Source of the DNA: Ascidiaceihabitans sp.
GTDB lineage: Bacteria > Pseudomonadota > Alphaproteobacteria > Rhodobacterales > Rhodobacteraceae
Assembly (NCBI GenBank): GCA_028825475.1
Contig: JAPKAB010000005.1
Location: 96,814-160,813 of the forward strand
Direction: 5' to 3'
DNA length: 64,000 nt
The notes beneath the pieces are model-generated. The model had not been told where the DNA came from and searched no databases. It saw nothing but the letters and a program-made list of their open reading frames with translations. Position numbers and translations under genes: made by a program. This document shows positions 1-64,000 of this stretch, piece after piece; position 1 is the stretch's first letter; each line of letters starts with the position of its first letter.

Positions 1-540
1 CATGTCCGTTTGGCACAACGGCTCCAAATCACTGAGGGGCGAAATAGGCACCACATGCTGCACCCGATCCATCACTGCTGCGGGCAACATTCCCGGTGCC
101 ACCATCCGCGCCACCAGATGCCCACCAGCGGAATGCCCCGCTAAACTGATCGGCCGCTGTGTGCGTCCTGCAATATGCTGAACCGCCTGCGCAATTTGTT
201 GGGTGATCGTTGCGATCCCAACCTGTGGGCACAGATCATAAGACGGCATCGCAACCGCCCACCCCCGCGCCAGCGCGCCCTTGGCAAGGAACGACCAACT
301 GTCGCGATCAAACATCCGCCAATAGCCACCATGCACAAAGATCAGCGTTCCCTTAGCCGGCTGTTCCGGTTGGAAAAAATCATAGGCCTGACGTGGTGAG
401 GGGCCATAAGGAATGCCCAGTTCAGCGCGTTCCCCTAACGCCTCTCGAAGTGCCTTTGACGCGGCATCCCAGCGTGGTGGGTACAGTGCCGCCCCCCCGA
501 TATATGCACCGTTCGCGTATGCGTCACTTAGATCGGCCAT
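1..540 (-). CDS. alpha/beta hydrolase (esterase / kynurenine-formamidase-like), truncated by the window's left edge
   Basis: Not in the ORF track because no stop lies in the window. Reverse-strand reading from ATG at 540 gives MADLSDAYANGAYIGGAALYPPRW...GTLIFVHGGYWRMFDRDSW...ISLAGHSAGGHLVARM, with HGGYW oxyanion and GHSAGG nucleophile motifs. Confidence 0.85.
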   Translation of the reverse strand, partial: MADLSDAYANGAYIGGAALYPPRWDAASKALREALGERAELGIPYGPSPRQAYDFFQPEQPAKGTLIFVHGGYWRMFDRDSWSFLAKGALARGWAVAMPSYDLCPQVGIATITQQIAQAVQHIAGRTQRPISLAGHSAGGHLVARMVAPGMLPAAVMDRVQHVVPISPLSDLEPLCQTDM

Positions 541-617
541 AGCACCCTCATCAATTCGTCTGGACAAGCGCCACAATAGTTGCTTTCCCTGTTCACGCAA
601 TCTCTGGAGAACACGAA

Positions 618-2093
618 ATGCTGGAAACGACAACGAACCTGAAGACAATGCTAAGCGATCCTACCCTGCTTGAGACCCGCGCCTATGTCGGTGGCGAGTG
701 GATTGATGGAGATAAAGGCACGTTTGACGTAACCAATCCAGCACGTGGTGACGTGGTTGCCCAAGTTGCTGACCTAAGCCGCGAACAAGTTGGCGTTGCC
801 ATTGCCAAAGCAGAAGTCGCGCAAAAGGAATGGGCCAAATGGTCCGCCAAAGAACGCAGCGCAGTTATGCGCAAGTGGTTCAATCTGATGATGGAAAACC
901 AAGACGACCTTGGCATTATCCTGACAGCGGAAATGGGCAAACCATTGGCAGAAGCCAAAGGCGAAATCGCATACGGCGCATCGTTTATTGAGTTTTTTGC
1001 TGAAGAGGCAAAACGCATTTACGGCGAAACCATCCCTGGCCACCAGCGTGACAAACGCATTACAGTTTTGAAGCAACCAATCGGCGTTGCTGCATCCATC
1101 ACACCGTGGAATTTCCCGAATGCAATGATCACGCGCAAGGCTGCCCCAGCACTTGCCGCAGGTTGCGCATTCATTGCGCGCCCTGCCGAGTTAACACCGC
1201 TTTCTGCCACCGCGATTGCGGTGCTTGCAGAGCGTGCTGGCATACCTTCCGGTGTGTTCCAAGTGGTCACAACGTCTGATGCGCCAAGCACAGGACAAGA
1301 GTTTTGCGAAAATCCGATTGTACGGAAATTGACCTTTACAGGGTCTACTGGAGTAGGCCGCATCCTTTTGGCCCAAGCCTCACAACAGGTAATGAAATGC
1401 TCAATGGAATTGGGCGGTAACGCACCTTTCATCGTATTCGATGACGCGGACTTAGACGCGGCAGTTGAGGGCGCAATGATGTGCAAATTCCGCAACGCCG
1501 GTCAGACCTGCGTCTGCGCAAACCGCATCTATGTTCAGTCCGGCGTTTACGACGCATTCGCTGCGAAACTTAAGGTCGCGGTTGAAGCCTTGAACGTTGG
1601 CGATGGCTTTGACGCGGCCGTCACGACTGGCCCGATGATCACCCCAAATGCGGTGTCAAAGGTGCAAGAACACCTTGATGATATCCTTGCCAATGGCGGC
1701 GCAGTTTTGACCGGTGGTGCAGCCCATGAATACGGCGGCAGCTTCTATCAGCCAACTGTTGTGACTGGCGTTACCCAAGACATGAAGGTCGCCCAAGAAG
1801 AGACATTTGGCCCTCTCGCGCCCCTGTTCAAATTCGACGACGTGGACGATGTCATCGCGATGGCCAACGACACGATCTTTGGTCTGGCCGCGTATTTCTA
1901 CGCTTCTGATCTAAGCCGCGTTTACAAGGTAGCCGAAGAATTGGAATACGGGATTGTCGGTGTGAACACTGGCATCATCTCAACCGAAGTTGCGCCATTT
2001 GGTGGGATCAAACAATCTGGTTTGGGTCGCGAAGGCAGCCATCACGGCATCGAAGAATTCATGGAAATGAAATACATCTGCATGTCAGTGTAA
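618..2093 (+). CDS. gabD: NAD(P)-dependent succinate-semialdehyde dehydrogenase
   Basis: 491 aa aldehyde dehydrogenase: TPWNFPNAMITRKAAPALAAGC, FTGSTGVGR, ELGGNAPFIVFDDADLD, FRNAGQTCVCANR; GGAG upstream of the ATG. Confidence 0.9.
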   Translation: MLETTTNLKTMLSDPTLLETRAYVGGEWIDGDKGTFDVTNPARGDVVAQVADLSREQVGVAIAKAEVAQKEWAKWSAKERSAVMRKWFNLMMENQDDLGIILTAEMGKPLAEAKGEIAYGASFIEFFAEEAKRIYGETIPGHQRDKRITVLKQPIGVAASITPWNFPNAMITRKAAPALAAGCAFIARPAELTPLSATAIAVLAERAGIPSGVFQVVTTSDAPSTGQEFCENPIVRKLTFTGSTGVGRILLAQASQQVMKCSMELGGNAPFIVFDDADLDAAVEGAMMCKFRNAGQTCVCANRIYVQSGVYDAFAAKLKVAVEALNVGDGFDAAVTTGPMITPNAVSKVQEHLDDILANGGAVLTGGAAHEYGGSFYQPTVVTGVTQDMKVAQEETFGPLAPLFKFDDVDDVIAMANDTIFGLAAYFYASDLSRVYKVAEELEYGIVGVNTGIISTEVAPFGGIKQSGLGREGSHHGIEEFMEMKYICMSV

Positions 2094-2121
2094 CGTATTT
2101 CCCAACGGCAAAACGTAAAAA

Positions 2122-2150
2122 GGCCCGCTGGTTTCAGCGGGCCTTTCGTT
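2122..2150 (+). terminator. Rho-independent terminator after gabD
   Basis: Perfect 9-bp stem GGCCCGCTG-gttt-CAGCGGGCC followed by TTTCGTTT. Confidence 0.85.
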
Positions 2151-2153
2151 TGA

Positions 2154-2621
2154 TCAGTTGACGGTTTTGGCGTCGACCACATCCGTTGCAATCACGTTCT
2201 GGCTGGCGATCTGAATGCGCCGTGGTTTCAGCGCTTCGGGCACTTCACGCGTCAGGTCAATGTGCAGCATTCCATCGGCGTGGCTGGCCCCCGTGACCCG
2301 AACATGGTCGGCCAAATGGAACCGCCGTTCAAACGCCCGTGTGGCAATACCACGATGGAGGTATTTTTTATCCTCATTTTCGTCAGCTTTTTTGGCCGTA
2401 ACAATCAGGGAATTTTCCCGCACTTCAACATTCAAATCCGGCTCTGAGAACCCAGCCACCGCGATAGATATGCGATACGCGTCGTCATCCGTTTTTTCGA
2501 TGTTATAGGGTGGGTAACTGTTTTGGGGTGCATCGTTCGTCAGCACGCGATCCATCATATCAGCGATTTGGTCAAAGCCAACAGTGGCGCGGTGCAGCGG
2601 TGCAAAATCAAAAGTACGCAT
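2154..2621 (-). CDS. Hsp20/alpha-crystallin family small heat shock protein (IbpA-like)
   Basis: 155 aa; alpha-crystallin domain with YRISIAVAGFSEPDLNVEVRENSLIVTAKK...RGIATRAFERRFHLADHVRV. Confidence 0.93.
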   Translation of the reverse strand: MRTFDFAPLHRATVGFDQIADMMDRVLTNDAPQNSYPPYNIEKTDDDAYRISIAVAGFSEPDLNVEVRENSLIVTAKKADENEDKKYLHRGIATRAFERRFHLADHVRVTGASHADGMLHIDLTREVPEALKPRRIQIASQNVIATDVVDAKTVN

Positions 2622-2629
2622 AGTTTAGT

Positions 2630-2648
2630 ATCCTCACAGATGAGCGAT
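2630..2648 (-). promoter_or_regulatory. ROSE-like RNA thermometer hairpin sequestering the hsp20 Shine-Dalgarno
   Basis: Transcript 5'-AUCGCUCA-UCUG-UGAGGAU-3': 7 bp with one bulged G; UCGCU pairs with the SD core AGGA (9 nt upstream of AUG 2621), matching the U(U/C)GCU ROSE signature. Confidence 0.65.
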
Positions 2649-2675
2649 TTCATGTCAGACCCTCCTGTTGCGGAC

Positions 2676-2699
2676 GGGCCCAGATTAATATCTGGGCCC
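2676..2699 (-). repeat. Perfect 10-bp inverted repeat (5' leader hairpin of hsp20)
   Basis: GGGCCCAGAT-atta-ATCTGGGCCC on the minus strand. Confidence 0.8.
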
Positions 2700-2723
2700 A
2701 ATATTAGGCGTTCCGATAACATC

Positions 2724-2752
2724 AATGTGGGGAGGATTTTTGTGGGTTCAAG
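2724..2752 (-). promoter_or_regulatory. Putative sigma32 (RpoH) promoter of hsp20
   Basis: Minus strand CTTGAAC (2746-2752) - 13 nt - CCCCACATT (2724-2732), close to CTTGAAA-N13-CCCCATnT. Confidence 0.6.
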
Positions 2753-3572
2753 ACCCACTGAGTTTGATAAATTTCGCACCCGTATCATTGCGCGTCTTGC
2801 CAACACCAATGCGACGTACCTTTGGCGAGGCCGTGACAGAGGGCGTGTATGACGTCGAACGAAGTTCCGATTTTAGGTCCGCAATTAATGGCGGCAGATA
2901 CATCCCAAGGGCAACCTTCTTACCGTTGATCGTGGTCATCCCAGAGACCACAGAGACCACGCGCCCCCGACCATTGAGGTGGGAAAACACTGGCGCACCT
3001 GAGGATCCGTAGGTCACGTCACAGTCGAAGATCAGCACGTTGTTTTGGCGATCCATCATCTGGCATTCACGCTGTCGCGACTGCGCATCGGCGCGCCCGC
3101 GCCCATAGGACACCACGCTAACAGGTCCATTTTTGACCACATCCGTATGTAGCGCGAAGGGATCCATCTCGGAAAACGGGATTGGTCTGCTCAGCTTCAA
3201 TAACGCTACATCATGGCTGACGTTCTTCGCTGAAAGCGGCTCCATCGGTGCGTAACCGTTGTGGGCAGCCACGCCGACAATACGGCGCTCTGCAGCTGAT
3301 TTGCCTTCGCGCAGACCTGCACGGAAAATGAAATCCTTAGGCGCATAAGCCACGCCTGTGGTACGATCATAAACACAGTGCGCTGCTGTCAAAACCAAAT
3401 CTGGGGCGATCAATGTGCCCGAACAAAACCCACTGTTGGCGATGTCGAGACGACCAACAGCTTGCCAACCACGCGCCTCATTTTGGGTTTCTAGTTTCTT
3501 TAGATTGGTGCTGTCTGCCTGTGCAAAACCTGCGCTTAGACATAGTAAATATGTAATCAAAAATTTCTTCAT
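2748..3572 (-). CDS. Secreted trypsin-like serine protease (S1 family)
   Basis: Signal peptide MKKFLITYLLCLSAGFAQA; triad motifs LTAAHC, HDVALLKL, GSSGAPVF. Confidence 0.88.
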   Translation of the reverse strand: MKKFLITYLLCLSAGFAQADSTNLKKLETQNEARGWQAVGRLDIANSGFCSGTLIAPDLVLTAAHCVYDRTTGVAYAPKDFIFRAGLREGKSAAERRIVGVAAHNGYAPMEPLSAKNVSHDVALLKLSRPIPFSEMDPFALHTDVVKNGPVSVVSYGRGRADAQSRQRECQMMDRQNNVLIFDCDVTYGSSGAPVFSHLNGRGRVVSVVSGMTTINGKKVALGMYLPPLIADLKSELRSTSYTPSVTASPKVRRIGVGKTRNDTGAKFIKLSGS

Positions 3573-4435
3573 GGCTTGATAAATTTCGCGCCTGTATCAC
3601 GACGCACCCCATTTACTAGAACTCTTTCGCCGTCTTTCTGGGCAACCAATTCCGCACGCAATCGTGCAAGTGGTGCACCAAGAGCTGTGCCCAATGAAAC
3701 CTTTTCACCGTCCACTTCAGCCTTGGCTGAGACCACAGAAACGATATGCGCCTTCCCATCTTTAAAAGTGAAAATAGGTGCGCCTGATGATCCAAAATCA
3801 ACCGAACAAGACGTTACAAGAACGCCTTCCTGGCGCGCCAAAACAACACAGACCTCTTGAAGTGAGGGGGCTTCAGCGCGGTCTTTTGCATAACTGACAA
3901 CGCCAACTTGATCACCTTTACGCGGACGTGCGGCAGTGCCAAACGGTTTTACAGCGTTGTTGCGAATGGGCTGGTCCAGCTCAAGTAATGCGAGGTCATA
4001 GTGCACCCGCTTGGACGAAACATCGCCACCGAATTCATAGTCTGGATGCACAACGGCACGGCGAATACCGCGATAGGCCGACGCGCGACCGTTGCGCCAG
4101 CCAGCCAGAAATTCAACGGTTTTGTGATCAATACGTTCGTTCGTCGACTTATCAAACAGGCAGTGCGCGGCTGTCAAAACCAGGTTCGGAGCAATCAATG
4201 CACCCGTACAAAATCCGGTCCCACCAATATCCAAACGCCCCACAGCTTGCCACGCGCGACCATCATCGCCCGTGTTTAAACGACGTAGCCGTGCATCCTG
4301 CGCAAAAGCAGCAGAGGCCACAACCAGGGCCATAATTGATAAAGACATCCAACGACGCACAGCAACGATCCTAATAGTTACCCTGACCGGATATCGGTCA
4401 GTTGCGGCAGAATTAGGGCATCTAAACAGATTCAA
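3569..4435 (-). CDS. Secreted trypsin-like serine protease (S1 family), tandem paralogue; true start may be internal (MSLSIMALVVASAAFA)
   Basis: LTAAHCLF, YDLALLEL, DFGSSGAPIF; stop/start overlap of 4 nt with the downstream paralogue. Confidence 0.86.
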   Translation of the reverse strand: MNLFRCPNSAATDRYPVRVTIRIVAVRRWMSLSIMALVVASAAFAQDARLRRLNTGDDGRAWQAVGRLDIGGTGFCTGALIAPNLVLTAAHCLFDKSTNERIDHKTVEFLAGWRNGRASAYRGIRRAVVHPDYEFGGDVSSKRVHYDLALLELDQPIRNNAVKPFGTAARPRKGDQVGVVSYAKDRAEAPSLQEVCVVLARQEGVLVTSCSVDFGSSGAPIFTFKDGKAHIVSVVSAKAEVDGEKVSLGTALGAPLARLRAELVAQKDGERVLVNGVRRDTGAKFIKP

Positions 4436-5754
4436 CGTAAGATTGGAACCTGCGGCTCAGCGGCTTCAGAACGATCCAATGCTGGCGGACGTGGTCCACC
4501 AGTCGCCCAATCCAACAGCTCGACTGTGTGCACAATCGGAATGCCGCTGGCTGACCCAATTTGCATCATGCAACCGATGTTGCCTGCGGCGATAATATCG
4601 GGATTTTTTGCCTCAATACTGCGTACTTTTCGATCTCTCAATTGCTTGGAAATTTCAGGCTGCATCAAATTGTAGGTCCCTGCAGAGCCACAACACAGGT
4701 GTGGATCGCTAGGTTCAACCACCTTGAACCCCACCCTCTTCAGCAGATCCTTGGGAAAGGTTTTGATCTGTTGGCCATGCTGCAACGAACAGGCTGCATG
4801 ATAGGCGATTGTCAGCTCTTGGTCCGCACCTGTCGGCAAATCTAGGTCCATTAGAACTTCACTCACATCCTTAGCAATTCCAGCCACGCGCGCGGCGTCG
4901 GCCGCCAATGGATCATTGCGGAACATGTGACCGTAATCTTTGACCGTAGTGCCACAACCTGATGTGTTGATCACAATCGCGTCCAATCCGTCGCCATCCA
5001 TTTCAGCGGCCCATGCGCGAATATTCTTGCCCGCAGCTCCGTGGCTTTCCGCCGTTTTGCCCATGTGGTGGGTCAAGGCACCACAGCACCCTGCACCCTC
5101 AGCCACTACGACTTCACAGCCAAGACGTGTCAGCAAACGTATGGTCGCATCATTGATATCTGTGTTCAGCGCCTTTTGCGCACAGCCCGTCATCAGCGCG
5201 ACCCGTTTCTTACGTGCCACTTTGGGCGTAAAGGTTTGCGGGTCGTCATTGCGGCTGACAGGTGGGATGATTTTCGGGGCCATTTCCAGCATCGCACGCA
5301 ACCGCGCATCTGGCATAAAGCGTGCGAAGGGACGCCCAATCTTAGCACCCAGTAGCGCAATCCGGAACCGCATTGGATAGGGTAAAATACGTGACAGAAC
5401 CCAACGCAAAAGGCGATCAGACATCGGGCGTTTATATTTCTGTTCGATATAGTCACGCGCATGATCGACAAGGTGCATATAGTGCACGCCAGACGGACAG
5501 GTCGACATACAGGCCAAGCAACTTAGGCAACGATCAATGTGCTTTACTGTCTTTTCGTCAGGCACGCGCTCGTTCTCAAGCATGTCCTTGATCAGATAAA
5601 TGCGGCCACGCGGGCTGTCCAATTCATCACCCAGTATCTGATAGGTCGGGCAAGTGGCGGTACAAAATCCGCAGTGAACGCAATTGCGCAAAATCTGGTT
5701 GGACCGCTCAATCGCAGGATCCTTAAGTTGCTCTGGTGTAAACATCGTTTGCAT
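4432..5754 (-). CDS. glcF: Glycolate oxidase iron-sulfur subunit GlcF
   Basis: Two 4Fe-4S motifs (CVHCGFCTATCPTY, CLSCLACMSTCPSG) and CCG repeats (GCCGALTHH, HLCCGSAGTYNL). Confidence 0.93.
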   Translation of the reverse strand: MQTMFTPEQLKDPAIERSNQILRNCVHCGFCTATCPTYQILGDELDSPRGRIYLIKDMLENERVPDEKTVKHIDRCLSCLACMSTCPSGVHYMHLVDHARDYIEQKYKRPMSDRLLRWVLSRILPYPMRFRIALLGAKIGRPFARFMPDARLRAMLEMAPKIIPPVSRNDDPQTFTPKVARKKRVALMTGCAQKALNTDINDATIRLLTRLGCEVVVAEGAGCCGALTHHMGKTAESHGAAGKNIRAWAAEMDGDGLDAIVINTSGCGTTVKDYGHMFRNDPLAADAARVAGIAKDVSEVLMDLDLPTGADQELTIAYHAACSLQHGQQIKTFPKDLLKRVGFKVVEPSDPHLCCGSAGTYNLMQPEISKQLRDRKVRSIEAKNPDIIAAGNIGCMMQIGSASGIPIVHTVELLDWATGGPRPPALDRSEAAEPQVPILR

Positions 5755-5766
5755 CTGTCGAAATCC

Positions 5767-6132
5767 TTAAAAAGTCATCATCCAGGCAGAGGCAAGCCCG
5801 AACCACGGAACCGTTGTTGCCAACGCTCCAATTATTGCCGTCCAGCGGCGTATTAGCGGGCGATTATCAAGTTGGCGAAATCGCTGCGCCAAGAAAACAA
5901 TTACCGCGATCCACGCCAGCCAAATGAATCCAATCCCTGCCAAGGTGTAAAAGGCGTCCTGCCCCCACCCACCTGACAGGTAACGCAAAGAGGCGCTCAT
6001 TCCTGTCGAGCCAACGACCAAACAAACCAATCCAATGGATCGACGTTTTGATGGAGCCAGCCGTAAAAGCAGCAGAAAGGCCAATGGCCCCGCGACGAAC
6101 ACCGCCAAAAATATGATCACCAAAGGTGTCAT
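5767..6132 (-). CDS. Conserved hypothetical integral membrane protein inside the glc operon
   Basis: 121 aa, about 4 predicted hydrophobic segments; start overlaps the glcE stop. Confidence 0.75.
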   Translation of the reverse strand: MTPLVIIFLAVFVAGPLAFLLLLRLAPSKRRSIGLVCLVVGSTGMSASLRYLSGGWGQDAFYTLAGIGFIWLAWIAVIVFLAQRFRQLDNRPLIRRWTAIIGALATTVPWFGLASAWMMTF

Positions 6133-7235
6133 TACGCGGTCATCAATCTTGCGTTCAAAATGCCCCGCGGATCAAACCGCTGACGCAGTCCTGCTGACAA
6201 TGCGGCAACGCCTACTGTTTCCGGTTGGAAACGTGGTTGCCCTGTCCCGCGCACCAAGGTGGCATGGCCCGAGATGCCTGACAATTTGGCGCGCACATCA
6301 CTCCCTTGTTCAGTACGCACCCAGACCAATCCACCCGCCCAATCAAATTGCGCCTCCAGCGGATCAATTGCTGCGACAACGGCTGGACCATCTGAGGGTT
6401 TTACCGAAATGCGCCAAACATCCCCATCTTTGCCATGGAAGTTTTCAACATCGCGCACAGCAGCCCATGCATCATCGGCATTTTCTATTACCGTGATCTC
6501 GCCGCCAAACTTTGCCAGTGCTTCACGCAATTGCGCGGTGCGATAGCTGACAGAATCTGTGAACCCCTCAACGCGGATCATCGTTACGCCTGTGTCGTCA
6601 TTGGGCAGATGCGCAGCACCGCTGACATCATATGGAGACCCAAGCGCTGCAGCCATCGCGCCAACCGCATCATTCATATCCAATCCGTGCACGCACAACG
6701 TTGCCTCGGCTTCGGGCATCGGCAGCACCTTTAGGGACACTTCACTTAGAACCCCCAGTGTTCCCCAACTGCCCGACATCAGCTTGACCAAATCATAACC
6801 GGTCACGTTCTTCATCACGCGCCCACCGTTTTTCACGATGGTACCCTGCCCGTCTACAAACCGAACGCCCAAGGTAAAATCACGCGCGGCACCCACTTGG
6901 ATACGACGCGGGCCACTGATGTTACCCGCAACAATACCACCGATTGTCGGTTCGCCCTTTAGACCCAGCAGACCGCGATAATCCATCGGCTCAAACGCCA
7001 AACGCTGCCGTTCACCCGCCAATGTGGTTTCGATTTCAGACAGTTCTGTTCCCGCCTTAACCACAACCGTCAATGCGCCCGGTTCATACAGATCAATCCC
7101 CGTCAGACCGCTTGTATTCAGCACATCGCCATCAACGCCAACACCGCGTGTTCCGCCACCTTTGATCGCTATGGGGCCTTTGGCTTGGGACACGCATTCG
7201 GACAGTTCTTGTTCACTTGTCGGGGTCATCATCAA
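6132..7235 (-). CDS. glcE: Glycolate oxidase FAD-binding subunit GlcE
   Basis: PCMH-type FAD domain: GEPTIGGIVAGNISGPRRIQVGAARDFTLGVRFVDGQG, GGRVMKNVTGYDL. Confidence 0.93.
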   Translation of the reverse strand: MMMTPTSEQELSECVSQAKGPIAIKGGGTRGVGVDGDVLNTSGLTGIDLYEPGALTVVVKAGTELSEIETTLAGERQRLAFEPMDYRGLLGLKGEPTIGGIVAGNISGPRRIQVGAARDFTLGVRFVDGQGTIVKNGGRVMKNVTGYDLVKLMSGSWGTLGVLSEVSLKVLPMPEAEATLCVHGLDMNDAVGAMAAALGSPYDVSGAAHLPNDDTGVTMIRVEGFTDSVSYRTAQLREALAKFGGEITVIENADDAWAAVRDVENFHGKDGDVWRISVKPSDGPAVVAAIDPLEAQFDWAGGLVWVRTEQGSDVRAKLSGISGHATLVRGTGQPRFQPETVGVAALSAGLRQRFDPRGILNARLMTA

Positions 7236-7265
7236 TGTTCCATCGATTTATTATGAGGGACGTTG

Positions 7266-8714
7266 TTATTCAGCAGCGATTTGTTCGGTGCGGCGATCGT
7301 GTGAAACCGCCAGCGGAAACACTTTGGCCGCGTTCAACAACCAATGCGGATCAAAAACGTCTTTGACCGCCAACTGCGCTTCAAGATCGGCAGGGGCATA
7401 TTGATAAGTCATCAAATCCCGCTTTTCGATCCCAACGCCATGTTCGCCCGTCAAACACCCACCTGCATCTACACAAAGTTTGAGGATTTCCGCACCCATC
7501 TCTTCGCACAGTTCCAGATCGCCAGGTTTGTTTGCGTCGAATAGAATCAATGGGTGCATGTTGCCGTCTCCAGCGTGGAAAACATTCCCTACGGGCAGAC
7601 CAAACTGATCGGACAATTCACCGATACGGCGCAACACCATTGGCAATTCAGAAACGGGGATCGTCCCGTCCAGACACATGTAATCGCTAATCTGACCCAT
7701 CGCGCCAAACGCGCTTTTGCGGCCCAACCAAATCGCAGCACTTTCTTCGGCTGATTTGCTTTCGCGTACTTCAACTGGATTATGCTGGTTCGCGATTTTC
7801 ACAATGCGCGCCAACTGGTCGTCGATTTCGGCCTCTGATCCCTCAACCTCAATGATCAACAAAGCCTGACAATCTGGGTACCCCGCTTGGGCGAATTCTT
7901 CGCAGGTTTTGATGCACAGCGCGTCCATGAATTCGATCGCAACAGGTAGAACGCCTGCTTTGATGATGTCAGACACGCATGCGCCTGCGACCTCATTATC
8001 GTCGAACCCCACCAATACAGGGCGCGCGCCCTCTGGTTTATGCAAGATCCGCAATGTCGCTTCGGTCACGACGCCAAGCTGTCCTTCGGACCCACAGATC
8101 AGGCCAAGCAGATCCAGATTTCCAGCATCCAGATGAGCGCCGCCAATTTCGACGATTTCACCCGTCATCAAAACCATCGTGACACCCATCAGGTTGTTCG
8201 TCGTCACGCCGTACTTAAGACAGTGCGCTCCACCAGAGTTCATAGCGATATTTCCCGCAATCGCACAGGCCAATTGGCTGCTGGGATCAGGCGCATAAAA
8301 GAACCCGTCTTCTTCAACCGCGCCTGTGACGCTTAGATTGGTGCGGCCAGTTTGGACCCGAATATAGCGATCTGGATAATTTGTTTCGATCACGTCGTTC
8401 ATACGCGCCACGCCCAAGATCACGCAATCCGCAGTCGGCAACGCGCCACCAGCGAGCGATGTACCAGAGCCGCGCGGTACAACAGGCACGCCTTCTTCAT
8501 GGCAAATGCGCAAGACGTCAGAGACCTCTTTAGTTGTGGTGGGCAACACTGCCGCCATGGGCGGACAACGATAGGCCGTCAGCGCGTCACATTCATACGC
8601 ACGCGTTTCCATTTCGTCGTGGATCACAGCATCCATGGGCAACACACCTTGCAGCCGTTCGACCACACGGGATTTGCGCGCGAGAACAGATTGTGAAGGG
8701 ACAGGCATTTCCAT
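7266..8714 (-). CDS. glcD: Glycolate oxidase subunit GlcD (FAD-linked); ORF extends to 8759 but the start is likely 8714
   Basis: VPVVPRGSGTSLAGGALP, FHAGDGNMHPLILFD, GGCLTGEHGVGIEK; MEMPVPSQ start, because upstream in-frame codons lie on a palindromic operator. Confidence 0.93.
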   Translation of the reverse strand: MEMPVPSQSVLARKSRVVERLQGVLPMDAVIHDEMETRAYECDALTAYRCPPMAAVLPTTTKEVSDVLRICHEEGVPVVPRGSGTSLAGGALPTADCVILGVARMNDVIETNYPDRYIRVQTGRTNLSVTGAVEEDGFFYAPDPSSQLACAIAGNIAMNSGGAHCLKYGVTTNNLMGVTMVLMTGEIVEIGGAHLDAGNLDLLGLICGSEGQLGVVTEATLRILHKPEGARPVLVGFDDNEVAGACVSDIIKAGVLPVAIEFMDALCIKTCEEFAQAGYPDCQALLIIEVEGSEAEIDDQLARIVKIANQHNPVEVRESKSAEESAAIWLGRKSAFGAMGQISDYMCLDGTIPVSELPMVLRRIGELSDQFGLPVGNVFHAGDGNMHPLILFDANKPGDLELCEEMGAEILKLCVDAGGCLTGEHGVGIEKRDLMTYQYAPADLEAQLAVKDVFDPHWLLNAAKVFPLAVSHDRRTEQIAAE

Positions 8715-8738
8715 AGCAGAATCCTTAGCGTGGCTAAT

Positions 8739-8759
8739 TTGGTAAAGTAATATTACCAA
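8739..8759. promoter_or_regulatory. Palindromic operator candidate upstream of the glc operon
   Basis: TTGGTAA-agtaata-TTACCAA, perfect 7-bp arms in the glcD/DUF599 divergent intergenic region. Confidence 0.5.
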
Positions 8760-8804
8760 TTTATCAGTATGGCAAGTTTCTTCAGCACCAGTTAACGTTA
8801 AAGC

Positions 8805-9503
8805 ATGACATGGACAGATCGTTTTACACTTTTTTCATCACTTGATTTTGCCGCCCTCGCTTTTGTTATCATCAGCTGGGCCATCGTTGGTTGGGTCATT
8901 GAAAACCCACCCGCGCACCGACCCTCCGTGTCGATGTTGATGGGGCAATACCGCCGTGAATGGATGGTCCAGATGACCACCCGGCAGCCGCGTATTTTTG
9001 ATGCACAGATCATCGGCAGCTTGCGCCAAGGCACAGCCTTCTTTGCCTCCACTTCGATGTTGGCAATTGGCGGTACGTTGGCGATGGTTGGTAATGGGGA
9101 GGAGTTGAGCGGCTTTGCCAATGAGCTAACCCTTGGCACTGACCCCGCATTTGTTTGGGAAGTAAAGCTGATGACGGTCGCGCTGTTCTTGACCAACGCA
9201 TTCCTAAAGTTCGTTTGGTCCAACCGCCTCTTCGGCTACACAGCCGTTTTGGTAGCCGCTACCCCAAACGACATCACCGACCCACGCTGTTTACCGCGCT
9301 CACGCCAAGCCGCAGAGATCGGGATAACTGCGGCGCGAGGTTTCAACCGTGGTTTGCGCAGCTTGTATTTCGCTTTGGCCGCCGCCGCATGGATCGTTGG
9401 CGCGGTTCCACTAATTGCCGCGACCTTTTTCACAATTGGTGTCCTGTATCGCCGCGAATTTGCTTCCGCATCCCGCAAGATACTGATGGATCCACCATCG
9501 TAA
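8805..9503 (+). CDS. DUF599 family membrane protein
   Basis: 232 aa; RREWMVQMTTRQPRIFDAQIIGSLRQGTAFFASTSMLAIGG, typical of DUF599. Confidence 0.85.
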   Translation: MTWTDRFTLFSSLDFAALAFVIISWAIVGWVIENPPAHRPSVSMLMGQYRREWMVQMTTRQPRIFDAQIIGSLRQGTAFFASTSMLAIGGTLAMVGNGEELSGFANELTLGTDPAFVWEVKLMTVALFLTNAFLKFVWSNRLFGYTAVLVAATPNDITDPRCLPRSRQAAEIGITAARGFNRGLRSLYFALAAAAWIVGAVPLIAATFFTIGVLYRREFASASRKILMDPPS

Positions 9504-9530
9504 TTAAAAACTTTTGAGGACTGTTTAAAC

Positions 9531-9929
9531 ATGGATACGATCTCACTACCGATTACCACATTACTTTCCAGCGCACTGGCCGTTTGGCTTTTGGTGCTCA
9601 GCTGGGCCGTGATAAAAGGACGCCGTTCCCTTAATCTCTCGTTAGGGGATGGGGGTGATGACATGATGCAAAGACGTGTGCGCGCCCAAGGGAACCTTGT
9701 GGAATATGCGCCCATTTTTGTGATCATGATCGCATTGGCAGAACTGCAAGGCGGCAACGCAATCATCGTTTCAATCTTGGCTGCTGCGTTCTTAGCGGGG
9801 CGGCTGGCACACGGATATGCTTTTGCCTTTACCGAAAAGAATATGAAATTGCGCAAACTTGGCATGATCGCAACACTGTGCGGGATTGCCGCAACGGCGG
9901 TTTTCAACTTGGTTTTGCTGGCCACCTAA
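9531..9929 (+). CDS. MAPEG family membrane protein
   Basis: 132 aa; QRRVRAQGNLVEYAPIFVIMIALAELQGG...AGRLAHGYAF. Confidence 0.9.
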   Translation: MDTISLPITTLLSSALAVWLLVLSWAVIKGRRSLNLSLGDGGDDMMQRRVRAQGNLVEYAPIFVIMIALAELQGGNAIIVSILAAAFLAGRLAHGYAFAFTEKNMKLRKLGMIATLCGIAATAVFNLVLLAT

Positions 9930-9945
9930 AGACAGCACGACCTGC

Positions 9946-10416
9946 TCAAACCCTGTGGTAGGGCGAGCCTGCAAGAATAGATGCTGCGCGATACAATTGT
10001 TCGCTCAGCATTACACGCACCATCATGTGCGGCCACACCATTGCACCCAATGACAGCAAGTGATCGGCATCTGCGCGCAAGGATGGATCAATGCCATCCG
10101 CGCCGCCAATAACAAACGCAACATCCCCGCGCCCTGCATCCCGCCAGTTGCCCAAACGTTTGGCGAAAGCAGGAGAGGTTTCGACTTTGCCTCGTTCATC
10201 AAGACAGCAAATCACACAACCCTTGGGTAAAGCACGGCGCAGCAATTCAGCTTCTGCGCCCATTCCTGCGTTTTTGCGATCTTCAACCTCAACGACTTTA
10301 ACTGGGCCAAGGCCCAGCGCCCGCCCAGTGCGGTCAAATCGTGTGGTGTAATCTGAAATGAGGTCCGCTTCAGGGCCAGCCCGTAGCCGGCCCACAGCGC
10401 AAATATGTACACGCAT
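9946..10416 (-). CDS. rlmH: 23S rRNA (pseudouridine1915-N3)-methyltransferase RlmH
   Basis: 156 aa; CLDERGK, FVIGGADG, MVRVMLSEQLYRAASILAGSPYHR. Confidence 0.95.
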   Translation of the reverse strand: MRVHICAVGRLRAGPEADLISDYTTRFDRTGRALGLGPVKVVEVEDRKNAGMGAEAELLRRALPKGCVICCLDERGKVETSPAFAKRLGNWRDAGRGDVAFVIGGADGIDPSLRADADHLLSLGAMVWPHMMVRVMLSEQLYRAASILAGSPYHRV

Positions 10417-10428
10417 CTAAATGCGCAA

Positions 10429-10836
10429 TCAGATGGACTGTTCTGACTCGATGTCAGCAGGTGACAACTGCCACATTTTTTCCAACTGATAGAACTCACG
10501 CACTTCAGGACGGAAAACGTGAACGATGATATCGCCCGTATCAACCAAAACCCAGTCACCTGTGTTCTTGCCTTCGATACGTGAGAAATGACCGAATTCA
10601 GTCTTCAAACGCTCAACCAGCTTTTCAGAGATTGCAGAAACTTGACGCGAGGAACGACCCGAGCAAACCACCATGTGGTCGCCAATAGCCGTTTTGCCGC
10701 GCAGATCGATCTGCACAACGTCTTCAGCTTTGTCATCATCAAGGGATGAAAGGACGGCGGCCAACAGCGTGTCGCTTGTCGCTTTAGAGTAAGCAGATGC
10801 CATTAGCGGTGCTCCGTCTTGCGTGGCGCCGGCCAC
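10429..10836 (-). CDS. rsfS: Ribosome silencing factor RsfS
   Basis: DKAEDVVQIDLRGKTAIGDHMVVCSGRSSRQVSAISEKL...GDIIVHVFRPEVREFYQLEKMW; adjacent to rlmH. Confidence 0.95.
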   Translation of the reverse strand: MAGATQDGAPLMASAYSKATSDTLLAAVLSSLDDDKAEDVVQIDLRGKTAIGDHMVVCSGRSSRQVSAISEKLVERLKTEFGHFSRIEGKNTGDWVLVDTGDIIVHVFRPEVREFYQLEKMWQLSPADIESEQSI

Positions 10837-10980
10837 GTCTGGTTGGATTGACAGGACATTGTCCTCCTAGAATCGCGCCATAGACCTACGGCGCTGGGAA
10901 ATCGTCACTTACCGACACTTACCCGACAATTCAACAACAGTTCAAGCTTTTGGCAATCATGCCGCAGTACAACGTTGCGA

Positions 10981-12306
10981 TTAAGGCTCAATCGCCGCCT
11001 CCTCTAGCATCCGCACCTCGCGTTGAGGAAACGGAATTGAGATATTATTGGCCTTGAACGCATCCCAAAGCGCTAGATAAACCCCACCACGAATGTTTGT
11101 GAGGCCGCCTGTGGGGTCTTTGATCCAGAACCGCAGGATATAGTCCACCGAACTGTCGCCAAACCCAACGATATGACATACGGGCCGCTTTGGGTAATCC
11201 AGAACACGTTCAACAGTCGTCGCTGCCTCGATCGCCAATTCGCGGACCTTGTGTGGGTCATCGCTGTAGGCTGTGCCAAAGAAGATATCGAGCCGCACAT
11301 AATCATTAGAATGCGACCAGTTCACCACTTGGTTTGTGATCAGGTCCTCGTTCGGAATCAGGTATTCCTTACCGTCCCGCATGACCACGGACGCATAGCG
11401 CGCGCCTAGCGTTTGTATCCACCCGAACGTCTCGCCCAGTGAAATCACGTCCCCCGGCTTGATCGATTTATCGAGCAGGATGATGACACCAGATACGAGG
11501 TTCGAGATCACCTTTTGCAAACCGAAACCAAGGCCAACACCAATGGCCCCCGTCAGGATCGCAAGGCCAGACAGATCGATCCCAACTGTGTTGATCCCGA
11601 TAAAGAACGCAAACCCGTACAGCGTGATTTGCACCGCCTTAACTGCAAGAACCTGCATGGACGGGCTGATGTCTTCGTTACGTCGAATTGTTGTTGCTGT
11701 CGTTGTGGACCCGATGCGCGCCAAAGTCAGAAGAACACCAATCACCACCAGCGCGGAAATAATCGTCATGATCGAAATGCGAAAATCACCAAACTCAAAG
11801 GCAAGGTCATCAAGGAATGCGCCCACAGCTTCGTGCACGTTCAGGTAATAAAGAGTGGCAAAAATCCAGAGGCCCCAGCGTACGATGATCCGCAGTGGTC
11901 GGTTGCGCACAAAGCGCGATACGAATGCAATCAGCAGCCATGCGGTCGCAAGCGTGGCCGCCAAGCCAATGAGATAGGAACGTGACGGCCATGTGGCGCT
12001 TTGCATAACGCCCCAAATGACCCAGCCCAGCGCTGAAAACCACACCAGCCCAAGGCGCTGGCGTATTGGAACAATCATCCGCAGTTGCCATGTCTTCCAG
12101 CCATCGCGCGAACGCACCCACGCTTGTAGCCAGCGCCCAGAAAGGTGATGCATTCCATAGGAGATGACGATTAGAGCAAGAATAATCAGAACTTGATAAA
12201 GTCGCCACCCCGGCATCATCAAGCTTTCGACAAAGCGCATTGCGCCGGTCAGCAAGACTTCAAGTTCTTGATAAATTGTCATTTGCGGCAGGTTTTCTGG
12301 TTCCAT
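10981..12306 (-). CDS. MscS-family mechanosensitive ion channel; ORF extends to 12708 but the likely start is 12306 (MEPENLPQ)
   Basis: GLAILTGAIGVGLGFGLQKVISNLVSGVIILLDKSIKPGDVI is a classic MscS pore/beta-domain signature. Confidence 0.9.
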   Translation of the reverse strand: MEPENLPQMTIYQELEVLLTGAMRFVESLMMPGWRLYQVLIILALIVISYGMHHLSGRWLQAWVRSRDGWKTWQLRMIVPIRQRLGLVWFSALGWVIWGVMQSATWPSRSYLIGLAATLATAWLLIAFVSRFVRNRPLRIIVRWGLWIFATLYYLNVHEAVGAFLDDLAFEFGDFRISIMTIISALVVIGVLLTLARIGSTTTATTIRRNEDISPSMQVLAVKAVQITLYGFAFFIGINTVGIDLSGLAILTGAIGVGLGFGLQKVISNLVSGVIILLDKSIKPGDVISLGETFGWIQTLGARYASVVMRDGKEYLIPNEDLITNQVVNWSHSNDYVRLDIFFGTAYSDDPHKVRELAIEAATTVERVLDYPKRPVCHIVGFGDSSVDYILRFWIKDPTGGLTNIRGGVYLALWDAFKANNISIPFPQREVRMLEEAAIEP

Positions 12307-12556
12307 GCTCAATCTTTGCATGCACCATCTCAACACGCAATATCCGTAGATTTGTGCACGCCCTTGCGAGACATAGGTAAGCCCTGTATCTGACACCCAT
12401 GACATGGCTAATAAGCATTGGGCTTTTTGACATATGCGACCGCACCCGATTGGGTGAACGGTTCTTTGGGGCGACCCATACCGTGCTGGCACGACTGTAA
12501 ACCCGCGCCCACCCAATACGCCTAAAAATTCAAACCAACCAAAGGGAGAGGACCAT

Positions 12557-13963
12557 ATGTCCCCCAAAACGCTATATGATAAAATCTGGGATGCACACCT
12601 TGCACACGAAGCTGATGACGGCACTTGTTTGCTGTATATCGACCGCCACTTGGTGCACGAAGTAACGAGCCCGCAAGCCTTTGAAGGTCTGCGCATGACA
12701 GGCCGCAAAGTTCGTGCGCCTGAAAAAACAATTGCTGTGCCTGATCACAATGTTCCAACGACTTTGGACCGTGCAGACGCGACAACAATGACCGAAGACA
12801 GCCGTATCCAAGTGAACGCGCTGGACACGAACGCCAAAGAATTCGGCATTCACTACTATCCAGTGTCTGACGTGCGCCAAGGCATCGTTCACATCGTTGG
12901 CCCAGAGCAGGGTTGGACCCTTCCGGGCATGACTGTTGTTTGTGGTGACAGCCACACAGCGACACACGGTGCATTTGGTTCATTGGCACACGGCATCGGA
13001 ACATCCGAAGTTGAGCACGTTCTGGCGACGCAAACGTTGATCCAGAAGAAGTCAAAGAACATGAAAGTCGAGATCACTGGCAAGCTTGCCCTTGGTGTGA
13101 CTGCAAAAGACATAACCATGGCTGTGATTGGCAAAACAGGTACCGCTGGCGGTACTGGTTTCGTAATCGAGTATTGTGGTGAAGCGATCCGCGAATTGTC
13201 CATGGAAGGTCGTATGACTGTCTGCAACATGGCGATTGAAGGCGGCGCACGCGCTGGCCTAATCGCGCCTGACGAGAAGACATTTCAATACTGCATGGGC
13301 CGCCCACACGCACCTAAGGGCGCACAGTGGGAAGCTGCGTTGACATGGTGGAAAACACTATTCTCTGACGAAGATGCACATTGGGACGAGATCCTTGTGA
13401 TCAAAGCCGAAGACATCGCACCATTGGTCACTTGGGGCACGTCCCCAGAGGATGTTCTGCCAATTACGTCATTGGTTCCCTCTGCTGACAGCTTTACCGG
13501 TGGTAAAGTCGAAGCGGCACAACGTGCTTTGGATTACATGGGCCTAAAAGCTGGCCAACCTTTGTCTGAAGTTGAAATCGATACTGTATTTATCGGTTCC
13601 TGCACAAACGGCCGTATCGAAGATTTGCGCGCCGCTGCGGAAATCCTCAAAGGTAAGAAAGTCAAAGACGGCATCCGCGCGATGATCGTTCCTGGTTCTG
13701 GCCTTGTACGTGCACAAGCTGAAGAAGAAGGTCTTGCTGACATCTTCCTTGAGGCTGGTTTCGAATGGCGCCTTGCGGGTTGTTCCATGTGTCTTGCGAT
13801 GAACCCAGATCAATTGGCACCGGGCGAGCGTTGCGCAGCAACCTCTAACCGCAACTTTGAAGGTCGTCAGGGCCGCGGCGGTCGTACGCACCTTATGTCT
13901 CCGGGCATGGCAGCGGCTGCGGCGATCACTGGTCGCCTTACTGACGTTCGGGAGATGATGTAA
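12557..13963 (+). CDS. leuC: 3-isopropylmalate dehydratase large subunit
   Basis: [70 protein letters not shown]. Confidence 0.97.
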
Positions 13964-13995
13964 GTTCGGGCCTTCCCGTTCTTACTCAATAGTTC

Positions 13996-14913
13996 ATGTC
14001 GACTGTCAGCGATCATCGCACAAGAAACGCGCACCTGCCCTTAGGGGCCGGCAGCGATTTCTATGCCTCGCTGTTCGCGAGGGATGATGCAGGGATTCAG
14101 GCTGCGGCCAACGTCCCTGTCGCCTCCCTTTGGATTGGGGATACCCTGCGGGATCTAGAAAAGCTGTGCTTGCGTAGCTTTACCCATCAGGGTCATCCCG
14201 TAACATTGTTCCATACCCACCCTCTTGAGGATCCAAAGCTGGAAGGCGTAACTCTGCGCCCTGCCCGCGATGTGTTCCAATACGAGGACAGCTTGTTAGA
14301 ACAGACCGCCCCTGCCGTCTTTGCCGATTTGTTTCGGTTGCGCATGGTACGCGACACTGACCTGACGTGGGTCGACACCGATATTATCTGTCTCAAACCA
14401 TTCGTGGCGCAAGACGGGTATTTGGTCGGGTTCGAAAGCGAAACGACGGTTAACAATGCCGTGTTGCGGCTGCCTGCGGACTCAGAAGCACTGAATGCCT
14501 TGATAGAGATATTCAGTGAACCCAGCTTTGTTCCGCCATGGCTCAAACAGCACGATGCAGATTACGTGAACAAACTGCCGCCTGAACAACGTCTTTTAGG
14601 ATCAGCCAAACGTGTCCCAAATGCCTTTGGCCCACACGCCATTACATGGGCGTTAAAGCTGACTGGGGAAATCGAACATGCCTTGCCGCATAACTACCTT
14701 AACCCTGTCGCATGGCCGATGGCCGACATCTACTTCAACCCGTATGGCGGGCTTGAGGGATGGCTGACCGAAAACACAATGGGGGTACATATGTACTCCT
14801 CTCGTGTGCGCGCACTGCACAAGCGCACACCGCCCTACGCGGGCTCTTTCATAGCAAACGTCGCTACTGAAGTCGGATTCGACTTTGGCGGGCGGCCCTT
14901 TAAACAAGCATAA
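13996..14913 (+). CDS. Glycosyltransferase-like protein (DXD-type, capsular/galactosyltransferase-like) located between leuC and leuD
   Basis: 305 aa; [57 protein letters not shown] (DTD motif after the R..L acceptor region), [10 protein letters not shown]. Confidence 0.7.
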
Positions 14914-14924
14914 GGACAGACCAA

Positions 14925-15530
14925 ATGGATAAGTTCGAAACACTCACCGGCATTGCAGCCCCAATGCCATTGATCAACATCGACACCGATATGATCATCC
15001 CAAAGCAGTTCCTAAAAACGATCAAGCGTTCCGGCCTTGGTGTGAACCTGTTTGACGAAATGCGTTATGACGACGACCGTAACGAGATCCCAACGTTCAT
15101 CTTGAACCAGGACGCTTACCGCGATGCACAGATTATTGTTGCTGGCGACAACTTTGGCTGTGGCTCATCCCGTGAGCACGCACCTTGGGCGATCAAAGAT
15201 TTCGGTATTACTTGCGTTATCGCGCCCAGCTTTGCCGACATCTTTCACAACAACTGCTTCAAGAACGGCATCTTGCCAATTGCGTTGCCACAAGAGCAAA
15301 TTGACGTTTTGATGAAAGACGCTGAAAAAGGCGCAAACGCCCGCATGACAGTGGATATCGAAGAGCAGACTGTCACAACGTCGGACGGTGAAGTGTTCAA
15401 GTTTGAAGTCGACGCGTTCAAAAAGCACTGCCTGATGCAGGGCCTGGACGATATCGGCCTAACTATGGAAAAAGCGGCTTCAATCGATACATTCGAAGCC
15501 GCAGCACAGACTCAGCGACCTTGGGTCTAA
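14925..15530 (+). CDS. leuD: 3-isopropylmalate dehydratase small subunit
   Basis: [43 protein letters not shown]. Confidence 0.97.
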
Positions 15531-15577
15531 ATATTGACCAAATTGGTTAACATCAACTTTCAATTTTAAGTTGCAAC

Positions 15578-15604
15578 TTGTGGGCGCATCTCTCGCGCCC
15601 ACAA
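15578..15604. repeat. Perfect 10-bp inverted repeat downstream of leuD (possible terminator without a clear U-tract)
   Basis: TTGTGGGCGC-atctctc-GCGCCCACAA. Confidence 0.5.
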
Positions 15605-15842
15605 CATATGGCATCACTCCCGTAGCCCAACGCGATCTAGCCACATTTCTGATGCAAGAACGCACCACACGCTCCCCCAAAATGTCACATAACTTAACTC
15701 TTATGAAACCACGACTTGAGCCGCCAATCGAAACAAGGCACAAATAGGGCGAGAATGAGGCAACCTGCCCACGTTGGTAGGATCAAGTTGGGACAAGTTT
15801 GCGGCACGTATCGCGACTGACCAGTTTGCAAGGGATTGAACA

Positions 15843-16685
15843 GTGATTGCACGGATTATAGGCGCTGCGGCGCGCGGAATATTGATGGCATTGCTGCTTG
15901 CAACGCCCGCATTGCTTTTGCCAGACATCGCAAAGGGCAGCAGTCAGATTGTAATGCTCATGGCCATGCTTGCTGGCTTCCTTACATTTGCCGAATACTA
16001 TTCCCGTTCACCCAGCATTGTTGAATTCCGTGATGCCGCTCCATTTAACCGTTTACGTTTTACGGCACTGTTTGCCACGGTATTCATGTTGAGCCTGATC
16101 ACTAAAGGCAAAACAGACCCAACAACCATTACCAACGCACTGACCTCAATCGGCCTGATCCTTGGGAACGCTATTGATTTCCCTTATTCTCCAGTTCGTC
16201 TTGTTGTCCTGATGTTGCCCAGCTCTGCCAGCGACGAAGTCGTAACCGCCGTTCGCACCTCAGCAGGCCTGAGCTACCTAATCTCACTTGTCGCTATGAC
16301 AGCATTCCTGATCCTCGTTCGCGTCCTAAACTGGCCGTCACGCCAAGGTGCGTTTAACGTTTGGATCAACCTTCCACTGTTCGACCCAACAGCGGGCGGT
16401 GACGTTTTGGTACGCTTACGCCGTGATGCACGTTTCAACATCGCACTCGGCTTCTTGCTGCCGTTCTTTATCCCTGCAGTAGTCAAGATGGCCGCTGACC
16501 TGATACACCCAATCACATTAGAGAATCCGCAAACCCTGATCTGGACAATGAGCGCATGGGCCTTCCTTCCTGCCAGCATGATTATGCGCGGTATCGCGAT
16601 GGGCAAAATTGCGGACATGGTCGAAGAGAAACGCCGCCGTACTTATGCAAACGCAGTCGAAGATGGCGGTATGCTACCGGCTTAA
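15843..16685 (+). CDS. Conserved hypothetical integral membrane protein
   Basis: 280 aa, multiple hydrophobic segments; recognisable only as a conserved membrane protein. Confidence 0.75.
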   Translation: MIARIIGAAARGILMALLLATPALLLPDIAKGSSQIVMLMAMLAGFLTFAEYYSRSPSIVEFRDAAPFNRLRFTALFATVFMLSLITKGKTDPTTITNALTSIGLILGNAIDFPYSPVRLVVLMLPSSASDEVVTAVRTSAGLSYLISLVAMTAFLILVRVLNWPSRQGAFNVWINLPLFDPTAGGDVLVRLRRDARFNIALGFLLPFFIPAVVKMAADLIHPITLENPQTLIWTMSAWAFLPASMIMRGIAMGKIADMVEEKRRRTYANAVEDGGMLPA

Positions 16686-17707
16686 TCACTGGCTGCCTTT
16701 TACTTCTATCAGCGCAATTCCTAAGCGCTGAAACCCTTCGCGTAGCGACCTACAATACCGAATTGTCCCGCAAAGGCCCCGGTCTATTGCTGCGCGATAT
16801 CGCCAGTGGAAACGACCCCCAAGTGATCGCGGTATTGGACATTATCAAACATGCCGACCCCGATGTGATTGCGTTACAGGGGTTTGACTATGACCTCACG
16901 AATCTCGCGCTGCGACTGTTTGCAGACCAGGCAGGATATCCCCACATCTTTGCGGCACGGCCCAACACGGGCATGGCGACGGGGTTAGACCTGAACGGCG
17001 ATGGACGTCTTGGCGGGCCAAATGATGCGCAAGGATATGGTAGGTTTTCAGGCCATCGCGGTATGGCTGTTATGTCAAAACTCCCAATCGATGCAGGTAA
17101 GGTTCAGGATTTCTCAGCTTTGCTCTGGCGCGATGTTCCGTGTCCATCCCTACCAGTCCTCAACGGCAAACCTTTCCTAACAGCCGAGATGTTGGGTGCC
17201 CAACGTCTTTCCAACACGGGCCATTGGATCGTGTCCATAGACGGCCCCAACGGGCCATTCCACCTGATGACTTTCCACGCAACACCACCTGTGTTCGACG
17301 GACCCGAAGACCGCAATGGCAACCGCAATCACGATGAAGTCAGGCTGTGGCAACAATACTTTGACGGCCAGATTGGCATACCTATTACCACACCCTTCAT
17401 CATCGCAGGTGACGCAAACCTAGACCCTAACGCTGGTGAAGGGCGGCGCAGCGCGATCATCAACCTATTGGCTGATCAACGGGTCCAAGACGCCAAACCG
17501 CGCGGGAATAGCCCCACCCAAGATACTGACACTGTCGATTGGTCAGAACCCACACCGGGCAACATGCGCGTTGATTATGTAATGCCCTCAGTCGAGTGGA
17601 CGATAACTGACAGTGGTGTTCTCTGGCCCAAGCCAAGCGACCCGTTGGCCGACATCGCCAAGACCGCCAGCCGCCATCACCTTGTCTGGGTCGACATCAC
17701 TCGATAG
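16556..17707 (+). CDS. Endonuclease/exonuclease/phosphatase family protein (start uncertain)
   Basis: LRVATYNTELSRKGPGLLLRDI, DPDVIALQGFDYD, GDANLDPN, MRVDYVMPS; SRRWRY...LLLLSAQFLSAE signal-like segment about 35 codons in. Confidence 0.8.
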   Translation: MGLPSCQHDYARYRDGQNCGHGRRETPPYLCKRSRRWRYATGLITGCLLLLSAQFLSAETLRVATYNTELSRKGPGLLLRDIASGNDPQVIAVLDIIKHADPDVIALQGFDYDLTNLALRLFADQAGYPHIFAARPNTGMATGLDLNGDGRLGGPNDAQGYGRFSGHRGMAVMSKLPIDAGKVQDFSALLWRDVPCPSLPVLNGKPFLTAEMLGAQRLSNTGHWIVSIDGPNGPFHLMTFHATPPVFDGPEDRNGNRNHDEVRLWQQYFDGQIGIPITTPFIIAGDANLDPNAGEGRRSAIINLLADQRVQDAKPRGNSPTQDTDTVDWSEPTPGNMRVDYVMPSVEWTITDSGVLWPKPSDPLADIAKTASRHHLVWVDITR

Positions 17708-17794
17708 CCTCACGTCAGTTTTACCGATGTCCCCTTGTACCTGACGGTCGACACCATAGGTTAGACGGTAACTTCAAACAAAAAGGCCAATGCC

Positions 17795-18667
17795 ATGATC
17801 GATCCAACATATACACCACCAGCCGTCTGGACATGGGAACAAAGCAGCGGTGGCAAATTCGCCAACATCAACCGCCCAATTGCTGGCGCGACCCACGACA
17901 AAGAGCTGCCAGTAGGTAAGCACCCTTTGCAGCTTCATTCCCTTGCAACGCCAAACGGCGTCAAAGTCACCATCATGCTGGAAGAGCTATTGGCGATGGG
18001 CTTTGAAGGCGCAGAGTATGACGCCTATCTTGTGAACATTGGCGAAGGCGATCAGTTTGGTTCTGGCTTTGTCGATATCAATCCAAACTCAAAAATTCCT
18101 GCGATGATGGACCATTCAGGTGACAAACCTGTGCGCCTATTCGAGAGCGCATCAATCATGTTGTATCTTGCAGATAAATTCGGTGCATTGGTTCCAAGCG
18201 ATCCTGTCAAGCGCGCTGAGACGATGAACTGGTTGTTCTGGCAAATGGGCAGCGCACCATATTTGGGTGGCGGCTTTGGCCACTTCTATGCCTATGCACC
18301 GGAAAAATACGAATACCCAATCAACCGTTTCACCATGGAAGCCAAGCGTCAGCTTGATGTTCTGGACCGCCAACTGGCAGTGACCCCGTGGATTGCCGGC
18401 GACGAATACAGCATCGCCGATATCGCTATCTGGTCATGGTACGGTCAGCTTGTTTTGGGCAACCTATATTCGGCCGCTGAATTCTTGGATGTTGCGTCTT
18501 ACACAAACGTTATGGCCTGGGCTGAAAAGATCAACGCGCGTCCAGCCGTTCAACGGGGTCGCATGGTAAACCGTCCATTTGGCGAGCCATCCGAGCAACT
18601 GCATGAACGTCACGATGCGTCAGATTTTGACACTCAGACCCAAGACAAAATTGGCGACAATTCCTAA
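17795..18667 (+). CDS. yghU: Glutathione-dependent disulfide-bond oxidoreductase (YghU-type GST)
   Basis: 290 aa; FANINRPIAGATHDKELPVGKHPLQLHSLATPNGVKVTIMLEELL, FGSGFVDINPNSKIPAM. Confidence 0.93.
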   Translation: MIDPTYTPPAVWTWEQSSGGKFANINRPIAGATHDKELPVGKHPLQLHSLATPNGVKVTIMLEELLAMGFEGAEYDAYLVNIGEGDQFGSGFVDINPNSKIPAMMDHSGDKPVRLFESASIMLYLADKFGALVPSDPVKRAETMNWLFWQMGSAPYLGGGFGHFYAYAPEKYEYPINRFTMEAKRQLDVLDRQLAVTPWIAGDEYSIADIAIWSWYGQLVLGNLYSAAEFLDVASYTNVMAWAEKINARPAVQRGRMVNRPFGEPSEQLHERHDASDFDTQTQDKIGDNS

Positions 18668-18671
18668 AATC

Positions 18672-18697
18672 AAATAGGGGGTTGGCGCCCCCTATTT
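18672..18697. terminator. Bidirectional terminator hairpin between converging yghU and ABC permease genes
   Basis: AAATAGGGGG-ttggcg-CCCCCTATTT, perfect 10-bp arms, A/T-rich ends. Confidence 0.75.
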
Positions 18698-20359
18698 CCC
18701 CCGTCCGACCTGACGACAGATCAAGATCACGGGCAACAACCCCATTGCAACAATGACCAAGCTGGGCACCGCTGCGCCCTCAAGCCGCTCATCAGATGCG
18801 AGGCGATACGCTTGTACCGCCAAAGTGTCATAGTTGAACGGTCGCATGATCAAGGTCGCAGGCAGTTCTTTCATCACATCCACGAACACGATCAACAACG
18901 CAGTCAACAGGCTGGGTGTGAGGATCGGCAAATGCACGCGGCGCAATGTGCCCCAAGGCGTCTGCCCCAAGGATCGGCTGGCGGCGTCCATGTTGGCGTG
19001 AACCAATGCTTGTCCCCCCTCATATGCACCAAGAGCCGCAGCAGAAAACCGGACAAGATAGGCAATGATCAGCAACCAGATGGACCCCGTCACCAGCAAT
19101 CCGGTTGAAATATCAAACGTACTGCGCATCCAAGCATCCAACGCGTTGTCAAAGGCCGCAAAGGGCACCAACAGGCCGACGGCAACAACACCGCCTGGCA
19201 CTGCGTAACCAAGACGCGCAATATAAGCTGTTGCGCTGGAAAACCGCCCCGGTTGCATGCGCTGGAAAAAGCCAACTGTGACAGCCGCGCAAACGGTAAC
19301 AACCGCGGCAATGCCCGCAAGAGTAAGCGAGTTTTGAATGAACGCTAGGTAGCGACTGCTCAGCAAATCTTGTTCTGATCCCAGCCCCATGTTGAACAGA
19401 ACAACAACGGGCAACACACACCCCAACAGCACCGGAATAGAACACAACGCAAAGGCCGCAAACGCTTGAACGCCGTGTAGCTGAAGCTGCGTTTTTTCCT
19501 GACCACCGCGAGCGGCATCTGAATATTTCGCCCGCCCCCGCTGGATGCGTTCCAACATCGCAAGCAGCAGTGCAAAACTAAGCAAACAAAGCGCGAGTTG
19601 TGCTGCGCCGCCACGATCAGCCAAGGTGAACCAGCTTGTGTAAATGCCTGTCGCGAATGTCTGAACGCCAAAGTACGCAACCGTTCCAAAGTCAGCGATC
19701 GTTTCCATAACGGCCAACAGTACACCGCCCGCAATGGCAGGACGTGCCAAAGGCAAACTCACACGGAAAAACGCAGACCATGCACTGCTGCCAAGGGCCC
19801 GTGCGGCAAGGAATGTTGTTCCACTTTGCTGCAGGAACGAAGCGCGCGCGAGCAAGTAGACATAAGGATATAAAACCAGCACCAGCATGAAGGCAGCACC
19901 ACCAAGGGAACGCACCTCTGGGAACCAATAATCACGCGGTCCCCACCCCATCACATCGCGCAGGGTCGATTGTACGATCCCTGGATGATCCAGAATATAG
20001 GTATAAGCATAAGCCAAAACATAGGACGGAAATGCGAGCGGCAGTACCAACGCGATTTCAAACAATCGCACACCAGGAAAGCGGGTCATCGTCACCAACC
20101 ATGCAGCGCCCACGCCTAGGCAAAGCGTCCCAATTGAAACCAGCACAACCAGCAATGCAGTGTTGCCAACGTAGCGCGGCAAAACAGAGCCTAACAGCTG
20201 CGATACCGTGCCCGTACCACCACTGAACGCCGCGATGGCCACCGCCATCATCGGCAACAGGCAGATCGCCGCAACCAGTACGGCAACAGCGGATAGCCCA
20301 AGGGGCGCATGGCGCGCGCGCTTTTTTAATGCGGGGGTATATGCGGCGTGATCAGTCAT
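18692..20359 (-). CDS. Fe(3+)-type ABC transporter permease (fused two-domain, FbpB/ThiP-like)
   Basis: 555 aa, two permease domains; EAA-like loops AARALGSSAWSAFFRVSLPLARPAIAGG and ASRSLGQTPWGTLRRVHLPILTPSLLTA. Confidence 0.88.
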   Translation of the reverse strand: MTDHAAYTPALKKRARHAPLGLSAVAVLVAAICLLPMMAVAIAAFSGGTGTVSQLLGSVLPRYVGNTALLVVLVSIGTLCLGVGAAWLVTMTRFPGVRLFEIALVLPLAFPSYVLAYAYTYILDHPGIVQSTLRDVMGWGPRDYWFPEVRSLGGAAFMLVLVLYPYVYLLARASFLQQSGTTFLAARALGSSAWSAFFRVSLPLARPAIAGGVLLAVMETIADFGTVAYFGVQTFATGIYTSWFTLADRGGAAQLALCLLSFALLLAMLERIQRGRAKYSDAARGGQEKTQLQLHGVQAFAAFALCSIPVLLGCVLPVVVLFNMGLGSEQDLLSSRYLAFIQNSLTLAGIAAVVTVCAAVTVGFFQRMQPGRFSSATAYIARLGYAVPGGVVAVGLLVPFAAFDNALDAWMRSTFDISTGLLVTGSIWLLIIAYLVRFSAAALGAYEGGQALVHANMDAASRSLGQTPWGTLRRVHLPILTPSLLTALLIVFVDVMKELPATLIMRPFNYDTLAVQAYRLASDERLEGAAVPSLVIVAMGLLPVILICRQVGRGK

Positions 20360-20405
20360 TAAGGTCTATTACGACTAATTCACTCAGGAAATCCAGTGCG
20401 ACATA

Positions 20406-21605
20406 TCACTCGTAGGTGCGCTGGTCCTCGATCACCAATCCATCACGCGGCAAAGTACCAAGATCGCAGACCACAACCTTGCCCTTCATCTTCATCGTAT
20501 CGACGACGCTGGCGGCATATGCATCCGCGTCACCGCCATCGCATTCCACCTGAACCGTCAGGATGTCTTGTTCGCCTTCACGCGATGCAATTACACGCGC
20601 GCGGTCCACTTCCTCGTGACGTGAAACAAAGGCAGCAACCTGTTCGGGGCGTACAAACATACCCTTAATCTTGGTCGTTTGATCGGCGCGGCCCATCCAA
20701 CCTTTGATACGGGTGTTCGTGCGACCACATGGTGATTGCCCTGCCATAACAGCGCTCATGTCACCGGTTGCAAAGCGGATCAGTGGATAGTCTGGGTTCA
20801 ATGAGGTCACAAGAACCTCACCAATTTCACCAGGGAACACAGGTGTGCCGGTGCCAGGAATGACAATCTCAACGATGATTTGCTCGTCTAAAATCATACC
20901 TTCCATCGCGGCACTCTCATACGCGATATTTCCAACATCTGCTGTTGCGTACGACTGTAAACATGCAATGCCACGGTCCGCATATTCCTGACGCACGGAC
21001 GGGAACAACGCACCGCCACCAACAGCCGCTTTGGTAAAACCAAGGGTCACACCCATTTGATCGGCTTTGTCCAAAATCACCTTCAGATAATCAGGGGTCC
21101 CAGCATAAGCAGTCGTGCCCACATCACGGGCCGCCGTCACTTGAAGTTCAGTCTGCCCAGTGCCCGCCGGTAAAACAGTTGCACCAACAGCGCGCGCACC
21201 AGATTCGAAAATCATACCTGCAGGTGTCAGGTGATACCCAAAACAGTTCTGCACAATATCGTCTTTGCAAAATCCCGCAGCATGCAGGAAACGACCCATG
21301 CGCCACCAATCGTGGGTAATGCCACCCGGTTCATAAATCGGGCCGGGAGATTGAAAAATATGCGCCACGTTAGAGACGGGCATGCCACCAAAGGGCGGCT
21401 TTTCAGACTGCCACTTTGCCAGATCAGATTTGCGCAACACAGGGAGTGTCGCCAATCCTGACAGATCCAACAGTTTGTCAGCATCTGACACCGATGTGCC
21501 ACCATGACCTGCGATACGCGCCAGTTGACCGTTCAGCGCGGCCAACTGATCGGCCTCGCGCTGGTCGGCGCTGCGTGTTTCTAGATCGTCGTAAAATGTG
21601 GTCAT
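20406..21605 (-). CDS. Phenylacetate-CoA ligase family protein
   Basis: DDLETRSADQREADQLAALNGQLARI, GGITHDWWRMGRFLHAAGFCKDDIVQNCFGYHLTPAG, IRFATGDMS, GWMGRADQTTKIKGMFV. Confidence 0.9.
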   Translation of the reverse strand: MTTFYDDLETRSADQREADQLAALNGQLARIAGHGGTSVSDADKLLDLSGLATLPVLRKSDLAKWQSEKPPFGGMPVSNVAHIFQSPGPIYEPGGITHDWWRMGRFLHAAGFCKDDIVQNCFGYHLTPAGMIFESGARAVGATVLPAGTGQTELQVTAARDVGTTAYAGTPDYLKVILDKADQMGVTLGFTKAAVGGGALFPSVRQEYADRGIACLQSYATADVGNIAYESAAMEGMILDEQIIVEIVIPGTGTPVFPGEIGEVLVTSLNPDYPLIRFATGDMSAVMAGQSPCGRTNTRIKGWMGRADQTTKIKGMFVRPEQVAAFVSRHEEVDRARVIASREGEQDILTVQVECDGGDADAYAASVVDTMKMKGKVVVCDLGTLPRDGLVIEDQRTYE

Positions 21606-21645
21606 CAAAATCGTATCCAACTGGGGGTTCAAAGGGCGTGGCGTA

Positions 21646-22479
21646 TCAGCTCAACCAACGCTTACGACGGCGATACGACCGCACATCACGGAACGATTTG
21701 CGTCCATCATCAGACATGCCCAAATAGAATTCCTTCACATCTGGGTTCTCGCGCAATTCTGCAGCAGGGCCATCCATAACAACGCGACCAGATTCCAAAA
21801 TGTAGCCATAGTGGGCAAAACGCAAAGCGACGTTGGTGTTCTGCTCAGCCAATAAGAACGACACGCCTTCGCTTTCGTTAATGGACTTCACGATGCCGAA
21901 AATCTGTTCCACCAACTGTGGGGCCAAACCCATGGATGGTTCGTCCAAAAGGATCGTCTCAGGACGGGACATCAAAGCGCGGCCAATCGCACACATTTGC
22001 TGCTCACCACCCGAGGTATAGCCCGCTTGGGATTTGCGCCGTTCGCGCAGACGCGGGAAATAGTTATACACCATCTCAAGATCAGCCGCGATCGCGCCCT
22101 TACCATCCTTGCGCGTATACGCACCCGTCAGCAGGTTTTCCTCGATCGTGAGGTGTTCAAAACAGTGACGACCTTCCATCACCTGAACCACACCACGTTT
22201 CACCATGTCGGCGGGATCAGTTTCGTGAACATCCTCACCACGATATTTGACGGAGCCTTTGGTCACTTCACCACGCTCTGACGCCAAAAGGTTTGAGATT
22301 GCTTTAAGTGTGGTCGTCTTGCCAGCACCGTTGCCGCCCAACAATGCCGTAATACCGCCCTTGGGAACCGATAGGCTGACGCCCTTCAGCACAAGGATCA
22401 CGCTATTATAGATCACTTCGATGTTGTTGACCTCTAGTAGGGTCTCAGTGTCTTGTCCGCTGTCCAACATAAGGTTCAC
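21646..22479 (-). CDS. livF: Branched-chain amino acid-type ABC transporter ATP-binding protein (LivF)
   Basis: Walker A GGNGAGKTTTLKAIS; TSGGEQQMCAIGRALMSRPETILLDEPSMGLAPQLVEQIF. Confidence 0.93.
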   Translation of the reverse strand: MNLMLDSGQDTETLLEVNNIEVIYNSVILVLKGVSLSVPKGGITALLGGNGAGKTTTLKAISNLLASERGEVTKGSVKYRGEDVHETDPADMVKRGVVQVMEGRHCFEHLTIEENLLTGAYTRKDGKGAIAADLEMVYNYFPRLRERRKSQAGYTSGGEQQMCAIGRALMSRPETILLDEPSMGLAPQLVEQIFGIVKSINESEGVSFLLAEQNTNVALRFAHYGYILESGRVVMDGPAAELRENPDVKEFYLGMSDDGRKSFRDVRSYRRRKRWLS

Positions 22480-22541
22480 TTCATTGTTGCAAAAATTCTG
22501 GGGGAACTGGCGGCACCAAAAGCGCCGCCAGAATAGTCAGC

Positions 22542-23819
22542 TTACTTACAGCTAGATGCGATGTTGTTTTCTGCCGCATAGGCTGCAGAATCTTCATCGA
22601 TCAATGGCTGAATGACATCCATGTCAGATGGTGCGAATTCGTTGATCAAAGACCAAGTTTTCGCAGATGCATCCCACTGGGTCATACCAACAAGACCCGG
22701 ACCACCGTGGTTGGCACAAGATACGTTGAACTCTGGACCAAAGCCTGGAAGACCAAGGGCCGCCATCTTCGCTTCAGTGATTTCCAACGCTTCCATCCCG
22801 TCACGCATCATCGCCGCTGTGATGTCTGCGGTGCCGTGGATTTCTTGCGCTGTTTTCGCAGCTTCTGCTGCCAACATAGCTGCATACAAACCGCGGTTAT
22901 AAAGAACCGTACCGATTTGATCGCCAGCACCAGCCGCATTGCCTGCGTCTACAACGTACTTCTGAATGTCTGCAAAGACAGGAAAGTCGCTGCCAACACC
23001 GTGGAACGTCAATGCTTTGTAGCCATTGGCTGCATCGCCTGCAGGAAGAACGTCGTTCTCAGAACCAGACCACCAGATACCGATGAAATCTTCCATTGGG
23101 TAACGGATGTTTGCAGCTTCTTGAACCGCAACTTGGTTCATAACGCCCCAGCCATACATGATGACATTGTCAGGCTTCTCACGACGGATTTGTAGCCACT
23201 GTGATTTCTGCTCTTGGCCCGGGTGATCAACTGGCAACAATGTCAGTTCAAAACCGTGCTTTTTAGACAGCTCTTCCAACGTGCGGATCGGCTCTTTGCC
23301 GTAAGCAGAGTTGTGATACACAAGCGCGATTTTCTTACCCGCGATGTCGCCTTGAGACATCAGATAGTTGATCGCACCAGACGCACCGTTCCAGTAGTTT
23401 GCCGGATAGTTGAAGACGTTTGAAAAAACATCGCCATTCGCAGCAGACGTACGGCCATAACCCATTGAGTGGATTGGAATGCCATCAGCAGTCGCTTTTG
23501 GGATCAGCTGATATGTGATGCCTGTAGACAGCGGCTGATACACAAGCGCGCCTTCGCCTTTTGTAGACTCGTAGCACTCAACACCTTTTTCAGTGTTATA
23601 GCCTGTCTCACATTCTGGCACAGACGTCATAACGCCACCAATGCCGCCATCACGTGCGTTCAACAAATTGAAGTAATCCGCATAGCCATCAGCAAACGGA
23701 ATACCGCCCGCAGCATATGGACCCGTGCGATAGCTTAGTGATGGGAACACAAGGTCCGCCATAACTGGGCTTGCTGCCATTACGGCGGCGACTGCCATTG
23801 TTCCTAGTTTCATTTTCAT
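22542..23819 (-). CDS. ABC transporter periplasmic substrate-binding protein (LivK-like)
   Basis: Signal peptide MKMKLGTMAVAAVMAASPVMA; type-1 periplasmic binding fold; embedded in the liv operon. Confidence 0.9.
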   Translation of the reverse strand: MKMKLGTMAVAAVMAASPVMADLVFPSLSYRTGPYAAGGIPFADGYADYFNLLNARDGGIGGVMTSVPECETGYNTEKGVECYESTKGEGALVYQPLSTGITYQLIPKATADGIPIHSMGYGRTSAANGDVFSNVFNYPANYWNGASGAINYLMSQGDIAGKKIALVYHNSAYGKEPIRTLEELSKKHGFELTLLPVDHPGQEQKSQWLQIRREKPDNVIMYGWGVMNQVAVQEAANIRYPMEDFIGIWWSGSENDVLPAGDAANGYKALTFHGVGSDFPVFADIQKYVVDAGNAAGAGDQIGTVLYNRGLYAAMLAAEAAKTAQEIHGTADITAAMMRDGMEALEITEAKMAALGLPGFGPEFNVSCANHGGPGLVGMTQWDASAKTWSLINEFAPSDMDVIQPLIDEDSAAYAAENNIASSCK

Positions 23820-23911
23820 CGATTTTTCCTCCCTGGATTTTTCGATATGTACTGGCGTTAACCAGCGTTCGTTGAGCAGGGTTTTTCCCGCCATTATTGG
23901 TAGCCACCCCA

Positions 23912-24988
23912 CTAGTGTGGGAAGGGCCACAATCTCAATTTCTCTTTAGCGACACGCCAAAGCTGCGCCAGACCATGCGGTTCCGCGATCAAGAAGATCA
24001 CGATCAACGCACCGACGATTACCAACTGCAAGTGGGCAACGATGTCTGTTGGCCAACCCAACCAGTCAACGCCAACCAATTTCAAGACAACCGGCAAGAC
24101 CACCAAAAACGCAGCACCGGCGAATGATCCAAAGATCGATCCAAGGCCGCCAATGATGATCATAAACAAAACGGTGAATGACTTGGTGATGCCAAAGGCC
24201 TCGCCCACTTCAACCGCGCCCAAATACACAGCAAAGAACAACGCACCTGAAATACCGATAAAGAACGAACTAACAGCAAACGCACTTAGCTTTGCCCTCA
24301 ACGGGTTCACACCGATGATCTCAGCCGCAATATCCATATCACGAATGGCCATCCATTTGCGCCCAAAAGCGCCCCGCGTAAGATTACGGGCAATCACTGC
24401 GCTGAAGATAACAAACGCCAAGCAGAACAGATAAGTCGCCCACGCTTCGGTATTCGGTCCCGTCACTTCGATCCCAAATACTGTGCGTTCTGGGGCCGAG
24501 ATTTGGCCAGAAGCCGAGTAGTTGTAGAACCACGGCACACGGTTAAACAACCAAACAAGGAAGAACTGCGCGGCCAGTGTTGCCACGGCAAGATAGAACC
24601 CTTTGATCCGCAAAGATGGCAGACCAAACAAGACACCAACACCAGCGGTGATAAGACCCGCGATTAAGACATGGATTAACATGCTCACTTCTGGAAAGGC
24701 CGTCATCAGCTTGTAACAGGCATATGCCCCCACAGCCATGAAACCACCTGTACCCAAAGAAACTTGGCCACAATACCCCACCAGAATGTTCAGGCCGATT
24801 GCAGCAATCGCATAGATCAAGAACGGTAGGAAAATTGAATTCACCCAATAGTCATTGATTGTGAATGGGATCACGAAGATCGCGACAAACAGGACCAAAT
24901 AGTAACGATAGCGATCAAACCGGATCGGAAAGGTTTGGCTGTCTTCGGGATAAGATGTGCTGAAATCGCCAGCTTCACGATAAAACAT
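23912..24988 (-). CDS. livM: Branched-chain amino acid-type ABC transporter permease (LivM)
   Basis: NILVGYCGQVSLGTGGFMAVGAYACY, GLPSLRIKGFYLAVATLAAQF, KSFTVLFMIIIGGLGSIFG. Confidence 0.93.
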   Translation of the reverse strand: MFYREAGDFSTSYPEDSQTFPIRFDRYRYYLVLFVAIFVIPFTINDYWVNSIFLPFLIYAIAAIGLNILVGYCGQVSLGTGGFMAVGAYACYKLMTAFPEVSMLIHVLIAGLITAGVGVLFGLPSLRIKGFYLAVATLAAQFFLVWLFNRVPWFYNYSASGQISAPERTVFGIEVTGPNTEAWATYLFCLAFVIFSAVIARNLTRGAFGRKWMAIRDMDIAAEIIGVNPLRAKLSAFAVSSFFIGISGALFFAVYLGAVEVGEAFGITKSFTVLFMIIIGGLGSIFGSFAGAAFLVVLPVVLKLVGVDWLGWPTDIVAHLQLVIVGALIVIFLIAEPHGLAQLWRVAKEKLRLWPFPH

Positions 24989-25132
24989 TAGTGTTCTCCC
25001 CAAACCGCGACACGCGATCCGTTTTCATTAATTTTCAACGCGGCGTTAACCAGCAATTCACTTTTCAGCGCTTTGCCACATTCTGCCCTATTTCCGATGC
25101 GACACATTCCGTGAGAAAACGGAGTGGGATCC

Positions 25133-25450
25133 ATGTCGACAATATTCAACGATTTGCGGCTGCTTGAGGCCAAACGCGTCAGTGGTGCGTTGTCCCAAGC
25201 TGAGTTCGACAGACAGAAGACCGCAATCTTGGACAGTGTTCCAGACGCATTGGAAACTGATTTCACAGTAGTTGAACGATCCGCAACAAATTCACACACC
25301 CTATGGGATATGCTACTGTTGTGGCTGGTCGCTGCCGTGCTGTGTGCCTCAGCGACATGGGCCATCACAGGTAACATCGCCATTGCATCAACACTGGGCA
25401 TAACCGTGCTTGCCGCATTCACGATCAAGCTATTTACAGCGCTGGATTGA
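25133..25450 (+). CDS. Small SHOCT-like membrane protein, antisense-oriented within the liv operon
   Basis: MSTIFNDLRLLEAKRVSGALSQAEFDRQKTAILD (SHOCT-like helix pair) followed by two TM segments; ATG 25133 preceded by GGAG. Confidence 0.7.
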   Translation: MSTIFNDLRLLEAKRVSGALSQAEFDRQKTAILDSVPDALETDFTVVERSATNSHTLWDMLLLWLVAAVLCASATWAITGNIAIASTLGITVLAAFTIKLFTALD

Positions 25451-26452
25451 TCACACACGTTCAATGATCTTCTCCCCAAACAGACCTTGGGGACGGAACA
25501 CCAAGAAAACCAACGCAAGTACATATGCAAACCAGTTTTCTGTCGCGCCGCCCAACATCGGACCAAACGAGAACTCAAACAATTTCTCGCCCACACCGAT
25601 GATCAAGCCGCCAACAATCGCACCAGGGATCGACGTGAAACCACCCAGCATCAAAACCGGCAATGCCTTCAGTGCGATCAAAGATAGGGAAAACTGAACG
25701 CCAGACTTAGCGCCCCACATGATACCCGCAACCAAGGCGACAAAGCCCGCCAGTGACCACACTAAGATCCAGATGAAATTCAGCGACACACCAACCGATA
25801 GGGCTGCTTGGTGATCATCGGCCACCGCACGCATCGCGCGGCCTTGTTTTGTGTACTGGCTGAAAGCAACCAATGCCAAAACCAGAACCACAGCAATCAC
25901 AGTCGCAACCATGTCTAGCTTGTCGATAAAGAAGCCATAGAAATCCTCGTTGCCAAAACCCAGCCACTGAGTGTTCTCTTCGACCCAAAGGCTACCACCT
26001 TGCGGCAGGCCAACGGCCATCTTCTTGATCTCGGACCCCCACATCAAATCGCCAACACCCTCAAGGAAGTAGGCCAATCCAATGGTTGCCATGAACAGGA
26101 TGATTGGTTCTTGGCCAACCAAATGACGAAACACAAAGCGCTGAACGAGGTAGGCAAACCCCACCATCACCGCCAGCGTGAGTAGGATCGCCGCAAAGGC
26201 AGGAACATGCCAGCCAAAGTGGTGAATGTCAGTGCCAAAGGTTGCGTTAATAAGATGCGAAAACGGCACCTGACCTTCCATGATCCCAACAAGGGTCAGC
26301 GCGGCAAACAACGCCATGACGCCTTGGGCATAGTTGAAAATGCCGGAGGCTTTGTAGATCAAAACAAATCCCAACGCGACGAGCGCATAAAGAACACCAG
26401 CCATCAAACCGTTCAGGACTACTTCGGCCCCGTATAAAAGATCAGTAGGCAT
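25451..26452 (-). CDS. livH: Branched-chain amino acid-type ABC transporter permease (LivH)
   Basis: LNGLMAGVLYALVALGFVLIYKASGIFNYAQGVM, GGFTSIPGAIVGGLIIGVGEKL. Confidence 0.93.
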   Translation of the reverse strand: MPTDLLYGAEVVLNGLMAGVLYALVALGFVLIYKASGIFNYAQGVMALFAALTLVGIMEGQVPFSHLINATFGTDIHHFGWHVPAFAAILLTLAVMVGFAYLVQRFVFRHLVGQEPIILFMATIGLAYFLEGVGDLMWGSEIKKMAVGLPQGGSLWVEENTQWLGFGNEDFYGFFIDKLDMVATVIAVVLVLALVAFSQYTKQGRAMRAVADDHQAALSVGVSLNFIWILVWSLAGFVALVAGIMWGAKSGVQFSLSLIALKALPVLMLGGFTSIPGAIVGGLIIGVGEKLFEFSFGPMLGGATENWFAYVLALVFLVFRPQGLFGEKIIERV

Positions 26453-26553
26453 ATCGCGCCCCTCTCATTTTGACATTTAGGGACGCGCCCTTGGCGCACC
26501 GACGCAATACCGACACGATACCGACGTTATACCGACGTGGTTTTTGGACTGAT

Positions 26554-27375
26554 TTATTCATCATGAGCCACACCCAAATACGCATCAATCACAGCTTGGT
26601 TGTTGCGCACCTCATCTGGTGTCCCGTCCCCAATTTTCTTGCCATAGTCCATAACAACAACGCGATCTGACAGATCCATAACCACGCCCATGTCGTGTTC
26701 AATTAAGGCAATCGTGGTGCCGAATTCGTCGTTCATGGATAGGATAAAGCGGCTCATGTCCTCTTTTTCCTCAACGTTCATCCCCGCCATCGGTTCATCC
26801 AAAAGCAGTAATGACGGCTCAGCAGCCAGTGCACGGGCCAACTCTACACGCTTCTTCAAACCGTAGGGCAAACGCGCAACCGGTGTTTTGCGGATCGCTT
26901 GGATTTCCAGAAAATCGATAATTCTTTCAGCAACTTCACGGTTCGCTGTCTCTTCTTTTTCCGCGCGCCCCTTCCACAAAGCTTGGGAAAACATACCCGT
27001 TTTCATGTGGGTCAATCGACCGGTCATCACGTTGTCCAAAACGCTCATGCCTTCAAACAAGGCGATGTTTTGAAACGTCCGCGCGATCCCTTGTTGGGCT
27101 ACTTGATAGGGACGCATCTGTGGGCGCTGCACACCCTTGTACAAAACCTGACCATCCTGAGGGACGTAAAACCCGGAGATGACATTCAGCATCGAAGATT
27201 TGCCAGCACCATTGGGACCAATGATGGCACGCACTTCGCCTTCACGAATGTCAAAGGAGATATTCTTGATCGCCTCAACACCCCCAAACCTAAGGGTAAT
27301 ATTCTTCATCTCCATAACAACTGGACCGATCTGGCGACCGTCGGCTGTCATGTATCCATCAGCTTGATCAAGCAT
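26554..27375 (-). CDS. livG: Branched-chain amino acid-type ABC transporter ATP-binding protein (LivG)
   Basis: FGGVEAIKNISFDIREGEVRAIIGPNGAGKSSMLNVISGFY, LLLDEPMAGMNVEEKEDM. Confidence 0.93.
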   Translation of the reverse strand: MLDQADGYMTADGRQIGPVVMEMKNITLRFGGVEAIKNISFDIREGEVRAIIGPNGAGKSSMLNVISGFYVPQDGQVLYKGVQRPQMRPYQVAQQGIARTFQNIALFEGMSVLDNVMTGRLTHMKTGMFSQALWKGRAEKEETANREVAERIIDFLEIQAIRKTPVARLPYGLKKRVELARALAAEPSLLLLDEPMAGMNVEEKEDMSRFILSMNDEFGTTIALIEHDMGVVMDLSDRVVVMDYGKKIGDGTPDEVRNNQAVIDAYLGVAHDE

Positions 27376-27438
27376 TGAAACGTCCCATCTTCATCTTAAC
27401 AAATAAACTCGCGCCGCAGGCTCCTGCACTCACAACAC

Positions 27439-29409
27439 TCATTGTGCTGCAATCTTTGCGCCGACGGTTTGAACCGCCGCATCACGAATATCCAAGGTCG
27501 CAGAAATCGCACCCTTACGGCCGTCTTCATAAGTCACTTCTGTGGTGGTCGAGATCGTATCGGACCCATCGTACATCGCGTTAATAATATCTGAGAACTT
27601 TTCCTCGATTATGCGACGACGTACTTTTTGCGTACGTGTTAATTCGCCGTCATCGGCATCCAACTGTTTGTGCAAAACAACAAAACGGTGCACCTGACAG
27701 TCAGACAACATCGCGTCCTGCGCAACAGAGGCATTAACCTCTTCAACATGTGACTGGATGGTCGATAGAACCTCTGGGTGGCCTGCCAGCTCTTGATAGG
27801 ATGCATATGCAATGTTGTTGCGTTCAGCCCAGTTACCAACAGCAGTCAGATCGATATTCACGAAAGCTGTGCAATAGGGTTTGCCATTTCCGAAAACGAC
27901 CGTTTCAAGAATATTTGGAAAGAACTTCAGTTTATTCTCAACATACTTAGGCGCAAACATATGGCCGTTTCCGGTCTGCCCAACATCCTTGGCACGGTCA
28001 ATAATCCGCAAATGTCCGCTGCTTTCTTCAATGAACCCAGCGTCACCCGTTGCAACCCAACCTTCAGCATCCTTTGTGTCTGCCGTGCTTTCTGCGTTCT
28101 TGTAGTACTCAACAAAAACGCCTGGGCTACGATAAAAGACCTCACCGTTTTCAGCGATCTTCAACTCCACACCTGGGCACGTCACGCCAACGGTATCTGA
28201 ACGCACCTCACCATCAGGTTGCGCCGTGATAAACACTGTCGCCTCTGTCTGGCCGTATAGCTGTTTTAAGTTGATCCCAAGAGATCGGTAGAAATCAAAG
28301 ATCTCTGGCCCAATCGCCTCACCCGCAGTGTAACCCACCCGCACACGGCTAAAGCCAAGTGTGTTTTTTAACGGGCCATAAATTGCAAACTCGCCCAACT
28401 GGTACTTAATCCGGTCGATCAGGTTCACAGGATTTCCATCCAAAATGGACGGTCCGACCTTGCGCGCAACGCCCATGAAGTAATCGAACAACCGCTTCTT
28501 CATCGGGCTCGCGTCTTCCATGCGGATCATCACATTGGTCAGCTGATTTTCAAAAACACGGGGTGGGGCAAAATAGTAAGTTGGCCCAATTTCACGCAAA
28601 TCCGTGTGCATTGTATCTGCACTTTCAGGGCAGTTCGTACAGAAACCACACCACAGTGCTTGACCCACAGAAAAGATAAAATCGCCAACCCATGCCATGG
28701 GCAGGTATGCCAAAATGTCATCAGTTTGGCGCAAGTCATCAAATTCGGATGAGGACTTGGCCGTCTCAATCACATTGCGATTGGACAGAACAACGCCCTT
28801 TGGTTTTCCCGTGGTGCCAGAGGTGTAAAGCATCACACAGGTGCTGTCGTAATTTAGCTTTGCAATACGTGCCTTCATCTCTGGCTCTAGTGCCGCGCGC
28901 TTTGAGCGCCCCGCTTCTTGGACTGCACTATATTGCGTTAGCTTTGCACTATCGTATTTGCGAAGACCCCGAGGATCGAGGTAAATCATCGCTTCAAATT
29001 CAGTAAGTTCGCCTTGGATTTCCATGACCTTGTCGACTTGTTCCTGATCACCAGCGATCACAAAACGCGCCCCACAATGGCTCATTGTATATGCCATCTC
29101 TTCGGCAGATGCGTCTTGGTACAAAGGCACCGGAACGGCCCCGACCATTTGTGCAGCCATCATCGACCAATACAAATACGGACGGTTGCGCCCGATGACT
29201 GCAATGAAATCACCCTCAGCCACACCAAGATCAAGCAGACCCAAGGCAAGTGCCTCGATCTCGTCATTGGTCTGTGACCATGTCCAGCTTTGCCAAATTC
29301 CAAACTCTTTTTCACGATACGCAGGAGCGGACCCGAACTGAGTTGCGTTGCGGTGCAAAAGTGCTGGAACGGATGTTAATCCGCCAGCGCCATTAAGCGT
29401 ATTCGACAA
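27439..29409 (-). CDS. AMP-dependent long-chain-type acyl-CoA synthetase/ligase; probable TTG start at 29409
   Basis: MLYTSGTTGKPKGVVLSNRN, LKQLYGQTEATVFI, WVATGDAGFI; GGAGGAGAATACATTG supplies SD and start. Confidence 0.9.
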   Translation of the reverse strand: MSNTLNGAGGLTSVPALLHRNATQFGSAPAYREKEFGIWQSWTWSQTNDEIEALALGLLDLGVAEGDFIAVIGRNRPYLYWSMMAAQMVGAVPVPLYQDASAEEMAYTMSHCGARFVIAGDQEQVDKVMEIQGELTEFEAMIYLDPRGLRKYDSAKLTQYSAVQEAGRSKRAALEPEMKARIAKLNYDSTCVMLYTSGTTGKPKGVVLSNRNVIETAKSSSEFDDLRQTDDILAYLPMAWVGDFIFSVGQALWCGFCTNCPESADTMHTDLREIGPTYYFAPPRVFENQLTNVMIRMEDASPMKKRLFDYFMGVARKVGPSILDGNPVNLIDRIKYQLGEFAIYGPLKNTLGFSRVRVGYTAGEAIGPEIFDFYRSLGINLKQLYGQTEATVFITAQPDGEVRSDTVGVTCPGVELKIAENGEVFYRSPGVFVEYYKNAESTADTKDAEGWVATGDAGFIEESSGHLRIIDRAKDVGQTGNGHMFAPKYVENKLKFFPNILETVVFGNGKPYCTAFVNIDLTAVGNWAERNNIAYASYQELAGHPEVLSTIQSHVEEVNASVAQDAMLSDCQVHRFVVLHKQLDADDGELTRTQKVRRRIIEEKFSDIINAMYDGSDTISTTTEVTYEDGRKGAISATLDIRDAAVQTVGAKIAAQ

Positions 29410-29546
29410 TGTATTCTCCTCCCAAACTGGTAACAAAGGTTTCCAGCCACGATCACTTAAGCGATTCTATGTCACTCAAAGATGCTGGCTTTATCCTTAA
29501 GGTCAACTTTTTCCTGAAGGTTTCTCAAACCTAACGAATTGTAACA

Positions 29547-31532
29547 ATGCTCGATCAGTGCTTGAATTCTAGGCAATCACCACTCCACAGTGCGCTCAAC
29601 ATCACGATCAATAGGGAGCCAAACGTGACGCTCAATCGCGCAGCTACACATGCTATGACGGCCGCTGGCCTAAACTTGATTGGGCAAGCTTTGACCATCT
29701 TTGACAGTGAACTTCGGCTGGCGGTCAGCAATGCCCCCTTTAAAGAAATGTTTGACCTCCCAGACGAGTTGGTCGCCCACGGTGCCCCCTTTGAGGATAC
29801 TATTCGTCATCTCGCTTTGCGCGGTGAGTACGGTGACATTGTTGACCTTGAAGCTTTTGTGGCAGAGCGGATCGAAGTCGCCCGTGCGTTTGAACCTCAC
29901 TATGTTGAGCGCCATCGCTCCAACGGCACGGTCATATCTGTGGAAGGATCCCCCCTACCCCAAGGCGGGTGGATCACAGTCTATACAGATATCACCAGCA
30001 CCAAAAAACAAGAGACGCTGCTACGTGCCCGCTCTGAGGAACTGACGGATCAGGTCTTGGCCCACGCCGAAGAACTGGCCAGTACAAACCGTGCACTGGC
30101 CGCGACAGTGTCTGCGCTTGGCGAAACGAAACGGCACCTTACAGAAGTGGAGGCACGGACACGTCTAACGACCGAAATGATGCCCGCGCACATCGCCCAC
30201 ATCGATGAGACGGGGCATTACACTTACTCCAATCGGCAACTCAGCACGATCATCCCAGGGCGCCCCAACAACATCATAGGCATGCATATTTCTGATGCAC
30301 TTGGGTTGGGCGTTTACGAGAAAATCAAGCCCATGCTTCACGGCGCTTTCGCTGGCGAGAACACTCTGACTGAGTTCACGGATGCCGCCAGCGCCCATCG
30401 CATCCGCGCTGCCTTTACGCCTGACACCCGTGGTGGTGCCTATGTCTTGTCCACCGATGTAACGTTGGAAACTCAAACGCGCGTAGCACTACAGCAAACC
30501 AGCAAACGTGAACTGGCCGCCCAAGTGACATCAGGATTGGCGCATGACTTCTCGAATTTACTGACCATCATTCTTGGGATGCAGTCTAAGTTGGCACGCC
30601 TTGATGAACTGCCCTCGGCTGCCAAACCCTTGATCGAAGGTACCTTGAATGCAGCAAAACGCGGCGGCGATCTATTGGGCAGCATTGCTGAGATTACCAG
30701 CCAACGTGTCCAACGCCCCCGTGTGACCGATCTGCATGCGTTGCTGCGAGAGATGGAAACACTCGCGGCCCCAACTCTACCAGAGAACGTCGTCTTCACT
30801 GTGATTGATCAACTACCAAACAAAGCGGTTCTGCTGGATCAAGGTGCGATTAAAGACGCGTTGCTCAATCTAATCCTAAACGCCCGTGACGCTTGTGGGT
30901 CGAACGGAAGTATCAAACTTAGTGCATCAACGGTTCACAACACGTGGATTGAATTTACGGTATCGGACACAGGGACGGGCTTTTCCGAAGATGCCTTAAA
31001 GCACGCGTGTGACCCATTTTATACGACCAAAGGCAGCGAAGGCACAGGGTTAGGCCTGCCCATGGTCTACGACATTACCAAGCTTGCTGGCGGCGACCTA
31101 AGGCTCCAGAACACATCAGAGGGCGGCGCATCAATCCGTCTGCGCCTGCCGCTGCGCTTTAGCCCTGAGGTCACTGGCGGCTTGGCTTTGCTGGTTGAAG
31201 ACAACGATGATTTACGTGCACTTTACCGCGATATGCTGACCGACATGGGGCACAGCGTTATTGAAGCAACTTCAGCAGATGAGGCGACTGCACTCATCGC
31301 AAACCTGCCTGACATTGCGTTGATCCTTTCGGATATCCGTCTAAGTGGCGAAGGTACGGGGTTGGATTTGCTAAAGCGGATCGAAAAGGGAAAGACACCT
31401 GTCGTCCTTATGACCTCTTTGTCCCCAAATGACCCATTGCACCACGAGGCCCAAGCCGCGACAACTGTCCTTGCGAAACCATTCACCGCCTACGATCTGG
31501 CCAATGTCCTCAAACCGAAGGTGCAACAATGA
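29547..31532 (+). CDS. PAS-domain hybrid sensor histidine kinase with C-terminal receiver domain
   Basis: PAS_7-like N-terminus, coiled coil, HisKA SGLAHDFSNLLTIILGM, HATPase DTGTGFSEDALKHACDPFYTTKGSEGTGLGLPMVY, REC LALLVEDNDDLRALYRDML...LILSDIRLSG. Confidence 0.92.
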   Translation: MLDQCLNSRQSPLHSALNITINREPNVTLNRAATHAMTAAGLNLIGQALTIFDSELRLAVSNAPFKEMFDLPDELVAHGAPFEDTIRHLALRGEYGDIVDLEAFVAERIEVARAFEPHYVERHRSNGTVISVEGSPLPQGGWITVYTDITSTKKQETLLRARSEELTDQVLAHAEELASTNRALAATVSALGETKRHLTEVEARTRLTTEMMPAHIAHIDETGHYTYSNRQLSTIIPGRPNNIIGMHISDALGLGVYEKIKPMLHGAFAGENTLTEFTDAASAHRIRAAFTPDTRGGAYVLSTDVTLETQTRVALQQTSKRELAAQVTSGLAHDFSNLLTIILGMQSKLARLDELPSAAKPLIEGTLNAAKRGGDLLGSIAEITSQRVQRPRVTDLHALLREMETLAAPTLPENVVFTVIDQLPNKAVLLDQGAIKDALLNLILNARDACGSNGSIKLSASTVHNTWIEFTVSDTGTGFSEDALKHACDPFYTTKGSEGTGLGLPMVYDITKLAGGDLRLQNTSEGGASIRLRLPLRFSPEVTGGLALLVEDNDDLRALYRDMLTDMGHSVIEATSADEATALIANLPDIALILSDIRLSGEGTGLDLLKRIEKGKTPVVLMTSLSPNDPLHHEAQAATTVLAKPFTAYDLANVLKPKVQQ

Positions 31533-32230
31533 CAGCGCCGTTAGTAACCATCCTTGATGACGAGCCAGCCATTCGCACAATGTTGGCTGATGCGCTGGAC
31601 GATGCTGGTTTCCGGACGATGTGTTTTGGACGTGCCCGCGAATTTGAGGCCGCGTTGCAAAAGCACACGCCTGATGTTTGCTTGGTCGATTTATCCTTGC
31701 CTGACACAGATGGGCTAACGGTTGTTCACCGTCTTGCCTTGGAACAAGGCGCGTCTGTCATCATCATTTCTGGCCGTGCGCAGGTGCAGGATCGAGTGAC
31801 TGGTCTGGAACTGGGGGCTGATGATTACATCATCAAACCGTTTGATCCCTTGGAAGTAGTTGCGCGCGTTCGCGCCCGATTGCGCGGTGGCAAGGCTGTG
31901 ACCCAAACCAGCAATACCGCCAAATTCAATGGTTGGACCGCTCATTTTGATGCTTACACTTTGATCGACGATGCAGGTGATGCCACTCCTTTTTCACATG
32001 CAGAAGGCGAAGTGCTTCGTCTATTCCTTGATAGCCCAAAGCGTCTAATCACCCGCACCCAGATGCAAGAGTCATTGGGCGGGGCCGCAAGCGAGAGTTT
32101 TGACCGCGCGATGGATGTGCGTATTTCGCGCCTGCGTACTAAATTGCGTGAAGATCCCAAGAACCCACAGCTGATCAAAACGATATATGGTGCCGGGTAT
32201 ATCTTTCTTGGGGATGTCAGCTGGAGCTAA
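31529..32230 (+). CDS. OmpR/PhoB-family response regulator
   Basis: REC (LVDLSLPDTDG, LGADDYIIKPFDPLEVVARVRARLRG) plus winged helix (DRAMDVRISRLRTKLREDPKNPQLIKTIYGAGYIF); 4-nt overlap with the kinase. Confidence 0.95.
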   Translation: MTAPLVTILDDEPAIRTMLADALDDAGFRTMCFGRAREFEAALQKHTPDVCLVDLSLPDTDGLTVVHRLALEQGASVIIISGRAQVQDRVTGLELGADDYIIKPFDPLEVVARVRARLRGGKAVTQTSNTAKFNGWTAHFDAYTLIDDAGDATPFSHAEGEVLRLFLDSPKRLITRTQMQESLGGAASESFDRAMDVRISRLRTKLREDPKNPQLIKTIYGAGYIFLGDVSWS

Positions 32231-32308
32231 CCAGAAATTGGGCACACGTCAAAAACCTGCCCAAACAACAATTGGCTCTTCACCTCACTGAAAACACTGA
32301 TAGAATCA

Positions 32309-32542
32309 TTGGCAATGCTAGACGTCGTTTTATATCGCCCCAGCCACAAAGCGAGACCACGGTTTTACCGTGTCGAAATTGCTATGGATCTATTTTCCGA
32401 AGTGTCGGTGTTGCGCGAATGGGGTGTCAAAGGTGGCGCACCCTGTGAAACGATCACCAGCTTTGGCAATTTACGTGACGCATCCCACGCCGCCGATTCA
32501 TATCGTATCCGCGCCCAAAAACGCGGCTATAAACGCGCTTGA
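32309..32542 (+). CDS. Stand-alone WGR-domain protein
   Basis: 77 aa; RPSHKARPRFYRVEIAMDLFSEVSVLREWGVKG. Confidence 0.75.
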   Translation: MAMLDVVLYRPSHKARPRFYRVEIAMDLFSEVSVLREWGVKGGAPCETITSFGNLRDASHAADSYRIRAQKRGYKRA

Positions 32543-32550
32543 GTTTTGAG

Positions 32551-32578
32551 CAAAAGGCGGGCCGCAGCCCACCTTTTG
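32551..32578. terminator. Convergent terminator hairpin between the WGR gene and the formate dehydrogenase gene
   Basis: CAAAAGGcGGGC-cgca-GCCCaCCTTTTG, one mismatch. Confidence 0.65.
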
Positions 32579-32583
32579 GTTTC

Positions 32584-35346
32584 TTATTCAGCCGCCATAA
32601 CATCAGCAGCAGCTTCGACTTTCACCGCAGAAAACTTAAATTCTGGAATTTTCCCAAACGGATCAACCGCTGGATTTGTCAGAATGTTTGCCGCCGCCTC
32701 AACAAAGGCAAATGGTAAGAACACCATATCCGGTGCCACAGCACGATCCATACGTGCCATGATCACAATCGAACCACGCTTCGTGGTCAGACGTACATGC
32801 CCACCCGGCTCTACACCTAGCTTGCGCAAAGTGGATGGATGCAGCGAACAGTTCGCCTCAGGCTCTAGCCCATCCAACACAGTCGCACGACGGGTCATAG
32901 AACCTGTGTGCCAGTGCTCTAACTGACGGCCCGTTGTCAGGATCATTGGGTATTCCGCATCAGGCACATCATCAGGTGCAATCACGCTAGCAGGCGTAAA
33001 TTTAGCACGACCATCAGCGCGTGGAAAACCATTGCCAAACACAACAGCCTGACCAGGATCGGTCGGGCTAAGTGACGGATAGGTTACCGCTTCAGTTGTC
33101 AAACGATCCCACGTGATGTTGTCGAGACTGCGCATATTCACTGTCATCTCAGCAAACACTTCGCTTGGGTGCGTATAAGTCCAATCCAAACCACAACGTT
33201 TGGCCAACTCAACTTCGATCCACCAATCTTCTTTCGCCTCACCCGGAGGTACAACCGCTTGGCGCACCATTTGCACCTGACGGTTCGTGTTGGAAACCGT
33301 ACCTGATTTTTCATACAGCGCAGAGGCGGGCAAAATTACGTCGGCATAGTTCGCAGTTTCAGTGATAAAGATGTCTTGCACAACCAAGTGGTCAAGTTTG
33401 GCCAAAGCATCACGCGCGTGTTCAACATCTGGATCAGACATCGCTGGGTTCTCACCCAAAATGTACATCGCCTTGATTTTGTCCTCATGGACCGCGTCCA
33501 TGATTTCGGTCACAGTTAGGCCCTTCTCATTTGAGAAATCACCTGACCCCCAAACCTCGGTAAATGCGGAGCGCACACCATCGTCCGTCACCGACTGGTA
33601 GTCAGGTAAGAACATTGGAACCAAGCCGGCGTCAGACGCGCCTTGTACGTTGTTCTGACCACGCAGTGGGTGAAGGCCAGAGCCTGGGCGACCAACTTGG
33701 CCCGTCATCAACGCCAAAGAAATCAAGCAACGCGCATTGTCTGTACCGTGGATGTGTTGACTGACGCCCATGCCCCAGAAAATCATCCCTGCCTTAGCAC
33801 CTGCAAATGTGCGGGCGACTGCGCGTAAAGTTTCAGCATCGATGCCACAAATTTCAGACATCTTCACTGGTGTGAAATCCTTAAGGTGGGCTTTTTCAGC
33901 TTCCCAGTTTTCAGTGTACGCCTCTATGTATTGCTGGTCGTACAATCCCTCTTCGACGATCACATGCATGATCGCGTTCAACATTGAAACGTCCGCACCT
34001 GGGCGGAACTGAAGCATGTGGGTGGCAAAGCGCTTAAGCGCCTGACCGCGCGGATCCATTACAATCAACTTGCCGCCACGTTTAGTGAACTGTTTGAAAT
34101 AGGTCGCGGCCACAGGGTGGTTTTCGATCGGGTTTGCACCGATTACGATGGCCACATCAGCATTTTCGATCTCGTTGAATGTTGCCGTTACAGCACCCGA
34201 TCCAACGTTTTCAATCAACGCAGAAACGGATGAGGCGTGGCACAAGCGCGTACAGTGGTCGACGTTGTTGTGCTTAAACCCTTCACGAATGAATTTCTGG
34301 AACAGATAAGCTTCTTCATTGGTGCACTTGGCAGACCCAAAACCTGCCACTTCGCGCCCGCGACCCTTCAGGCCATTCGCAGCAAAATCCAACGCCTCAT
34401 CCCAAGTTGCCTCGCGGAAAACACTGCCCCAATTCCCGGGATCAACATTCAAACCCTTGGCGGGTGCATCGTCGCGACGGATCAACGGTTTGGTCAGACG
34501 GTGGTTGTGGTGGATATAGTCGTAGCCAAAACGGCCCTTAACGCACAAACGACCCTCGTTTGCAGGACCATTGATGCCCTCAACATACTTCACTTTGCCA
34601 TCTTTAACCTTAATCGAAATCTGGCAACCCACGCCACAAAACGCACAAACGCTTTCTGTTTCGCTATCAAAATCTTTGCTGTCCCCAACGCCGTCACCCG
34701 CAGTCACAGCAGCAGGCATCAAAGCACCTGTTGGACAGGCTTGAACGCATTCGCCACACGCCACACAAGATGAATCACCCATGGGGTCGGCCATATCAAA
34801 AGTAGGGTAGCTATCATGGCCACGGCCCGACATGCCGATCACATCGTTGACCTGAACCTCACGACACGCGCGCACGCACAAACCACAAGAAATACAAGCA
34901 TCCAAGTTGACAGACATCGCAACGTGACTGTCATCCAACAACGGAATGCGACCCTCTTCCAATTTTGGAAAACGGCTCTCTGACACACCATTCAACTCGG
35001 CCATATCCCACAGGTGTGCTGATTTATCATGGGCATCTTCACGGGCTGGTTGGTCTGCGACCAACATTTCAACCACCATCTTGCGCGCGTTCTCAGCGCG
35101 GGCAGAATTGGTGGTTACCACCATGCCATCCAAAGGCTCCCGAATACACGAAGCGGCCAACGTACGCTCACCGTCGATCTCAACCATACAGGCGCGGCAA
35201 TTGCCGTCAGGGCGATAGCCCGGTGCTGGCTTATGGCACAGGTGAGGGATAACAAGTCCACGACCATTGGCCACTTCCCAGATTGTCAGGCCGGATTCGG
35301 CCTCGACTTCTGTGCCATCTAGCGTGAATTTCACTGTATTGGACAT
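32584..35346 (-). CDS. fdhF: Formate dehydrogenase alpha subunit (molybdopterin; N-terminal 2Fe-2S and 4Fe-4S domains)
   Basis: KFTLDGTEVEAESGLTIWEVA ferredoxin domain, CISCGLCVRACREVQ, CVACGECVQACPTG, CAFCGVGCQISI, active-site region NNVDHCTRLCHASS (Cys, not Sec). Confidence 0.92.
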   Translation of the reverse strand: MSNTVKFTLDGTEVEAESGLTIWEVANGRGLVIPHLCHKPAPGYRPDGNCRACMVEIDGERTLAASCIREPLDGMVVTTNSARAENARKMVVEMLVADQPAREDAHDKSAHLWDMAELNGVSESRFPKLEEGRIPLLDDSHVAMSVNLDACISCGLCVRACREVQVNDVIGMSGRGHDSYPTFDMADPMGDSSCVACGECVQACPTGALMPAAVTAGDGVGDSKDFDSETESVCAFCGVGCQISIKVKDGKVKYVEGINGPANEGRLCVKGRFGYDYIHHNHRLTKPLIRRDDAPAKGLNVDPGNWGSVFREATWDEALDFAANGLKGRGREVAGFGSAKCTNEEAYLFQKFIREGFKHNNVDHCTRLCHASSVSALIENVGSGAVTATFNEIENADVAIVIGANPIENHPVAATYFKQFTKRGGKLIVMDPRGQALKRFATHMLQFRPGADVSMLNAIMHVIVEEGLYDQQYIEAYTENWEAEKAHLKDFTPVKMSEICGIDAETLRAVARTFAGAKAGMIFWGMGVSQHIHGTDNARCLISLALMTGQVGRPGSGLHPLRGQNNVQGASDAGLVPMFLPDYQSVTDDGVRSAFTEVWGSGDFSNEKGLTVTEIMDAVHEDKIKAMYILGENPAMSDPDVEHARDALAKLDHLVVQDIFITETANYADVILPASALYEKSGTVSNTNRQVQMVRQAVVPPGEAKEDWWIEVELAKRCGLDWTYTHPSEVFAEMTVNMRSLDNITWDRLTTEAVTYPSLSPTDPGQAVVFGNGFPRADGRAKFTPASVIAPDDVPDAEYPMILTTGRQLEHWHTGSMTRRATVLDGLEPEANCSLHPSTLRKLGVEPGGHVRLTTKRGSIVIMARMDRAVAPDMVFLPFAFVEAAANILTNPAVDPFGKIPEFKFSAVKVEAAADVMAAE

Positions 35347-35551
35347 GCTATGCCTCCCCTTATTGTAGCTCACTTTAGCAAACCATGACCTAAATTCGGA
35401 CACTCAATCGCGACATTCATACTCGAATTTACGCCAAGACATGCGATGTCACCGACTTCGTCTTACCAAATAAACTCCCCGCGGAGCGCCTCACCCCTTC
35501 CAACCCGCGCAGACCTCACTTATCCATTTGGAAACCGTACAAGGAACCTAC

Positions 35552-36205
35552 ATGTCCCACATAACCCTCATTCGTCACGGACAAGCAAACTCCACCGCGA
35601 CAGACGAAGCCAGTTATGACCGTCTCAGCGCCCTTGGGCACCAACAGGCAAAGTGGTTGGGTGAACACCTCATCGACACAAACCAAGTGCACCAAAACCT
35701 TTATACAGGCACTTTGCGCCGTCACGCAGAAACCGCAGATGGTATGGCCACTGGCCTAACGCCTATCCGTGATGAACGTCTAAATGAGCTTGAATATTTC
35801 ACACTCGCCACCGCGCTTGAAGCTGAACACGGGCTTGAAATGCCAACTCAACAGTCAGAATTTGTTCATCACTTACCTCGCGTTTTTGAGGCGTGGAAAG
35901 CGGACGAAATCGAAGGTGCACCAGAACGCTTTAGCGAGTTTGAAACACGTGTAAACGATGTGATCAAAGACATTGCTGCACGCCCTGGCCCCTCATTGGT
36001 TGTCACATCAGGCGGCCTCATTTCAATGGTTATGCGTCAGCACCTTAATTTGGATATCGTCAAAATGGCCAATCTAGCTCTTGCCATAATGAACAGCTCG
36101 ATCCATCGTTTGCACCCAATCGGCGGAACAATGTCACCTGTGATGTTCAATGCAGTTCCCCACCTCGAAGCACCCGAACGTCACCATGCACAAACACACG
36201 TTTAA
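35552..36205 (+). CDS. Histidine phosphatase (phosphoglycerate-mutase-like) family protein
   Basis: MSHITLIRHGQANS (RHG motif), YTGTLRRHAETADGM, VVTSGGLISMVMR. Confidence 0.9.
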   Translation: MSHITLIRHGQANSTATDEASYDRLSALGHQQAKWLGEHLIDTNQVHQNLYTGTLRRHAETADGMATGLTPIRDERLNELEYFTLATALEAEHGLEMPTQQSEFVHHLPRVFEAWKADEIEGAPERFSEFETRVNDVIKDIAARPGPSLVVTSGGLISMVMRQHLNLDIVKMANLALAIMNSSIHRLHPIGGTMSPVMFNAVPHLEAPERHHAQTHV

Positions 36206-36216
36206 AGGATTAAATC

Positions 36217-36834
36217 ATGCAATTGTTTTATGCTCCAAACACCATCTCGATGTCGGTTGCTATCGCGTTGCAAGAGGCAGGGCTTGGACATGAATTGACC
36301 CGCGTGGACTTTACCAAAGCTGAACAAACCGGTGATGCTTATCTCGCTAAAAACCCAAAAGGTCGCGTGCCAACTTTGATCGTTGGGGACAAGGCACTCA
36401 CCGAAACAGGTGCATTGCTCGAATATATCGCAGCCCTTGTTCCTGAAAAAAAGCTTGTGCCATCTGATCCATTGCAAGCCTTCAAAATGCGCAGCGTAAT
36501 GTTCTACCTTGCCTCCACAATGCATGTGAACCACGCACATAAAATGCGCGGCTCACGCTGGGCCGATCAACAGACAAGTTGTGACGACATGACATCAAAA
36601 GTGCCCCAGACTATGGCCACATCAGCCAGCTACATTGAAGACGAATGTTTGCAGGGTCCCTTCATTCTGGGCGATACCTTCTGTGTCGCCGACATCTATT
36701 TATTTAACGTGTGCACTTGGCTTCCAGGCGATGGCGTTGAGGTCAAAAATTACCCGAAACTCACCGCGCATATGGCAGCCATGGAAACCCGCGCATCCGT
36801 CCAGAAGATCCGTGAACTCGGCATACTGACATGA
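36217..36834 (+). CDS. Glutathione S-transferase family protein
   Basis: LFYAPNTISMSVAIALQEAGLGHELTRVDF, NPKGRVPTLIVGDKALTETGALLEYIA. Confidence 0.92.
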   Translation: MQLFYAPNTISMSVAIALQEAGLGHELTRVDFTKAEQTGDAYLAKNPKGRVPTLIVGDKALTETGALLEYIAALVPEKKLVPSDPLQAFKMRSVMFYLASTMHVNHAHKMRGSRWADQQTSCDDMTSKVPQTMATSASYIEDECLQGPFILGDTFCVADIYLFNVCTWLPGDGVEVKNYPKLTAHMAAMETRASVQKIRELGILT

Positions 36835-37883
36835 CACATCTTTGGGTCCGCGCTGAACAACGCGATAACGAAGAACGCGTTGGACTGAGCCCCGAAGGTG
36901 CCGCAGCTTTGATCACAGCAGGAATTGTGGTGACCGTTGAAGAATGCCCAACCCGGTGCACACCAATCCAAGGTTACAAAGAGGCCGGATGCCACATTGC
37001 GCCCTCCAACACGTGGCCGACTGCCCCACTTGATGCGATTATCTTTGGTCTGAAAGAACTGCCCGAAGACGGGACACCTTTAAGGCACAAACATATTATG
37101 TTTGGTCACGCCTACAAAGGACAACCATCTGGTCAGCGGTTGCTACACAGATTTGCGGCGGGTGGCGGTACTCTCTATGACCTTGAATATCTTGTCGATG
37201 GAACAGGACGTCGTGTCGCGGCGTTCGGTTATTGGGCCGGCTACGCTGGCGCGGCTGTTGCGTTGAAATGCTGGGCTGCACAACAATCTGGTAAGCGTGT
37301 AGATGCCGTTGGCACCTATCCAAATTCCGCGGCTTTGGTTGCCGACTTGCTACGCGATCTAGTGAATGTGACGTCAATGCCAAGTGCCTTAGTGATCGGC
37401 GCATTGGGTCGTGTGGGCACAGGTGCATCCGACCTATGCGCCCAGCTTGGTGTGACCACAACAAAATGGGATCTGCCAGAAACCGCAAGCGGCGGGCCAT
37501 TCCCTGAGGTCCTTCAGCACGACATCTTCTTTAACTGTATACTTGCAGCGCCCCGCACCCCCGTGTTCGTCCCCAAGACAGCCATAACCACGCCTCGTCA
37601 ACTCACAGTCATCGGTGATATTGCCTGCGATCCTGACAGCGCCTTTTCGCCCGTAAAGGTATATGATCGAACAACAACATGGGCTCAGCCTGCTCTACGC
37701 GTCCATGACAACCCTCCATTGGATGTGACCGCAATCGACAACCTGCCATCCATGCTTCCAAACGAAAGCTCTCAGGATTATGCCGCGCAATTGCTACCTT
37801 CATTGATGGAGCTACTTGATTTGGAGACTGGCGTTTGGGGTCGTGCGAAAAAGATCTATTTGGAGCACACCAAGGTACCCTGA
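36831..37883 (+). CDS. Saccharopine dehydrogenase (NAD+, L-lysine-forming type)
   Basis: WVRAEQRDNEERVGLSPEGAAALITAGIVVTVEECPTRC...IFGLKELPEDGTPLRHKHIMFGHAYKGQPSGQRLLHRFAAGGGTLYDLEYLVD, fungal LYS1-like. Confidence 0.88.
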   Translation: MTHLWVRAEQRDNEERVGLSPEGAAALITAGIVVTVEECPTRCTPIQGYKEAGCHIAPSNTWPTAPLDAIIFGLKELPEDGTPLRHKHIMFGHAYKGQPSGQRLLHRFAAGGGTLYDLEYLVDGTGRRVAAFGYWAGYAGAAVALKCWAAQQSGKRVDAVGTYPNSAALVADLLRDLVNVTSMPSALVIGALGRVGTGASDLCAQLGVTTTKWDLPETASGGPFPEVLQHDIFFNCILAAPRTPVFVPKTAITTPRQLTVIGDIACDPDSAFSPVKVYDRTTTWAQPALRVHDNPPLDVTAIDNLPSMLPNESSQDYAAQLLPSLMELLDLETGVWGRAKKIYLEHTKVP

Positions 37884-37890
37884 AAACTAA

Positions 37891-38622
37891 TCAGCTGAAA
37901 ATTCGGTAGTAGAGCCAGTCTGGTAAAAACTGGCTGCCCCTGAACAACAGCGAAAAGAAATGCGGGAAGCTTTTCTTGAATGCAGTGTCGTTCATATGCT
38001 CAAACATCTCTCGTGCCGCAATCTCGGGTTCCATGATAAATGGCATCTTAAAGTCATTCTTAGCCGTTAATTGTGTTTTGATAAAACCTGGGTTGGCAAT
38101 TTGAACGTTTACACCCGTTTTTCGTAGATCAGCATACATGCACTCGGCAAGCGACATAGTTGCGGCTTTTGATGCTGTGTACCCTATAGATCTAGGCAAT
38201 CCGCGAAAACCTGTCAGGCTGGAGGTTATAACGATGTGTCCATCATCTTTTGCCACAAAATTCGGAACGACTTGGCCCAACACACGCACGTAACCGGTAA
38301 AGTTAATATCAACCATCGCAGTTGCCTGATCTGCGTTCCATTCACTGGCACCAAAAGGCCAATAAACCCCAGCTAATAACACCACCCCGTCAATATCACC
38401 GATTGCAGCAGCAGCCGACTTCACACTTTCATCGTCAGCGATGTCCATAACTTGATAGCTGGCTTTTCCAGGCAATCCAGCGACGACCTGGGCCAACTTG
38501 TCTTCTGAACGCGCTGATACAATCACCTCTGCACCAGAACGGCTCATGACTTGTGCGAGTGCGGCACCTAAACCGTCACTGGCGCCGACCAGCCAATACC
38601 TTTTACCCTGCCACTCGCGCAT
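37891..38622 (-). CDS. SDR family NAD(P)-dependent oxidoreductase (RpoE-linked cluster)
   Basis: YWLVGASDGLGAALAQVMSRSGAEVIVSARS; GYTASKAATMSLAE. Confidence 0.92.
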   Translation of the reverse strand: MREWQGKRYWLVGASDGLGAALAQVMSRSGAEVIVSARSEDKLAQVVAGLPGKASYQVMDIADDESVKSAAAAIGDIDGVVLLAGVYWPFGASEWNADQATAMVDINFTGYVRVLGQVVPNFVAKDDGHIVITSSLTGFRGLPRSIGYTASKAATMSLAECMYADLRKTGVNVQIANPGFIKTQLTAKNDFKMPFIMEPEIAAREMFEHMNDTAFKKSFPHFFSLLFRGSQFLPDWLYYRIFS

Positions 38623-39200
38623 TACGCGGCATCCTTCATCTCGATGCTGACAGGGCGCATCGTAGCTACCAGTTCAGCGACTTGGATACCAAATTTACGG
38701 AACTGGGATCGATTGACGATTGAACCATTTGGCGCAAGGTACATCCAATCCACCGTGTTCAAAACGTGGCCACCCGCGCTATCTGGTAAACGTAAGCGAT
38801 ATTTCAATTGAACGGACGACCCAACTTGAAACCCCTCACCTTCGCCAACAACGTCAGGCGCTGTGGCCTTGATTGCACCGTTCTGATCAATTGTTAAATC
38901 CCAGCGACGATTCTGAATCGAACCATCGTCATAACGAAATTCTTCGCTCATGACCCCGTGGTTACCTTCCCACGAACATTCAAAAGCACCCACAAATCGG
39001 CTGCTTACGCGACCAAAAGGACCGTAAATCACACCCTCACAAGCGATTGGACCATTCATGTGCTGACGCAAATCAAACATTTCTGGGCCGCTCATATAGT
39101 CACTTGGTTTTTGCGCTACAAAGCTTGCGTACCGACCCCGCAGCAGGTTCAAAGCCAGCACAAGCACCGCGCCCAGAAGGATATAGAGTAAACTATTCAT
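38622..39200 (-). CDS. DUF3833 family protein
   Basis: 192 aa; MFDLRQHMNGPIACEGVIYGPFGRVSSRFVGAFECSWEGNHGVMSEEFRYDDG. Confidence 0.85.
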   Translation of the reverse strand: MNSLLYILLGAVLVLALNLLRGRYASFVAQKPSDYMSGPEMFDLRQHMNGPIACEGVIYGPFGRVSSRFVGAFECSWEGNHGVMSEEFRYDDGSIQNRRWDLTIDQNGAIKATAPDVVGEGEGFQVGSSVQLKYRLRLPDSAGGHVLNTVDWMYLAPNGSIVNRSQFRKFGIQVAELVATMRPVSIEMKDAA

Positions 39201-39203
39201 AGA

Positions 39204-40457
39204 TTATTCCTCATTTACGGCAGTACATGCCAACAAAATCAAAGCAAATATTTTCAAGACACAAGGCACAGCCGCGTACATCAAAGTTAATACGAATAAG
39301 GCGTGGTCAGAGTTTGTGGCTGAACCACTTTCAAAACCTGCAAGCTGCAAGGCTGGCAACAGCAACACAGCTGCAAATGCCAAGGTAAATTTCGAAACAA
39401 ATGACCAGAGACCAAAACCTTCGGTAGCGGCAGGTGAAATCTCTGCCATCCGTTTGGCAAACATCGCAGGCAACAATGTCAGATCAGCACCCAACGCAGT
39501 ACCAGACGCTACACATACGAAAGCGAATGCAACCCAATCGCCTGCACCTAAAGGTATGGCGAAAGCAAAGGCCATAATCGCCAAGGTCATCGAAACCATC
39601 AACGTATTTTTGGTTCCAAATCGTTCCGCCGAATTCCCCCACAGTGGAACTGACAAGGCGGCCGAAAGGAAGAACAGCAACAAAAGCGGGCCTTCCATTC
39701 CGGATGCCAACAATCGTGTTTCCACGAAGAACAGGAACAACGTGGAACTTACTGCAACGGGGGCAGCGTTGATGAATGCGATGATCAACAATTGGCGTGC
39801 CATAGGGTCTTGCAACACGGTCTGAAAACTGGCCGATGTCGAAGCGTTCACAGCACCCCATTCCGCGCGCATCAAGATTCCTGCAATTAATGCCAAAACC
39901 CCAAATCCAATAGCAAAGCCAACAAAGGGTGCATTCATAAAGTATAAGAATACCAATGGGGCAATTGCCGCGACACAAACCCCAAACAAGGCACCGGTTT
40001 CACGCCACCGCGCCAGTTTCAAATGGCCGTAACGACCAAGGGCAGATGCCTTGACGACCCCTTGCGCATAGAAGTTTATGGTTAGGAACGAAAACGCCGA
40101 AAACACCAACGTTAACATCAACGCAAACCACATCAACGGTGGCAGCTTTGGCGCAATAGCAAACAGGCCAAGCATCCCAAGTGCCATAATCGAACAGGCG
40201 ATAGCAACGGCGAGCCCCCGTCGATTCCCTAAACGCCCAGACCAACGCCCAAACAGCGGATCCTGCACGACATCCAGTAAACGCAGAGCAAATAAAACAG
40301 CTCCAAGAGCAACCAAAGACACTCCATATTCGTCCACAAAATACTTTGGCGCATGTATGTAAATTGGCAAACCGGCAGCTGACAGCATCGCAGCAAAAAC
40401 AGCGTACGCAGGAAGGTTATCGTTCCGCGCCTGAGGCTGTGATGATGAAATGCTCAT
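39204..40457 (-). CDS. MFS transporter
   Basis: About 12 TM segments; LPIYIHAPKYFVDEYGVSLVALGAVLFALRLLDVVQDPLFGRWSGR. Confidence 0.88.
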   Translation of the reverse strand: MSISSSQPQARNDNLPAYAVFAAMLSAAGLPIYIHAPKYFVDEYGVSLVALGAVLFALRLLDVVQDPLFGRWSGRLGNRRGLAVAIACSIMALGMLGLFAIAPKLPPLMWFALMLTLVFSAFSFLTINFYAQGVVKASALGRYGHLKLARWRETGALFGVCVAAIAPLVFLYFMNAPFVGFAIGFGVLALIAGILMRAEWGAVNASTSASFQTVLQDPMARQLLIIAFINAAPVAVSSTLFLFFVETRLLASGMEGPLLLLFFLSAALSVPLWGNSAERFGTKNTLMVSMTLAIMAFAFAIPLGAGDWVAFAFVCVASGTALGADLTLLPAMFAKRMAEISPAATEGFGLWSFVSKFTLAFAAVLLLPALQLAGFESGSATNSDHALFVLTLMYAAVPCVLKIFALILLACTAVNEE

Positions 40458-41218
40458 CCGCGAGAAATTTCGTTGGCAGGTGCCTTTGGGCAGGAACGGA
40501 AACGCGCTTTTTTCCACCACAATTTCAGAGCTTGCCAATGGATCAAGGTGAGCACTCGGCGCGAACCAAACGGGCGACGCAACAACATATGCAGAACAGC
40601 GCGATTAGTAAGCGGGGCGCGTGTGCCAGTCAGTGTCGCAATTAATCCACCTTCGCCTCGGCTATAGTCGATCCACACACCAATCCGATCATTACTGATA
40701 TCAAAGCGAAACTCATACCCACCTTCGACTGGTTGGAACGGTGAGACGTGCATACGCTTGGTAGACTTTAAACGATCAGTCGCAAGGATAGGACGGAGAT
40801 CAGGATGGTGTAACAAATAGGAATGGCGTTCACCAAAGGTATTAGACACCTCGGCAACCACAGCAATCAGTTCATCGTCAATTTCACGACGGCACAACCA
40901 AAAACTGACTGGATTAAACACATGGCCGAGGATTTTTGGCTGAGCTAAAATTTCGATGCGGGCTACCCCAGTGACATCATGTGCAGCAAGAACTTTGCGC
41001 ACCCATGCGCTTCCGTGGCCATTCTTTGGAAGGCCGCCATGATCGATATCGTTTAGTGCAGCAAGCCCACGCCCATTGCGCGCGAACAAACGCGGGCCAC
41101 TGATTGGTGCATCAGCGTCAAGTAAAACGTAGTCGATAGAATAGCGAAAGGCGTTTTTCACTGCACCTTTGCGACTATGGAACGTCACACCGTTGATATG
41201 ATCAACAGTGCCTGTCAC
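40454..41218 (-). CDS. DUF1365 family protein
   Basis: GTVDHINGVTFHSRKGAVKNAFRYSIDYVLLD, ILAQPKILGHVFNPVSFWLC, MHVSPFQPVEGGYEFRF. Confidence 0.92.
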   Translation of the reverse strand: MTGTVDHINGVTFHSRKGAVKNAFRYSIDYVLLDADAPISGPRLFARNGRGLAALNDIDHGGLPKNGHGSAWVRKVLAAHDVTGVARIEILAQPKILGHVFNPVSFWLCRREIDDELIAVVAEVSNTFGERHSYLLHHPDLRPILATDRLKSTKRMHVSPFQPVEGGYEFRFDISNDRIGVWIDYSRGEGGLIATLTGTRAPLTNRAVLHMLLRRPFGSRRVLTLIHWQALKLWWKKARFRSCPKAPANEISRG

Positions 41219-42513
41219 GTGATTAAATTTCTTTCAGAACATTTTGCCTTGATCGCATCTGAAACCGTTACGGCACTTTCAAGGCCATCTTCATGGAACC
41301 CGTGACGCAACCATGCACCCGTAAACCATGTGTTGTTTACACCATTCATTGCGCGAACTTTTTCCTGCGCCGCAAGTGCTGCCAAATCGTATACTGGGTG
41401 GCGCAGAGTAACCTGGTCATAAATCAGTTCTTCTCGGATTGTACGCTTCGTATTCAGGGTCACAAAGTGTGGGTCATCCATTGGAATCGGCTGAAGCGAA
41501 TTCATCCAATAAGTCAGGTCAATTTGATCACCTGACACTTTCTCGTCTTCGGTGTAGACCCACGATGACCAAGTTTGACGGCGCTTTGGCATTATGCTTT
41601 CATCTGCATGTAACGTAATTTCATTTGGTTGATATTTTATCGCGCCAAGTGCTAACTGCTCTTCAGTCGTTGGGTCAGCCAACAAGGCCAGAGTATCATC
41701 CGAATGGGTGCCAAAAATCACTTGGTCAAAGGATTCCCACTCACCGCCAACAGCTTTCACCTGAACACCGCCGCCATCACGGCGCACAGCTTGTACAGGC
41801 GATTTTAGTCGTATGTCGACACCACGGCTAACTAGCGCAGCTTCGAGACGGCGAACATATTCAATCGAACCACCATCAACCGTGTACCATTGGTGCTGAC
41901 CAGTTGTATTTAAAAGCGCATGGTTCTCAAAAAACTGGATCATCGCATGTGCGGGGAAATCCATTATCTTTTGCGTCGGCGTTGACCAAATTGCGCCAGA
42001 CAAAGGCAAAAGGTAATAGTCTCGAAACCAAGCGCCTGTGCCCAGTTTTTCCAAAAACTCTGCAACTGTAATTGACCGGTCTTTTGCCAACTCAAGCGCA
42101 TTTTTGTTGAACCGTAGAATGTCGCGAACCATACCAAGAAATTTAGGGTTTACTGCGTTCATACGCTGCGCGAACAATGCGTCTAGGCTAGCCAACCCAT
42201 ATTCTAAACGCCCCCCACCAATGGATGCTCCAAAACTCATGCTCGACTTCACAACGGGCACGTTCAAATCAGCAAACAGCTCCGCCATGTGTGGATAATT
42301 TGCGTAATTAAAAACGATGAAACCTGTGTCGACAGGTTGATCTCCACGCTTGCCCGCCATTTTAGTACGTGCGTGCCCACCAAGCCGCGGCTCCGCTTCG
42401 TATAGCGTAACCTGTTTGCATTCGCTGAGTTTGTAGGCAGAGCCCATGCCTGAAATACCGCCGCCAATAATGGCGATTTTTTGAGGCGTCGGGTTTGGTT
42501 GATCGAATGGCAT
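41215..42513 (-). CDS. FAD-dependent oxidoreductase (UfaD-like / RSP_1091-like, furan fatty acid-associated)
   Basis: KIAIIGGGISGMGSAYKLSECKQVTLYEAEPRLGGHARTK; first gene of the operon divergent from rpoE-chrR, same position as in Rhodobacter sphaeroides. Confidence 0.88.
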   Translation of the reverse strand: MPFDQPNPTPQKIAIIGGGISGMGSAYKLSECKQVTLYEAEPRLGGHARTKMAGKRGDQPVDTGFIVFNYANYPHMAELFADLNVPVVKSSMSFGASIGGGRLEYGLASLDALFAQRMNAVNPKFLGMVRDILRFNKNALELAKDRSITVAEFLEKLGTGAWFRDYYLLPLSGAIWSTPTQKIMDFPAHAMIQFFENHALLNTTGQHQWYTVDGGSIEYVRRLEAALVSRGVDIRLKSPVQAVRRDGGGVQVKAVGGEWESFDQVIFGTHSDDTLALLADPTTEEQLALGAIKYQPNEITLHADESIMPKRRQTWSSWVYTEDEKVSGDQIDLTYWMNSLQPIPMDDPHFVTLNTKRTIREELIYDQVTLRHPVYDLAALAAQEKVRAMNGVNNTWFTGAWLRHGFHEDGLESAVTVSDAIKAKCSERNLIT

Positions 42514-42545
42514 GAAAATGTAGTCCTGATTAATGCGTTTGGTAG

Positions 42546-42574
42546 TTATACGCGCCTCATTCGAAATCGGATGT
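42546..42574 (-). promoter_or_regulatory. Candidate RpoE-type promoter for the divergent FAD-oxidoreductase operon
   Basis: Minus strand ACATCC-N17-GTATAA, matching 4/6 of the -35 and the same spacing as the rpoE promoter candidate. Confidence 0.4.
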
Positions 42575-42595
42575 TAAAACGCAAAAAAAGAAATT

Positions 42596-42624
42596 TGATC
42601 CAATTCAGCGCTTCAACCGTATAT
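42596..42624 (+). promoter_or_regulatory. Candidate RpoE-type autoregulatory promoter upstream of rpoE-chrR
   Basis: TGATCC-N17-GTATAT; TGATCC is the hallmark -35 of the R. sphaeroides RpoE regulon. Confidence 0.65.
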
Positions 42625-42629
42625 TTGGT

Positions 42630-43268
42630 ATGTCAGCCAGTTCACATAATGTGTTACCGAGAGAAAGATCGGTTAACTTTCAGGCGGCTGCAACCCGTTT
42701 GGTTGCAGTAGGTTCGAAACGCGTGACAGATGTAAATAAACGTAATTTATGGATTTCTCATGTCCACCGCATCCGCGATGACGCTGACAAAGCAGCATTT
42801 GCAGAACTGTACGCCCACTTTGCCCCCCGGGTGAAGGGTTTTCTAATCAATTCTGGTGCCGACGGCTCCATGGCCGAGGAATGCGCCCAAGAAGTAATGG
42901 CGACCCTTTGGCACAAAGCACACTTGTTCGACCCGTCCCGCGCATCAGTTGCGACTTGGATTTTCACAATCGCACGAAACCGCAAAATTGATATTCTGCG
43001 CAAACAACGCCGTCCGGAACCTGAGGACCTCACATGGGGTCCAGAAGAAGAACCCGATCAAACCGACGTTCTAGCGCTACAGCAAGAAACTGAGATTCTT
43101 AGCAAGGCGTTAACAACACTTCCGGCAGCACAAAGAGAACTTATAGAACAGGCGTATTTCGGGGATTTGTCCCACAGCGAAATTGCTAAAAAAACGGGTC
43201 TGCCCCTTGGCACGATCAAATCGCGAATTAGGTTAGCCCTCGAGCGCTTACGCCAAACGATGAAATGA
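42630..43268 (+). CDS. rpoE: ECF RNA polymerase sigma factor RpoE (ECF11, ChrR-associated); start may be GTG at 42723
   Basis: DKAAFAELYAHFAPRVKGFLINSGADGSMAEECAQEVMATLWHKAHLFDPSRASVATWIFTIARNRKIDILRKQRRPEP. Confidence 0.93.
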   Translation: MSASSHNVLPRERSVNFQAAATRLVAVGSKRVTDVNKRNLWISHVHRIRDDADKAAFAELYAHFAPRVKGFLINSGADGSMAEECAQEVMATLWHKAHLFDPSRASVATWIFTIARNRKIDILRKQRRPEPEDLTWGPEEEPDQTDVLALQQETEILSKALTTLPAAQRELIEQAYFGDLSHSEIAKKTGLPLGTIKSRIRLALERLRQTMK

Positions 43269-43933
43269 ACAAAATGATGAGCACAGATATCAAACATCAC
43301 CTGACGGATGAAATCCTGATGGGCTACTCAGCAGGCACTTTGCCTGAGGCTTTTAATCTTATGGTCGCAACGCATGTTTCGTTGTGTGATGCTTGTCGCG
43401 CTCAATTGGCGGCATGCGATGCCGTTGGCGGTGTTTTGTTGGACGAGCATGATATTCCCAACACTCAGATGCAGCCTGATAGCTTTGCCGCGACAATGGC
43501 GATGATTGAGCAAAGCGCACCAATCACTAAGACACCGGCCGTTAAAATGCCATCCGTACTGCCAAGCCCGCTGCAAGACTACATTGGTGGTGACCTGAGC
43601 GAAATTAAATGGCGCCCTATTGGCATGGGTGTAAAACAAGCTATCTTACCAACGTCAAAACAAGCAAGCGCACGCCTTTTGATGATCCCAGCCGGTGCAG
43701 CTATGCCAGATCACGGTCACCACGGCCTTGAGATGACAATGGTTTTGCAAGGTGCTTTCCAAGATGACGATGGGTATTTTGCCCGTGGTGATGTCGACAT
43801 CGCTGACAGCGATCTTGAGCACACGCCGATGGCGGATATCCATGAAGATTGTATTTGTCTTGCGGTAAGCGACGCGCCACTGCGCTTTAAGGGTATTCTC
43901 CCCCGCATCATGCAGAGCTTTATTCGCATCTAA
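43265..43933 (+). CDS. chrR: ChrR-type zinc-binding anti-sigma factor with cupin domain
   Basis: HLTDEILMGYSAGTLPEAFNLMVATHVSLCDACRAQL ZAS motif; cupin MPDHGHHGLEMTMVLQGAF; ATGA overlap with rpoE. Confidence 0.95.
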   Translation: MNKMMSTDIKHHLTDEILMGYSAGTLPEAFNLMVATHVSLCDACRAQLAACDAVGGVLLDEHDIPNTQMQPDSFAATMAMIEQSAPITKTPAVKMPSVLPSPLQDYIGGDLSEIKWRPIGMGVKQAILPTSKQASARLLMIPAGAAMPDHGHHGLEMTMVLQGAFQDDDGYFARGDVDIADSDLEHTPMADIHEDCICLAVSDAPLRFKGILPRIMQSFIRI

Positions 43934-44011
43934 GCGACGCACTCGGCATTATTTTGAATAACCGCCCGATTTCAGTCGGTACGTATTTTGTTTCAGGGTT
44001 AAGCTGTCATC

Positions 44012-45058
44012 ATGCTTTTTACCCTTCCAGACGATGACAGCCTATATATCGCCCTTTTAGGTCGTGACCCCACCTATGATGGTCGCGTCTTTGTTGGCGT
44101 AAGTTCCACAGGTATATTTTGTCGTTTGACATGCCCTGCTCGCAAACCAAAGCGGGAGAATTGTACCTTTTACGAAAGTCCATCCGAATGCATCGACGCT
44201 GGTTTTCGTCCCTGCAAACGGTGCCGTCCAATGCACGCGATGGTACCTGAAAATCCTGCCGTTCGCGATCTCCTCACACGACTGGACAACGACCCAACGT
44301 ATCGATGGTCCGAAGACGGGATTAATGCGTTGGGCTATGATCTCTCTACAATAAGGCGTACCTTTAAACGTACGTTTGGCATCACCTTTCTAGATCTGGC
44401 TCGGGCACGACGATTGCAAGCGGGCTTCACCGCTCTTTCAAACGGAGACCGCGTGATCGACGCCCAGCTTGAAGCAGGGTTTGAAAGTGGTGCAGCCTTT
44501 CGCACAGCGTTTGCAAAGATGGTTGGGGTCAAACCCAGTACGTTCTCAGACACCGCATTGTTGCGTGCCGATTGGTTTCAAACCAAACTTGGCCCAATGA
44601 TCGCGGTGGCAGATAATACACATTTACACTTGTTAGAATTCGCAGATCGAAAAGCTTTACCAGCCGAGCTTAGTCGCTTGCAGAAAGCCGCTGGTGGGAT
44701 TGGGTTTGGAACGACCGAACCACTCGAACGAACCAAAGCTGAACTGTTTGAATACCTTGACGGTCAAAGGGCAGCGTTCACCATCCCTCTTGCACTCCAT
44801 GGAACTACCTTCACCAAATCAGTTTGGCAGGCACTGATGGCGGTTCCAGCGGGGGGAATTCAAACCTACGCTGGACTTGCACAAGATATCGGACGCCCTA
44901 CAGCTACTCGTGCAGTTGCGCGTGCTAATGGCGCAAACCAAATTTCGATACTCATTCCCTGTCACAGGATTATTGGTGCCGATGGCAACTTAACCGGATA
45001 CGGTGGTGGGCTTTGGCGTAAACGTAAATTGATTGATCTTGAACTGCAGTACAAATGA
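44012..45058 (+). CDS. ada: Bifunctional AraC regulator / methylated-DNA-[protein]-cysteine methyltransferase Ada
   Basis: Ada zinc domain FCRLTCPARKPKRENC...CKRCRP; AraC HTH; C-terminal AGT active site ISILIPCHRIIGADG. Confidence 0.95.
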   Translation: MLFTLPDDDSLYIALLGRDPTYDGRVFVGVSSTGIFCRLTCPARKPKRENCTFYESPSECIDAGFRPCKRCRPMHAMVPENPAVRDLLTRLDNDPTYRWSEDGINALGYDLSTIRRTFKRTFGITFLDLARARRLQAGFTALSNGDRVIDAQLEAGFESGAAFRTAFAKMVGVKPSTFSDTALLRADWFQTKLGPMIAVADNTHLHLLEFADRKALPAELSRLQKAAGGIGFGTTEPLERTKAELFEYLDGQRAAFTIPLALHGTTFTKSVWQALMAVPAGGIQTYAGLAQDIGRPTATRAVARANGANQISILIPCHRIIGADGNLTGYGGGLWRKRKLIDLELQYK

Positions 45059-45077
45059 GACCCTTCTCAGTGACGCA

Positions 45078-46316
45078 TTAAGGCTCAGGCTTGGCCAAAG
45101 GCACCACGTTGTTTTGTTCCTCTGGCGTCAATTCTTCAAAGTCAAAATTATCCAAACGCGCCGCACGTTTTCCTGCACGTTCGGCAGCTGTGCTAATTCC
45201 GTCCAAATCTTTGCGTGCTTGACCGAAGTGAGTGTTTAATTTGTCGACACGCTCGACAACCAACTCAACATCGCGGTGCAAGCTTTTTAGGGTTGAACGA
45301 ATAGCGCCCGCCTGCTCACGCATCCGCGCATCCTTAAGTATTGCACGCATTGTGTTCAGTGTGGCCATACAGGTCGTTGGTGAAACGATCCAAACGCGGT
45401 GATCAAAACCATCACGTACAAGTTCAGGAAAGTTCGCGTGGAGCTCTGCATATACCGCTTCAGAAGGTAGGAACATCAACGCGCCATCTGCAGTTTCGCC
45501 CTCGATGATATATTTCTCACTGATATCACGGATGTGCTTTTTCACGGAAACACGCATCGCTTTGCCAGCCTCGTTGACCTCCCAATCAGTCTTGGCCCGA
45601 CGCAATGCCTCATAGGCTTCAAGGGGGAATTTACTGTCGATCACAATTGGGCCAGGCGGGTTCGGCAACGCAATCAAACAGTCAGCGCGCTTACCGTTGC
45701 TAAGGGTCGCTTGCAGCTGAAAACTGTCTTTTGGCAATGCTTTACCGACAATGTCGTTCAGTTGAATTTCGCCAAAAGCACCACGCGTTTGTTTGTTGCT
45801 TAAAATGTCCTGTAACGACAAAACATCCCCCGACAGCTTCGCAATATTGTCCTGCGCTTTGTCGATAGAAGCGAGACGTTCTTGAAGCTGCGTTAAACTA
45901 ACCGTGGTTTGTTTCGATGAGCCGTTCAACGTCTCTTTCATCCGCTCTTGCATCTCTGCCATCGAATGTTGGGCACGCATAGCATTCTCAGCCAAACGGT
46001 CCTGCATTTGCTGTTGAACAGCAGCCAATCGCACTTCCATCGTGTTGGTAATCTGGGTCTGTGCATTTACCTGCGTATCAGACACAGTTTGCAAACCACC
46101 TTGTAACGCGGCCTGCCCCATATTGAGCTGCTGAACATGTTGGCCAAGGATGCCCATCTGATGCGCCAGCGGTGCCGCAGCCGCCGCGGAACGCCCTGCC
46201 GACCGCACCACAACCATCAACATCAACACGATTAAAATGACCACAGCGACAGCCACCAATCCCACAATGATCAATGGATCGCTAAAGGCATACTCTTGTC
46301 CTGAAATCTCAATCAT
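45078..46316 (-). CDS. rmuC: DNA recombination protein RmuC
   Basis: [61 protein letters not shown]. Confidence 0.93.
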
Positions 46317-48148
46317 GTGCGTCCAAACAACCGTTCAATATCTGCCAGTTTCAGCTCTACATAGGTAGGGCGTCCGTGGTTGCATTGCCCCGAATGCGGG
46401 GTTGCTTCCATTTCGCGCAACAGCGCGTTCATTTCCTCAGCCCGCATCCAACGACCTGAGCGAATAGACCCGTGGCAGGCCACGCGACTAAGGATCGCTT
46501 CGACCTTGGCTTGAACCATGTTTGAGTTGCCCTGATCCGCAAGTTCGTCCAGAATATCAAGGATCATAGCACGCGCATTCACCTCACCCAAAATGGCAGG
46601 CGTTTCGCGAATAGCAATTGCACCACCGCCAAAGGGTTCAATACCCAAACCAAAGCGTGCCAATTCGTCCGCCACTTCGAGTAATCGAGCGCAATCGCCA
46701 TCCGATAGTTCAACAATCTCTGGGATCAGCAAGGCTTGAGCCGCGACCCCATTCGCTGCCATTTGGTTTTTTAATTTCTCGTACACCAATCGCTCATGCG
46801 CTGCATGCTGATCAACGATAACCATGCCAGTTGCCGTCTGTGCGATAATGTAATTCTCATGGACCTGACCGCGGGCTGTGCCCAGTGGAAGATCCTCTGG
46901 TGGTGTCTCATTCGCCTGCTCTTGCTCAACCACTTGCCCACTATAGGCGTGGGTCATTTCCGCGAAACCCGGCGCTTGGGATTGGTAAGACGCTGAACGT
47001 GATCCCATTGAGGGACGGTCCATCTGATAGATACGCGGGCCACCAATAGGCTCCGGTGTCATCGCGCCCAAAGTCGCACCAGCAACCGTGGTCGATGCGC
47101 GATGCCCTGCCTCTGCCAACGCTTGGCGCAATGCCGATACAATTAACCCACGCGCAAGACCAGGATCACGAAAGCGTACCTCTGATTTTGCAGGATGAAC
47201 GTTGACGTCCACAAGCGTCGGATCGCAATCAAGGAACAGGGCAGCCGCTGGATGACGATCGCGACTTAGAAAATCAAAGTAAGCTCCACGCAATGCCCCA
47301 ACCAATAGTTTATCCCGTACAGGACGACCGTTTACGAACAGATACTGTTGCACAGCGGAACCACGCGAATAGGTTGGCAATGCAGCATACCCTGTCAAAT
47401 GTAATCCTTCGCGTAGTGCGTCAATTTTCAGGGAGTTATCTGCAAACTCACGCCCCAAAACAGTCGCCAACCGCCCATGCAACGCATCGAACATATCGCC
47501 ATTTTCGGCTTCCGCCCTGAAGGTGGTGCGTGGGCTATCGCCACTCACATCTCGCAACTCAAACCGTACAAAAGGTTCCGCCATCGCAAGGCGTTTAACG
47601 ATATCATTGATGGCCGTCGTTTCTGCGCGGTCGGTGCGCAAAAACTTCAGTCGTGCTGGAGTTGCATAAAACAAGTCACGCAAAGTTATGACTGTGCCGC
47701 CATTTAAAGCCGCAGGGCGCACTGGCCCTAAGTCGCCACCTTCAACACTGATCTCAAACGCTTCAGAACCTTGAACGCGTGAGGTGATGTTAAGACGGCC
47801 AACGGCACCCAGTGATGGCAGTGCCTCTCCACGAAAACCAAAGGTGTGAATGTTAAGCAGGTCAGAGCCATCGATCTTTGACGTCGCATGGCGTGATAAG
47901 GCCAACGACAAATCATGACCTGCAATACCGCAGCCGTCGTCCGTCACGCGGATCAACGTTTTGCCACCATCTGCAATATCAATGGAAATACGCCGTGCGC
48001 CAGCATCGATCGCGTTCTCAACCAGTTCTTTGACGGCTGACGCTGGTCGTTCAACAACTTCACCCGCAGCAATGCGATTGATTGCTGCGTCATCAAGTTG
48101 GCGAATAACCGGCAGGTTTTCGTGGATATTGGGTCTGCTTGTTTCCAT
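46313..48148 (-). CDS. mutL: DNA mismatch repair endonuclease MutL
   Basis: [62 protein letters not shown]; likely start METSRPNI at 48148. Confidence 0.95.
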
Positions 48149-48255
48149 ACCCCAATACCTAGCACCAAACATGCCGATTCTGCCAGCAGCCAAGTCACCG
48201 CATAAGCGGATCTGACCCATCAACTTAGAGAATGGTTAATGGGCCAATATGCCGA

Positions 48256-49605
48256 TTAAATCGCGCTCAAGCCTGCATCTAATGCAGCAAGCACACGGTC
48301 AACTTCGTCTTTCGTGATCACCAAAGGTGGAGACATCAAAATGTTATTCCCACCCAACCGCACCATGACACCTGCGTCATAAGTGGCTTGATGAATCTTC
48401 TTCATCGTTGGCATATCCATTGGCGTCTTGGTCGACGCATCAGACACGATCTCAACTCCAGTCATCAATCCGTGTCCACCACGCACATCGCCAACGATGT
48501 CATATTTATCTAACAAGGCAACGCATCCATCAAACAATTGAGCACCACGAGCTGCCGCGTTTGTCTTTGTATCCAGACGTATGGTTTCACTGAGACACGC
48601 CGTAACCGCAGCTGCGCCAACAGGGTGTGCTGAATAGGTGTAACCATGGAAAATCGCAGCCTCTTCGCCACCATTTTCAAAGACTTCAGCAACAGCATCG
48701 CTCATCAATGCTGCACCCACTGGGAAATACCCCGATGTGATCCCTTTTGCGCAACACATCATGTCTGGCTTTACGCCCCAATGACGGCTGCCTGACCACG
48801 CGCCTGTACGGCCAAACCCTGTGATCACCTCATCCGCAATCATCAGGATGCCGTGACGGTCGCAAATTTCGCGCATCAGCGGCATGAAGGTCTCATTTGG
48901 CACAATGACTCCGCCAGCCCCTTGAATCGGCTCCATGATGAACGCTGCGATGCTGCCCGCACCTTGGAACATGATCTCGTCTTCCATCGCGGCGGCAATG
49001 CTCTGCGCCAAAACTGCGGGATCTGTTTCATTGAAAGGATTGCGATAAGTGTATGGGCTGGGCATGTGAAAACAGCCTGGCAGCAAAGGCTCATAATTAA
49101 TACGAAAACGATTGTTACCGTTTACAGATGCACCACCAAAGTGGGTCCCGTGATAGCCCTTTTTCAGGCTAAGAAATTTTGTACGGTTCGGCTCTCCTTT
49201 GATCCGGTGATACTGGCGCGCAAGTCGCAAGCACGTCTCAACCGAGTCTGATCCACCAGACGTAAAGAACACGCGTGCCATGCCATCTTCGGCAAAAAAC
49301 TCACGCACCGCATATGACGCCTCAATAGCAGAAGGATTAGACGTACCAGCAAACGCTGAATAGTACGGCAAGTCATAAAGCTGCTTGGCGATTGCGTCTT
49401 TAACAACGTCGTTAGAATAGCCAAGGTTAACGCACCATAAACCACCGACGGCGTCGATAGCTTCGTGCCCATCGATGTCTTTGATGGTTGAACCTACAGC
49501 GGTCTCAATGATTGTCGGAGCATGCTCAATCGCTTCGCCAGGGTGACCCATCGGGTGCCACATGTGCTTTGCATTATTCGCGCGAAGGAAGTTGTCGTCT
49601 TTCAT
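48256..49605 (-). CDS. Class III PLP-dependent aminotransferase (omega-transaminase type)
   Basis: MWHPMGHPGEAIEHAPTIIETA, GLWCVNLGYSNDVV, HGILMIADEVITGFGRTG, MCCAKGITSGYFPVGA (PLP Lys). Confidence 0.9.
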   Translation of the reverse strand: MKDDNFLRANNAKHMWHPMGHPGEAIEHAPTIIETAVGSTIKDIDGHEAIDAVGGLWCVNLGYSNDVVKDAIAKQLYDLPYYSAFAGTSNPSAIEASYAVREFFAEDGMARVFFTSGGSDSVETCLRLARQYHRIKGEPNRTKFLSLKKGYHGTHFGGASVNGNNRFRINYEPLLPGCFHMPSPYTYRNPFNETDPAVLAQSIAAAMEDEIMFQGAGSIAAFIMEPIQGAGGVIVPNETFMPLMREICDRHGILMIADEVITGFGRTGAWSGSRHWGVKPDMMCCAKGITSGYFPVGAALMSDAVAEVFENGGEEAAIFHGYTYSAHPVGAAAVTACLSETIRLDTKTNAAARGAQLFDGCVALLDKYDIVGDVRGGHGLMTGVEIVSDASTKTPMDMPTMKKIHQATYDAGVMVRLGGNNILMSPPLVITKDEVDRVLAALDAGLSAI

Positions 49606-49651
49606 AATGAACCCTCTGTTGGTTTTCCCAACAAGATGGACACGAAAATAG

Positions 49652-49684
49652 AAAAAGGGGCAAGCGTTTCAACACGCCTGCCCC
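49652..49684 (-). terminator. Rho-independent terminator of the NCS2 permease gene
   Basis: Minus strand GGGGCA-g-GCGT...ACGC-t-TGCCCC followed by TTTTT. Confidence 0.7.
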
Positions 49685-49706
49685 ATCATTTTAGACGTAG
49701 TTCGTA

Positions 49707-51023
49707 TTAAACGTCGTCTGGCAAGATCAGGTTCATGGCAATTGCCAAGATCGCTGTTGGTGCCACAGCGCTTGTTAGCAATGTACGCAGTACGCCTGGT
49801 ACGTGTTGTACAGCGGATGGAACAAGGTTCAGACCAAGGCCAACAGCAAGTGACACAGCAATAATAATCATGTTGCGACGGTTCATTTCGACTTCGCTCA
49901 GCATGTTAAGACCTGCTGCAGCAACCATCCCGAACATCACGATCACACCACCACCCAAAACTGGAAGCGGCATAGAGGCTATGACTGCGCCAATTTTTGG
50001 CATCAGGCCACAGATGATCAAAACGATACCACCGATTGTCACAACATGGCGGCTCATGACGCCTGTCATACCAATGATGCCTACGTTTTGGCTGAAGGAT
50101 GTGTTTGGCAAGCCACCAAAGACCGCAGCAACAGCTGTACCCAAACCATCAGCGTAAGTTGCGCCAGAGATTTCTTCGTCGGTTGCTTCACGTCCAGCAC
50201 CAGCTTTGGTTGTCGCTGAAACATCGCCAACTGTTTCGATCGCTGAAACGATGGAAACCAGCGTCACAGCAAATACTGCCCAAAAACTGAATTCAAAACC
50301 GTATGGAAGTGGTTTGATTGATGTGATCCAGCTTGCTTTTGAAACCGCACCGAAGTTCACCATACCCAAAGAAAATGCAAGAGCATAGCCAACAACAAGG
50401 CCAACCAAAATTGCTGAATTGCTCAATGCGCCCTTAGTGAAAAACTTTAGGCCTAGTGCAACAACCACAACGCTAAGCGCGACTGACCAGTGCTTCAAAG
50501 AACCAAAGCTATCAGCTGCCATTTGGAAATCTGCGGCACCACCGGCTGCATATTTAATCGCAACTGGGATCAGATAAAGGCCGATTGCCAAGATTACCAA
50601 ACCAGTGATCAACGGCGGGAACATCCAGCGCAAGTTCTTGATTACTGAACCAAGAGCGAAGTGGATGAGGCCACCAATTAGGCAGGCAGTCAGCGCCACG
50701 CTCAAACCTTGTGTTGCGGCAATGCCAGCCAAAACACCAACGAACGCAAAGCTGGTGCCCTGCATGATTGGAAGACGGGCACCAACTGGGCCAAAGCCAA
50801 CAGTTTGGAACAATGTCGCGATACCAGCGAACAACATTGCCATTTGAATAAGATAAACTTGTTCGACGCTGCCGAATGCAAGACCCGCTGCACCAGCAAC
50901 GATAATAGAAGGTGTCACGTTACTCGCGAACATTGCCAATACGTGCTGCAGACCTAATGGCACGGCTTGTGCCAAAGGTGGTGTTTGATTTGGGTCTGAG
51001 TAGGACCCTGTTGAATCAGTCAT
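49707..51023 (-). CDS. NCS2/SLC23 nucleobase (xanthine/uracil) permease
   Basis: LGLQHVLAMFASNVTPSIIVAGAAGL, SAIETVGDVSATTKAGAGREATDEEISGATYADGLGTAVAAVFGGLPNTSFSQNVGII. Confidence 0.93.
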   Translation of the reverse strand: MTDSTGSYSDPNQTPPLAQAVPLGLQHVLAMFASNVTPSIIVAGAAGLAFGSVEQVYLIQMAMLFAGIATLFQTVGFGPVGARLPIMQGTSFAFVGVLAGIAATQGLSVALTACLIGGLIHFALGSVIKNLRWMFPPLITGLVILAIGLYLIPVAIKYAAGGAADFQMAADSFGSLKHWSVALSVVVVALGLKFFTKGALSNSAILVGLVVGYALAFSLGMVNFGAVSKASWITSIKPLPYGFEFSFWAVFAVTLVSIVSAIETVGDVSATTKAGAGREATDEEISGATYADGLGTAVAAVFGGLPNTSFSQNVGIIGMTGVMSRHVVTIGGIVLIICGLMPKIGAVIASMPLPVLGGGVIVMFGMVAAAGLNMLSEVEMNRRNMIIIAVSLAVGLGLNLVPSAVQHVPGVLRTLLTSAVAPTAILAIAMNLILPDDV

Positions 51024-51294
51024 TTTCGTACCATCCCTGAGTAAACGCCGTCTTGAGTGCGGCTAAGCGGAAGTATGGTGCCACATTAGGACTTCGGGCA
51101 AGAAAAAACTAAGCCCTCCAAATGCTCGAAAAAGCTAACACCCAGAAATTAAACAAATATTCTTAACCTTCAATTTTTATGCGATTGTCTTTCTTCTCGG
51201 GCGAGAAATTATCACACGTTCCAAACACCCGTGCTTGCCTTTGTCGTGATCCCATGTAACTTTTGAATGCTGCAACTGCGCAATGAGGTGCCCA

Positions 51295-52311
51295 ATGCAC
51301 AATCCACTAGCCGAACAAACATCCAACGACACCGCGAACCAAAGCGTCGCACATTTGCCTCAGGTCACTGAGCCAAGAAATCCAGGCATGGAGCTCGACC
51401 TAGATTGGGTTGCTCGGGTTCAGGCGAACACATCAGCCATTGAGCGTCGATGCGCTGCATTGCCAGCCCGTCGTTCTGTCAAAAAGGAACATCAGGCGGC
51501 TTGGTTGCTGAAAGCGGTCAGCTGCATTGACCTGACAACTTTATCTGGCGATGACACCGAAATGCGTGTTGGTCGTTTGTGTGCTAAAGCTCGTCAGCCT
51601 GTGAACGCTAGCGTCCTCGCGCAGCTTGAAATGACCGGACTGACGACCGGAGCTGTATGTGTGTATCACGAGATGATACCAGCCGCTGTTCGCGCACTTG
51701 TCGGAACGAACATTCCAGTCGCAGCTGTTTCAACTGGCTTCCCTGCAGGGCTGTCACCACTTCATCTACGCATCCAAGAAATCAAGGAAAGCGTTGCAGC
51801 GGGCGCTAGGGAAATCGACATCGTCATCTCCCGTCGTCACGTGCTGACAGGCGATTGGCAAAAGCTATACGACGAAATGAAAGACATGCGCAAAGCCTGT
51901 GGTGACGCCCATGTTAAGGCGATTCTAGCGACTGGTGAACTGGGTTCTTTACGCAATGTCGCGCGCGCCTCTCTGGTGTGTATGATGGCTGGTGCCGATT
52001 TTATTAAAACATCAACGGGTAAGGAAAGCGTCAATGCGACCCTACCTGTGACTCTCGTTATGATCCGCGCCATTCGCGACTATTTTGAACGCACGGGTTA
52101 TCGAATTGGTTACAAACCAGCGGGCGGCATTTCAAAAGCGAAAGATGCGATTACCTACCTCGCTTTGATGAAGGAAGAATTGGGAGATCGCTGGCTTCAG
52201 CCTGACTTATTCCGTTTTGGCGCTTCTTCCCTGTTGGGGGATATTGAACGTCAACTGGAACATCACCTGACCGGCGCATATTCCGCCAGCCATAGAAACC
52301 CAATGGGCTAA
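51295..52311 (+). CDS. deoC: Deoxyribose-phosphate aldolase
   Basis: CIDLTTLSGDDTEMRVGRLCAKA, VKAILATGELGS, ADFIKTSTGKESVNATLPV, GYKPAGGISKAKDAITYL. Confidence 0.95.
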   Translation: MHNPLAEQTSNDTANQSVAHLPQVTEPRNPGMELDLDWVARVQANTSAIERRCAALPARRSVKKEHQAAWLLKAVSCIDLTTLSGDDTEMRVGRLCAKARQPVNASVLAQLEMTGLTTGAVCVYHEMIPAAVRALVGTNIPVAAVSTGFPAGLSPLHLRIQEIKESVAAGAREIDIVISRRHVLTGDWQKLYDEMKDMRKACGDAHVKAILATGELGSLRNVARASLVCMMAGADFIKTSTGKESVNATLPVTLVMIRAIRDYFERTGYRIGYKPAGGISKAKDAITYLALMKEELGDRWLQPDLFRFGASSLLGDIERQLEHHLTGAYSASHRNPMG

Positions 52312-52357
52312 TCTCCGTACTTTGCCTTCCACGACATCTGACAGAAAGACCCTAATC

Positions 52358-54700
52358 ATGACAGTCAAAGATATCTTCCAAAGCATGGACTACGGCACAG
52401 CCCCTGAAAATGCAGCCGAGGCGTTGGCTTGGATTGTCGACCAAGGTGGAAAGTTTGGCCATTTCATCGATGGGTCATTCACCGCAGCGCGCGAGGGTTT
52501 TGATAGCAAGAACCCTGCGAATGGTAACGTATTGGCAACCATCAGCCAAGCGACACAAGCAGATGTAGATTTGGCTGTTTCAGCCGCGCGCAAAGCACAG
52601 CCGAAATGGGTGGCACTGGGTGGGCATGGCCGCGCGCGCATCTTGTACGCAATCGCCCGTCTGTTGCAAAAGCATAGCCGTTTGCTTGCCGTGCTCGAAA
52701 CATTAGACAACGGCAAACCTATCCGCGAAAGTCGCGACATCGATATTCCCTTGGCACAGCGTCATTTCTATTATCACGCTGGTATGGCCCAATTGATGGA
52801 TAGTGAATTGCCTGACCGCGAAGCCTTGGGTGTGTGCGGTCAAATCGTTCCATGGAACTTCCCACTACTCATGTTGTCATGGAAAATCGCACCTGCTTTA
52901 GCGATGGGTAATACAGTTGTTTTGAAACCCGCAGAATACACATCACTTACAGCTTTGTTGTTTGCGGACATCTGCAAACAAGCTGGTGTGCCCGATGGGG
53001 TTGTAAACATCGTGACCGGTGATGGCGCCGTGGGCGAGATGATTGTCGCCGCTGATGTCGATAAGATTGCGTTCACTGGCTCGACAGCAGTTGGCAAACA
53101 GATCCGCAAAGCCACTGCAGGGTCGGGCAAGGCACTGACGCTAGAGCTGGGCGGCAAGTCGCCCTACATCGTTTTTGACGACGCAGATCTGGATTCAGCC
53201 GTTGAGGGATTGGTTGACGCCATTTGGTTCAATCAAGGGCAGGTGTGCTGCGCCGGTTCACGTCTATTGGTTCAAGAACCAATTGCAGAAACCTTCTATG
53301 CCAAGCTCAAAGTCCGCATGGACAAACTGCGTATAGGGAGCCCACTGGATAAGTCCATCGATGTCGGTGCTATCGTCGATCAATCGCAGCTTGATACAAT
53401 AACCCGCATGGTTGCTAAAAACACCGCTGGAACTATGCACCAATCAAGTGCTGCATTGCCTGAGCATGGCCTGTTCTATCCACCGACGTTGATCACTGAT
53501 CTTCATCCAGCTGACACGCTGATGCAGCAAGAAATCTTTGGTCCTGTCTTATGCGCCACAACGTTCCGCACGCCTGCGGAAGCTGTCGAAGTCGCCAACA
53601 ACACGCGCTACGGATTGGCCGCAACGGTTTGGAGCGAGAACATTAATCTTGCGCTCGACATTGCACCAAAGCTTGCCGCTGGCGTTGTCTGGATCAACGG
53701 CACCAACATGTTTGACGCTGCTGCCGGCTTTGGCGGTGTGCGCGAAAGTGGTGTTGGCCGCGAAGGTGGCTGGGAAGGTCTAAGCGCCTACACGAAAGCC
53801 AAGGGCCAAACGAAGCCATTGAAACCGATCACAGCCTTTGAAGGTAACAAAGGGGCCACCGAGGATTTGGATCGCACAGCGAAACTGTACATCGGCGGCA
53901 AACAAGCGCGTCCTGACAGCGGCTATTCTACCGCAGTCTTCGCCAAATCTGGAAAACTGGTAGGCCATGCTTCAAACGCATCCCGCAAAGATGTTCGAAA
54001 CGCTGTAGAGGCAGCGAACGCAGCCAAGGGATGGTCAAAAACCACAGGCCATTTACGTGCTCAAATTCTGTACTTCATCGCTGAAAACTTAAGCGCACGG
54101 GCAGAGGAATTCGCTGGTCGCCTAAACACCCTGCAAGGTGGCAACGGAGGCCAAAAAGAGGTCGAGGCGTCCATCAGTCGTCTATTCACCTATGCAGCAT
54201 GGGCCGACAAATACGACGGCCAAGTGCACTGCGTTCCGATGCGCGGTACAGCACTGGCCATGAAGGAACCCGTAGGCGTCATCGCGGCGCTATGCCCGGA
54301 CATTGCACCTTTGCTCGGTCTTATATCGCTCATGGCCCCGGCCATCGCGATGGGCAACCGTGTGATCCTGAGTGCATCAGAGGCGTTTCCATTGATCGCC
54401 ACAGATTTCTTCCAAGTACTCGACACCTCAGACGTGCCAGGTGGTGTCGTTAATATCCTCACCGGCGCGCATATTGATGTCGCAAAAACGATGGCAGAAC
54501 ACATGGACATCAATGCGGCTTGGTCCTTCTCAGGGTCTGATCTGAGCAAAGACATTGAAGCTGGTAGCGCGACAAACGTCAAACGCACATGGGTGAACAA
54601 CGGGCAAGCCCGTGATTGGTTGTCATCCGCTGGTGAAGGAAGAGAATTCCTTGTTGCCGCGACAGAGATCAAAAACATCTGGATCCCATACGGCGAATAA
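52358..54700 (+). CDS. Double-domain aldehyde dehydrogenase (ALDH16-like); second domain degenerate
   Basis: 780 aa: domain 1 ELGGKSPYIVFDDADLDSAVEGLVDAIWFNQGQVCCAGSR; domain 2 resembles the NAD-binding half only and lacks a QxC catalytic segment. Confidence 0.9.
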   Translation: MTVKDIFQSMDYGTAPENAAEALAWIVDQGGKFGHFIDGSFTAAREGFDSKNPANGNVLATISQATQADVDLAVSAARKAQPKWVALGGHGRARILYAIARLLQKHSRLLAVLETLDNGKPIRESRDIDIPLAQRHFYYHAGMAQLMDSELPDREALGVCGQIVPWNFPLLMLSWKIAPALAMGNTVVLKPAEYTSLTALLFADICKQAGVPDGVVNIVTGDGAVGEMIVAADVDKIAFTGSTAVGKQIRKATAGSGKALTLELGGKSPYIVFDDADLDSAVEGLVDAIWFNQGQVCCAGSRLLVQEPIAETFYAKLKVRMDKLRIGSPLDKSIDVGAIVDQSQLDTITRMVAKNTAGTMHQSSAALPEHGLFYPPTLITDLHPADTLMQQEIFGPVLCATTFRTPAEAVEVANNTRYGLAATVWSENINLALDIAPKLAAGVVWINGTNMFDAAAGFGGVRESGVGREGGWEGLSAYTKAKGQTKPLKPITAFEGNKGATEDLDRTAKLYIGGKQARPDSGYSTAVFAKSGKLVGHASNASRKDVRNAVEAANAAKGWSKTTGHLRAQILYFIAENLSARAEEFAGRLNTLQGGNGGQKEVEASISRLFTYAAWADKYDGQVHCVPMRGTALAMKEPVGVIAALCPDIAPLLGLISLMAPAIAMGNRVILSASEAFPLIATDFFQVLDTSDVPGGVVNILTGAHIDVAKTMAEHMDINAAWSFSGSDLSKDIEAGSATNVKRTWVNNGQARDWLSSAGEGREFLVAATEIKNIWIPYGE

Positions 54701-54706
54701 TTTTTT

Positions 54707-54738
54707 GCGCCCAGCAGCGATGCTGGGCGCTATTTTTT
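54707..54738. terminator. Bidirectional terminator between the ALDH and M16 genes
   Basis: GCGCCCAGCA-gcga-TGCTGGGCGC flanked by TTTTTT upstream and TATTTTTTA downstream. Confidence 0.85.
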
Positions 54739-56056
54739 ATTCAGGCAATGGACCTGTCGCTAAGCCAACGGGCTGACCAACAACCACGAAATGCAATCCA
54801 TCCGCATCTAACAGCTCAGCTGCAACACGATTGACGTCTTCCAATGTCACGGCCTCGACCTTGTCGTTGCGGGTAGCAATGTAATCAATTGGAAAGCCGA
54901 TCATCTGCATCCCGACCATGATCCGCGCGATGGGTGCATTCCCATCAAACCGCAGTGGATAGGCACCGGTAATATAGGTCTTGGCATTGTGCAGCTCTTC
55001 GGGTGTCACACCCTTTTCAGCTGCCTTCGACCACTCGTCGCGGATCACTGAAATGGCTTCTGCAATACGATCATTGGCTGATGCAACTTGCCCCTGATAA
55101 GTTGCCGCGTGATCACGTGGCACAAGGAACGTACTGACCCCATAGGTTAGGCCACGTTTTTCACGCACTTCGTTCATAAGACGGCTCTCAAAGGAGCCGC
55201 CGCCCAAGACATGATTGAGAATTGTTGCGGCGAAGTAGTCAGGGTCTTCTAGGCCAATCCCTTTGTGTCCGAACAAGGCGACAGATTGCGGCGTGTCAAA
55301 ATCCACGACTGTTACGCCACCCGTTATTGTTACCTCAGCGGCCTGCGGTTGGGGGGCACCAGTTTCAGGCAAATCACCCAACAGCTCGTCCACGAGTATG
55401 CCCAGCTCAGCAGGTGTAATATCTCCGACCGCACCGACATACAGGCGATCCTTTGCAAAGATATCACCATGCGCATTTACCAGATCCTCTCGGGTCAATG
55501 CAGCTACACTTTCGTTGGTTCCGGACAAATCAGTTGCATAGGGGTGATCTCCAAACGTCATTCGATTGAAAGCAGCACCAACAATTGCATCAGGATCAGT
55601 CGTGTCCGACAACAAACCTGCAAAAACCTGCCCACGAACCCGTTCGATATCAGGTTCGTTAAAATTTGGATCAACAATAGATGAACGCAATAGCGCAACT
55701 GCATTATCGCGACTTTCAGACAAAAACCTTACGGAAACGGACAATGAATCCGAATTCAAATTATAAGAAAAACTAGCTGCCAAATCTTCAACGGCACGGG
55801 CAAAGCCACGCGAGTCTAAGTCCCCAGCGCCCTCTTCCAATAACCCAGTCATTAGATTTAATGCGCCACGTTTTTCCGGACGATCTAGCGACCCACCTCC
55901 ACGAAACCGCAATTCAAGTGCCATGAAAGGGATCGACGGTTCTTCAACCAACCAAGCGGTAATTCCACCCGGTGAAATGACCTCTTGAATTTTTACTTCT
56001 GCCTGTGCTGGTAATACGGTCAGAAAGCTAATGACCAGAGCGCTAAAAATTCTCAT
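54737..56056 (-). CDS. M16 family peptidase subunit without HxxEH (non-catalytic partner)
   Basis: Signal peptide MRIFSALVISFLTVLPAQA; GGGSLDRPEKRGALNLMTGLLEEGAGD; R/Y motif GGSFESRLMNEVREKRGLTYGVS. Confidence 0.9.
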   Translation of the reverse strand: MRIFSALVISFLTVLPAQAEVKIQEVISPGGITAWLVEEPSIPFMALELRFRGGGSLDRPEKRGALNLMTGLLEEGAGDLDSRGFARAVEDLAASFSYNLNSDSLSVSVRFLSESRDNAVALLRSSIVDPNFNEPDIERVRGQVFAGLLSDTTDPDAIVGAAFNRMTFGDHPYATDLSGTNESVAALTREDLVNAHGDIFAKDRLYVGAVGDITPAELGILVDELLGDLPETGAPQPQAAEVTITGGVTVVDFDTPQSVALFGHKGIGLEDPDYFAATILNHVLGGGSFESRLMNEVREKRGLTYGVSTFLVPRDHAATYQGQVASANDRIAEAISVIRDEWSKAAEKGVTPEELHNAKTYITGAYPLRFDGNAPIARIMVGMQMIGFPIDYIATRNDKVEAVTLEDVNRVAAELLDADGLHFVVVGQPVGLATGPLPE

Positions 56057-57393
56057 TGGCCTTGCTCCTGTTCTTTCATCAACCATCCCGTAACTGAGGT
56101 CTCTGGTATAATCACCTTTTTGGCGACCGCCATGATTTCTTCAGGCGTGATCGCCTGCAAAATTTCAGGCCATGCTTGAACGTCTTCTACGGTCAACCCA
56201 GTGGTCAAAGCGGAACCATATCGCTGTGCTATCCCGTCAACGTTGTCGCGTGCGTAAATCTGCTGTGCGCGAAGCTGTTTCTTCAAACGTTCTAGCTGTG
56301 CAGGATCGACACCCTCTTTCATAAAGCTAGCAACAGCGACATCCATCGCATCCTCAGCCTCCTGAAGGGTAACACCAGGAGCAGGTACAATAATCATATT
56401 GAAGGTAGTGTCATCTAAAGATGTCCCACGATAATAGACCGATGAATACACCGCGACCTGCGTATCGAACTGCAACCTCTCAGTTAGGTATGAGGTCGTG
56501 CCACCACCCAACATCTCAGCCAACAAAGTCAACGCTGCTGCTTCTTTTTGTGCACCTTGATTCCGTTCTGGAGCCAAATATGAACGGCTTACATAAGGTT
56601 GCGCCACACGTGCATCGCGAAAAATCACGCGACGCTCGGCGGTTTGGGGTGGTTCCTCTGTGCGCAACCGTTCAGGCAAGGCAGGATTGAAAGGAATAAC
56701 GCCATAATACTTTTCAGCCAGTTCACGCACCCCTTCTGGAGTCACGTCACCAGAAACAACTAGGATAGCGTTGTTGGGGGAATAGTAGATTTCATAGAAT
56801 GACAGCGCGTCATCCAAATCCAGCGTTTCCATTTCGTGCATCCAGCCAATGACGGGCACGCCGTAACGATGATTGTGATATTGCACCGCACGCATCTGCT
56901 CCGAGAACAAAGCACTGGCGCTATTCTCAGTCCGCTGGTTGCGTTCTTCGATAATCACATCGCGCTCTGTCTCGATATTTGCTGGGGTCAGGCGAATGTT
57001 GCGCATCCGGTCACTCTCCATGCCCATCATCAGTTCAAGACGATCAGCTGCAATGCGCTGATAGTAGGCTGTGTAATCATAGCTAGTGAACGCGTTGTCA
57101 TTGCCGCCGTTCGCGGAAACGATGGCCGAGAACTCACCCGCTTCTAACTTGTCAGTCGCCTTGAACAAAAGATGTTCCAGAAAGTGCGCAACACCTGATG
57201 CTCCTTTGGGTTCATCCGCTGACCCAACGCGATACCATACCATGTGCTGGACGACTGGCGCACGGTGGTCCTCAACAACAATAACCTGCATTCCGTTATC
57301 TAGAACAAATGTCGTAACAGGATCTTCAGCCGCCATCACTGAAAGTGGCGTCGACAGCATAAGCGTGGCCAAAAAGGCGCGCATTCGGGTCAT
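56053..57393 (-). CDS. M16 family zinc metallopeptidase (catalytic, HFLEH)
   Basis: GASGVAHFLEHLLFKATDKLEAGEFS...ETERDVIIEERNQR; signal peptide MTRMRAFLATLMLSTPLSVMAA. Confidence 0.93.
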   Translation of the reverse strand: MTRMRAFLATLMLSTPLSVMAAEDPVTTFVLDNGMQVIVVEDHRAPVVQHMVWYRVGSADEPKGASGVAHFLEHLLFKATDKLEAGEFSAIVSANGGNDNAFTSYDYTAYYQRIAADRLELMMGMESDRMRNIRLTPANIETERDVIIEERNQRTENSASALFSEQMRAVQYHNHRYGVPVIGWMHEMETLDLDDALSFYEIYYSPNNAILVVSGDVTPEGVRELAEKYYGVIPFNPALPERLRTEEPPQTAERRVIFRDARVAQPYVSRSYLAPERNQGAQKEAAALTLLAEMLGGGTTSYLTERLQFDTQVAVYSSVYYRGTSLDDTTFNMIIVPAPGVTLQEAEDAMDVAVASFMKEGVDPAQLERLKKQLRAQQIYARDNVDGIAQRYGSALTTGLTVEDVQAWPEILQAITPEEIMAVAKKVIIPETSVTGWLMKEQEQGQ

Positions 57394-57485
57394 AAGTGAT
57401 CCTTCAGTTGGGTCAAGTCTTGTCCCAAAACATATGCAACGCTCCCTAGCTTTCAATAGAGATCGCAGGAACGTGAGATTTTGGA

Positions 57486-57995
57486 TCAGTTGGACAGTGG
57501 AGCTGTTGGCGTTGCAATACCACTGTTACGATATAGGCGTGCAATCTCATTTGGATCTAAGGCTTGGCCCTTATAAGCTTCGCCGTAGAGATCATCTTTC
57601 ACGATACGGAACTGGGTAAACCGAATTTTCGATTTCCGAAAAGCAGCATCTTTAGCCGCCAGTTCAGCGCGTACATTCGGTGTCACACCAAAACGGCTTG
57701 CGTGCTGAACGATTGCGCCATCACGCGCAGGTATACTTCCATTTGGATCGCCTCGACGACCGCCCAAAGCCGCAACAGCATCTTCAAGAGGCGTCGCGTC
57801 AACAAGGTTACCTTGACCTGGCGTTGGAGCAGGCAAAGCCACATAACTGGCGGGCTCTTGCAAAGGCTTACTTGGGCTTACCAAGAAATCGTCTGGTCCG
57901 TTCCCTGGTGCATCAAACTTACGCAGACCATCATTGGCACAGGCTGTCAAAGACACCACCAAAAGTGAAATCACAAAGGGACGCATCTGGCGCAT
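57486..57995 (-). CDS. DUF3035 lipoprotein
   Basis: Lipobox VSLTACAND; FDAPGNGPDDFLVSPSKPLQEPASYVALPAPTPGQGNLVD. Confidence 0.88.
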   Translation of the reverse strand: MRQMRPFVISLLVVSLTACANDGLRKFDAPGNGPDDFLVSPSKPLQEPASYVALPAPTPGQGNLVDATPLEDAVAALGGRRGDPNGSIPARDGAIVQHASRFGVTPNVRAELAAKDAAFRKSKIRFTQFRIVKDDLYGEAYKGQALDPNEIARLYRNSGIATPTAPLSN

Positions 57996-58072
57996 CTAGC
58001 TTCTCCCAAACTCAATCAATGATCACCCGTAGGTAAATCTTAGGTAGCAATATCGCAGGCTTTGCCCTGATG

Positions 58073-58555
58073 TCACGCCCCGTTTTTCTTCGGCCGATTA
58101 TCTTTGGCAAAGAATACGAGGCCCAGTGCGCCAGCGAAGATAAAAATATCACCAACATTGTAAACAGTCGGGTTAGTCCATCCACAGCAAGAGGTGTTCA
58201 AAAAATCTAGAACATACCCATAATATATGCGGTCAAATACATTCCCAAGTGCCCCGCCGATCAGTAATCCTGCTGCTATATGCACGATTTTTGGCTGGGC
58301 GTTTCGCGCGACCCAAACAACGACCGTTATGCAAATGATCACTGCAACGCCGATGAGCGTCCAGCGTGTCACTTCAGAGTCGCTCCCAAATAGGCCAAAG
58401 TTTACGCCACGGTTTTCACCGTAGCGTAAGTTTAAAACTGGTGGGAGAACGTCCATGCCTTTGCTTGCTGAGATTCCCATCATGTGAATCACAACAAACT
58501 TGCTGACCTGATCAGGCAAGAACGCAAGAAATCCAGCAAGAAACATCAATCGCAT
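58073..58555 (-). CDS. lspA: Lipoprotein signal peptidase
   Basis: LPDQVSKFVV, NLRYGENRGVNFGLF, GALGNVFDRIYYGYVLDFLN, YNVGDIFIFAG. Confidence 0.95.
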   Translation of the reverse strand: MRLMFLAGFLAFLPDQVSKFVVIHMMGISASKGMDVLPPVLNLRYGENRGVNFGLFGSDSEVTRWTLIGVAVIICITVVVWVARNAQPKIVHIAAGLLIGGALGNVFDRIYYGYVLDFLNTSCCGWTNPTVYNVGDIFIFAGALGLVFFAKDNRPKKNGA

Positions 58556-58565
58556 CGTAGGCTCC

Positions 58566-60152
58566 TTAGTGACGGAAGTGGCGCATGCCGGTAAATACCA
58601 TTGCCAACCCTGCTTCATCAGCAGCAGCGATAACTTCATCATCGCGCATTGAGCCACCCGGTTGAATAAGAGCGGTTGCGCCTGCTTCAGCCGCAGTGAT
58701 CAGACCATCAGCGAATGGGAAGAACGCGTCAGACGCCACAACAGACCCTTTGGTTAGCGGTGCTGGTAAACCCATGGCTTCGGCCATATCAATGGCTTTG
58801 CGCGCGGCAATTCGTGTGCTGTCAACGCGGCTCATTTGCCCAGCGCCAACACCAACTGTTGCACCATCTTTGACGTAGATGATCGCGTTGGATTTAACGT
58901 GTTTGGCAACAGTCCATGCAAACATCAAGTCTGACAATTCTTGGTCTGTTGGCGCACGTTTGGTCACAACTTTCAAATCGTCCAGTGTGATAAACCCGTT
59001 GTCTTTGTCTTGGAACAGGTAACCACCAGCCACTTGGCGAATTGTTTGACCAGCAGCCTTGGCATCAGCTAAACCGTCTGTGGTCAACAACCGCAGGTTC
59101 TTTTTCTTTGCAAACACTGCACGTGCCGCGTCATCAGCACCGGGGGCAATCACTACCTCAGTGAAAATCGCGCTGATCTCTTCTGCTGTTGGACCATCAA
59201 GCGGTTGGTTAACCGCAATAATCCCGCCAAACGCGCTGGTGCGATCGCAATCAAATGCGCGTGAATATGCTTGAGCCAATGTATCACCGCGCGCAACGCC
59301 GCACGGATTCGCGTGCTTGATGATAGCAACAGCCGGACCTTCACTTGGATCAAATTCGCTGACCAATTCAAACGCCGCATCTGTGTCATTGATGTTATTG
59401 TAAGACAGTTCTTTACCTTGGTGCTGCTGCGCAGTCGCAACGCCTGGGCGCAAAGAACCATCGGTATAAAAGGCTGCAGCTTGGTGTGGGTTTTCACCAT
59501 AACGCAATGTTTGCGCCAATGTTCCGCCAACAGTGCGACGGCGCGATGTCTCGCCAATTTGCGAGGCCATCCATGTGCTCACGGCAGTGTCATATGCAGC
59601 CGTACGGGCATACGCTGTCTGGGCCAACCGTTGACGCAATGCATATGAGGTTTGGCCATTGTTGGCTTCAAGTTCGGCAAGGACGACGTCATAGTCCTCG
59701 ACATCCACAATCACGTTTACAAAGCCGTGGTTCTTAGCACCCGAACGGATCATCGCAGGGCCGCCAATATCGATATTCTCGATCATTTCAGCATATTCAG
59801 CGCCGCGTTTAAGAGTCTCTTCGAATGGGTACAGATTCACAACGACCAAGTCGATTGCACCGATATCGTGTGTGTCCATCGCAGCAACGTGTTCATCATT
59901 GTCGCGCAGCGCCAACAAGCCACCATGCACAACAGGGTGAAGCGTCTTAACGCGACCATCCATCATTTCCGGAAAACCTGTAACCTCAGAAACATCTTTA
60001 ACGGTCAAACCTGCATCACGCAGCGTTTTTGCGGTGCCGCCTGTGCTGAGCAATTCAACTCCACGCGTGGCTAATGCGGTACCAAAGGCAACCAATCCGG
60101 TTTTATCAGAAACAGAAAGCAGAGCGCGGCGAACAGGGTAGAGATCAGTCAT
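58566..60152 (-). CDS. purH: Bifunctional AICAR formyltransferase / IMP cyclohydrolase
   Basis: [65 protein letters not shown]. Confidence 0.97.
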
Positions 60153-60172
60153 TTGGAATTGGTCCTTTGAAG

Positions 60173-61915
60173 TCAGTCAGCTAGGTCAGGTTCATCACGG
60201 TTCAAGTCTCTGACCCCAATCGCAGTTTCCTGCGCCTTGGACAAAGACCACCGAATGCGCGTGGCATACTCTACTGCGCGGCCAGATAGAACGACCTGTT
60301 GCGATGCACGTGGCTTTAATCTGCCAGTTTCCAGGTAAACGCTTGGCTCTAGGGCTAAATTAAATTTTCCGTCGTGACGAAAAACCCAAATTTCACCGCT
60401 TTTAAGTGCCATTGAGACGGCGGCACCACCCAAATCTAAAGTTGCGTCGACTTCTGGGTGGAGATGAAACCGCACATCAAACGGCACTCCACCAAGGCGT
60501 ACATCGTCCATGGAGCGATCGAACTGACGTTTCTGGGCGTCTTCCATCGCCAGTAACATGTCTTCACCAGCGAGTCCGCGGCCATCAAAGGTTAGTTCAA
60601 GTGTGCGCGCATGCGTTAGGCCATGGATGTCACAGAACCCATCATGACCGCCCTGAAACCGAAGACCATCTGGGGCTTGGCTTACCTCAATTGGCACGTG
60701 CTTTGGAGCATCGATCAAAGTTTCCAAACTGCTAGCACGATCTGCATCACCAAGGCGCGCGCTTGAGTACCCATCCAAGACCACGGTCGAATGCGATGGC
60801 GTTGCACGCCCAGCGCGCCGCCACTCAGCGCCGAAAGACGCGCCAGACCCACAGTTCACGACCAAAGGGCGACGACCCGATGTCAATTCGAATGCCAGAG
60901 TTGAAGCATGTCCACTGCGCGAAGCGCTTCCGCGTGGCGGGACCGCTGCGTCAACAATCACGCTGGTCCGACCTGCAGACAACCGCGCAAAGCCCATGGA
61001 TAGCCCATCAGGTTGGCTACTCTTGATACCAGCCGCAGCCAATGCGTGATCCAACCAGCCTTCTTGCCCACGTCCACCACCGTGAAAACGGGCTAACCCA
61101 CCATCAGAGTGGCGCAAAGTTCGCAGCGTTGGAGTGATGCGCTCAATCGCACCCAGATGCTCAGCTGGCACCTCAAGGCCAGCTTCTTCCAGTGCTGCGG
61201 CCGCCCATGTCAGCAACGCATAGACCGCAAGTAACTCTTCAGGATTGCGTGTTGGCAACCCACCCTCACTATCGACCTGAACAGCGCATTCTTTAGCCAA
61301 CGCTTTTATTGCAGGTTTGGCCAAGCCCTCCATGCCTTGCAAGGAAAGGCCTGCGTAAATCAGCCCTGTAAGCGCCTCAAAGCGCGGCAAACCAGGACTC
61401 GCGCTGTGCCAGCGTTTGGACAAAAAGGTCGTCTGTTGGGCAAGCGATAGATAAAATGCATCGGAGCGATCGCTTTCTTGGCCGCGCAAAACGAACAGAG
61501 CATGGTTGATCCAGCGAATAAGGCGGCGACCCGTCAGATCAGGCGTCCAACCCGCACCTGAACCACGCCCAAATTGGTCGATCCACTCCCACAACCAAGA
61601 TTGCATGCTTGCTCGTGAGAACGTGTCACCAACAGCGGCCAAATCGTCCATCCATGCGAAACCATGCAAATCGCCCTCGAACGCAGCATTGGGAGCTTTG
61701 AGCGCCCAAATTGATGCATTAGGGGCTTCGATCAAATATCCAGCAAACAGAAAATTTCCAGCAACCAATTGGCGGCCTTTTGCAAAACTACCGATCGTTC
61801 GAGGTTCTGGCGAAGACACAAATCTTGTCGCGGCCCGTGTGCGGGTCGCAAGTCGTGCATATACTCGATTTAGGAAACGCACTTTGCGCGCGGTGAACCC
61901 ATTTGGATTTGACAT
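60173..61915 (-). CDS. Heparinase II/III family protein
   Basis: 580 aa; [65 protein letters not shown]. Confidence 0.88.
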
Positions 61916-61997
61916 AGTGCTCTGCCTTCTTACGCTCTAGGGGCGTTTGAAAGATTAATACCCCGGTAAGGTCAGAAAGTCACCAATTTTGCCAAAA

Positions 61998-63284
61998 TCA
62001 AGACGCTTTGGTCAGCACTGCGATATAGAAACCATCCATGCCACCCAATTCTGGCCAATAGTCTGGACGCAAACGTAAACCGCCCTCGGTCGTTGTCCAA
62101 GTCGGATCAACGCCTTCAATGCCCAACGCATCACGATTCACACTCATGTCTGGATGACGCTTTAGCGCCTCTTCAACTTGAACTTCGCCTTCATCCGGCA
62201 AAAGCGAACAGGTGCAAAACACCAAACGCCCGTCAGGTTTTAGCAAAGTCCATGCGTGATCTAGAATACGCGCCTGAAGATCAATCAGCTCACCAAATTC
62301 TGAGCCATCTTTTGCATGTGGAAGATCAGGATGCCGGCGGATCGTACCCGTTGCAGAACATGGGGCATCCAGCAAGATCGCATCAAATTCACCCTCAAGG
62401 GTAAGGGCATCAGCCACACGAACATCTGCTTTCAATCCAACGCGCGCCAAGTTTTCTTCGACACGCGCCATGCGGGATCTAGAAACATCAACGGCCGTAA
62501 CATTCGCCCCCATTGCCGACAATTGCATCGTCTTGCCACCTGGGGCCGCACAAAGATCCAGAACATTTTCACCATCCTCTGGCGCAAGGATTCGCGCAGG
62601 GATTGCCGCAGCTGCATCCTGAACCCACCAAGCACCTTCGCTATAGCCATCCATTGTCGATACCTGACCAGCATCCGCCAAACGAACAGACCCTGTCGGC
62701 AAAACTGATCCACCAACACGAGCGGCCAACGCTGCAGCATCACCATCACGTGGTGTCAAATCCAAAGGTGCCCCAGCGAAATGTGCGATTTCCATAATCG
62801 CCATCGCCTCGTTGCCCCAAGCTTGGGACAGTGGGCTTCGCAACCATTTCGGCATACGTGGGGGGCGCAAAGCGTGCCAAGCCTCTGGCCCAGTGGCCGC
62901 AACCTTGCGCAAAACTGCGTTGGTTAGACCTTTTAGCTTACCGTATCGCTTATGCCCAGAAATCAACTGAACCATCGCATTGACCACGCCGTGTGCAGCT
63001 GCGCCTTGGCACAACTCAACGGTCCCAACCCGCAACACATTGCGCACCATAAGCGGTGGATTTTTCTGCAGATGTTTATGAAGCACTCGATCAGCGCGTT
63101 CCAAGCCACGCAACGTTTCAGTTGCCAGCCGTTGGGCCCGCGCCCGATCTGCGGGTTCCAATTTATCAAGCGCACCAGCGGCTAGGACTTCGGACATCAA
63201 TTTGCCCTCACCCAGAACCTGATCCAACACATAAACTGCGCTTCTCCGCGCTTGGACGCCTGTATCGGTGCGCTTGTCTGTCAT
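61998..63284 (-). CDS. rsmB: RsmB/NOP2-family rRNA (cytosine-5) methyltransferase
   Basis: NusB-like N-terminus; VLDLCAAPGGKTMQLSAMGANVTAVDVSRSRM; LLDAPCSATGTIRRHPD; FCTCSLLPDEGE. Confidence 0.92.
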   Translation of the reverse strand: MTDKRTDTGVQARRSAVYVLDQVLGEGKLMSEVLAAGALDKLEPADRARAQRLATETLRGLERADRVLHKHLQKNPPLMVRNVLRVGTVELCQGAAAHGVVNAMVQLISGHKRYGKLKGLTNAVLRKVAATGPEAWHALRPPRMPKWLRSPLSQAWGNEAMAIMEIAHFAGAPLDLTPRDGDAAALAARVGGSVLPTGSVRLADAGQVSTMDGYSEGAWWVQDAAAAIPARILAPEDGENVLDLCAAPGGKTMQLSAMGANVTAVDVSRSRMARVEENLARVGLKADVRVADALTLEGEFDAILLDAPCSATGTIRRHPDLPHAKDGSEFGELIDLQARILDHAWTLLKPDGRLVFCTCSLLPDEGEVQVEEALKRHPDMSVNRDALGIEGVDPTWTTTEGGLRLRPDYWPELGGMDGFYIAVLTKAS

Positions 63285-63385
63285 TGAATTGATCCTTCGC
63301 CATTCGCGTCGCAATTTCGGTACAGGGCTTGTCCCTGACAAGGCACGGCGTATATCAACGTCATGGCCGCAAAGGAACCCAATCG

Positions 63386-63562
63386 ATGACTGATATCTCA
63401 AAGGATTTACCCGAAGCCGCAAAACGTGCGCTAGCAGAGGCCGAAACGCGCCGCAAAGAACAGGGCGAATTCAAGCTACCAACCGAATTGGGCGGCCGAA
63501 AAGGACCAGAACCAGTTCGTTTTGGAGATTGGGAAAGAAAAGGGATCGCCGTCGATTTCTAG
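63386..63562 (+). CDS. DUF1674 / SDHAF4-type succinate dehydrogenase assembly factor homologue
   Basis: 58 aa; C-terminal motif GPEPVRFGDWERKGIAVDF. Confidence 0.85.
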   Translation: MTDISKDLPEAAKRALAEAETRRKEQGEFKLPTELGGRKGPEPVRFGDWERKGIAVDF

Positions 63563-63574
63563 GCGATCACAAAA

Positions 63575-63931
63575 CTAATTCAGTTTGAAGTCGGCTGAAG
63601 CGCCTTCACCACGATCAGAAGTGAATCGAACGCGCCCTTCGCTGGCACGCACCTCTTGACAGTTATAGCCCAATTCGGACCCACCCCAATAAAGGCTCCG
63701 ACAAAAGAACCCATCGCGCCACATCCAGTCGCCTGTGACAGCCCAGCGTGCGCCTTTGCCCGAAATGCTACCATCTTCTGCAACTTTAATTTTGATCAGA
63801 GGGCGCGAAAGGGTTTTACCGGTAATCAAACGTACGAAATCAGATTGGCTGCTAACCATTGCCAATTCAGCCGAAGCAGACCCAGCAAACAAAGCTGCGG
63901 CACATCCAAGAGCGAGTGATCGTTTTCGCAT
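63575..63931 (-). CDS. Conserved hypothetical secreted protein
   Basis: Signal peptide MRKRSLALGCAAALFAGSASA; GKGARWAVTGDWMWRDGFFCRSLYWGGSELGYNCQEV. Confidence 0.75.
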   Translation of the reverse strand: MRKRSLALGCAAALFAGSASAELAMVSSQSDFVRLITGKTLSRPLIKIKVAEDGSISGKGARWAVTGDWMWRDGFFCRSLYWGGSELGYNCQEVRASEGRVRFTSDRGEGASADFKLN

Positions 63932-64000
63932 AACGTGTTTCCCTACGTACTGCGGTTTCAAAGGGTCAACGCAACACTTTAGTCTTTTTGGAAAGATGGA

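Follow-up and report, generated by a model that had tools for sequence, protein, structure and literature searches.

The question raised by this locus is whether the leader of a small heat-shock gene acts as an RNA thermometer. The gene lies in a 64,000-nt stretch (hereafter the window) of one draft genome of Ascidiaceihabitans sp., a marine bacterium of the Roseobacter group, where an open reading frame on the minus strand at 2154..2621 encodes a 155-aa hsp20/IbpA-type small heat-shock protein. The protein matches Pfam HSP20 with 74.5 bits and is IbpA-like according to NCBIfam, at a score under the equivalog cut-off. The original prediction proposed that a ROSE-like hairpin directly upstream of the AUG at 2621 masks the Shine-Dalgarno (SD) sequence and makes hsp20 translation dependent on temperature.

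A sigma32-like promoter precedes hsp20

A match to the sigma32 promoter consensus, CTTGAA-N14-CCCCACATT, occupies 2724..2752 on the minus strand. We placed the start site, and with it the 5′ end of the leader, from this match, giving a putative 5′ UTR of ~95 nt at 2622..2717 (minus strand). A sigma32-type heat-shock promoter is one of the features of the ROSE class, and as judged from sequence it is represented here by the consensus match together with its conserved distance, the motif lying at about -131 relative to the ATG in the majority of relatives scanned. Just upstream of hsp20 are two adjacent and similar open reading frames (2748-3572 and 3569-4435, minus strand) that have the look of secreted trypsin-like serine proteases; the first, for which NCBIfam returned no match, ends inside the hsp20 promoter region.

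The leader also contains the start of a 32-codon open reading frame (2653-2555, minus strand) with a strong SD-like AGGAGGG, which begins before the SD-masking hairpin described below and runs past the hsp20 start in a different frame. This reading frame is not conserved. An 8-codon version that ends at the hsp20 SD is found in the Sulfitobacter-type leaders L037 and L042. With an upstream open reading frame in just 15 of 81 orthologous leaders, we rejected it as a conserved feature.

The hsp20 SD can pair with an upstream anti-SD strand

As had been claimed, the minus strand at 2648-2630 reads ATCGCTCA-TCTG-TGAGGAT (AUCGCUCA-UCUG-UGAGGAU in RNA). The motif stops 8 nt short of the hsp20 AUG and so lies where ROSE elements do, in the 5′ UTR immediately ahead of a small heat-shock gene. 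We refer to the structure it can form as hairpin II (2630..2648, minus strand; AUCgCUCA-UCUG-UGAGGAU). In it the anti-SD UCGCU pairs with the SD AGGA and one G is bulged. This pairing is possible just as it was first drawn, and the hairpin folded alone has an energy of about -4.6 kcal/mol at 37 °C.

Conservation of UCGCU and AGGA in orthologous leaders had been set beforehand as the test of the original prediction. We collected such leaders from genomes of the genus and from 80 named loci, nearly all from the Roseobacter group, and obtained 81 distinct sequences. U[CU]GCU and AGGA are present in all 81, bulged G included. The window sequence and these leaders thus have the arrangement that marks the ROSE class, a 3′-most hairpin in which a U(U/C)GCU anti-SD pairs with the SD and one G is bulged. 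In the 81-leader count a few hairpin II rows took an AGGA too far upstream, which produced odd outer pairs, and the anchors of the upstream hairpin (hairpin I, below) paired poorly, with 2-3 of 5 pairs, in 5 of the 81; counts from alignments of 23 and 99 leaders are cleaner. A second hsp20 leader in the same genome (G000:C20; L023:1882-1944, minus strand) also has a ROSE-like hairpin, GUCGCUU...AAGGAC, in which a G is bulged and the flanking pairs differ yet still match; all ten aligned genomes of the genus conserve it.

We consider it very improbable that hairpin II is a product of chance or of sequence conservation alone, with UCGCU and AGGA kept for other reasons and left unpaired. Its pairs scarcely vary, as such an explanation would have it: with its two strands almost without variation, hairpin II offers little covariation in either the 23- or the 99-leader alignment, its conservation could therefore be partly sequence-specific, and RNAfold often favours other folds, even where the comparative evidence is strong. 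However, the bulged-G geometry is the same as in tested ROSE elements, it recurs before the second hsp20 with flanking pairs that are altered but matching, and the rare changes within hairpin II preserve pairing, with C-G replaced by U-A in three leaders of the 99-leader alignment.

Covariation reveals a larger element

Hairpin II is the 3′ part of a bigger structure. A further hairpin with a bulged G, hairpin I (GGGCCC-g-UCC...GGA-GGGUCU; 2657..2681, minus strand), is conserved and covaries in relatives. Over the 23 seed leaders, 95.1% of cells in the alignment are paired and double-change cells number 23 compared with 7.5 in shuffles, while structures slid along the same sequences are only 45-58% paired. 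The changes in the outer pairs of hairpin I are mostly switches between C-G and U-A. Extending the comparison to 99 distinct leaders, a set that takes in other alphaproteobacterial families and whose model-based alignment leans towards the structure, gave 91.3% paired cells, 126 double-change cells compared with 45 in shuffles, and 43-56% pairing for slid structures. RNAalifold, unprompted, recovered both hairpins and both bulges.

The original prediction was therefore right about hairpin II and too narrow about the extent of the element, since the hairpin at 2681-2657 had been missed. The promoter at 2752-2724 and a palindrome at 2699-2676 had escaped notice as well. Stable hairpins upstream of the sensor are a further feature of the ROSE class; here hairpin I is conserved and covarying in relatives and predicted to be unformed in the window itself, owing to the palindrome.

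Near relatives form an extra hairpin, H0 (UAUCGGAACgCC...GGGUUUCGGUA), at the 5′ end of their leaders. Alignment A6 and its pair counts place the corresponding site at 2689..2718 (minus strand) in the window, where the 3′ arm is changed. In alignment A6 all three hairpins of these relatives (H0, I and II) bulge a G in a similar place, as if they shared a design or an origin.

The element is widespread and falls below Rfam cut-offs

At gathering thresholds, an Rfam search returned no match for the leader. The covariance scan suggested along with the original prediction thus stayed below cut-off: the best hit of a relaxed search was to ROSE_2 (RF01832), full length at 2692-2615 (minus strand), with 21 bits and an E value of 0.026, compared with a gathering cut-off of 65 bits. 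ROSE (RF00435; cut-off 45 bits) did not match the window, including when E values up to 10 were allowed for the leader. By their own cut-offs, the window element lies outside both Rfam families. Across 151 genomes of the family, RF01832 scored above cut-off in none and RF00435 in one. The relaxed search also returned the AilA thermometer, which we discarded as a match on the opposite strand with a chance-level score.

We built two covariance models from the leaders. The first, R2, was made from 17 leaders of other genera with the window's genus left out, and it matches the window at 2684-2619 (minus strand) with 39.8 bits and an E value of 3e-10. Together with the conserved pairing across the family, this match supports the claim that the element is ROSE-like. 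R2 also finds the second hsp20 leader of the genome (E value 2.5e-5) and the E. coli K-12 ibpA thermometer (E value 2.3e-4), to which it aligns across the ROSE_2 hairpins. The second model, R1, in which the window's genus was included, matches 128 of the 151 family genomes, nearly always with a single match per genome, and 25 of 192 genomes sampled across the class. In 51 of 53 matched loci examined, an HSP20-like open reading frame begins directly at the element's end, and Pfam confirmed HSP20 for nine matched loci outside the family. These matches indicate that the leader element is conserved far beyond chance, that a ROSE-like thermometer before hsp20 would be close to universal in the Roseobacter-group family of the window, and that it would extend to other alphaproteobacterial families. 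Almost all of these loci escape the Rfam ROSE models. The covariation data and the model could fill a gap in annotation.

The leader resembles short ROSE elements of ibpA genes

The window element is of a known kind, the U(U/C)GCU class of ROSE, and its architecture is closest to that of the E. coli ibpA ROSE_2 and the short Pseudomonas ROSE. ROSE-like motifs have already been described in the same clade: sections of a 2011 report on the Roseobacter Nautella sp. R11 place them before ibpA and hspD (PMC3230580). As in the genome studied here, two small heat-shock genes are involved and the assignment in those sections was made from sequence; the genus is a different one, and those sections present no alignment, covariation or model. 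What we add is the covariation, the family-wide model, a link in structure to the type known from gammaproteobacteria, and the variant with the palindrome.

ROSE_2 (RF01832) of E. coli and Salmonella ibpA has a CCUGUCC...GGAAGG-type hairpin I followed by a hairpin II of UCGCU...AGGA in which one G is bulged, lies directly before the ibpA/hsp20 AUG, and in E. coli is found by R2, a model of Roseobacter-group leaders. It differs in that the window scores 21 bits where the family requires 65, the nearest relatives add a 5′ hairpin, and the palindrome of the window genome spans the 5′ arm of hairpin I. ROSE (RF00435) shares the UYGCU/AGGA hairpin before alphaproteobacterial small heat-shock genes, whereas it has no match in the window and one among the 151 family genomes. 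The short ibpA ROSE of Pseudomonas is alike in its two compact hairpins, its short U(U/C)GCU SD hairpin, its sigma32-dependent transcription and the ibpA gene downstream (PMC3669281). In contrast, its leader is ~62 nt long instead of ~95 nt, the near relatives of the window have an additional 5′ hairpin, and the Pseudomonas element has been tested experimentally where the window element is known from its letters. Work in 2013 established that these compact two-hairpin elements are functional, that hairpin II alone is sufficient, and that removal of its imperfections locks the hairpin shut (PMC3669281). The original description of the window hairpin as unusually compact does not hold, given that a hairpin of this short form is the norm across the family and that a short ROSE functions in Pseudomonas (PMC3669281).

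A perfect palindrome in the leader of this genome, real or artefactual

The leader departs from those of its relatives in a perfect 10-bp palindrome, GGGCCCAGAU-AUUA-AUCUGGGCCC (2676..2699, minus strand), which is present in this genome only. Where near relatives have TTTCGG, this genome has CCCAGA, and the change makes up 5 of the 8 differences that separate it from the nearest relative over 103 nt. The substituted bases exactly match the reverse complement of the arm close by, and what was an imperfect palindrome has thereby become a perfect one of 10 bp. Clustered changes of this sort are the hallmark of template switching. The palindrome occurs as a single copy in the genome and in none of 20 related genomes, which rules out a repeated mobile element. 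We also ruled out a terminator of the upstream protease gene, as no T-run follows and a terminator scan was negative.

At 37 °C the palindrome has a computed energy of -20.7 kcal/mol compared with -13.9 kcal/mol for hairpin I, and it is predicted to outcompete hairpin I and abolish it. The folding prediction gives hairpin I a probability of 0.61-1.0 in 16 relatives and ~0.00 here, and in the predicted fold of the window leader the SD is held by an alternative pairing of GUCC with GGAU. The palindrome may be a real rewiring or an artefact of assembly or population, two cases that one draft genome cannot separate.

We offer, with considerable doubt, the proposal that a single template switch perfected the palindrome, replaced the ancestral hairpins and moved the hsp20 thermometer to another fold that hides the SD. 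If true, the palindrome would be a case of an RNA thermometer rewired naturally in one step. A related reading, which we regard as unlikely, is that an ancestral thermometer has been broken or rewired such that hairpin I could not form and the SD would stay in the GUCC/GGAU pairing, closed across the physiological range. The loss of predicted hairpin I relative to the 16 relatives, the alternative SD pairing and the energies would all fit it. However, it is based on predicted energies and a single draft genome, the window leader keeps hairpin II intact, and in Pseudomonas hairpin II is enough by itself (PMC3669281). The palindrome variant is in any case a natural test of the need for hairpin I.

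Probable temperature control and possible IbpA-type self-repression

The original prediction also called for folding the leader over a range of temperatures. With RNAfold the SD did not clearly open from 15 to 45 °C, either in the window leader or in most relatives; for this genome the program preferred another fold, and hairpins I and II were not part of the predicted structure (P ~0.00). Nearest-neighbour parameters are a poor guide to ROSE hairpins, whose core has non-Watson-Crick contacts. Given the lack of a clear opening and the frequent failure to predict hairpin II, we dropped RNAfold as evidence on melting, and temperature gating therefore rests on homology with tested ROSE elements.

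From its sequence, conserved pairing, covariation, position before hsp20 and kinship with the E. coli ibpA element, we conclude that the leader is very probably a ROSE-like translational RNA thermometer before an IbpA-type hsp20. Melting of hairpin II with temperature, and the control of translation by it, we infer from the tested relatives. We hypothesize that the sigma32-type promoter would produce the ~95-nt leader, in which hairpin I would stay folded, probably as a stable base, and the UCGCU strand of the short and imperfect hairpin II would mask AGGA at normal temperature. Heat would then melt hairpin II and allow ribosomes to start.

The leader could instead serve mainly as a binding site through which Hsp20/IbpA represses its own synthesis, with clients that appear on heating titrating the protein away and no need for the RNA to melt. 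This has a real, if lesser, chance of being correct. E. coli IbpA acts in this way, repressing its own translation via the ibpA 5′ UTR, and repression depends on R93, on an aromatic side chain at position 34 and on a positive charge at 97/98; the same study noted R93 and Y34 as conserved in alphaproteobacterial IbpAs (PMC10474464). The window protein has Y36, R95, R99 and R100 at the corresponding places. However, hairpin II of Pseudomonas alone responds to temperature in vitro without IbpA (PMC3669281), and self-repression is compatible with a thermometer and does not exclude one. The two may also work jointly, and IbpA-type self-repression is plausible as a second layer on the thermometer that we favour. 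Among the orthologous loci, the hsp20 coding match of L012/L026 (genus genome G009, one draft) is split into two overlapping pieces, which resembles a frameshift or an assembly error.
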